From a virus, in IMG/VR virus record IMGVR_UViG_3300034374_001672, positions 1 through 32,367 of that record: DNA of 32,367 nt; one strand, written 5' to 3'. This document shows, piece after piece, positions 1-32,367 of the stretch (position 1 is its first letter; every line of letters starts with the position of its first letter). A program made the position numbers and the translations under genes. The notes beneath the pieces are model-generated. The model did not search any database and had not been told where the DNA came from. It saw only the letters and a list, made by a program, of their open reading frames with translations.

Positions 1-2137
1 TATTGCTTCCAGTTTGATTGTAAAAATTAGAAATTCTTCCAAGTGTTGTATTTCTACTACCACTTGTGTTAGAATATGATGAACTTCTTCCAATGGCAGT
101 ATTTCTTATACCATCTGTAGTAGAATATAAAGCGTAAACTCCAAATCCTGAGTTATGTTCTCCAGTAGTTATTGAATATAAACTTTGGTATCCTACTGCA
201 GTACATTCAGTCATTGATTGTCCACTTGCACCATGCATAGACAATCTACCTATAGCAACATTTGACGAACCTGATTCATTATAATTTAAAGCATTTGTAC
301 CAATAGCAATGTTGCTACTACCACTTATATTCTCTGCCATAGAATAGCTACCAACTCCGACATTATGTTGCCCAGTTGTGTTATCTAATAATGCACTTCT
401 ACCAACCGCTACATTAGAAACTCCAGTTGTTATTGCATACAATGTTTCATAACCAAGTGCGGTATTATCAGAATGTGAGTTACCACTTACACCAGTCATT
501 GAAAAAGAACCTAATGCAACATTTCTTTGACCAGTTTGATTATAAAGACTTGTTTGTTCTCCGATGGCAACATTATAACCGCCAGTTGTATTATTTTTTA
601 AAGCTCTCTTACCAATAGCTACATTAGAATCTCCAGTGCTAGTAAGTTGTAATGCTTCATATCCAAAAGCAATATTATTATCGCCACCTGATGCTATATT
701 AGCTCCAGCAGAATAACCAAATATTGTATTACTTGAACCACTATCATTATTAGATAGACTAATGCGAGAGTTGGTATCAAGAATCAATTTAGCACTAGCA
801 ACTTGAAAAGTCATTGTGTCGCCATCGTGATTATATCTTATGCCACCCCTTGAACTATCATCTGCATCTCCAAAAAATACACTTGTCTCTTTATCAGTTG
901 GTGATTTTATAGTAATTCCAGCATGGTCACTGTTTTCAATTACTAACTCATCTGCCCTATTATATATTGCACTTGAACCACCAGCAGAAGCTGAATGAAT
1001 TGCCATTTTACCATTGGGTGAGTCTGTGCCGATACCGACATTGCCTTCATAAGTAATAGCCATTTTAGTATTACCAGCCCAGTCAGCATCTACATTAGAA
1101 GTACTAGCATTACCATCTAAAGCTATTCCAATATAACCTCTATTAGCAGTAGATTCAGTTCTATTAAAATAAATACCGCCTTTTCTATAAGTTGACTCAG
1201 TCTGATTACTAAATGCTATACCGCCTGATGCTCCAGTTCCTGAAGTTGTTTCTGTTATAGTAAGTAAAGGATTTGAAGATGCAGTAATTGATAAATTACC
1301 TTGAGGCGAAGTTGTGCCTATTCCAAGTCCAGTATTATTTAGGAGCATTCTTGTAGAGGAAGCAGTAACAAAAAGCAAATTAGAACCAGTAGTAGAAATA
1401 CCATTAACATCAGTTCCATTCCTAGTAATTTCAATACCAGCATTAGCACCACCGCCTTGAATTTTTAATACGCTATTACTATTAGAGCCAACTACATGAA
1501 GTTTTGCACCACTACTGGGCGAGGTTGTGCCTATGCCAACCGAACCATTTCCAGCGATTGTCATAGCAGTAGTGTTTCCATTATCAACATTAAAATATAA
1601 CTTACCGCTTGAACCTGAATAATTAGCTAAATAACCATCATCTTGATGTGCTTGTAAAGATATTCCCTCATTACCAGTTCCAGTAGTGCTATTTTGTAAA
1701 TAAAGATAAGCACCATCAGCTTTATAAGCTGTTATAACTGCACTACCAGCTTGAGTTGTAGTTCCAATAAAAACTTCACCAGCATCAGTAATTGAGAATA
1801 CATCACCACCTGAATTTGAATATCCTCTAAGTCTATTATCTACAGAGTTATATCCCCAATACCATCTAAGCGAATTACTTTCGTGAAAAACTACATTTGA
1901 ATTTTTATTAGTTGAAGCATTTATTGTAATTTGTGTATGAGAAGTTCCAGTTGTGTTAAAATTTGCAATTTCAGCACCAGTTGATGTAGTTACGCTTAAT
2001 TTTCCTTCAACTATCTCATCATAAGCAAAGCTACCAGCACCTTCAACTTTAAAATCTCCAGTAACTACTAAATCGCCATCAACTGTACCGCCACTAGCTA
2101 AACCAGCACTTATATTACTTATCATTGATTTTAGCAT
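1..2137 (-). CDS. Tail fibre / receptor-binding adhesin, 3' part cut by window edge
   Basis: From an ATG at 2137 the frame stays open for 712 codons and runs off the left edge. Residues 1-460 include three (V/L)GIGT(T/D)SP motifs near residues 200, 272 and 367, frequent in phage fibres. From about residue 466 there are some 14 tandem repeats of 16-20 residues of the type SNVAIGxxAL...TTG, the pattern of YadA/Hia-type trimeric adhesin heads, so a trimeric fibre that contacts the host surface is likely (inference). AGGA precedes the ATG, which overlaps the previous gene's stop (ATGCTAA), implying translational coupling. The C-terminal 90 residues are probably encoded at 32095-32367 across the circular junction. 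No chaperone or peptidase domain is visible here. Confidence 0.85.
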   Translation of the reverse strand, partial: MLKSMISNISAGLASGGTVDGDLVVTGDFKVEGAGSFAYDEIVEGKLSVTTSTGAEIANFNTTGTSHTQITINASTNKNSNVVFHESNSLRWYWGYNSVDNRLRGYSNSGGDVFSITDAGEVFIGTTTQAGSAVITAYKADGAYLYLQNSTTGTGNEGISLQAHQDDGYLANYSGSSGKLYFNVDNGNTTAMTIAGNGSVGIGTTSPSSGAKLHVVGSNSNSVLKIQGGGANAGIEITRNGTDVNGISTTGSNLLFVTASSTRMLLNNTGLGIGTTSPQGNLSITASSNPLLTITETTSGTGASGGIAFSNQTESTYRKGGIYFNRTESTANRGYIGIALDGNASTSNVDADWAGNTKMAITYEGNVGIGTDSPNGKMAIHSASAGGSSAIYNRADELVIENSDHAGITIKSPTDKETSVFFGDADDSSRGGIRYNHDGDTMTFQVASAKLILDTNSRISLSNNDSGSSNTIFGYSAGANIASGGDNNIAFGYEALQLTSTGDSNVAIGKRALKNNTTGGYNVAIGEQTSLYNQTGQRNVALGSFSMTGVSGNSHSDNTALGYETLYAITTGVSNVAVGRSALLDNTTGQHNVGVGSYSMAENISGSSNIAIGTNALNYNESGSSNVAIGRLSMHGASGQSMTECTAVGYQSLYSITTGEHNSGFGVYALYSTTDGIRNTAIGRSSSYSNTSGSRNTTLGRISNFYNQTGSN

Positions 2138-2475
2138 TCTACTATCCTAACCGCTCCAGTTGTTGTTGAGGTTGAGTTGTAATTGAAGTAAATTGTTAAT
2201 CCTAAACCTCTTGGAACTGTAATAAATGTGAGTGTGTTTTTTGGAATTAATAAATCATTTGAAGCATTTACATCTGTTTCACTAGATGCAAAGTTAAAAT
2301 AAATCTCTACTGCACTATAAATACCTACAGAACCTGTAGATGCTTTTAGCAGTTGATGTGATGTGTTTGATACATCAGCACTAGAACCTGCTGTTCCTGC
2401 TGATGCTACAGTCCATTCTCCCCCGACTGTAGTATTTAATGCTTCCTGTACTGAATATATGTGAGTATCTGCCAT
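2131..2475 (-). CDS. Hypothetical virion-associated protein, 114 aa
   Basis: The start has a strong GGGAG ribosome site about 6 bases upstream. The protein is rich in Ser, Thr, Ala and Gly, has little charge and no transmembrane segment, and alternates in a beta-like pattern, as small structural or decoration proteins do. It lies between the capsid block and the fibre in the late operon and ends overlapping the fibre start, so a capsid decoration or fibre-attachment role is possible. I do not recognise a family, and the assignment to the virion rests on context only. Confidence 0.75.
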   Translation of the reverse strand: MADTHIYSVQEALNTTVGGEWTVASAGTAGSSADVSNTSHQLLKASTGSVGIYSAVEIYFNFASSETDVNASNDLLIPKNTLTFITVPRGLGLTIYFNYNSTSTTTGAVRIVEC

Positions 2476-2526
2476 TTTTCTCCCTCTCTAAGCTATGACA
2501 CAAGCGTGAATGAGACTTGTGATTAA

Positions 2527-2700
2527 TTATTTTTTCTTTTTCTTTTTAAAACTTTTTTTATATGGAGAAAAATCATCTTCCCCATTGACTCTAATAAAAC
2601 CTTGTGATTCTAGTGATTCTAGTTTTTCAGGGTGCTTATCAAAGACTTCGTTTTCTAGTCTTTCAACTCTTGCTAATTTTTTTGAATACCAATATTGCAT
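2527..2700 (-). CDS. Small basic-tailed hypothetical protein, 57 aa
   Basis: ATG at 2700 with AGGAG seven bases upstream; it encodes 57 residues starting MQYWYSKKLARVERLENEVF and ending in a lysine run (KKSFKKKKKK). The N-terminal half looks helical; the end is strongly basic. It fills the gap between capsid gene and 114-aa gene in the same operon. The lysine tail resembles other short basic proteins further along this operon (30628-31155). Function unknown; nucleic-acid or capsid-interior binding would fit the charge, but this is inference. Confidence 0.65.
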   Translation of the reverse strand: MQYWYSKKLARVERLENEVFDKHPEKLESLESQGFIRVNGEDDFSPYKKSFKKKKKK

Positions 2701-2715
2701 GTTATCTCCTAGTTA

Positions 2716-2742
2716 TTGGGGGCATGAAAACCACACCCCCAA
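2716..2742 (-). terminator. GC hairpin downstream of the capsid gene
   Basis: TTGGGGG and CCCCCAA form a perfect 7-bp stem with a 13-base loop, 11 bases after the capsid stop on the minus strand. It is the strongest GC stem in an AT-rich stretch. No T-run follows, so it is not a textbook intrinsic terminator; it may partly terminate or protect the capsid mRNA 3' end before the lower-copy genes downstream. Confidence 0.5.
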
Positions 2743-2752
2743 CTATTACTGA

Positions 2753-3649
2753 TTAAGATACGTTAGTAAACTTAACACCTTTTTTGTTATCAGAATCGTC
2801 AATTAGCTTTACTCCGTAAAGTAAATCACTAACAACTTTAGTTCCAAGAGCATCGATTGAATACTCGCTCTGAACTCTAACATCGTTCTGAACAGCTATA
2901 ACACAAGCTGACTTGTGAAAAATAGCACCAGGAATTGTAGATGCAGTACCACCAGTAGAAACTGTATTGGACATATAAACATCAATTCCATAAAGTGAGC
3001 CAACTAAACCAGATCTTAGTCCACGATTACCTTCACCGACTGCATCATTTCTGATAAAGTATTGAGCAATACCAGCAGAAGGATTAAGTATGTCTGCAAA
3101 TAAAGTTGGATTAACAACCATTGCACACTCGCCATCCATGTAAGGAATATCGTTCTCACCTAAAGTAGCAAGTACGCTTTCAAATACACTAGCAGTTAAA
3201 GTGTCATCAGCAGATAGTGCTTGAGACTCATTTAAGCCATCTAACTCACCCCAAATATCAGCATCAACTTGACGAGCAAGAGACTCACCCATCATTCTTG
3301 AGTATTTCTCTACTAAGTCAGCTTCTGACTGAATCATAGCCACATCTTCAAATAATTTTGCGACATATTTGTGTTTATTAATTGTTAATTGAGTTTCTGT
3401 TGTTGCAGTAGCGTCATAGCTAACATCTGCACCAGCAGACTTATCACTAGCACTTATTAAGCTCATTTCAGGAATATGTATTACATCTCCATAGCCTTTT
3501 CCACCAATAAGAGCAGAATAGTCATCAATTAACCCACGAAAGACAGTTTTTCTTTCAAAGAATTTATAGATGCCATCAGCCCAAATTTCAGGTATAAAAT
3601 GCTGGTCTGTACTTGTGGTAACTGGATTACCTTGATAATGTTTAGACAT
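2753..3649 (-). CDS. Major capsid protein (HK97-fold type)
   Basis: A 298-residue protein beginning with MSKHYQGNPV and FIPEIWADGIYKFFE (about residues 18-32), an opening typical of phage coat proteins of the HK97-fold superfamily, followed by an N-arm/E-loop-like region, a long spine-helix-like segment (about 105-135) and a C-terminal beta domain. The size fits a main coat protein without a protease domain. It directly follows a scaffold-like gene (4-base gap) and is followed by a strong hairpin, usual for the most abundant virion protein. The family call comes from sequence style and synteny; no search was run. Confidence 0.85.
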   Translation of the reverse strand: MSKHYQGNPVTTSTDQHFIPEIWADGIYKFFERKTVFRGLIDDYSALIGGKGYGDVIHIPEMSLISASDKSAGADVSYDATATTETQLTINKHKYVAKLFEDVAMIQSEADLVEKYSRMMGESLARQVDADIWGELDGLNESQALSADDTLTASVFESVLATLGENDIPYMDGECAMVVNPTLFADILNPSAGIAQYFIRNDAVGEGNRGLRSGLVGSLYGIDVYMSNTVSTGGTASTIPGAIFHKSACVIAVQNDVRVQSEYSIDALGTKVVSDLLYGVKLIDDSDNKKGVKFTNVS

Positions 3650-3653
3650 TTAT

Positions 3654-4157
3654 TTACTTTCTCATGTATGTTTCCAATATCGTACTCCAGTTCTTTCTTC
3701 GTTCTGCTCCTGACATTTCAGTCCAATCCCCTACTTGTTTAGTTGGGATTGTTCCTTTGTTATCAGGTGGGTTTACAACTTCTGTGTTAGTAAACTCTTC
3801 AACAATACTTAAAAGAACCTCAGTATCAACATTGGCAAATTTTTCTCGTTTATTTTCAGGAAGTTGAGCTAAAGCACCCTCACGAAGTCTTGCATCCATT
3901 GCTTCCCATCTCTCCTTGTAAGGTTTGTAGGATTCAATTTCACCAGCAAGATCTGCATTTAGTTCTTGCCACTTTTCTTCTTCACGAAGTTTTGCTCTTC
4001 GTTCTTCTTCCTCTTTACTTTTAAAAGACTCAAGACTTTCTCTAAGTTGATTTCTTTCTGAAATAACTTCATTCAACCTTGAAATCGGTACATTGTTTTC
4101 GACTTGTGTGTCGGCTTCCTGTTTTACATCTGGCTCGATGGTTGTTTCTTCTGACAT
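3654..4157 (-). CDS. Capsid scaffolding protein
   Basis: A 167-residue, highly charged protein with a disordered acidic start (about 1-25), a long coiled-coil-prone region (about 25-90, ISERNQLRESLESFKSKEEE and following) and a short basic C-terminal segment ending YMRK. This composition and the position immediately upstream of the capsid gene match phage scaffolds, which assemble the procapsid and then leave or are cleaved. GAGG lies 7 bases before the ATG. It is the first gene of the late minus-strand operon, divergent from terminase. Confidence 0.75.
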   Translation of the reverse strand: MSEETTIEPDVKQEADTQVENNVPISRLNEVISERNQLRESLESFKSKEEEERRAKLREEEKWQELNADLAGEIESYKPYKERWEAMDARLREGALAQLPENKREKFANVDTEVLLSIVEEFTNTEVVNPPDNKGTIPTKQVGDWTEMSGAERRKNWSTILETYMRK

Positions 4158-4241
4158 TTTAACCTCTTCAGTGAGTTATGAAATCGCAAGAATTACCCTT
4201 GCATTAATATATGGTATAATATAAATTAGTACATCAATCTA
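4158..4241. promoter_or_regulatory. Divergent promoter region between scaffold and terminase
   Basis: 84 bases separate the starts of two divergent operons. On the plus strand there is a perfect extended -10 element, TG-G-TATAAT (TATAAT at 4215-4220), without a convincing -35. It would start transcription near 4227, about 15 bases from the terminase ATG, and no Shine-Dalgarno is visible before that ATG. The minus-strand promoter for the late operon must also be here or overlap terminase; AT-rich -10-like strings exist, but I cannot choose one. Confidence 0.55.
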
Positions 4242-5555
4242 ATGCAAGAAAAAAATTACGAATTTAAAAAAAAGTGGTTTGATTATTTAGGTTATAAACC
4301 ACATCAAGGGCAAATGCCTTTACATTTTCCTGAAAAGCAAGATGCTAGATTTCAAGTTGTAGTATGTGGCAGAAGATTTGGGAAAACTTGGGCAAGTGCT
4401 ATGGAGGCTACTTATGTAGCATCGCAACCTAATAAACGAATATGGGTTGTAGGTATGTCCTACAAAAAAGCTAGGCTTATATTTAGAGAAATATGGCAGA
4501 GAATGGTTATAGGACAACCTGATGATGTTGATAAAGCATCAGAAAAAGATATGTATATTCGTTTTAAGTGGGGGACTACTGTAGAAGGAATGTCAGCAGA
4601 TAATCCTTCTAGTCTTGTAGGGGAAGGTCTTGACCTACTTGTAATTGATGAGGTTGCTAAAATGAATAAAAAAATATGGGATATGTATTTATCTCCTACG
4701 GTAGCAGGTAGAAAGGGAAAAGTTATTTTTATTACAACACCTGAAGGCAGAAACTGGATATATGATTTGTTTAAATTAGGTAGAGATGATCCTATGTGGG
4801 AAAGCCATAGTTCTCCATCATGGATAAATGAGCATGAGTTTCCATTAGGCATTGAAGATCCTGCTATAATAGAAAGAAAAAGAAATATGTCCAAAGAATT
4901 GTTTGGTCAGGAATTTGGTGCAGAGTTTTCTGTATTTGAGGGTAAAGTTTGGGATTTTAACAGAGATTTAGATGTTGGACACTATCCTTATAACCCTGAT
5001 TTGCCTACATATTGTAGTATTGACTTTGGATATAGGCAACCTGCTGTTTTATTTTTACAAACAGAGTTTGATGGCAGTATTGACCATATTAGAATATTTG
5101 ATTCTATATTACACAAACAAAACATCAAAACAGAAGATTTAATTAAGATGATTAAAACAAAAGGCTATCCTATATTATCTTACTATGGTGATCCTGCTGG
5201 TAGCAATGTTCAAGGGCAAAGTGGTGCAGGAGACATGGAGATATTTAGGAGAAGTGGTATTAGAATTTTATCTACTAGAGATAGAATGAGTAGAAATCTT
5301 GTGGCTAGTGTAGCTTATACTAGAGGATTCTTTGAAAGTGCTGATGGAGTAAGGAGAGTACATGTAGACACAAGGTGTAAAGAAATAATAGAAGATTTTG
5401 AAGAATATAGGTATCCTGAGAGTGAGGATGGCAAACCAATCAAAGAAGAACCATTGAAAGATGGTTTTCACGATCACGGAAACGATGCATTTAGGTATTT
5501 TATAATCAATAGATTTCCGATGAGAAATCAAGAAATGAAGAGGATTCAAAGATAA
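4242..5555 (+). CDS. terL: Terminase large subunit (ATPase-nuclease)
   Basis: A 437-residue packaging motor. The N-terminal ATPase has a Walker A CGRRFGKT (residues 42-49), Walker B LLVIDE (132-137) and coupling motif TTP (165-167). The C-terminal RNase H-like nuclease starts with SIDFGYRQPA (Asp261), and further acidic residues appear in YYGDPAG and HDHGNDAFRY near the end. It cuts and pumps DNA into procapsids through the portal, whose gene overlaps its stop by one base. The length is normal for the family. The ATG has no clear ribosome site and sits close behind an extended -10 promoter, suggesting a very short leader. Confidence 0.96.
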   Translation: MQEKNYEFKKKWFDYLGYKPHQGQMPLHFPEKQDARFQVVVCGRRFGKTWASAMEATYVASQPNKRIWVVGMSYKKARLIFREIWQRMVIGQPDDVDKASEKDMYIRFKWGTTVEGMSADNPSSLVGEGLDLLVIDEVAKMNKKIWDMYLSPTVAGRKGKVIFITTPEGRNWIYDLFKLGRDDPMWESHSSPSWINEHEFPLGIEDPAIIERKRNMSKELFGQEFGAEFSVFEGKVWDFNRDLDVGHYPYNPDLPTYCSIDFGYRQPAVLFLQTEFDGSIDHIRIFDSILHKQNIKTEDLIKMIKTKGYPILSYYGDPAGSNVQGQSGAGDMEIFRRSGIRILSTRDRMSRNLVASVAYTRGFFESADGVRRVHVDTRCKEIIEDFEEYRYPESEDGKPIKEEPLKDGFHDHGNDAFRYFIINRFPMRNQEMKRIQR

Positions 5556-6844
5556 TGGAGAAGGTACTAAAAGATAAATTATTGGAAACTAAACTAATGA
5601 TGTCTCATGCTAGAAGAAATGAGATAAGAAAACATCTAGATTATTATTCAGGTGTATCTACAGACCAATATATTAATAATTTTTTTACAGGGGATGCTTT
5701 TAATGAAATACCCCCAACGCTTACTAATTTTACTAGAAAGTTTATAAACAAGATAAGTAGAATATATAGTTTGGGTGCTAAAAGAACAGCAGGGGGTAGT
5801 AGCGAAAGATATTCAGAGCTCATTCCTACTAAAGATGTTCGCATGAAACATTCTGAAAGAATGACTAGATTACTAGGAACTGTTGCTAATAGAGTATATT
5901 GGATGGATGGTGTATTTGATTATAGACCTATTTATTATTTTGAAACATATTTTGAGGATAACCCATTTGAGCCTAGTGCTATTATATATCCTTTACTAAA
6001 TAGTACAGCAGATTTATCTAATACAGCAGATTTACAGTGGGAATACTGGGATTCAGAGAAATATGGGATTATGAATGAAGAAGGTGAGTTAATGTCTGAG
6101 ATGCCTAATCCATATGGAATGATTCCTTTTGTATTTACACACAGAGAAGATCAGATAGATTCATTTTACGTTGAAGGGGCATCTGATATTGTAAATTGTA
6201 ATGAGCAGGTTAATATTGCTTTAACTGAAATGAATCTCGGCATGAGATTTAATATGTTTGGACAACCGTGGGTAACTGGATTAAGAGCAGACCAAAGTAT
6301 GCTAAGAGCAGGTTCTAATACTATACTAGATATGGGAGAAGATGGTGCTTATAACATAACTAGCCCAGCAGGTAATATCGATGAGGCTATTAATAATATT
6401 AAGTTTCAAATGGAATTAGTTGCTACAAATAATCATTTATGGATTACATGGGCAGAATCAGGTGGAGAAGTTCCTAGTGGTATTTCTTTGATGATTAAAG
6501 ATATGGAGAGAAAAGAAGATTATTATGACGATATAGCTCTTTGGAGAATGTATGAAAAGCAATTCTATAATGTAGAGAGAGTTATAGCAGAATATAACGG
6601 TATTTCATTACCTGAAGAATTTGGAGTAGACTTTGAAGAAGTAGAATATCCAAAAACAATTCAAGATCAGATACTTAAAGATGAATTTGATATTAAAAAC
6701 AATCTTATAACTAGAGCCAAGATAATGGTTAGAGATAATAAAGATTTAACTGTAGAGCAAGCTCAGTTAATTATAGATGAAAATAAAAATATTAATGAAC
6801 AAGAAAATCCTGTGGTGATAAATGAAGTTAAAGATAACAACTAA
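5555..6844 (+). CDS. Portal protein
   Basis: A 429-residue protein directly coupled to terminase (TAATG overlap). The N-terminal region (KHLDYYSGVSTDQYI, then PPTLTNFTRKFINKISRIYS) and the central clip/stem-like helical region followed by long C-terminal helices (about 340-429) match phage portals, which form the dodecameric DNA entry ring. Context (directly after terL, before a head-tail protein) is decisive. The C terminus is acidic and Asn-rich. It overlaps the next gene by 23 bases. Confidence 0.87.
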   Translation: MEKVLKDKLLETKLMMSHARRNEIRKHLDYYSGVSTDQYINNFFTGDAFNEIPPTLTNFTRKFINKISRIYSLGAKRTAGGSSERYSELIPTKDVRMKHSERMTRLLGTVANRVYWMDGVFDYRPIYYFETYFEDNPFEPSAIIYPLLNSTADLSNTADLQWEYWDSEKYGIMNEEGELMSEMPNPYGMIPFVFTHREDQIDSFYVEGASDIVNCNEQVNIALTEMNLGMRFNMFGQPWVTGLRADQSMLRAGSNTILDMGEDGAYNITSPAGNIDEAINNIKFQMELVATNNHLWITWAESGGEVPSGISLMIKDMERKEDYYDDIALWRMYEKQFYNVERVIAEYNGISLPEEFGVDFEEVEYPKTIQDQILKDEFDIKNNLITRAKIMVRDNKDLTVEQAQLIIDENKNINEQENPVVINEVKDNN

Positions 6845-7223
6845 TTTTAGTTTTGAAAAGTTAGCAAATCAGATTCCAGACTTATATAAACAATATTTTA
6901 GTGCCTATGCTAAAGGAGCAGAAGCAGGAACTAAAGAAAATATTGACCAATCTAAAAATGTTCAAGGCAAAGCCCTTACATCTTTTACAGCTAGAATACA
7001 AAAAAGAAAGCCTTTAATAAAAACAGGCAAAATGAGAAAAAGTCTAAAGTCAGACAATAACACACTTTCTATTTTAGAGTATGGTTATAAACACAATGAA
7101 GGTCTTTGGGCTAATTTAAGACCTATAACAAACGTAAAAGACTTTATTGGCATAACAAAACCACTTGAAGAAGTAATAAATAAAAAATTTATAGACAATA
7201 TAAATAAAGCTCTTAAAAAATAA
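6822..7223 (+). CDS. Head-tail / virion morphogenesis protein (gp10- or gpG-like)
   Basis: 133 residues, basic. The segment ALTSFTARIQKRKPLIKTGK and following MRKSL is the pattern (..L..TG.M..SL) seen in phage neck and virion-morphogenesis proteins of the HK97-gp10 and Mu gpG types, which complete the head-tail joint. The start lies inside the portal C terminus, implying coupling. Its place after the portal but on the opposite strand to the other neck genes (29241-30191) is unusual. The subfamily is not certain. Confidence 0.6.
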   Translation: MKLKITTNFSFEKLANQIPDLYKQYFSAYAKGAEAGTKENIDQSKNVQGKALTSFTARIQKRKPLIKTGKMRKSLKSDNNTLSILEYGYKHNEGLWANLRPITNVKDFIGITKPLEEVINKKFIDNINKALKK

Positions 7224-7262
7224 GTCATTGTATTAAATTAGTTATTATTCATAGATTAATAA

Positions 7263-7505
7263 ATGGATAATGAATTAATAAGACTACTGATTGATTATAT
7301 GACTCAAAGAGAGTCAGATATAGTAGATTTAAACAGAAAAATACTGGAATTAGAAGATTTAATGGTTATAAATAATAACCTACTAGGATTTTTAAGTCAA
7401 TGTATTGCTCCTTACCAACAACAGCAAGAATACACCATAGATAAAGAAATACAAGCATATTTAGCTAAATACTCTATAGAAAATGAGTCTTGGGGTAAAT
7501 CATAA
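7263..7505 (+). CDS. Hypothetical protein, 80 aa
   Basis: The N-terminal half (LLIDYMTQRESDIVDLNRKI and on to about residue 45) is leucine- and acid-rich with heptad-like spacing, probably a short coiled coil; the remainder is Gln/Glu-rich. No Shine-Dalgarno is obvious before the ATG. The stop overlaps the next ATG (TAATG), so the two are probably co-translated at the end of the terminase-portal operon. Family unknown. Confidence 0.6.
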   Translation: MDNELIRLLIDYMTQRESDIVDLNRKILELEDLMVINNNLLGFLSQCIAPYQQQQEYTIDKEIQAYLAKYSIENESWGKS

Positions 7506-7651
7506 TGAATGATTTTGGTTTTTTAAAGTGTATTTGCTTAAAATGTCATTGGGTATGGGAAGTATTATCTATAGAGCCCGATAGAAATCAAGAATGTCCT
7601 GAGTGTAAGTCTTTTGATACTAGAAGTTTTCTAAAGGACTTTGATATTTAA
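7505..7651 (+). CDS. 48-aa zinc-ribbon protein
   Basis: Reads MNDFGFLKCICLKCHWVWEV at the start and carries two CxxC knuckles (Cys11/Cys14 and Cys31/Cys34) about 17 residues apart, a rubredoxin-like zinc ribbon. It starts on the previous stop (TAATG). Its last 21 bases overlap the 3' end of the convergent terminase small-subunit gene. Such mini-ribbons are common in phage genomes; the partner is unknown. Confidence 0.65.
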   Translation: MNDFGFLKCICLKCHWVWEVLSIEPDRNQECPECKSFDTRSFLKDFDI

Positions 7652-8254
7652 TGCTTTTTCTCGTTTTTCTACTTTTTCCTGCCATTCTTTACGCTGTCTA
7701 GGTGTCTGTCTACCCTGTTTAGGCATTTCTACGCCTACAGCTTCAGCTCTTTCTCTCCACCTCCTAGCCTCTCTCCGCTTTTTATTCTTTTTGGCTCTTT
7801 TTTTCTCATCTAGCTTTATTTGTACGGGGTTTTCAGGAACTACTGGTCGTTGTGGAAATACCTGCACTTCTTCAATATCTTCAATAATCTCTGCCTCAAC
7901 AGGAACTTGCGTATTTAAGAACTTCTCAAATGGACTTTGATGATTATCTACCTCGACTCGCTTTATAAGTTTACCCGAATGCTCTAATACAAGCCTACCA
8001 GCCTGAACATTACCAGCCTCAGCCTCACGAACCATGCTATTTAAAACATTAGGCAATCTAGCACCAAATGTAACCATATACTTCTGATAATACACTTCTA
8101 CAAACTCAGGATCTTTAAACCAATTTCGTATTGTAGCTGTTGTAACACCAGCTTTATCTGCAACAGCTTGTATTGACGACTCAGGGGAAGAAACTAGCAT
8201 ATCTATAGCGATAGATTTCTCTGGTTTCCACTTAACTGGCAATGTAACACTCAT
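7631..8254 (-). CDS. terS: Probable terminase small subunit (HTH protein)
   Basis: 207 residues. Residues about 20-50 (SIQAVADKAGVTTATIRNWF) form a clear helix-turn-helix of the type found in phage small terminases and transposase-like HTH proteins. A helical middle (about 60-100) would oligomerise and the C-terminal 60 residues are very basic (KKRAKKNKKRREARRWRERA). The small subunit recognises phage DNA for packaging. AGAGG precedes the ATG. It is on the opposite strand to terL and about 2 kb beyond the end of that gene, and it has a long possible leader. A regulator of the nearby control region is an alternative. Confidence 0.65.
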   Translation of the reverse strand: MSVTLPVKWKPEKSIAIDMLVSSPESSIQAVADKAGVTTATIRNWFKDPEFVEVYYQKYMVTFGARLPNVLNSMVREAEAGNVQAGRLVLEHSGKLIKRVEVDNHQSPFEKFLNTQVPVEAEIIEDIEEVQVFPQRPVVPENPVQIKLDEKKRAKKNKKRREARRWRERAEAVGVEMPKQGRQTPRQRKEWQEKVEKREKALNIKVL

Positions 8255-8320
8255 AATAAACCTCTATTTATGGTATATTCTACGGACTTTATTTTTTTTA
8301 TACAAGGGATTTTACCTGAA

Positions 8321-8382
8321 TCCTAATAAGGCAATACTACTACTATACAATACATAAGATAAAAGCGTAGCTTTTATTAGGA
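8321..8382. repeat. Competing inverted repeats in the terS leader
   Basis: TCCTAATAA (8321-8329) pairs perfectly with TTATTAGGA (8374-8382). Inside and overlapping it, ATAAAAGC (8359-8366), loop GTA, GCTTTTAT (8370-8377) make a perfect 8-bp hairpin. The two pairings exclude each other because they share 8374-8377. On the minus strand this lies about 65-130 bases upstream of the terS ATG, where an attenuator would sit. Confidence 0.4.
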
Positions 8383-8448
8383 CTTTCTTTCAAAAAATTT
8401 TTTATAAGATGGGGCTAAGTGTTTGTTATACAACATTTTGTGGGGAAT

Positions 8449-8486
8449 GCGTATAAAGCGATAGGTATAAATTTACATACGCCTAT
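8449..8486 (+). other. Possible H-type RNA pseudoknot
   Basis: GCGTAT (8449-8454) can pair with ATACGC (8477-8482), while ATAG (8461-8464) in its loop can pair with CTAT (8483-8486) just downstream, giving interleaved stems. It lies in the control region upstream of the first ACTTGACA boxes. Only pairing supports it, so confidence is low. Confidence 0.25.
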
Positions 8487-8584
8487 AGGTACTTGTCAAG
8501 GGTTTTTTAAAAAAATATTAAAAAGCGTGGAATCTAGCAAAGACTTGGCACAATACCAAATAAAAAATAAAAAAAAGATTTTAC

Positions 8585-8613
8585 TTGACATTGTGGGGGG
8601 TATGGTCGTATAG
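8585..8613 (+). promoter_or_regulatory. Candidate early promoter P1
   Basis: TTGACA (8585-8590), an 18-base spacer and TATAGA. The -35 is perfect and the -10 matches four of six. It is preceded by TTTTAC, the same context as other -35 boxes in this region. Confidence 0.35.
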
Positions 8614-8635
8614 AAAATAAAGTCCAAAAAAACAC

Positions 8636-8672
8636 TTGACAAACAGCAATCTAGTCTAATTAAATATTTAAC
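8636..8672 (+). promoter_or_regulatory. Candidate early promoter P2 with overlapping operator-like site
   Basis: TTGACA at 8636-8641 is followed by an AT-rich -10 zone (ATTAAA/TTAAAT near 8659-8664) that coincides with a degenerate copy of the genome palindrome, ATTAAA-TA-TTTAAC at 8659-8672. A protein bound there would block the promoter. Confidence 0.35.
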
Positions 8673-8705
8673 CTCTTTACTCTTTCTACTTGCTTTTGTA
8701 CTCTA

Positions 8706-8829
8706 TTAGTGTTATGGAGTCTATTTAGTAGTGCCTTGATTGGATTCATGCGAAATTAATTGATTTTGTCGAGAGTAAACGCTCAAAACATAGCCTAAAT
8801 GGAGAGATTATGCTTTTTTAGTGTTATGG
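8706..8829 (+). repeat. 12-bp direct repeat TTAGTGTTATGG
   Basis: Exact copies at 8706-8717 and 8818-8829, 112 bases apart, within the control region. No other copy was noticed. They could be iterons or regulator sites; two copies are too few to call an origin. Confidence 0.5.
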
Positions 8830-9014
8830 TACTTACGGATCAATTTCTAGCCATTTAGAGCTCTTTTTAGAGATCCTATGAAGTTTTGTAAAAGTCAAGA
8901 AAAAAATTACATAAAATGAATTTTTTTTGGATAGATTTAAAAATAGATGAAAAAAATACTTGACTTTCTCATAAATTAGAATATTTTAAAATCATTAATA
9001 GGGATTAAAAAAAA

Positions 9015-9038
9015 ATAAAGTTAAATGATTAACTTTTT
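9015..9038. repeat. Genome palindrome, copy 1
   Basis: AAAGTTAA (9017-9024), ATGA, TTAACTTT (9029-9036): the same site with one base off (GTTAAA-TG-ATTAAC). It lies in the control region, 7 bases upstream of the TTGACA at 9044. Confidence 0.65.
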
Positions 9039-9043
9039 TTTAC

Positions 9044-9074
9044 TTGACACATCCAAAAATAATTTTTTACATTT
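9044..9074 (+). promoter_or_regulatory. Candidate promoter for the 9106 gene
   Basis: TTGACA (9044-9049) with TACATT at 18-base spacing, ending about 38 bases before the ATG at 9106. The palindrome copy at 9017-9036 abuts the -35, a position suited to an operator or activator site. Confidence 0.4.
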
Positions 9075-9105
9075 GAACTCAAATTAAATAGAAAGGTAAT
9101 TAATT

Positions 9106-9393
9106 ATGGCTAGTTTAAATAAAATAGGTACTCATGCAACTTCAGTTTACACTCATGAAGATACAACATACGTCAAGTATCATTACACAAACGTTGTCTC
9201 ATTCAATAGAGATGAAATTACATTAAATACAGGCGGATATTTCACGAATACAACTAAGACAAGAATGAACCAAACATCAAACCAATTTGGGTTGGGTTTT
9301 AGGGTTTATCAGAAAAATTTTGATTGGTTCGCTGAATATGACGGAAAGACATTTGAGTTTTTAAAAGATGAATTAACATTGGAAAGGGTTTAA
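9106..9393 (+). CDS. Hypothetical phage protein, 95 aa
   Basis: GAAAGG lies upstream of the ATG. The protein (MASLNKIGTHATSVYTHEDT start) is beta-rich, with YVKYHYTNVVSFN and GFRVYQKNFDWFAEYDGKTF segments, and looks like a small beta-sheet domain. It is the first gene of the rightward operon, so it is probably expressed early. I recall similar small proteins in phage genomes but cannot name a function. Confidence 0.75.
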   Translation: MASLNKIGTHATSVYTHEDTTYVKYHYTNVVSFNRDEITLNTGGYFTNTTKTRMNQTSNQFGLGFRVYQKNFDWFAEYDGKTFEFLKDELTLERV

Positions 9394-9394
9394 A

Positions 9395-9733
9395 ATGGAA
9401 TTTTTAATTATCAGAGATGAAGAAACCATTGGAGGTTTGAAAATCAATATGAATGAACATTCATTGCTAGATTTTAATCAAGACTTAGATTGGTTTTTAG
9501 AAACTAGATTTGAAGAATTTTTTGAAAATATCTGTAAAGATTTTTTAAATAATTTTGATGACTTTGAATTTTTAGGATTGAAAGATAAATTAGTTTCTAT
9601 GGATTTATGGAATAAATGTGATGTGTCTTGTAACGTCTTACAAGATTGTTTTGAGGTGTTAATATTTGGGGATGACGGATTGTTGGAATTTGAAATTAAG
9701 CCTTTGAATGATATTAAATTTTTTGAGGTTTAA
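9395..9733 (+). CDS. Acidic hypothetical protein, 112 aa
   Basis: Starts two bases after the previous stop. It is strongly acidic and Phe-rich (DFNQDLDWFLETRFEEFFEN in the middle), without cysteine pairs or membrane segments. Small acidic early phage proteins often act as DNA mimics or host-enzyme inhibitors; here that is only a composition-based thought. Confidence 0.7.
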   Translation: MEFLIIRDEETIGGLKINMNEHSLLDFNQDLDWFLETRFEEFFENICKDFLNNFDDFEFLGLKDKLVSMDLWNKCDVSCNVLQDCFEVLIFGDDGLLEFEIKPLNDIKFFEV

Positions 9734-9735
9734 AA

Positions 9736-9873
9736 ATGATGGAGGCAAAAATTAAATTAATTGAATGGATGGTATCTCATACAGATGAAAATGAATATTT
9801 TGAGATGGTTGAAAAGTTGGGTTTATGTCCGAAACAATCAGTTATTGAGGTATTATTAGGCATAGGAAAATAG
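9736..9873 (+). CDS. Small hypothetical protein, 45 aa
   Basis: ATG at 9736 just after the previous stop; it encodes MMEAKIKLIEWMVSHTDENE and ends LLGIGK. A double Met at the start leaves the exact start open. It looks helical. Its stop codon ends where the first ribozyme begins (the final G of TAG pairs in stem I), so ribozyme cleavage would cut this mRNA 50 bases after the stop. Confidence 0.6.
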   Translation: MMEAKIKLIEWMVSHTDENEYFEMVEKLGLCPKQSVIEVLLGIGK

Positions 9874-9929
9874 GTTCACTGAAGATGGGTTTTATACCCG
9901 AAACGCTCATTTATTTGAGCGTCTGAATC
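9873..9929 (+). ncRNA. Hammerhead-type self-cleaving ribozyme, copy 1
   Basis: Stem I: GGUUCA (9873-9878) with UGAAUC (9924-9929), 6 bp with one G-U. Core strand CUGAAGA plus an extra U (9879-9886). Stem II: GGGU-UUUAU-ACCC (9887-9899). Then GAA (9900-9902). Stem III: ACGCUCA (9903-9909), loop UUUAUU, UGAGCGU (9916-9922). C at 9923 completes the GUC cleavage triplet; cleavage is expected between 9923 and 9924. Stem I is open, so this is type I. It matches the hammerhead consensus CUGANGA/GAAA/UH except for one extra U before stem II, also present in copy 2. The downstream RNA would have a 25-base leader before the ATG at 9949. Confidence 0.85.
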
Positions 9930-9948
9930 AAATTAGAAAGGTAATAAA

Positions 9949-10518
9949 ATGAGTAAAAAAAACGTAGTTGTAAAACTAGAAAAGCCAACCGATGACGATA
10001 TTAAAAGCGTTATAAAGGCTGGGATTACACATAGTTTAGAACAGGAAAAAATGGCTCAAATTATAGTAGCTGATATTGTCAATATGAACAAACAACATTG
10101 CACAACAAAAATGACTAGGGCGTTGGATGATATTTTTGCGAATGGAGAGGCTGAAGAAATAGACAATACTAAAAAGTTTGTCAAAACTCAGTTGCAAACC
10201 ATCATTAAATCAAAAGCCGTTCAAACAGCTTTATTAGGTGAAGATATTAAATTAAAATCTTTGACTATTAAAAAAGTAAACAACGGGGTTCTAGATGGTG
10301 ATAAATGCCTAAATAAAGACAAATTTCAAGATAAGCACTTAGGTTTGTTTAGGGTTATAATTGAGAGCAAGAAAACAACCCCAAAGTCATTTGATGAGGA
10401 ATTGTCAAAACTTATGGAGAAACATGGCAAACACGCACATGACCTTATAAGTAGTGCTTTGAATTGGTTATCAGTGGAACAAGTTATGGAGGAACTCGAG
10501 ACAAAACAAGTTGCCTAA
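9949..10518 (+). CDS. Hypothetical protein between two hammerhead ribozymes, 189 aa
   Basis: GAAAGG lies upstream of the ATG. A lysine-rich, mainly helical soluble protein (MSKKNVVVKLEKPTDDDIKS start; VIIESKKTTPKSFDEELSKL near the C terminus). No known motif or membrane segment is recognised. It is the only gene between the two ribozymes, so it would be released as a 655-nt monocistronic RNA (9924-10578) with a 5'-hydroxyl and a 2',3'-cyclic phosphate end. A high-level early product, perhaps DNA- or RNA-binding, is a guess from charge and mRNA processing. Confidence 0.8.
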   Translation: MSKKNVVVKLEKPTDDDIKSVIKAGITHSLEQEKMAQIIVADIVNMNKQHCTTKMTRALDDIFANGEAEEIDNTKKFVKTQLQTIIKSKAVQTALLGEDIKLKSLTIKKVNNGVLDGDKCLNKDKFQDKHLGLFRVIIESKKTTPKSFDEELSKLMEKHGKHAHDLISSALNWLSVEQVMEELETKQVA

Positions 10519-10524
10519 TCCTAT

Positions 10525-10584
10525 ATTATACTGAAGATGACCTAATGAGGTCGAAACAGGGGTTTTATATCCCCTGTCTATAAT
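10525..10584 (+). ncRNA. Hammerhead-type self-cleaving ribozyme, copy 2
   Basis: Stem I: AUUAUA (10525-10530) with UAUAAU (10579-10584), then one mismatch and three further possible pairs reaching GG of the downstream GGAGG. Core strand CUGAAGAU (10531-10538). Stem II: GACC-UAAUGA-GGUC (10539-10552). GAA (10553-10555). Stem III: ACAGGGG (10556-10562), 8-base loop, CCCCUGU (10571-10577). C at 10578 completes GUC; cleavage is expected between 10578 and 10579. All stems differ in sequence from copy 1 yet pair in the same places, while the core is identical, which is strong covariation support. Cleavage would leave a 20-base leader with a freed GGAGG before the ATG at 10599. Confidence 0.85.
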
Positions 10585-10598
10585 TTGGAGGAATTATC

Positions 10599-11177
10599 AT
10601 GAACTTAAAACAAATTGAGAAATCAAAGCTATTTCAAGATGATTGGAATAATTGCACTGTAATTGCCTCATCAATAGCTTTTAATTTAGACTATGACAAA
10701 ACAAGTCGATTTTATACCCTACATGGTAGAAAATGGAGAGATGGCTTATATCATTGTGATACTGATAGAATCATCAAACTATTAGCCGAGCAAGAGGGTT
10801 ATGAAGTTGATTTTTTTGCCTTTGATAAACATGAGGCAAAAAGATTGAAAGGCGTTTATAATTGGAAGAGAGGAAAATTTATAAAAAGACCTCATTTTCA
10901 ACGTTATAAATTCCAAGCTGACAAAAAGAATCCAATGGATTTAATGACCTTAACTCACAATCTAACGCCTAATAATCAGCATATGTACTTAGAACGGGGT
11001 AATTATATTCTAGGCTGTCAAGGTCATGTATTAGCTGTTAAAAATGGATTTGTGGAAGATTGGACAGAGGGTAGAAAACATAGAATAAATAAAATTTGGA
11101 AGATAACCAAAACAGGAAAAAAAGTTAAACCTTTAACTTTTTCAGAATACTTCAATAATAGAGAAAGGTTGCTATAA
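10599..11177 (+). CDS. Possible papain-like cysteine peptidase or related protein, 192 aa
   Basis: Strong GGAGG eight bases before the ATG. An N-terminal DDWNNCTVIASSIAFNL places a conserved-looking Cys19 at the start of a helix, and near the C terminus GNYILGCQGHVLAVKNGFVE supplies His143 followed by Asp154 (VEDW). This Cys - His - Asp order, with His in a GHxLAV strand, resembles papain-like folds (C1/C39/NlpC style), but I cannot name the family. A copy of the genome palindrome lies in codons near 174-181 (KVKPLTF). It follows the second ribozyme and its stop overlaps the next ATG. Confidence 0.7.
   Translation: MNLKQIEKSKLFQDDWNNCTVIASSIAFNLDYDKTSRFYTLHGRKWRDGLYHCDTDRIIKLLAEQEGYEVDFFAFDKHEAKRLKGVYNWKRGKFIKRPHFQRYKFQADKKNPMDLMTLTHNLTPNNQHMYLERGNYILGCQGHVLAVKNGFVEDWTEGRKHRINKIWKITKTGKKVKPLTFSEYFNNRERLL
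11119..11142. repeat. Genome palindrome, copy 2
   Basis: AAAAAGTTAAA (11119-11129), CC, TTTAACTTTTT (11132-11142): a perfect 11-bp inverted repeat inside the end of the 192-aa gene, translated as KVKPLTF. Confidence 0.75.
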
Positions 11178-11389
11178 TGAGCAAAGATAAAGTAAATAAA
11201 GTAGTTACAGATATGCAAAAGAAAATAGCTTTAGCTGTTTTAGATGAGATTGAGGAACTTATAAATACAGGCGTGTTTTATAATTCGGGTTGGGATGAAC
11301 CCGAACTAATGAAAGATATGGGTTTTAGGTTTGATGATGATGATTTACTTGGTGGTATTGAATTAGCAAGGGAGTACATCAATGGATAA
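11177..11389 (+). CDS. Acidic hypothetical protein, 70 aa
   Basis: ATG overlaps the previous stop (TAATG). Helical N-terminal half (MSKDKVNKVVTDMQKKIALA) and an acidic end with FDDDD. No motif recognised. It overlaps the start of the next small gene by 8 bases, so it is translated as part of a coupled run. Confidence 0.7.
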   Translation: MSKDKVNKVVTDMQKKIALAVLDEIEELINTGVFYNSGWDEPELMKDMGFRFDDDDLLGGIELAREYING

Positions 11390-11552
11390 GTTTGTAGTAA
11401 TTGCTAATTGGGATTCATGTGATTCAGTGGTTTATGGGTTGTTTGATTCCATTGAAGATGCTAAGGAATTTTGCGATAATTGGAAGTATGATGATTACGA
11501 TTCTAGGCATGAGTTTTATTTAGATATTGAAAAATTGAGGGAGGTAAAATGA
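11382..11552 (+). CDS. Small hypothetical protein, 56 aa
   Basis: ATG at 11382 with GGGAG upstream; reads MDKFVVIANWDSCDSVVYGL and continues FDSIEDAKEFCDNW. The alternation of a strand, a strand and a helix suggests a tiny alpha/beta domain as in other short phage proteins. Overlaps the next ATG (ATGA). Unknown function. Confidence 0.65.
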   Translation: MDKFVVIANWDSCDSVVYGLFDSIEDAKEFCDNWKYDDYDSRHEFYLDIEKLREVK

Positions 11553-11722
11553 ATCACTTATCTGTTTTTCTAGCTATTTGTATAGGATCAATTTTTGGCT
11601 TCTTTATATTAGGTGGTCATTATTTCCTTGTATATCTCAATGTATTATTTCCTAGTTTATTTTGGATTTACATGTTAAGTTTACTGATCAAAAAAATAAA
11701 AGGCTTTATATATGGGACATAG
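11549..11722 (+). CDS. Small membrane protein, 57 aa, two TM segments
   Basis: GGGAGG lies just upstream of ATG 11549. Two hydrophobic segments, about residues 4-22 (LSVFLAICIGSIFGFFILGG) and 27-47 (LVYLNVLFPSLFWIYMLSLL), followed by a basic end (KKIKGF). The topology would allow a holin-like or membrane-anchoring role, but it lies in the early region far from the endolysin, so a role in superinfection exclusion or host takeover is equally possible. Confidence 0.65.
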   Translation: MNHLSVFLAICIGSIFGFFILGGHYFLVYLNVLFPSLFWIYMLSLLIKKIKGFIYGT

Positions 11723-12134
11723 ACAATGTAAAATTTGCTTGGTAATAAAACCAAAAACAGAGGAATTTTTTTATAAATCTGGTGGTGGTGGTAAAAGAAA
11801 AGGATTAGATATAAATGGTAACCCTTACCTAACCCACAAATGTCGAGATTGTTTTTGGACTCATAAAAAGAATTTGCCTAGTGGCAGGATTGCAAATAGA
11901 AAACGATTAAACGCTTATAAATTAAAGGCTAGTTGTAGTTGTGGTTATTCCCTGAAACGAGACAAAGAAAGATTTAGTACAAGGTCGCTGACATTTCACC
12001 ACGAGCATAATAATAAAGTGGCTAATATTTCTAACATGATGAATCATTCATGGAAAAAAATATTAAAAGAAATTAATAAATGTATAATTATATGTTTTAA
12101 TTGCCACATGGCTCTACATGGAAAGGAGGGATAG
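11712..12134 (+). CDS. HNH endonuclease
   Basis: 140 residues. Zinc knuckles Cys6-x2-Cys9 and Cys44-x2-Cys47 precede the HNH core: LTFHHEH (His96/His97), then after a loop IICFNCHMALHG with Asn130, Cys131, His132 and His136. This is the beta-beta-alpha metal nuclease pattern; similar free-standing proteins in phages are homing or packaging/recombination nucleases. It starts inside the preceding membrane-protein gene and is followed by a GGAGGG ribosome site for the next gene. No intron is visible nearby, so it would be free-standing. Confidence 0.83.
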   Translation: MGHRQCKICLVIKPKTEEFFYKSGGGGKRKGLDINGNPYLTHKCRDCFWTHKKNLPSGRIANRKRLNAYKLKASCSCGYSLKRDKERFSTRSLTFHHEHNNKVANISNMMNHSWKKILKEINKCIIICFNCHMALHGKEG

Positions 12135-12332
12135 TTGGATAAAATAAAATATAAAAAGATAGAATTAAATATATCTGAAAAAGTTTTTTCAAAAATGAAA
12201 CAAGATATTATAATTAGAAAGATGGCAGATAATGCCTATGGCTTAAATGACCAAATATTAATTAAGATTGTTAAATACATAACTGACGGAGAAGATAAAG
12301 TTGAAATTAGTTATAAAACTGAGAGGTCTTAA
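12135..12332 (+). CDS. Hypothetical protein, 65 aa, TTG start
   Basis: Uses TTG at 12135 directly after the HNH stop; AAAGGAGGG five bases upstream makes this start credible. Lysine-rich, mostly helical (KIELNISEKVFSKMKQDIII). No motif recognised. Confidence 0.6.
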   Translation: MDKIKYKKIELNISEKVFSKMKQDIIIRKMADNAYGLNDQILIKIVKYITDGEDKVEISYKTERS

Positions 12333-12335
12333 AAT

Positions 12336-12372
12336 ATTGCTTGACTATAATTTATATTATATGTAACTTAAA
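12336..12372 (+). promoter_or_regulatory. Candidate internal promoter
   Basis: GCTTGAC followed by TATAAT (12346-12351). It can be read as a perfect -10 with a poor -35, or as a -35 (TTGACT, 12341-12346) with a -10 near 12364 (TAACTT). The CTTGAC context recalls the boxes in the 8255-9105 control region. It would serve the genes from 12392. Confidence 0.35.
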
Positions 12373-12391
12373 TCTAACAATAGGAGAACTT

Positions 12392-12538
12392 ATGGAGATT
12401 ATATTAATGTTATCTATTATGGCACTTATAATATGGGTTGCTAAATTGAAAACAGACTTAAACATTGAGAGAGCAAAGGTAGATACCTACAGGTATTATT
12501 CTCTCAAACTTAACCATCAAATTAGGGGGATTAAATAA
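12392..12538 (+). CDS. Small single-pass membrane protein, 48 aa
   Basis: I chose ATG 12392 because AGGAG lies 6 bases upstream; the frame is open from a TTG at 12341, but that stretch looks like a promoter. Residues 2-18 (EIILMLSIMALIIWVAK) form one membrane segment, followed by a basic, coiled tail (KLKTDLNIERAKVDTYRYYS). Function unknown. Stop overlaps the next ATG (TAATG). Confidence 0.6.
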   Translation: MEIILMLSIMALIIWVAKLKTDLNIERAKVDTYRYYSLKLNHQIRGIK

Positions 12539-12711
12539 TGCTAAACAAAGTTACAAAAAAAGAGTGTATGGAGGCTATCGAGTATTTATTTACTATGGGT
12601 TATACTTTAGAAATGACTAGCGATAAGCGATTTTATACTGAGATACTACTTAAAAAAGTAGCTAATGATTATAATATTAAACTTGAAGGCATAGATGAGG
12701 TTGATGAATAA
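12538..12711 (+). CDS. Small hypothetical protein, 57 aa
   Basis: ATG at 12538 on the previous stop, preceded by AGGGGG. Reads MLNKVTKKECMEAIEYLFTM and ends acidic (EGIDEVDE). Helical; no family known. The stop overlaps the next start (TAATG). Confidence 0.6.
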   Translation: MLNKVTKKECMEAIEYLFTMGYTLEMTSDKRFYTEILLKKVANDYNIKLEGIDEVDE

Positions 12712-12971
12712 TGAAAACTACTAGCAGTGAATGGAGAGACAAAGAGGCTGACCAGACTATTAAGCATTGTAAGAAATGTAATAAGTGTTGGGAAAGGATG
12801 GATATTGAAAAGTCTAGGTTAGGTGGGCAAACAATAAATAAGTATGTTACGTTTTATGAGGACTTTGTAACATATGGTAAGGCTAAAGTTACTTGCCCTG
12901 TGTGTGAGGGTAAAACATCCCATGCACAAATGCTTAGAGATTTTGTCTTATATGAAATAATAAAAAGTTAA
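12711..12971 (+). CDS. Zinc-ribbon hypothetical protein, 86 aa
   Basis: CKKCNKCW near residues 20-27 and CPVCEGK near 63-69 give two CxxC knuckles for one zinc ion. Such ribbons in phage early regions often mediate nucleic-acid or protein contacts. The last codons, AAA AGT TAA, are formed by copy 3 of the genome palindrome, so the palindrome supplies the stop codon. Confidence 0.7.
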   Translation: MKTTSSEWRDKEADQTIKHCKKCNKCWERMDIEKSRLGGQTINKYVTFYEDFVTYGKAKVTCPVCEGKTSHAQMLRDFVLYEIIKS

Positions 12972-12981
12972 ACGTTTAACT
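12962..12981. repeat. Genome palindrome, copy 3
   Basis: AAAAAGTTAAA (12962-12972), CG, TTTAACT (12975-12981); the perfect symmetric part is 16 bp (12966-12981). It contains the stop codon of the preceding gene and lies just upstream of the ribosome site of the 12998 gene. Confidence 0.75.
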
Positions 12982-12997
12982 AAATAGGAGAACAATA

Positions 12998-13324
12998 ATG
13001 TTAAAGGAAAAACAAAAGATAGCATATCTTGAAACAAAGCAGTACCAAAAAGATTGTACTGAATTTAATAAAGAACTATGTGATTTATTATCTGATTATG
13101 TAAATAGCATGAGCCAATTAAAGTTTGATAAATTTTCTGAGGTTGTGCTACCTACTATATTAATACATCATATTAGTAATTACTTTGAACATCATCTTAT
13201 AAAGAATGAAGAATCTGTAGATGCTTTTGTTGGCAGTATAAAAGATACTATAATGGATAATTGTGGTATAGAACATGAGTGCAATGATTATAAATTCATT
13301 GAGGATTTAGGAGCGATGGCATGA
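12998..13324 (+). CDS. Hypothetical protein, 108 aa
   Basis: TAGGAG precedes the ATG. A helical protein (MLKEKQKIAYLETKQYQKDC; VLPTILIHHISNYFEHHLIK in the middle) with several His and Cys but no recognisable metal motif. Its stop overlaps the methyltransferase start (ATGA), so the two are probably co-expressed. Confidence 0.7.
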   Translation: MLKEKQKIAYLETKQYQKDCTEFNKELCDLLSDYVNSMSQLKFDKFSEVVLPTILIHHISNYFEHHLIKNEESVDAFVGSIKDTIMDNCGIEHECNDYKFIEDLGAMA

Positions 13325-13944
13325 ATGTATTAGAATTGTTCGCAGGTTCAAGATCACTTTCAAAAGTTGCAGAAAAATTAGGTCATAATACCTTTACATC
13401 TGATATAAATAACTTTGATAAGATTGATTATGTAACTAATATAATGGACTTCAACCCCAAGAAAGTACCATTCCAACCCGACTTTATATGGGCATCTGTA
13501 CCCTGCTATACATTTAGTGTAGCATCTATAGGTCATCATTGGAAAGGGGGCAACAGAAGTTATACACCTAAAACCTCAAGTGCATACATGGGATTAGCTA
13601 TAGCCAAAAAAACTATAGAGATTATAAATCACTTTAATCCTAAGTATTATTATATTGAAAATCCTAGAGGCTTATTACGCAAGATGGAGTTTATGCAAGA
13701 CTTACCTAGACATACTGTTTGGTATTGTCAGTATGGAGACGACAGAGCCAAGCCAACCGATTTGTGGACTAACGACAAGTCTTGGATTCCAAAGCCTGTA
13801 TGTAAAAATGGAAACAAGGATTGCCACCACCAACCTGCACCAAGAGGCAGTAGAACAGGCACACAAGGTCTTAAGGGTAATTATGAACGCAGTATAGTGC
13901 CTAAAGACTTATGTTATGATATATTAAAAGATAAGGATGTATAA
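13321..13944 (+). CDS. DNA cytosine-C5 methyltransferase
   Basis: 207 residues. Motif I is NVLELFAGSRSLSKVA (AdoMet loop, about 2-17). Motif IV is ASVPCYTFSVAS with catalytic Cys62. Motif VI is YYIENPRGLLRK with Glu113-Asn114-Pro115. The target-recognition region is short, as in compact phage methylases. It would methylate phage (or host) DNA, for example against restriction; no cognate restriction gene is seen. The target base follows from the PC and ENP motifs; the recognition sequence cannot be read. Confidence 0.85.
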   Translation: MNVLELFAGSRSLSKVAEKLGHNTFTSDINNFDKIDYVTNIMDFNPKKVPFQPDFIWASVPCYTFSVASIGHHWKGGNRSYTPKTSSAYMGLAIAKKTIEIINHFNPKYYYIENPRGLLRKMEFMQDLPRHTVWYCQYGDDRAKPTDLWTNDKSWIPKPVCKNGNKDCHHQPAPRGSRTGTQGLKGNYERSIVPKDLCYDILKDKDV

Positions 13945-14105
13945 TGACCAAGAGTAAAATACTAGCTGAGATACAGCAAGTGATGATAGGATTAGCAGAA
14001 TCAGAGCGTAGGGAGATTTATAAATTTTTATTTGACTTTGTAAATCATAGTGATGATGAGTTAATTAAAATATTAATAAGAGCACAAGAAAAAAGCAGGA
14101 GATAA
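13944..14105 (+). CDS. Small hypothetical protein, 53 aa
   Basis: ATG on the methyltransferase stop (TAATG). Reads MTKSKILAEIQQVMIGLAES, then ERREIYKFLFDFVNHSDDEL; wholly helical, probably a two-helix protein. Unknown. Confidence 0.6.
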   Translation: MTKSKILAEIQQVMIGLAESERREIYKFLFDFVNHSDDELIKILIRAQEKSRR

Positions 14106-14106
14106 T

Positions 14107-14262
14107 ATGGATAAAGAAGATATTATTGAAAGACTAAATGAGATAGAAGATTTAGTAAATTATATGCTATCTAGAGATAAGAATACAAAACTTTCTGATA
14201 TTGAATATTATATTGACACTATCAGTTATGAAATTGAAAAACTAAGATTGGAGTTAAAATGA
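14107..14262 (+). CDS. Small coiled-coil protein, 51 aa
   Basis: CAGGAG lies 8 bases before ATG 14107. Reads MDKEDIIERLNEIEDLVNYM and ends YEIEKLRLELK, heptad-like with acidic and leucine positions. Overlaps the next ATG by 4 bases. Unknown. Confidence 0.6.
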   Translation: MDKEDIIERLNEIEDLVNYMLSRDKNTKLSDIEYYIDTISYEIEKLRLELK

Positions 14263-14555
14263 AAATGCCTAGAGTATATATTAAGGATTATGTTTTAATA
14301 AAATATGAAAAGGAGTCTAGTAAACTTAGAATGTCTGGTGGGAGTTGGACAATTAATGTAGAGAAATTTCCACTTGCAAAGTATCATACTATTCGTTATA
14401 TTACAAGGCAGTATGTCTACGATATAGATACAGAAGATGCACTTGCTAATGGTTTTTTTAAAAATCTAGGTGGTGAAAAGAAATTAGTCGTACCTATTAA
14501 ACATTGGAGAAGAATAGAATATGCCCTATCCCTTTATAAAAAACATATTGCCTAA
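14259..14555 (+). CDS. Hypothetical protein, 98 aa
   Basis: ATGA overlap with the previous gene. Basic, mixed alpha/beta protein (VYIKDYVLIKYEKESSKLRM start; PIKHWRRIEYALSLYKKHIA end). It shows no motif I recognise. Confidence 0.7.
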   Translation: MKMPRVYIKDYVLIKYEKESSKLRMSGGSWTINVEKFPLAKYHTIRYITRQYVYDIDTEDALANGFFKNLGGEKKLVVPIKHWRRIEYALSLYKKHIA

Positions 14556-14572
14556 ACATAAGGAGAATAACA

Positions 14573-14788
14573 ATGTTAAGGATGAACCGAGAAAAAAATA
14601 CAATAAAGACATCCGTAAAAAATTATTGTGCAAATTATGATGCAGGTTATAAATGCAGTGGAGTTATGATTGATAAAGACCTCAAGCAGTATATTGATGA
14701 GGATTATTATAATAAACCATGCAAGATCGCTAACGGAGAAGAGTGCAAATATTATGATAATATAGTAAGAAAAACAGCAGGTTTCTAA
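14573..14788 (+). CDS. Cysteine-containing hypothetical protein, 71 aa
   Basis: AGGAG precedes the ATG. Cysteines are spaced C-x8-C then, after about 22 residues, C-x7-C (NYCANYDAGYKCSG; KPCKIANGEECKYY), perhaps a small metal site. Followed 10 bases later by the replication gene, whose ribosome site (AGGAGG) lies in the gap. Confidence 0.65.
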   Translation: MLRMNREKNTIKTSVKNYCANYDAGYKCSGVMIDKDLKQYIDEDYYNKPCKIANGEECKYYDNIVRKTAGF

Positions 14789-14798
14789 AGGAGGAAAA

Positions 14799-15587
14799 AT
14801 GAGCAGTACATATTATGGTTCAATACCATTACCAATTAGGCATCACAAAGATTTAAAACCAATATCAAAATTGTTGTATGCTGAAATAACATCTACACTT
14901 AACGAACAAGGCAAATGTATAAAAAGAAATGCACATTTTGTTAAGGCTTTACACATAAGTATAAGCACAGTAAATAGTGCTTTAAAAGAGTTAAGAGAGT
15001 TTGGGTTTATACATGTTCAAATAGATATAGATAAACAAACTCATAAATTTATAAAGAGGTTTATTACACCTATCCCTACCTATATTTCGGAGGGGGTAAG
15101 ACAATCTTCTAATTTTACCCATGCCGATAATCTAAATGGGGTTTCAGACTCTTCTCCTCTAAAAGACTTGGAAATGCCTAGTGGTATATTGGCTACATTA
15201 TTATATAATAATAATACTATAGTAACTAATAAGATAGAACCTAATATTAGGCACACCCAATTAAATGATAGCATAAATGATAAGCAATTAGAATACATAC
15301 AAAACATTGTAAATCATTTCTATGATAGGCAAAGTAAAAAGTTTCCACATCTATATTCTAATTGGAAAAGCGATGATGATTTAATAAATAAGTCAATCAA
15401 TATGATTTATGATTTGATAAGATTAGATAAGGTAGATTATAAGCTAATTAAGGATGTTATATATTGGGCATTACAAGATAGATTTTGGCACAAGAACTTA
15501 ATATCTTTAAAAACCCTAAGAAAGAAATCAGATAATGGTTTTACTAAATGGAATAATCTACTAACTAAATATAGGAGTGAAGCATAA
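14799..15587 (+). CDS. Replication initiator-like winged-helix protein
   Basis: 262 residues. The N-terminal domain (about 5-90: IPLPIRHHKDLKPISKLLYA, then HFVKALHISISTVNSALKEL and REFGFIHVQIDI) is the winged HTH seen in phage replication proteins (lambda O / DnaD-like replisome organisers). A variable linker follows, and a helical C-terminal domain (about 175-262). It would bind the origin and load the replicative helicase, whose gene follows with a TAATG overlap. Excellent AGGAGG ribosome site. Confidence 0.72.
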   Translation: MSSTYYGSIPLPIRHHKDLKPISKLLYAEITSTLNEQGKCIKRNAHFVKALHISISTVNSALKELREFGFIHVQIDIDKQTHKFIKRFITPIPTYISEGVRQSSNFTHADNLNGVSDSSPLKDLEMPSGILATLLYNNNTIVTNKIEPNIRHTQLNDSINDKQLEYIQNIVNHFYDRQSKKFPHLYSNWKSDDDLINKSINMIYDLIRLDKVDYKLIKDVIYWALQDRFWHKNLISLKTLRKKSDNGFTKWNNLLTKYRSEA

Positions 15588-17269
15588 TGACCTTTGAGGA
15601 GAACGGAATATTTGTGAATGGCAGTGGGCAGGTAAAGACTACTTGTCCTAAATGTAGTAAAGGCAGGAAGAAGTCATACGACACATGCCTCTCAGTAAAT
15701 GTTGATGAAGGTGTGTGGCATTGTCATCATTGCAGTTGGAAGGGATCACTAAAAGAAAAAGTTAAACATTTAACTTTACCACCTATTGAAAAACCTAACC
15801 CACCTAAGACAGAACTACCCGAAGAAGTTTACAAATGGTTTGAAGATAGATGTATAACTAGGGCAGTGGTTGATGCAGAGAAAATAGGATATGAAAATAG
15901 ATGGATACACTTTCCCTTTTATAAAGATGAAGAAGTAGTTAATATTAAATCACGGACAGCAGATAAAAGATTTAAACAATCTAAGAATGCTGAGAAGTGT
16001 TTTTATAGATTTGATTCTATGAAAGGTATGGAGACTATTATAATCACTGAAGGCGAAATGGATGCTCTATCGCTTGTACAAGCTGGGTTTATGAATGTTG
16101 TATCAGTACCCGATGGTGCTCCTGCAAGTGGCTCAAATCCAACAGATAAGAAGTTTAGCTATCTGTTGTCAGCAGAAGAGCATTTAATGAATGCAGAGAC
16201 AATTATATTATGTACAGATTCAGATAGTGCAGGTAAGTTTCTTAGGGATGAGTTATCAAGAAGAATAGGTAGAGAGAAGTGCTTTAGAATCTCATACCCC
16301 GATGGATGTAAGGATATGAATGATGTCCTTATAAAGCATGGCGAAGATGAGGTACAGAATATAGTTTCTAATGCACATCCGTATCCTATTGATGGTGTTG
16401 TGATGGTTCAAGACATTGAAGATGATGCCATTGATTTATTATTAAAGCCTCAACATAAGGGTTTATCTACAGGTTGGAGTGCTGTCGATCCTCATTATTT
16501 GGTTAGTCCATCAGAGGTTACAGTGGTTACAGGTGTACCTAATATGGGCAAATCAGAGTGGATGGATGCGTTAATGATTAATATGATTCAATCATATGGT
16601 TGGAGATTTGGTATATTCTCAGCAGAGAATTTTCCAGTTGAACATCATTTACTTAAACTGGTAGGTAAATTTTCGGGTAAGGCATTTTGGGGAGAAGATA
16701 AACTAAATGAAGAGACAGCACGGAGTTCTATGAAGATACTTAACGACCATATTAAGTTTATAGGTACACAAGAGGACTCTGTAACTATTGAATCTATAAT
16801 GGAACAAGCTAAGATACTTAATTATAGATTTGGTCTAAATGGTCTTGTTATCGATCCGTGGAACACGATTGAACATAAATATGGAGATGGAGAGAATGAG
16901 ACTTTATATATATCAAGAGTGCTTTCACAGCTTAGTGCATTTGCCAAAGTAAATGAGTTACATATATGGCTAGTAGCACATCCAAGAAAAATGGAGAATG
17001 GTGTTGATAGGAAACCTGTTGTTCCCACTCCCTATGATATAAGTGGTTCAGCTAATTGGTTTAATAAGTGTGATAATGCAATTACTGTGCATAGACATAA
17101 AACAGATGAAGATGATTATGCAGGTATTCATGTTCATAAGATTAGGTTTCAATATAAGAATGGTAAACCTAATCAAGGTCATCCTGCAAAACTAAAATAC
17201 AATTTGACTAATGGTAGGTATTATGAGTATTTTGAAGAAACCCAATTTAAAGAAAATCTTTTTGAATAA
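15587..17269 (+). CDS. Primase-helicase (T7 gp4-like)
   Basis: 560 residues with the full order of parts: CxxC zinc ribbon (Cys20/23 and Cys46/49), TOPRIM primase (ITEGEMDALS, Glu155; LCTDSDSAG, Asp211/213), then a DnaB/RecA-type helicase with Walker A GVPNMGKS (316-323), a Walker B-like GLVIDPWN near 440 and a sensor-like LVAHPRKM. It unwinds DNA and primes the lagging strand at the phage fork. Copy 4 of the genome palindrome lies in the linker after the zinc ribbon (codons 57-64, KVKHLTL). Length and order are typical for the family. Confidence 0.93.
   Translation: MTFEENGIFVNGSGQVKTTCPKCSKGRKKSYDTCLSVNVDEGVWHCHHCSWKGSLKEKVKHLTLPPIEKPNPPKTELPEEVYKWFEDRCITRAVVDAEKIGYENRWIHFPFYKDEEVVNIKSRTADKRFKQSKNAEKCFYRFDSMKGMETIIITEGEMDALSLVQAGFMNVVSVPDGAPASGSNPTDKKFSYLLSAEEHLMNAETIILCTDSDSAGKFLRDELSRRIGREKCFRISYPDGCKDMNDVLIKHGEDEVQNIVSNAHPYPIDGVVMVQDIEDDAIDLLLKPQHKGLSTGWSAVDPHYLVSPSEVTVVTGVPNMGKSEWMDALMINMIQSYGWRFGIFSAENFPVEHHLLKLVGKFSGKAFWGEDKLNEETARSSMKILNDHIKFIGTQEDSVTIESIMEQAKILNYRFGLNGLVIDPWNTIEHKYGDGENETLYISRVLSQLSAFAKVNELHIWLVAHPRKMENGVDRKPVVPTPYDISGSANWFNKCDNAITVHRHKTDEDDYAGIHVHKIRFQYKNGKPNQGHPAKLKYNLTNGRYYEYFEETQFKENLFE
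15756..15777. repeat. Genome palindrome, copy 4
   Basis: AAAAAGTTAAA (15756-15766), CA, TTTAACTTT (15769-15777); the perfect symmetric part is 20 bp (15758-15777). It lies inside the primase-helicase gene between the zinc ribbon and TOPRIM, read as KVKHLTL. Confidence 0.75.
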
Positions 17270-17450
17270 AACCTCAGCTATAAATAATGAGAAATACAGG
17301 AATCAAAGTAAAGAAAGGCATATAAGACATATGCGTAACAGGCTAGCAGAAGAGTTTGATGAGATTTGGATTAAGTATAACAACAACAAAGCCACATATA
17401 ATCAATGGGAACAAGCATTGGATAAGTGGATAAATGCGGAGTTAATATGA
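17223..17450 (+). CDS. Hypothetical protein, 75 aa
   Basis: It overlaps the primase-helicase 3' end. The frame is open from an ATG at 17211, but TAGG lies five bases before the ATG at 17223, so I prefer the latter. Very basic N-terminal half (LKKPNLKKIFLNKTSAINNE), acidic-aromatic C-terminal half (EEFDEIWIKYNNNKATYNQW). Ends ATGA-overlapping with the phosphoesterase. Confidence 0.6.
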   Translation: MSILKKPNLKKIFLNKTSAINNEKYRNQSKERHIRHMRNRLAEEFDEIWIKYNNNKATYNQWEQALDKWINAELI

Positions 17451-18211
17451 AAGTAAAACGATATATAGTAACCCCAGATAAACATTTTCCTATGGCTGAC
17501 ATGAAAGCTATAAGTGTTGTTTGTCAAGCTATAGAGATTATAAAACCAGACGGATATATAGATTTAGGCGACACAGGAGAGTGGCATTCCGTGAGTCATT
17601 GGCAGTGGAAGAAAAAGAAAAGACCTCCGCTAGAATATCAGATACCATTTGTTGATGAAGAGATTGCTCAAGTTAATAAAGGCATGGATATAATAGATGA
17701 ATCACTAGATAAGGCTAATGTGAAGATAAGACACTTTATTGAAGGCAACCATGAGGATTGGTTAAATAGATTTGTAGAAGAGAATCCTTACTTGGCTAGT
17801 AAATATAAAGTACCTAATGCTTTAAGGTTAAAAGAGCGTGGCTATAAGTATCATAGATTAGGTAAGATGTTAAAGATTGGTAAATTAAATTTTTATCATG
17901 GACATCACTATGCAGGTATTCAACATACTAGAAATCACTTACTTAGAATGGGTGGAAATGTTATGTATGGTCATCATCACGATATACAACAATCTAGTGT
18001 AACTCACATTGATGGTGTTAAGTCTGCATGGTCTATTGGGTGTTTGAAGGATATGAGTGCAGAGGCTAATGAGTGGCTTGGGAACAGGGCACATAATTGG
18101 CAACATGCTTTTGCCATAGTAGACTTTTATAATAATGGATTTTTTACTGTACATCTAGTTCAGATTGTAGATGGTAAAACTTCATTATGGGGAGAATTAA
18201 TCAAAGGTTGA
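17447..18211 (+). CDS. Calcineurin-like metallophosphoesterase
   Basis: 254 residues from ATG 17447, preferred over an in-frame GTG at 17426 because GGAG precedes it. Metal and catalytic motifs in order: PDKHF (Asp11, His13), LGDTGEW (Asp42), EGNHEDW (Asn101, His102), FYHGHHY (His151/153) and MYGHHHD (His176-178). This is a dimetal phosphoesterase. In phages such enzymes act on DNA ends, nucleotides or RNA 2',3'-cyclic phosphates; the substrate here is unknown. The last option is interesting beside hammerhead ribozymes, which make such ends. Confidence 0.88.
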   Translation: MKVKRYIVTPDKHFPMADMKAISVVCQAIEIIKPDGYIDLGDTGEWHSVSHWQWKKKKRPPLEYQIPFVDEEIAQVNKGMDIIDESLDKANVKIRHFIEGNHEDWLNRFVEENPYLASKYKVPNALRLKERGYKYHRLGKMLKIGKLNFYHGHHYAGIQHTRNHLLRMGGNVMYGHHHDIQQSSVTHIDGVKSAWSIGCLKDMSAEANEWLGNRAHNWQHAFAIVDFYNNGFFTVHLVQIVDGKTSLWGELIKG

Positions 18212-18242
18212 TTTATATCAAAGGAAAGGAGTAACTTCTGAT

Positions 18243-18380
18243 ATGAAAAGAGAGACAATAAGAGTTGAGTTCCCTGAAGATGCAAATAGTGAAGAGATCA
18301 CTTTTGTAAGGAATCAACTATTTAAATTATTAGAGAGGCATTCATGCACTCTAAGAAAGATTTCAGAACATGAAGAGTGA
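18243..18380 (+). CDS. Small hypothetical protein, 45 aa
   Basis: AAAGGAG lies about 11 bases before ATG 18243. Reads MKRETIRVEFPEDANSEEIT and ends RKISEHEE. It overlaps the next gene by 11 bases. A strand followed by a helix; no family recognised. Confidence 0.55.
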   Translation: MKRETIRVEFPEDANSEEITFVRNQLFKLLERHSCTLRKISEHEE

Positions 18381-18633
18381 TGCTATATATTACGCTACTA
18401 TAGGTTGGGATGGTATTGATGAGTACACTCAAGGAGACAGAACGATTACTAGGATGAATATTACTGATTTGATTGAAGGTGTACAAGACTATCTTCATAC
18501 TTTTGAATCAAGGCATCCCTATCTAGAATGTGCTAGTGTAGAGTATAGGGATGGTAGAAAAACTGTTGAATATAAGGATTTGACAGAAACAATAAAAAAC
18601 ACAATAAAAAAGGAGAATGAAAAGAATGGATAA
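18370..18633 (+). CDS. Hypothetical protein, 87 aa
   Basis: Starts inside the end of the previous ORF. Mixed alpha/beta with an acidic-aromatic core (IYYATIGWDGIDEYTQGDRT) and a lysine-rich end. Its end overlaps the SSB-like gene by 8 bases. No motif recognised. Confidence 0.7.
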   Translation: MKSDAIYYATIGWDGIDEYTQGDRTITRMNITDLIEGVQDYLHTFESRHPYLECASVEYRDGRKTVEYKDLTETIKNTIKKENEKNG

Positions 18634-19144
18634 GAATACATTCAAATTAAACCCAACTGATGCTAATGTTGTAGAGCTACTTTATAATCAACCTAAAACA
18701 GGTACTAATAACTATGGAGATTGGTTCTTGTATGGTGTGAGAAAAGATGGTGTAGAGACTAGCTTTTTTGCAACAGATGCACTGCATAAGAAGTTATCAG
18801 TTTATAGTCAAGGTGCAAAGTTAAGTATAAAAAAAGAAGAGTATGCTCCTGGTAAATCAGCTTGGACAGTTCAACCTCTAGAGGGTACAACTGCATCTGC
18901 TCCTACTGCTTCTACCACAAGAACAATAGATGATAGGACTCATGATATACATAAGCAGGTATGTTTGAAGTTGGCTGTTAGTATATTTACTAGCAATAAA
19001 GAAGTTGGTATTTTGTCTGGTGCTGATATATCAATCATCGAGGCAAATACTTTGGCATTGTTAGACATATTAGAGTACAGCGAAAAAGTTAAAGGTTTAA
19101 CTTCTTCTGACGATCCTGTAGTCAATGATGATATGCCATTCTAA
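18626..19144 (+). CDS. Single-stranded DNA-binding protein-like
   Basis: 172 residues. I chose ATG 18626, 10 bases after GGAG; an in-frame ATG at 18617 is only one base from it. Beta-rich N-terminal domain (WFLYGVRKDGVETSFFATDA, then KLSIKKEEYAPGKSAWTVQP), a Ser/Thr/Ala linker, a helical segment and a terminal acidic tip VVNDDMPF, close to the DDxPF tails by which SSBs bind partners. Location among primase-helicase and NinB/NinG-like genes fits. Palindrome copy 5 lies in the tail (EKVKGLTS). Confidence 0.68.
   Translation: MDKNTFKLNPTDANVVELLYNQPKTGTNNYGDWFLYGVRKDGVETSFFATDALHKKLSVYSQGAKLSIKKEEYAPGKSAWTVQPLEGTTASAPTASTTRTIDDRTHDIHKQVCLKLAVSIFTSNKEVGILSGADISIIEANTLALLDILEYSEKVKGLTSSDDPVVNDDMPF
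19083..19103. repeat. Genome palindrome, copy 5
   Basis: AAAAAGTTAAA (19083-19093), GG, TTTAACTT (19096-19103); the perfect symmetric part is 18 bp (19086-19103). It lies in the C-terminal tail of the SSB-like gene, read as KVKGLTS. Confidence 0.75.
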
Positions 19145-19155
19145 TTAATCCCTCT

Positions 19156-19518
19156 GTGAAGAAATCATTATCAAAGAAATTAGACCAAGCATGGGCAGAC
19201 AAAGTTAAAGAATATGGAATGTGTGAATACTGCCACAAGACTAAGCCTCTTAATGCTCATCATTTTTATTCAAGGTCTATTCGCTCTGTTCGTTGGGATA
19301 TTGATAATGGTTTTTGTCTCTGCGTTGGATGCCATGTGTTCTCCTCCAAATTCTCTGCCCATAAGACTCCTGCCGAGTTTGTTGAATGGGCAATAGAAAA
19401 GCGTGGCATCCAATGGTACGAGACTTTAAAAGAAAGAAAGAACCAAGTAGTAAAATTTTTAGATAGCGATTATGAGGAGATTATAACTAAATTAAGACAA
19501 ATAGAATTTGATTTTTAG
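19156..19518 (+). CDS. HNH / NinG-like recombination nuclease
   Basis: 120 residues with a GTG start at 19156; no strong ribosome site. CEYCHKTKPLNAHHFYSRS gives a CxxC knuckle and a His pair, and FCLCVGCHVF the second CxxC with a trailing His, followed by HKTPAEFVEWAIEKRG. This zinc-HNH layout resembles lambda NinG-type proteins, which act in phage recombination. The C-terminal half is a helical tail. NinG and generic HNH nucleases cannot be separated by eye. Confidence 0.7.
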   Translation: MKKSLSKKLDQAWADKVKEYGMCEYCHKTKPLNAHHFYSRSIRSVRWDIDNGFCLCVGCHVFSSKFSAHKTPAEFVEWAIEKRGIQWYETLKERKNQVVKFLDSDYEEIITKLRQIEFDF

Positions 19519-19527
19519 GAGAATTAA

Positions 19528-19752
19528 ATGAAAGTAAAAAAGATTAAAGATAAGGTAATGAGCATTTGGAATCATACTGAAATGGAGATGGATGATTTAT
19601 CAAAGGCTGGTATAAAGAAACACATTGATAAGATTAGTGATATAGTTAATGAACTTATTGGTGATATAGAAGAATTAAAAACTTGCTCAGTTTGTAGCTT
19701 TGAAGTCTGCGATACATGTGTAGATGGTATGGAGAAACAATATTGCGAGTAA
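19528..19752 (+). CDS. Hypothetical protein with CxxC pair, 74 aa
   Basis: AGGAG precedes the ATG. Basic helical start (MKVKKIKDKVMSIWNHTEME), then CSVCSFEVCDTC near the C terminus with four cysteines in ten residues, then one final Cys. Probably a small metal knuckle. It is followed at once by the structured intergenic RNA at 19755. Confidence 0.68.
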   Translation: MKVKKIKDKVMSIWNHTEMEMDDLSKAGIKKHIDKISDIVNELIGDIEELKTCSVCSFEVCDTCVDGMEKQYCE

Positions 19753-19754
19753 TA

Positions 19755-19844
19755 TTTGCCCTTCAATCTGAATTAATATTTAATAACAAGTGGTTGTTAA
19801 TAAGGCAGATAAACAATGTGGTTGGCGTTGCATTGTGGGGCAAA
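19755..19844 (+). ncRNA. Three-way-junction RNA, class unknown
   Basis: Three nested helices in a 118-base gap: P1 UUUGCCC (19755-19761) with GGGCAAA (19838-19844); P2 AUCUG (19766-19770) with CAGAU (19806-19810), enclosing a hairpin UAACAA-GUGG-UUGUUA (19784-19799); P3 ACAAUG (19813-19818) with CAUUGU (19831-19836), with a G/U-rich 12-base loop. GC content is higher than nearby gaps. It precedes the ribosome site of the 19871 gene by 16 bases, so it may be a cis-regulatory leader or a small RNA. It does not fit a tRNA (no T-loop) or the riboswitch classes I know. Confidence 0.5.
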
Positions 19845-19870
19845 AATTTTAACTAAAAAAGGAGAATAAC

Positions 19871-19987
19871 ATGATAGAAATAATGTTAATGTTTGTACTA
19901 GCATTAGTAGTCTATAATAGTAGTTTATGGGAAAGTGGTGCTTGGGAAACCACTAAGTCTAGATGGGTGTATTGGAGAGATAAATGA
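19871..19987 (+). CDS. Small membrane peptide, 38 aa
   Basis: AAAGGAG lies 8 bases before ATG 19871. Residues 2-15 (IEIMLMFVLALVVY) are hydrophobic; the rest is Trp-rich and basic (KSRWVYWRDK). Stop overlaps the next ATG (ATGA). It directly follows the structured RNA. Unknown. Confidence 0.55.
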   Translation: MIEIMLMFVLALVVYNSSLWESGAWETTKSRWVYWRDK

Positions 19988-20304
19988 ACGTACCAGACTT
20001 TATGAAATGGGCAGAGTCTATGCAAGAAGAAGAGAATAGACTCATGCTTGTAAAAGGAGAAGAGTACACTGTTTCTAATGAAGATAAATTTAAGAACTTT
20101 AAAAGCATTGGAGACAGGATGGAGTTAAATGCAGAACATGTTGCTTTGATTTATTTACTAAAGCATATGGACTCTATTAGGAACTATGTTCTTAATGGTA
20201 AAGAGGCTTCAGAAGAACCTATAATCGGCAGGATACAGGATGCAAGAAACTATTTATTATTGTTGGGTGGAATAATTGCCGAAAGAAAAAACACGAAAAC
20301 TTGA
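19984..20304 (+). CDS. Nucleotide-modification-associated (DUF1599-like) protein, 106 aa
   Basis: The pattern KGEEYTVSNEDKFKNFKSIG, then LKHMDSIRNYV and IIGRIQDARNYLLLLGGII is that of a helical family often written DUF1599, linked by others to modified-nucleotide metabolism, with acidic residues and a KH.SI motif. The family name is from memory. It overlaps the genes on both sides, as part of the recombination block. Confidence 0.65.
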   Translation: MNVPDFMKWAESMQEEENRLMLVKGEEYTVSNEDKFKNFKSIGDRMELNAEHVALIYLLKHMDSIRNYVLNGKEASEEPIIGRIQDARNYLLLLGGIIAERKNTKT

Positions 20305-20524
20305 TTCTATACAATGGGTTATTGATGCACTTGATAGTCCTATAATAGAAAAGAGATCACGAGAGAACCATAAAACTGATGAGATTAGGGCAGATGAATC
20401 TTTATTTTGGTGTCCTGAATGCAAAAGAAAATGGAATATATTTGAGGGCGAAATGTGGAGTAGCCCTGATATGAAACTATGGGATGAAAAGATATGTCTA
20501 GATTGCGATTCCCTTGCAAGATAG
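20276..20524 (+). CDS. Zinc-ribbon hypothetical protein, 82 aa, TTG start
   Basis: The frame opens at TTG 20276 with GGGTGG upstream; no ATG alternative lies near the N terminus. CPEC and CLDC knuckles (FWCPECKRKW and KICLDCDSLA) about 30 residues apart predict a zinc ribbon. It overlaps both neighbours. Unknown partner. Confidence 0.6.
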   Translation: MPKEKTRKLDSIQWVIDALDSPIIEKRSRENHKTDEIRADESLFWCPECKRKWNIFEGEMWSSPDMKLWDEKICLDCDSLAR

Positions 20525-20856
20525 AAAATGGTAGTTTGGTTCTCCTAAACAGGGCAGAGTTTGATAGTGCTATCCTTAACCTTTCGGGAGAGTATTATCT
20601 TGAACTTCACGAAACTGGAGTTCGCTCTGCCCAACAGAACAATTATTATTGGAAGATTGTTCAGATTATAGCAGATGACTTAGGCTATACAACTCAAGAA
20701 ATGCACTCAACAATCAAAGCACACTTCAATGTGCAAAGCACTAAAACCTTATCTACTAAGGAGTTTGCTACATTTATAGAACGTATAATTAGATGGTGTG
20801 CTGTAGATCTAAACATAGTTATACCTGATACTAAAACTCTTCTTCAATCTTCATAG
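20494..20856 (+). CDS. NinB-like recombination protein
   Basis: 120 residues. RSAQQNNYYWKIVQIIADDL followed by STIKAHF, LSTKEFATFIERIIRW and a closing IVIPDT resembles the lambda NinB (Orf) family, which promotes recombination on SSB-coated DNA; the SSB-like and NinG-like genes nearby agree. Its 3' end overlaps the convergent tail gene by 26 bases, marking the meeting of early and late operons. Confidence 0.65.
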   Translation: MSRLRFPCKIENGSLVLLNRAEFDSAILNLSGEYYLELHETGVRSAQQNNYYWKIVQIIADDLGYTTQEMHSTIKAHFNVQSTKTLSTKEFATFIERIIRWCAVDLNIVIPDTKTLLQSS

Positions 20857-21889
20857 ACACATTAAATACATCAGGTGCAACTTGAGTCATGTCTAAACTA
20901 TTTTTTCCAAACCTAGCAAATAGATAATCAGATTCATCTGGACTTGTGCCATCTTGAGTAAATATAAATGGTATATGACTACCATGTGTATAATTCCATA
21001 TATCACTTACAACAGTGTCATCTGCTTGAGTTTGTACATCATAAGTGCTAGGCATTACATCACTTGAATTTAAATAGCTAAATTTCATATCATATATCAT
21101 TCTACCGCCATACAAGCCTCTTTTATCATTGCCTGTGTATGTTTGAAATGGTGAAAAGTTAGTTGTCGATAGTAAACTTTTACCATAACTAGATAATGTA
21201 GAAAATCTTTGACCGCCTGATGATTCTTGAATTTTTTGCTTATCAAATTCAATACTGCGTTTTACATTTAAATCTGGGCTAATAGGCATATCATAATATT
21301 CACCTATAATTATACATCCTATTTTTAAATCAGTTGATGAAAATTGATTGCTAGTTACTCCTTCAAATTGGATACCAAAATACCTTGCATCTATCTCATT
21401 AAATGTTATTATGGTGCTACCATCAGCACTTGGAGTTACTAACTTATGTAGTTCATTATCACTGTCTTGATTAGTGTCGTTTGACACAGCACCATTAAAT
21501 ATTTGTGTTGGTTGTATTCGTAAAGCATCGGGAAAATCTACATCTCTTACATCACTTGCACTAGATGTATCGTATGCTATTTTAAATCTAGCATCTGCTG
21601 ACTTCATATTATGATTAAGGATTGCAACAAAGTTTGTCTTGTAACTACCAAATGCAAAATCATATGAAGTAACTACATGATCAGAAACATTAGATGCAGT
21701 ATCAAACTCTACTTGATTTAATGGTCGCATATCAATTAATTCAGGTAAATCGCTAGTATTTTTTAAACCGACAATACTACCACTTGTTGCTTCAACGTTT
21801 AAAGCAAATGTTGGGGATATCCCCCTAGTTAGTAAATAATTTAATCTATCTACATAAAATCTTGGTTTTCTTATATTTAAATTTGCCAT
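20831..21889 (-). CDS. Tail structural protein, 352 aa
   Basis: Last gene of the late operon. Beta-rich with an even spread of Ser, Thr, Asp and Asn (e.g. SYDFAFGSYKTNFVAILNHN), with repeated strand patterns as in jelly-roll or Ig-like virion domains. No enzyme motif. Position after the tail-tip gene (ATG overlapping its stop) suggests a tail-tip or receptor-facing part. Family not recognised. Confidence 0.65.
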   Translation of the reverse strand: MANLNIRKPRFYVDRLNYLLTRGISPTFALNVEATSGSIVGLKNTSDLPELIDMRPLNQVEFDTASNVSDHVVTSYDFAFGSYKTNFVAILNHNMKSADARFKIAYDTSSASDVRDVDFPDALRIQPTQIFNGAVSNDTNQDSDNELHKLVTPSADGSTIITFNEIDARYFGIQFEGVTSNQFSSTDLKIGCIIIGEYYDMPISPDLNVKRSIEFDKQKIQESSGGQRFSTLSSYGKSLLSTTNFSPFQTYTGNDKRGLYGGRMIYDMKFSYLNSSDVMPSTYDVQTQADDTVVSDIWNYTHGSHIPFIFTQDGTSPDESDYLFARFGKNSLDMTQVAPDVFNVSMKIEEEF

Positions 21890-24800
21890 TAGCCTACTTC
21901 CCTACATTCAATACTTACAGAGCCAATACTCCTGTTTAAACTTGTTATCATATAGTATTGAGAGCCAGTCGTATTCCAATTATGACCAAAAGGATTGACT
22001 GGCATATCTTCAAACTTTACTATATCTCCTGTTTCTAAATTATATGATTTACTTGAATTAACAATATCACATTTTATTATTTTTTTAACATCACCTATTA
22101 TATTATTATAATATGAATAAAAATCAGCATTAGGATCTGATTGTGGGGTACTTGCTGGTGTCCCAACATTCATGTCTAGCTTAATTTCTTTAGTGTTTTC
22201 TTGTGATTGTATTTTATATTTTGTCCTAACTTCATCATTTGATGATGTTAGATTTGCAACATATCCTTTTATTGCTGGATGTTTTTGATAATTAATTATC
22301 ATTTTAGAAATTACATTATTAAATCCTGACATTGATACTTGTATATTTTTAATATCTCTATTTGTCAATGTTTGTGATGCAGAAAGTTCACTAGATTGTT
22401 TTATATATATTACTCTGCTTGTTGAATCTGCCCTATATTTAAATATAAACCCAAACTCATAAGTTATTTTATCTAAAATAGTTTGTATATCTTTAGGTTC
22501 TAGTGTCCAATATCTTATTTTCCAATTATCAATATGTCTATCTGTATGTAAATCTGACCAACCATCGGGTGTAATTGTATCTAATCCTACAAACCTAGTA
22601 AGTATATCTCTTAATGCTTCATGTCCATGCTCAACTAAATCAGCACTACCACTATATGATTCAGTTAATCCATCGTTAGCTACATATAGCATTTCTTCAG
22701 GTGCTTCAGATACTCTTTGAGTGTGTAAAAATATATCATATATTCTAAATTCTGCATCAAAAGATGGTAATGATTCTCCAATTTCATTTAAATCAAATTC
22801 AATTTCAAATGTAGCAGATGTTGTATTATTATTAAATTGAGTATAAATAGTTCTTTTAGATTTATCGGTAGAAGTATAGCCAACTGAAATGTCTCCTCTA
22901 GTTCGAATTGTGTTGTTACCAAAATCATCTCCACTCCTATCAACATCAATTTGGTATGTTAATCCCAAAACAGTAATAGTATTATTTATTCTAATTAAAG
23001 TATTATCATCGTGAGATTCTTTTTTACTATCAAAGCCTCTACTAACAGTTAATGTATTTGAAGAAATACTATCAACAATCATTTTTTCATCATCAACTTT
23101 TATTATATCTCTTTCAGTTACATTAGTAGCATCATCAACATTAAAACCTGTTTCAGTATCTGTTAATGCTTCATTGGCTAATACTCTTAAATTAGTAGAA
23201 GACCTTAATATTTTAAAATCATCTGATGATTTACCTGATACTGAGTGAAAGTCATAATCTAAACGAATCCTTACTGCACCTTCTTGCCCATCTATATCTA
23301 TTGAATAATTAGCATAAGTATTTGAATCTCCATCAAATGCTTTTTCTGCATCTGTTATTGTAACTCCATCATTACTAGATACTTCTACAGATTCTGCTCT
23401 TTGTTTAAAAGACCTAAGTTGTGATAAATCTGACTGATCATGTTCTGCATTATCTGTATTAACAGTGCTTGCTATTGCATTTTCCAAAGGTACAAATGTA
23501 TCAACACTTTTTTCATATACAGCTAACTGCCCATCACTAGATGTGTTATTGCCATCTATATATAATATTTTATCACTAAATGTTTTATTTAATGGAACTG
23601 GTCTGTATGCTTTAGAAGATAATTGAGACTCAAATAAAGGCGATGCAAAAGTAGTGGCAGAATTTTTAGTATAATTACCATAACTAATTGGCACATAAAT
23701 ATTCTTTTGAGTAGTTTTTTTAGTAGGCATAGATAAAAAATCCCACGGTCTTTTTTCTGTTAATTGAATATTTACACTTGAATCATCATGCGAAACATTA
23801 ATTAACCTACCTTGATATATTTGTAAACAATTAGATAATGATGAGTTATCGTTTAATTGGGAGTATATTCTAACATTATAATTAATATATTCAATGTCTC
23901 CTAAAAATAATTTAGATGATATATCACTGCCTTTATATTTAAAGTTTGCAATACTAAATGATACATTGCTTGTTTTAGCTTTTGAACTTTGTAGCTCTAT
24001 ACTATCCCTTATTGAGCCAGTTTTTGTTACAACACCATGATAAAATACATCATTTACTAATGTATCTGTAGTAGATAATGGTAAATACCCACCATAAGTT
24101 GCACCATTAATAGTTCCATGTTGATTATTGCCTGATAAATCATTTATTACAGGTTCGCCATTATTAAGTTCCCAATAACCTTTTAAATTACTAGATTGAT
24201 TGTAATTACCAAAATCATATAGCAATGATTTATAATTACCATTATTAAATATTGCTGTAATATTATTAGAGTTTAATTGTCCACTAAAAATAGCTAAGTT
24301 TTTTATATCAATTTTTGTATAAGTATCTGTGCCTCTCTGTTCTCTTGCAATCATGGCACTTGCATTAGGATAAACTGGGTTTGTAATACTGCTATTTCCT
24401 ATAGCAGTTTTATTAGTTTGAGTTGCTAATGTCGAACCAGTTCCTATATACATTGCAGTATCTCCAGTTCCAGTTGCAAAACTTGTAGTAACTGCAAAAA
24501 AAGTCCATTCATCTAAAGCAAATGTTGTATCATCGCCAGTTATTCCTGCATAATCTGTGTTTACAAGCCCAGTATTATCTCCCCAGAAAACCATTAACTT
24601 ATTATCAGCATTTTTAGCAACATTTACACCACCCCAAGTTGTATCATTATCACTAGAGGTAAATATATATCTAGTGTTACCAAGTGTGCCAAACTTTACC
24701 CATCCACAAATAGTTATTCCTGTATCATTTTTTAATGCTAATGCTGAGTTAGTTGTTGTTGCTCCTAAATCTACAAAATCATTAATTCCATCAAAACTTA

Positions 24801-24897
24801 AATAAGAATCATTATTAAATAATTGATATAACCAATTCTCTTTTATATTAGAGTTTTTAGATGCATTTTCGTAATTAGATGGAAGTGTTAAGCTCAT
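21889..24897 (-). CDS. Tail tip protein with N-terminal LamG-like domain
   Basis: 1002 residues. Residues about 31-268 form a LamG/concanavalin-like sugar-binding domain: it opens YLSFDGINDFVDLG and closes LKGYWELNN followed by INDLSGNNQHGTING. A central region (about 270-560) has tail-hub-like beta segments. The C-terminal region includes IIPDGWSD-like loops and FGFIFKYRADSTSRVIYIKQ, then KMIINYQKHPAIKG, typical of phage tail-tip proteins. It follows the tape measure (4-base overlap), as distal tail genes do. The lectin-like domain could bind host surface glycans. Confidence 0.72.
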   Translation of the reverse strand: MSLTLPSNYENASKNSNIKENWLYQLFNNDSYLSFDGINDFVDLGATTTNSALALKNDTGITICGWVKFGTLGNTRYIFTSSDNDTTWGGVNVAKNADNKLMVFWGDNTGLVNTDYAGITGDDTTFALDEWTFFAVTTSFATGTGDTAMYIGTGSTLATQTNKTAIGNSSITNPVYPNASAMIAREQRGTDTYTKIDIKNLAIFSGQLNSNNITAIFNNGNYKSLLYDFGNYNQSSNLKGYWELNNGEPVINDLSGNNQHGTINGATYGGYLPLSTTDTLVNDVFYHGVVTKTGSIRDSIELQSSKAKTSNVSFSIANFKYKGSDISSKLFLGDIEYINYNVRIYSQLNDNSSLSNCLQIYQGRLINVSHDDSSVNIQLTEKRPWDFLSMPTKKTTQKNIYVPISYGNYTKNSATTFASPLFESQLSSKAYRPVPLNKTFSDKILYIDGNNTSSDGQLAVYEKSVDTFVPLENAIASTVNTDNAEHDQSDLSQLRSFKQRAESVEVSSNDGVTITDAEKAFDGDSNTYANYSIDIDGQEGAVRIRLDYDFHSVSGKSSDDFKILRSSTNLRVLANEALTDTETGFNVDDATNVTERDIIKVDDEKMIVDSISSNTLTVSRGFDSKKESHDDNTLIRINNTITVLGLTYQIDVDRSGDDFGNNTIRTRGDISVGYTSTDKSKRTIYTQFNNNTTSATFEIEFDLNEIGESLPSFDAEFRIYDIFLHTQRVSEAPEEMLYVANDGLTESYSGSADLVEHGHEALRDILTRFVGLDTITPDGWSDLHTDRHIDNWKIRYWTLEPKDIQTILDKITYEFGFIFKYRADSTSRVIYIKQSSELSASQTLTNRDIKNIQVSMSGFNNVISKMIINYQKHPAIKGYVANLTSSNDEVRTKYKIQSQENTKEIKLDMNVGTPASTPQSDPNADFYSYYNNIIGDVKKIIKCDIVNSSKSYNLETGDIVKFEDMPVNPFGHNWNTTGSQYYMITSLNRSIGSVSIECREVG

Positions 24898-26930
24898 GCA
24901 AGGTTCATCCTTTGTGCTTTTTCTATTGCAGGTATAATTGTATCAACTACTGTTTCATCAACAAGTGGTGCTGATATATTAACTGTTACTCCAGAACTGC
25001 CTGTTTGATTCATTGTGGCAAGATTGTCTATCCCTATAGATTGTACTGCATTACGAGACATTACAAATTCACCCTTTTCTGCTTCAATCATTGTACCGCC
25101 TTGTGAGTGTAATTTACCTCCTACTAAACCACCTGCTTCAAATTTTTGTGATTTGATTTTAGATACATTTGTTAAACCAGTTGCTATTACTCCAGCCATT
25201 GCAATTACATTTGTAGGAAATGGTAACTTAGAATTAAGCACTTTGTTACCAGCACCATATGTATCTATAATAGCTTGTGCTAATGCAAGTGCTTTACCAA
25301 GTTCAAAAGTTGCTTTGCTAGTTTTAGCTAACTCTGATAATGCACCTATGGTATTAGAGACTGTTTCTAATTTAATTTTATTTAGTTTTTCTTCTAGACT
25401 CATTTCTTTTCCAATAAGCTCTAGATTCTTTTTTCTAAATTCTTGTTCAGTTATATCTCCATTATTTAACTGTAACTGATTTAATATTTTTTGATCATCA
25501 AGCAAGTTTAACTCTTCTTGAATAGCTAATCCACCTAACATTGCTTCGTTTTTATTTCTAAGTATATCAAGTTCTTGTTGTGCTATTTCTATCCTATAAA
25601 GACCTACTGTAGTAGCTTCTGAATCTGTTTTGTTTTTATCTTTTTGTGCATTATTTGCATCAATAATGCTGTTCATGTTTCCTAAATTTAAATCTAATAA
25701 TTTTTTATCTATTTCTGCTAATTTTTCTTTATTATTTTTTTGAACAACAAGTGCATCCATTTTTTCTCTAGAACTTCTTCTATCAAAAGCATCTATTGCT
25801 TGTAGTGCTTTTGTTCTTCTAGCTAATAAAATTAACATAGCTTCTTCACTTGAAGTAAATTCAGTAATTGGCTTTCTTGCTAATGTAATACTATTAAAAT
25901 AACTTGTAGCTGATTTTGCTAAATGAGTAAAAACTCCAGCCATTGTTGTCATTAAAGGGGCTAAAAGCTCGCCTGTAGCAGATGCTAAATCAGATGATGA
26001 GGCAGATAGTTTATCATAAACATCCTGAGTTGTAAGTGTTTCATCTCCAAGAGTTTTAACTTTGGCTCTTGCAGATTCCATTGTGGCACTTAAAAATGCT
26101 TGTTTTTTCTCTGCATCAGTTAATTGCTCAACATTTACACCTAATTTTTTAGCATATTTTGTGTATGCTTCATCAGATTTAACAATAATACCAATGTTAT
26201 CTAACATCAGTCTTGATTGCCTACCTATACCAGTAACAAGTGATTCAACAGATGATGCAGTATCTTTACCTAATGCTCTACCAAGTCTTTGAGCAATATC
26301 AAACATTTCAGCCATTTCATCAGAATTTTTAGATACTCCAAGAATCATAGCATTATTTGCTTGTTGAAATAAATCAAATTGAGACATTGTTCCATCTGTA
26401 GCTTCTTGCAGTTGTTTAAATGCTATTTTGGAGCTATCAGCACTTCCTGATAAGGTATCAAAGGCTCTTCCCATAGACTCTACTTTTGATGCTTGTACTG
26501 CAAATCTACCTAATTGCCTTATTCCTAAAGCCATTACAAAATTAAATAATAATAATCTTGATCTAATTACAGCTAGAGTTCCACCTAATATTCTAGTTCT
26601 AGCAGTAGCTTTTCTCGTTCCATTACTTAATCCTTTTAAAGCCCTGATATGTTTATTAACAGCTACTCTTGTTTTTTCTAAGGATACTTTGTGCCCTCTC
26701 ATGGCTTTAGTAAGTAATTTACCAGAGACACCAGCTTTTGCCATACTAGAGTCTAAACCTTTTAGTTTTATATCTAAATTTTTAAATTGTTGAGAAACTT
26801 TTTTCCCAGATTGAAATTGAGCTTGTTGCTCTCCTGTAAGTCTTTTAGATACTTCAGAAAGTTTTTTTATAGCATTAATTAATTTATCACTATCTTCAGG
26901 TATAAATTTTATTCTAACTTCGTTTGCCAT
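24894..26930 (-). CDS. Tape measure protein
   Basis: 678 residues: helical, Lys/Ala-rich N-terminal half, hydrophobic segments (about 121-140, IRSRLLLFNFVMALGIRQL, and near 580-600, FPTNVIAMAGVIATGL), long coiled-coil regions, and a typical C-terminal block EAGGLVGGKLHSQGGTMIEA, EKGEFVMSRNAV. It sets the tail length; this size suggests a tail around 100 nm by the usual proportion. It overlaps the chaperone gene upstream and the tail-tip gene downstream. Confidence 0.92.
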   Translation of the reverse strand: MANEVRIKFIPEDSDKLINAIKKLSEVSKRLTGEQQAQFQSGKKVSQQFKNLDIKLKGLDSSMAKAGVSGKLLTKAMRGHKVSLEKTRVAVNKHIRALKGLSNGTRKATARTRILGGTLAVIRSRLLLFNFVMALGIRQLGRFAVQASKVESMGRAFDTLSGSADSSKIAFKQLQEATDGTMSQFDLFQQANNAMILGVSKNSDEMAEMFDIAQRLGRALGKDTASSVESLVTGIGRQSRLMLDNIGIIVKSDEAYTKYAKKLGVNVEQLTDAEKKQAFLSATMESARAKVKTLGDETLTTQDVYDKLSASSSDLASATGELLAPLMTTMAGVFTHLAKSATSYFNSITLARKPITEFTSSEEAMLILLARRTKALQAIDAFDRRSSREKMDALVVQKNNKEKLAEIDKKLLDLNLGNMNSIIDANNAQKDKNKTDSEATTVGLYRIEIAQQELDILRNKNEAMLGGLAIQEELNLLDDQKILNQLQLNNGDITEQEFRKKNLELIGKEMSLEEKLNKIKLETVSNTIGALSELAKTSKATFELGKALALAQAIIDTYGAGNKVLNSKLPFPTNVIAMAGVIATGLTNVSKIKSQKFEAGGLVGGKLHSQGGTMIEAEKGEFVMSRNAVQSIGIDNLATMNQTGSSGVTVNISAPLVDETVVDTIIPAIEKAQRMNLA

Positions 26931-27303
26931 TTTTTATAGCCTCTGCTTTCTTACGCTCTATTGCATTTTTAATTAAAAAACTTTTTTCTACCCATTTAAA
27001 TGGTTGTTCTCCATAAGAACCTTTATATGGACTAATACCAAATTGCTCGGAATATATATATCTTGAAATGTCTTTTTGTGCTTGACTATCAACTAATACA
27101 TTTAAACAAGCAAAAAAGGGTAATTGCTTAACTACAGCTTCAGCTATATTAAAACTATTACCCTTTTTATTAGTTTGCTTAACTTCATCAATTAAAAGCT
27201 CTATAACTTCTTTAACGTCATTATCTGATGTAAAAGTACGAGTTTGATATTTCCCATCAATTAAGATAGGAATACGAGCTTTATAAGGGTATGTATGATG
27301 CAT
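26914..27303 (-). CDS. Tail assembly chaperone, frameshifted (T-like) part
   Basis: 129 residues from an ATG at 27303, but probably made mainly as a fusion. The frame is open without a stop back to the G5 run at 27362-27366, where it meets the 87-aa gene in the -1 frame. Slippage there would give an 86+149 = 235-residue protein whose junction adds LTLEYNIHVTNQCGGC before this ATG. In lambda and many other siphophages the long form (GT) binds tape measure and tail tube during assembly. Ends overlapping the tape measure start. Confidence 0.75.
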   Translation of the reverse strand: MHHTYPYKARIPILIDGKYQTRTFTSDNDVKEVIELLIDEVKQTNKKGNSFNIAEAVVKQLPFFACLNVLVDSQAQKDISRYIYSEQFGISPYKGSYGEQPFKWVEKSFLIKNAIERKKAEAIKNGKRS

Positions 27304-27307
27304 ACAA

Positions 27308-27366
27308 CCCCCACATTGATTGGTTACATGTATGTTGTACTCTAATGTGAGGGCATCTATTCCCCC
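27308..27366 (-). promoter_or_regulatory. Programmed -1 frameshift signal
   Basis: Reading the minus strand: CGC TTG GGG GAA TAG with a G5 run (27362-27366), an 8-base spacer, then CCCTCACATT (27344-27353) pairing with AATGTGGGGG (27308-27317), 10 bp with one G-U. Slipping back one base on GGG gives GGA ATA GAT..., open through to 26914. The slip site is not a standard X XXY YYZ heptamer; P-site slippage on G runs is the likely route. Confidence 0.78.
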
Positions 27367-27620
27367 AAGCGTTGGTAGTCCTGTATAGCAACTGATAACT
27401 CATTTTTATCATCATCATTTAAAGATTTAATGAAGTTATCATCAGCACCTTCTGATCCCCTACGAATCCAAGCTGTTCTAGCTTTTGAGAGATTTTTAAT
27501 TGCAACTAAATTATCTCCATCGTATCTCATTTCAGGTACGTCATTGCAAAAATCAATATCATCAACTGACATTTCTTTTATTTTAACTTCCTTACCACTA
27601 CTTAGCTTAATGTCTTTCAT
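27357..27620 (-). CDS. Tail assembly chaperone, short (G-like) form
   Basis: 87 residues (MKDIKLSSGKEVKIKEMSVD, then FCNDVPEMRYDGDNLVAIKN), small, acidic and helical, in the position of lambda G between tail tube and tape measure. Expression without frameshift gives this form; with -1 slippage at its penultimate codons it is extended. The ATG overlaps the tail tube stop. Confidence 0.78.
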   Translation of the reverse strand: MKDIKLSSGKEVKIKEMSVDDIDFCNDVPEMRYDGDNLVAIKNLSKARTAWIRRGSEGADDNFIKSLNDDDKNELSVAIQDYQRLGE

Positions 27621-28603
27621 TATGAAGTCTCTATCTGTACAATCGGATTAGTATCTGATGCATCATCATAGAATGCTCTATATGAAAATTCTTGTTTCCA
27701 GCCTTCATCTGCTAAATCCGTAGATATGCTTTCTACCATAACTTTAGGAGCAGTTACTTCAAATGTAGAGTCTCCCACATTTAATACAATACCTGTGCTA
27801 GTATTAGTAGCAATATCTGCTGAGTTTTTATCTCTTTTACATCCTAAAGCTCCTGTAACTTCATAAGCACCTATAGAATATCCATAAGGTGCAAATTCTG
27901 CACCAGATTGATAGCTAACTCTATTAACAGGTCTAGATATGTTAAGAGAAAAATCATTAATTAATACGTCTTTACCACCTAATGAGTTAATACTAATATC
28001 ATGTGCATTAAATACTACACCTGATACATCTGTAGCACTAGCTGGAGTTAATGTGCTTTCTACTGGGATATATCCAGTTACAAAAGTAGCTACGCAACTT
28101 AATGCACCCCCATCTGTACCTATACCATAGGATAGTTCCATGCTTGTACACATAGCACTTTTATAATGCATGTCATTACCATCGCTGACACCAAAATCTG
28201 AACCACCATTTTTAAATAAAATTGTAACAGGGACTGCATTAGCAACACCATCTCTATATGAAACAACCGCTGGAGAAGATCCTAGTAATTGATTATCTCC
28301 ATCAGAGTCTCCAAATAATGCTCCACAAATTCTATTAATAACTCCAGCAGTACCGTGCATAGTAAGAGAGATTTCAAACATCTGCTCTGTTCTATTATGT
28401 TTTGCTCCTGATTGCTGTTGTCCAAATGAGTTTGCTCTTGATGGAGCTACTCCTAAAGGAGCTTGTTTATCTGCTATAGAGTAGTCTACTACAGGTAACC
28501 TAGTCCAAGTTCCGTTAGCTAGTGTGGCAGTACCCATTGTTATTTCAGTTCCTATAAATACTGCTACATCACTTTTTGTTTGAAATTTAGTATCTATTGC
28601 CAT
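27620..28603 (-). CDS. Major tail (tube) protein
   Basis: 327 residues beginning MAIDTKFQTKSDVAVFIGTE; beta-rich throughout, with an Ig-like insertion possible near 180-240. Its place directly upstream of the chaperone pair and tape measure, and its length, match tail tube proteins. AAGGAG lies at the end of the 55-aa gene, 7 bases before the ATG. Assigned by synteny and composition. Confidence 0.75.
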   Translation of the reverse strand: MAIDTKFQTKSDVAVFIGTEITMGTATLANGTWTRLPVVDYSIADKQAPLGVAPSRANSFGQQQSGAKHNRTEQMFEISLTMHGTAGVINRICGALFGDSDGDNQLLGSSPAVVSYRDGVANAVPVTILFKNGGSDFGVSDGNDMHYKSAMCTSMELSYGIGTDGGALSCVATFVTGYIPVESTLTPASATDVSGVVFNAHDISINSLGGKDVLINDFSLNISRPVNRVSYQSGAEFAPYGYSIGAYEVTGALGCKRDKNSADIATNTSTGIVLNVGDSTFEVTAPKVMVESISTDLADEGWKQEFSYRAFYDDASDTNPIVQIETS

Positions 28604-28604
28604 C

Positions 28605-28772
28605 TTATTTCTCCTTACCTGATCCTTGTAGATATTCTAATAATTCTTTTGGTGCATCACATTCTACGGATTCACCTGCCATTAATTTTAAATGCTTACT
28701 AGCACTGCCAAATGATAAATAATTTTTATCAGGTGGTAGTTTCTTGTAAGACTCTTTTGCTTTGTATTTCAT
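28605..28772 (-). CDS. Small tail-operon protein, 55 aa
   Basis: ATG at 28772. Reads MKYKAKESYKKLPPDKNYLS and continues FGSASKHLKLMAGESVECDA, ending LLEYLQGSGKEK. The AKE.LEY...G-type end resembles short neck or tail-adaptor peptides in siphophages. The ribosome site of the tail tube gene lies in its last codons. Unassigned family. Confidence 0.62.
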   Translation of the reverse strand: MKYKAKESYKKLPPDKNYLSFGSASKHLKLMAGESVECDAPKELLEYLQGSGKEK

Positions 28773-28803
28773 ACTATTCCCTAACTTTTTAGTTTCTTCA
28801 TAG

Positions 28804-29244
28804 TTATCCTAAGTTACCTAAATAATACCCTCGCCATTCCCAACGCATAACATTCAATCCTTCTATTTCTGATTCTTCTTCAGTCTTTTCGTTTATTCTG
28901 CAAGTCTCTAATCTGCCATTATAGAAAGTATTTCCTGCTCCTTTTACATTATTTTGAAATAAGGCTTCTATGTGAGACACTTGTCTTAGAATATGTTCCC
29001 AAGTGTCTTTTTTTACTGTTTTTTCTTTAAACGTATAAGATACATCTACGATGTAATCTCGTACTTCACTTAAATTTGTTAATTCTATTAAATCTGTGCC
29101 TACAGGATTAAGTCTTATAGACTGATTTCCCATGTCTTTAAAATCTCCTGTGTATATAGGGATTGTACCAGCAAACTCATTATTTAAAAAAGTCCTTATG
29201 GTATCTAGTATTTTATCATCCCATATATTAACAAATGCTATCAT
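28804..29244 (-). CDS. Tail completion / terminator protein
   Basis: 146 residues; N-terminal WDDKILDTIRTFLNNEFAGT helix, then a beta meander (VRDYIVDVSYTFKEK) and a closing VMRWEWRGYYLGNLG. The order connector - this - tail tube is where lambda gpU-type tail terminators lie. Its ATG overlaps the connector stop (ATGA). Family by synteny. Confidence 0.65.
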   Translation of the reverse strand: MIAFVNIWDDKILDTIRTFLNNEFAGTIPIYTGDFKDMGNQSIRLNPVGTDLIELTNLSEVRDYIVDVSYTFKEKTVKKDTWEHILRQVSHIEALFQNNVKGAGNTFYNGRLETCRINEKTEEESEIEGLNVMRWEWRGYYLGNLG

Positions 29245-30191
29245 CTACGAGTCATCCTTATTGAGTAAGGCATACCTGCATCATCTACAGATTCATTCTT
29301 ACCAAAAAACTCTATTTCCCATTTGTCATTTAAAGTTGCTGTATCAGCAGTATCACCTGCAAATCTTATATAAACATCATTAGCTAATGGTTGATATTGA
29401 CCATTAATAGTCTCTGTGTAATCAGCGGTATCTCCATTATTCATTCTTTCAGCACCTAGATTATCTGCATCTTTTTGCCATACAGAATATACAGCAGTAC
29501 CCATAGCACCACCTGTAGTAATCTTAACACCTACCCTATCATATATATCATAGTAATGTCCTCTTGTATCAACAAGATTTATTGCACCACTAACTGATAC
29601 TTGCCTAATTACACCTTTACTAGAATCGCCTGATACTTGCCATGATAACTTTGTAGAGCCATCATTTAATGACATTATGTTTTTATCTGCTTCTTCAAAT
29701 AAAGCATTTGCTAACTCAGATGTAGGATCATTAGCTCTAATAAGAAAAGAACATGCTAATAATGCTGTAGTCCTTACAATTATATAATCGTAATTACCAT
29801 CTTTGTCTTTAAATTGTTTTCGGGGCAATCTGCCATCTAACCTAGAATCAAGGTACTTCTCGGCATTGGATATATAGCGTGTTCTTAAAGTATCCCAATC
29901 ATCTCCGCTTTCCATAAGCATATCGTTGGGATTTGTGGCATCATTATAATAATACACCGCATCATTACCATCGTCATAATACCACTTATCATTTGCGTTT
30001 ACGTCAGATACACTGGATTGAACTGCCCCTAAATTCTTACCATTAGCAAATAACTGAGTTACTAACCCAATATTGTTTGCTCTATATCTACTACCTGCAT
30101 CAACAACAAAACCATATAATGCAGTTTTAGTATCAAACTCATCTATTGATGGGAATACATCTTTTAAATCTCTGTTAGTACAATATGCCAT
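29241..30191 (-). CDS. Head-tail connector (Mu gp36 / HK97 gp6-like)
   Basis: 316 residues. MAYCTNRDLKDVFP at the start and YISNAEKYLDSRLDGRLP about residue 106 are the paired features of head-completion proteins of the gp36/DUF1320 type (YCT..DL; ID..L..R..LP), here with an inserted acidic-Tyr region between them and a beta-rich C-terminal extension (about 200-316). It joins portal to tail. Confidence 0.68.
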   Translation of the reverse strand: MAYCTNRDLKDVFPSIDEFDTKTALYGFVVDAGSRYRANNIGLVTQLFANGKNLGAVQSSVSDVNANDKWYYDDGNDAVYYYNDATNPNDMLMESGDDWDTLRTRYISNAEKYLDSRLDGRLPRKQFKDKDGNYDYIIVRTTALLACSFLIRANDPTSELANALFEEADKNIMSLNDGSTKLSWQVSGDSSKGVIRQVSVSGAINLVDTRGHYYDIYDRVGVKITTGGAMGTAVYSVWQKDADNLGAERMNNGDTADYTETINGQYQPLANDVYIRFAGDTADTATLNDKWEIEFFGKNESVDDAGMPYSIRMTRR

Positions 30192-30257
30192 AGTGTTCCT
30201 ATATTACTATCTTATCTATTTTAATACAATATAAAAAAGTTAAATGTTTAACTTTTT
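30192..30257 (-). promoter_or_regulatory. Intergenic site with palindrome and possible promoter
   Basis: TTGTAT (30224-30229), 17-base spacer and TAATAT (30201-30206) on the minus strand could be a promoter, but the start would leave almost no leader before ATG 30191 and the -10 overlaps the likely AGGA ribosome site. Palindrome copy 6 (30234-30257) lies immediately upstream. Confidence 0.3.
30234..30257. repeat. Genome palindrome, copy 6
   Basis: AAAAAGTTAAA (30234-30244), TG, TTTAACTTTTT (30247-30257): a perfect 11-bp inverted repeat. On the minus strand it supplies the endolysin's last codons, AAA AGT TAA, exactly as copy 3 does for another gene. Confidence 0.78.
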
Positions 30258-30628
30258 AACTCTACATGCACAAGATCGTCAAAGTGATTGTCTTTTGTTT
30301 GTCCATCACTATCCCAATCGCATCCAACTCTGACTGGTATTTTCATTACATGAGCAATACCTCTTATCATACCACACATATAATGAAATGTATCTCTATC
30401 TTCCCAGTCTATAGGATATGGGGCAAGGTCTACTGCCTTACCATCAATATGCTTTGAATATTTCGTCTTACTAGCACCTTTAGCAACTAATTCATCTTGT
30501 CTTTCTTGCGACCTTACCCCTTCAATAATAGTAACATCCATTATTTTGATGAGTTCGTTTAAGACAAATATTAACTCAGGCTTTACACCTTTAAGTCTTT
30601 CTCTTGATCTTTTACCGAACCTGTACAT
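30248..30628 (-). CDS. Endolysin, M15-type peptidase
   Basis: 126 residues. The zinc ligands of LAS/M15 peptidases are visible: SKHIDGKAVDLAPYP (His60, Asp67) and DLVHVELK (His121), with a GCDWDSDG loop between. Such enzymes (T5 endolysin, VanY type) cut L-Ala-D-Glu or D-Ala-D-Ala bonds of peptidoglycan and lyse the host. No signal peptide, so release depends on a holin; two TM/coiled-coil genes lie upstream in the same operon. Confidence 0.88.
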   Translation of the reverse strand: MYRFGKRSRERLKGVKPELIFVLNELIKIMDVTIIEGVRSQERQDELVAKGASKTKYSKHIDGKAVDLAPYPIDWEDRDTFHYMCGMIRGIAHVMKIPVRVGCDWDSDGQTKDNHFDDLVHVELKS

Positions 30629-30717
30629 TATTTTTTCTTTTTTTTCTTAGTTTTTAACTTTTTTCTTTTTTTCATTGGCTTTGCTTTACCAAAACCATAA
30701 CCTTTTCCTTTTGGCAT
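30628..30717 (-). CDS. Lysine-rich micropeptide, 29 aa
   Basis: ATG at 30717 (overlapping the previous stop) to a TAA that overlaps the endolysin ATG (TAATG). Reads MPKGKGYGFGKAKPMKKRKK and ends KKKKKK. Both junctions are the tight overlaps used by real genes in this operon, which supports translation. Strongly basic: nucleic-acid binding or capsid interior is possible. Confidence 0.55.
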   Translation of the reverse strand: MPKGKGYGFGKAKPMKKRKKLKTKKKKKK

Positions 30718-30851
30718 TATTTTTTCCCTCTCTTTTTTATTTTTTTTATCTTACCATTTTTTGTTCTAGCAAACCTATGTGTTTTAGTTTCTCTGATTAA
30801 TGTACCAGAATATCTTTTACCACCATAAGTCCAACTTACTCTTTTAGCCAT
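30717..30851 (-). CDS. Small basic protein, 44 aa
   Basis: Starts at ATG 30851, one base after the previous TAG; an ATG at 30905 is in frame but lies inside the neighbouring gene and lacks a ribosome site. Reads MAKRVSWTYGGKRYSGTLIR and ends KIKKIKKRGKK. Shares the basic character of its two neighbours. Confidence 0.6.
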   Translation of the reverse strand: MAKRVSWTYGGKRYSGTLIRETKTHRFARTKNGKIKKIKKRGKK

Positions 30852-30852
30852 A

Positions 30853-31155
30853 CTACCACTTAACCTTGTTTGCCCAATATGCACCTGACATTTTGCCCCT
30901 AGCAATATTCTTACGATGCCTAGCCTTAAATGACCTACGTTTTGCTTTCATTCTAGCAGACTCTCCCTTTTTAGGTTTACCTGCTGTCTTAGCACCTTTC
31001 TGTCCAAACCTAATTAACTTAACTTTACTGCCTACTTTTGCAAGTACAACATGTGATTTAGTTCTATGATTTGGTGTTCTTTTGGGTTTATTATAACCAC
31101 TTAAACCAAATCTAGCTAGTCTTGGATCTCTTTTGCTTCTCCTTTTTTTAGGCAT
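30853..31155 (-). CDS. Basic phage protein (DUF6321-like), 100 aa
   Basis: MPKKRRSKRDPRLARFGLSG, then YNKPKRTPNH, VGSKVKLIRFGQKGAKTAGK, and a closing SFKARHRKNI and SGAYWANKVKW. I recall this as a conserved family of environmental phages (DUF6321; name from memory). It looks nearly ribosomal in charge, so DNA or RNA binding is likely, perhaps in the capsid. ATG overlaps the previous stop. Confidence 0.72.
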   Translation of the reverse strand: MPKKRRSKRDPRLARFGLSGYNKPKRTPNHRTKSHVVLAKVGSKVKLIRFGQKGAKTAGKPKKGESARMKAKRRSFKARHRKNIARGKMSGAYWANKVKW

Positions 31156-31382
31156 TACTTACCTCTAAATAATCCCTCTACTATATCTGCTACTAAATCA
31201 ACGCACTTTTCAAAAAAAATTTGTTCTTTTTCTTCAGATACAAAAGGTATATCAATTTTATCATTTATTTTACTAGCAAGTTCATCCTGAAACTCTTCAG
31301 ACTGTACCCAAGCAACTGCTTTTTCTTTAAACTGGTCAGCTTGAGATTCAGCAACTGCTAACATTATTTTTTTAATATCCAT
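31155..31382 (-). CDS. Acidic helical hypothetical protein, 75 aa
   Basis: MDIKKIMLAVAESQADQFKE then SEEFQDELASKINDKIDIPF; all-helical, without membrane segments, ending LVADIVEGLFRGK. Similar small proteins accompany lysis and basic-protein genes in phage contigs. Unknown function. Confidence 0.68.
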   Translation of the reverse strand: MDIKKIMLAVAESQADQFKEKAVAWVQSEEFQDELASKINDKIDIPFVSEEKEQIFFEKCVDLVADIVEGLFRGK

Positions 31383-31395
31383 TTTATTTTCCTAT

Positions 31396-31713
31396 TTAAT
31401 GTTTACCATTTAATCTACTTATAATGCCTTTGATTTCAGATACCTGATTATCTAAGTCATTAATCTCTTTTGTTACCCCATCAAACTTTCTATCTAATTT
31501 ATCGTCAGATTTATTCCACCTGTTTATTAATTTGATAACAATGTTTTCAATATTTTCTAAGTTCTCACTTTGCCCTTTGTTTTCTACTTCTAGTTGTTTT
31601 AATGCCTCGGCTTGTTCATTTCCTCTTTTGTTCATTGAATAAACCATGAACATAAACATAGCACCTACAGCACCAATCATACCAGCTTCTGAATATATTG
31701 CTAGAAAATCCAT
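31396..31713 (-). CDS. Holin-like membrane protein with coiled coil, 105 aa
   Basis: N-terminal hydrophobic segment about residues 8-27 (SEAGMIGAVGAMFMFMVYSM) followed by a basic residue pair and a long coiled coil (about 35-105). One TM plus cytoplasmic or periplasmic helix would fit a class III-type holin or a lysis accessory protein, in the operon of the M15 endolysin. ATG overlaps the stop of a -1 frame extension of the preceding gene (TAATG). Confidence 0.62.
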   Translation of the reverse strand: MDFLAIYSEAGMIGAVGAMFMFMVYSMNKRGNEQAEALKQLEVENKGQSENLENIENIVIKLINRWNKSDDKLDRKFDGVTKEINDLDNQVSEIKGIISRLNGKH

Positions 31714-31799
31714 TATCTCTTTCTCCGCATTTCTCTGTTAATAAAGTAATTATGATTAAAGTCATCTTCTGTGAGGACTACTTTCGTCTTTTCTTTTTT
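31713..31799 (-). other. Possible -1 frameshift extension at A AAA AAG
   Basis: The 106-aa gene contains A AAA AAG in frame (31793-31799), the classic slippery heptamer of E. coli dnaX. A -1 shift there replaces the last four residues by 26 others (KVVLTEDDFNHNYFINREMR in the middle) and ends at TAA 31713-31715, which overlaps the next ATG. The exact abutment suggests the -1 frame is read; a TTG start at 31805 in the same frame is an alternative. No strong downstream stem was found. Confidence 0.45.
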
Positions 31800-32098
31800 C
31801 CCCAAGACAAAGGGTTTAAATTTAATTCTGTTTCGTACCATTCTAATTGTTCTTGCATTTTAGTTATTTTGACTTCTTCCTCCTCTATGTGTTTTTCTAC
31901 AAGTTCTGCAATGTCAGTATTAGCAAGTTCCATTCTACGCTCAAGCTCTCCAATGCGATTTTCAATGCGTAAGTAGCCCATAACAACAAAGCCAACTCCC
32001 ACAATAATTTGAATAAGCCACTTAATGTTAAGACTAATACGAAAGTTATCATCAAGTTTTGTAACTCCATATGACCTGTACGTCTTTTCATTGCTCAT
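31778..32098 (-). CDS. Membrane / coiled-coil protein, lysis candidate, 106 aa
   Basis: Residues about 25-45 (KWLIQIIVGVGFVVMGYLRI) form one TM segment, followed by a coiled coil rich in Glu (RIGELERRMELANTDIAELV) and a basic end WGKKKRRK. The layout resembles holins or inner-membrane spanins. Starts ATGA-overlapping with the fibre stop. A second, longer product by frameshift is possible. Confidence 0.65.
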   Translation of the reverse strand: MSNEKTYRSYGVTKLDDNFRISLNIKWLIQIIVGVGFVVMGYLRIENRIGELERRMELANTDIAELVEKHIEEEEVKITKMQEQLEWYETELNLNPLSWGKKKRRK

Positions 32099-32367
32099 GG
32101 CTTATAATACTTATAAAAATCTTCTATATTTTCTGTATCTACAACTATAAAGATTGGACTAACGATATTATTGCCTGTACCGCTCCCACCAACAATGGCA
32201 TATGCATATAAGCCATCCTGATAAGGACTTTTGATTGTATCATTATCAAACAAGTGTAAAAAACTTGTATCACTAAATACTGGCACAAATTCTGCATCCA
32301 TTAACTCTTCTACTTCTATCCTTCTATTATCGTTGTAATCTACTAATGTTCCTATATTTGTGGTTCT
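32095..32367 (-). CDS. Tail fibre C-terminal part (gene enters at right edge)
   Basis: The frame is open from the right edge, with 22 codons before an internal ATG at 32301, so the gene starts outside. The incoming sequence RTTNIGTLVDYNDN looks like one more fibre repeat, and joining window base 2 to base 32367 puts it in frame with the fibre cut at the left edge (...TGSN). The remaining tail (LYAYAIVGGSGTGNNIVSPI, then EDFYKYYKP) would be the fibre tip or foot. If the join is wrong, it is an unknown partial protein. Confidence 0.62.
   Translation of the reverse strand, partial: RTTNIGTLVDYNDNRRIEVEELMDAEFVPVFSDTSFLHLFDNDTIKSPYQDGLYAYAIVGGSGTGNNIVSPIFIVVDTENIEDFYKYYKP

Follow-up and report, generated by a model that had tools for sequence, protein, structure and literature searches.

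The DNA analysed is a viral stretch of 32,367 nucleotides (IMG/VR record IMGVR_UViG_3300034374_001672), called the window below. A block of genes read from its + strand includes a short open reading frame followed by genes coding proteins of 189 and 192 amino acids, and a hammerhead ribozyme lies ahead of each of the two larger genes. The features, with the evidence for each in brackets, are the following.

9736 to 9873, + strand: 45-aa open reading frame 5' of copy 1 (sequence reading)
9873 to 9929, + strand: copy 1, type I hammerhead ribozyme with extra-U core (descriptor scan, fold, covariance model, ortholog covariation)
9873 to 9878, + strand: copy 1 stem I 5' strand GGUUCA, partner UGAAUC at 9924-9929 (scan, ortholog alignment)
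9879 to 9885, + strand: copy 1 core C3-A9, CUGAAGA (descriptor scan)
9886, + strand: copy 1 extra U, position 10, between A9 and G10.1 (scan, orthologs, wider survey)
9887 to 9899, + strand: copy 1 stem-loop II, GGGU-UUUAU-ACCC (scan, ortholog alignment)
9900 to 9902, + strand: copy 1 core G12 A13 A14 (descriptor scan)
9903 to 9922, + strand: copy 1 stem-loop III, ACGCUCA-UUUAUU-UGAGCGU, with A15.1-U16.1 at its base (scan, ortholog alignment)
9923, + strand: copy 1 C17, predicted cut 9923/9924 (motif position)
9924 to 9948, + strand: predicted 5'-OH leader of the 189-aa gene, RBS GAAAGG (sequence, leader-distance statistics)
9949 to 10518, + strand: 189-aa gene, with a ribozyme on either side (orthologs in eight loci bracketed alike)
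10525 to 10584, + strand: copy 2, type I hammerhead ribozyme with extra-U core (scan, covariance model, ortholog covariation)
10525 to 10530, + strand: copy 2 stem I 5' strand AUUAUA, partner UAUAAU at 10579-10584 (scan, ortholog alignment)
10531 to 10537, + strand: copy 2 core C3-A9, CUGAAGA (descriptor scan)
10538, + strand: copy 2 extra U, position 10 (scan, orthologs, wider survey)
10539 to 10552, + strand: copy 2 stem-loop II, GACCU-AAUG-AGGUC (scan, ortholog alignment)
10553 to 10555, + strand: copy 2 core G12 A13 A14 (descriptor scan)
10556 to 10577, + strand: copy 2 stem-loop III, ACAGGGG-UUUUAUAU-CCCCUGU (scan, ortholog alignment)
10578, + strand: copy 2 C17, predicted cut 10578/10579 (motif position)
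10579 to 10598, + strand: predicted 5'-OH leader of the 192-aa gene, GGAGG at 10587-10591 (sequence)
10599 to 11177, + strand: 192-aa gene 3' of copy 2, PHROG 3754 (profile match)

In both copies three helices surround the core and stem I is open to the flanks, as in type I hammerheads. Copy 1 reads GGUUCA-CUGAAGA-U-GGGU/ACCC-GAA-ACGCUCA/UGAGCGU-C^UGAAUC and copy 2 AUUAUA-CUGAAGA-U-GACCU/AGGUC-GAA-ACAGGGG/CCCCUGU-C^UAUAAU (^, predicted cut). Stems I, II and III have 6, 4 and 7 base pairs in copy 1 and 6, 5 and 7 in copy 2. The core positions C3 U4 G5 A6 N7 G8 A9 and G12 A13 A14, the A15.1-U16.1 pair and H17 are all present, and stem II does not begin directly on A9: an extra U (9886 and 10538) stands between them. 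The stop codon TAG of the upstream frame (9871-9873) overlaps the first base of copy 1 stem I, as it does in L372, L374 and other related contigs, and the start codons of the two genes lie 25 (copy 1) and 20 (copy 2) bases beyond the predicted cuts.

An earlier note on this DNA had placed two type I hammerheads at these positions, in the leaders of two genes, each with a complete core, a GUC triplet and an extra U. Reading of the sequence and the descriptor scan agree with it, both elements being intercistronic and ahead of the 189-aa and 192-aa genes, and its predicted cuts match C17 of the motif. Its stem lengths hold for stems I and III and for stem II of copy 1, and stem II of copy 2 has to be corrected from four to five base pairs. 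The departure from the seven-base core is confined to the extra U, since CUGAAGA itself is canonical (its base 7 is N7 in the published consensus).

The descriptor used for scanning both strands combined the core CUGANGA, GAA, A15.1-U16.1 and H17 with stems of at least 4, 3 and 4 bp, and it tolerated as many as 3 additional bases following A9. It matched exactly twice in the 32-kb window, at copies 1 and 2, and gave no match in 100 first-order Markov shuffles of the window. Scans for both permutations and for relaxed cores found no type II, type III or mutant-core hammerhead in the window. The minimum-energy structure of copy 1 is the hammerhead, including stem I (z -4.1). For copy 2 stems II and III form (z -3.0), while its 6-bp, all-A/U stem I is outside the minimum-energy fold, with a pairing probability that varies from about 0.05 to 0.9 with the length of flank included.

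The Rfam hammerhead models, which the earlier note had proposed running, matched neither window copy at gathering score, and a permissive E-value brought no usable identification either. The sole related hit was that of copy 2 to the RAGATH-1 hammerhead RF03152 (23.1 bits; gathering score 56.3), for which copy 1 had no reported match. This is the nearest Rfam model: the canonical copy 2 of the ortholog L005 reaches 41.4 bits (E 3e-4), also below 56.3, and the model differs from the window copies by including a hairpin upstream and lacking the extra U. The type I family RF00163 (Hammerhead_1) scores 27.4 bits on a canonical neighbour, L267, below its gathering value of 34, and does not reach the window copies. 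A covariance model was built from 24 unrelated phage hammerheads with the extra U (U10), this locus left out; the complete pairing of its members is a consequence of their selection and carries no evidential weight. Copy 1 receives 61.6 bits from this model (E 3.6e-13), and copy 2 receives 30.0 bits (E 2.9e-5). The model finds nothing else in the window up to E 10, recovers all 16 of the 16 ortholog copies and detects seven copies in each of two array-bearing phage records.

With the 189-aa and 192-aa proteins as queries, eight further orthologous loci and one near-identical contig were obtained; L370/L371 and L377/L378 are near-duplicate pairs in this region. A hammerhead is present at both positions in all the orthologous loci, and the elements are absent from L379, a homologue at greater distance with about 40% identity. 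Alignments were built with MAFFT without structure, and slid pairings served as control. Standard pairs occupy 128 of 128 cells in copy 1 and 134 of 134 in copy 2, against 23-37% and 33-49%, respectively, for the slid pairings. A stem change without compensation, named in the earlier note as what would speak against the elements, was thus sought in 262 pair cells, all of which are standard. Both sides changed in 14 pairs, seven in each copy; stem I of copy 2 is invariant across the orthologs and gives no covariation information either way. Both elements are genuine type I hammerheads, in which self-cleavage 3' of H17, giving a 2',3'-cyclic phosphate and a 5'-OH, is predicted.

The extra U marks the two copies as a variant and, by analogy with a viroid RNA, is compatible with membership of the class. 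The CChMVd (+) hammerhead has an extra A10 between A9 and G10.1 and is active (De la Pena and Flores 2001, via PMC3705267); changing A10 to U made cleavage 3-4-fold faster, while C or G was harmful. Viroid and window RNAs are alike in having one extra base at the same core site, but there it is an A in a viroid RNA and serves RNA replication, whereas here it is a U in phage gene leaders on many unrelated contigs. The original paper of De la Pena and Flores reportedly also notes a U insertion at that site in two natural hammerheads.

A first scan with the CUGAAGA-U pattern picked up further such phage hammerheads. When A or C was substituted for the U as a control, no more than two turned up, and a scan for the canonical core gave 44. 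The final scan, run to completion on the viral collection with a more specific pattern, left N7 free and accepted A, C or U as the extra base; an inserted G was left out because it would read as stem II. It returned 102 stretches that reduce to 66 distinct hammerheads with paired stems, the extra base being U in 64, A in one and C in one. This bias fits the viroid biochemistry, in which U sped up cleavage and C or G was detrimental. Applied to bacterial and archaeal genomes (257 Gb), the same pattern gave 19 stretches, and only three properly paired hammerheads came out of them, located on two metagenome-assembled contigs and all with U.

The extra U is linked to which bases form the second pair of stem II. 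Among 218 pooled distinct hammerheads, stem II of the U10 kind starts with GG in 78, GA in 13 and GC in one (purine at 10.2, 91:1), and canonical ones start with GG in 38, GC in 37, GT in 24 and GA in 22 (60:61). The contrast has a Fisher p of 6e-18, or 1e-13 after identical stem II elements are collapsed, with kinship among contigs only partly removed. It persists on the 17 contigs that hold both kinds (25:0 for U10 against 15:22 for canonical, p = 3e-7, kinship again partly removed), so that genome composition does not account for it. A coupling of the extra U to A7 was considered and rejected: position 7 of U10 ribozymes is U, A, C or G.

Both window copies have the features proposed for the U10 group, namely the U, a stem II starting with GG or GA, a 6-bp stem I and an intercistronic position. 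In the phage set at large almost every stem I has 6 bp and a closing G-C pair, an A precedes it in 91% of cases, AA follows it and loop II is mostly UNANU. Copy 1 follows this flank and loop pattern except at the third loop base, and copy 2, with loop AAUG and a U before stem I, departs from it. These regularities of sequence suggest a putative tertiary contact between stem I and loop II in the phage group.

The state of the core differs between close relatives. The extra U is found in both copies of L374, in copy 1 only of L375 and in neither copy of L373, L376, L377 and L378, despite mutual identity of 94-98% among L373-L378. In L372, the L005 contig, whose protein is 51% identical to that of the window, both copies have CUGAUGA with no extra U, and N7 is A, U or G within this same ortholog set. 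The extra U is thus gained and lost among close relatives and is a polymorphic option of the core. A concerted switch of both copies within one lineage is rejected as a strict rule by L375, although the U clusters by genome (17:32 for neighbours of U10 ribozymes, 0:26 for neighbours of canonical ones, p = 3e-4).

Copy 1 of L375 (1052-1108) has stem II in common with an element of L370 (3923-3981), and almost all of stem III, while the adjoining proteins are 48% identical, a likeness that suggests recombination of ribozyme modules between distant phages. The gene before copy 1 (window 9000-9872) varies among L372-L378, the next gene being 94-98% identical. Among several phages with a near-identical downstream gene, the last few hundred bases 5' of copy 1 cannot be aligned, and the copy 1 ribozyme therefore forms the edge of an exchangeable gene slot.

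The intergenic placement extends to the phage group. Among 98 phage hammerheads with sufficient flank, an upstream stop codon lies at -15 to +3 of stem I in 61 (12.6% at random positions), most commonly touching stem I or overlapping it by one base, and an open frame starts within 60 bases downstream in 82 (random, 41%); both hold for 53 of the 98 (54%, random 5.1%). The 5' strand of stem I often ends in UAA directly before CUGA, as in L415 (1427-1490), so that the ribozyme holds the stop codon of the upstream gene. L398, L409, L261 and L415 carry five to seven hammerheads each between consecutive genes (e.g. L409, 6752-12016, + strand), and some of these arrays mix canonical and extra-U cores.

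Tandem intergenic use, put forward in the earlier note as part of what may be a distinct variant, had already been described. The survey of Perreault et al. 2011 (PMC3088659) reports tandem hammerheads flanking phage genes, proposes that they cut transcripts into single-gene mRNAs and shows cleavage in vitro for three tandem prophage arrays. The type I elements of phages and prophages given there have the same three stems, CUGANGA, GAA, A15.1-U16.1 and H17, and the same clusters flanking single genes; the window copies differ from them by the U between A9 and G10.1. That survey dropped any element with a core mutation or core-adjacent mispairing, a filter that may be the reason why the U10 group went unseen. 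The suggestion of a distinct variant has to be recast: an extra base at this site was known from the viroid, and what is distinct is a sizeable phage subgroup with its purine-10.2 rule. The subgroup, its specificity for U, the purine rule and the rapid gain and loss appear new within an incomplete coverage of the literature.

At Rfam 15 gathering scores none of more than 30 descriptor-defined hammerheads was matched in ten phage loci including L261 and L415, canonical ones among them. Short-stem phage hammerheads are probably under-counted, a practical gap left by these thresholds.

It is likely that the two elements are active type I hammerheads of the U10 subgroup that cut a polycistronic phage mRNA in cis; insulation of each gene and stabilisation of the new ends would follow from general knowledge of RNA decay. 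Each would cut the nascent shared transcript just 3' of C17, between a stop codon and the next RBS, and the 189-aa gene would be freed as a single-gene mRNA. That mRNA would begin with a 5'-OH and a 25-base leader holding its own RBS; its 3' end would comprise the stop codon, the rest of the ribozyme and stem-loop III ending in the 2',3'-cyclic phosphate. Some decay enzymes act only where the 5' end is phosphorylated or the 3' end is single-stranded and free, and both new ends may resist such enzymes. Every gene would also be insulated from its upstream context. Synthetic insulators of the RiboJ type place an engineered hammerhead between the upstream sequence and the RBS, which frees the leader from its context, and the phage elements may be their functional analogues. 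The all-A/U stem I of copy 2, with its strongly context-dependent pairing, is a point against this explanation.

Within cis-cutting by these ribozymes, the extra U would be a tolerated and probably beneficial option of the core. In a solved hammerhead the sheared A9-G12 pair lies beside the G10.1-C11.1 pair (PMC11300833), and A9/G10.1 is a metal site (PMC6257768). The U would bulge between these two pairs and rely on the purine at 10.2, possibly through a contact with that base or a shifted metal site. A stronger version makes U10 a structurally distinct subclass of active core, with the bulged U contacting purine 10.2 (for instance in a Hoogsteen triple, or with the A9/G10.1 metal site shifted) and phages exchanging it with the canonical core to tune the rate for each gene; this version is plausible and falls short of likely. 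Nature has set up the relevant experiment: dozens of phage contigs carry the U that sped the viroid hammerhead and near-identical phages do without it at the same site. What the U does in the structure, and what a faster cut is worth, can thereby be put to a direct test. These contigs also show a near-absolute preference for U and an unexpected tie to the second stem II pair.

Cleavage might instead be slow or conditional, responding to ions, a ligand or a ribosome at the abutting stop, and the ratio of cut to uncut RNA would then set downstream expression. A ribosome terminating at a stop codon that overlaps or abuts stem I, as is frequent in the group and as the window TAG does on base 1, should disrupt stem I; that of copy 2 is weak, and conditional phage hammerheads are discussed by Perreault et al. 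(PMC3088659). Such regulation is nevertheless unlikely: stems II and III change fast with compensation, the loops are short with no sign of a ligand-binding domain, and U10 is the version that raised the rate in the viroid test (PMC3705267). Predicted RBS accessibility is hardly altered by cleavage, and a translational on-switch that works by RBS masking is accordingly unsupported.

Far less probable is that the elements are non-cleaving structured leaders or degenerate hammerheads damaged by the extra U. In favour of this reading, the U is off the published consensus and a core insertion at another site lowers activity. Against it, the viroid U10 RNA is active and faster (PMC3705267). The stems co-vary in orthologs, and the inserted base is nearly always U, turns up in dozens of contigs and is linked to purine 10.2, whereas decay would leave mixed bases and broken stems. 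Weakest of all, and barely credible, is that the RNA of the bracketed gene is cut at both sites and its ends joined into a circle, a notion that draws on the two hammerheads around one gene and on the ability of hammerheads to ligate. Perreault et al. (PMC3088659) sought spliced or circular products of the prophage arrays and found none, and where 3-7 ribozymes form an array, they border many genes and not a single replicon.

No clear promoter or terminator was found between the genes. Stem III of copy 2 as an intrinsic terminator is at chance level (one found, 1.0 expected) and has no proper U run after it, and the TATAAT in copy 2 stem I has no properly spaced -35 in the + strand list. Further upstream, at 9010-9073, the A/T-rich inverted repeat GTTAA-ATGA-TTAAC is followed by a T run and then by TTGACA-18-TACATT, a possible terminator and promoter heading the gene block, in a region where promoter matches occur at chance number.

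The 189-aa protein has no PHROG or Pfam match and no relatives among cultured phages, and its predicted structure (mean pLDDT 47) was set aside. In the 192-aa protein (PHROG 3754) a Cys, GHV and Asp-Trp are conserved and follow one another as in papain-like or C39-like cysteine proteases, and from these residues a cysteine protease may be guessed. Beyond the block, at 11712-12134, lies an HNH endonuclease gene (PHROG 2255), at about whose place the L005 relative has another gene.
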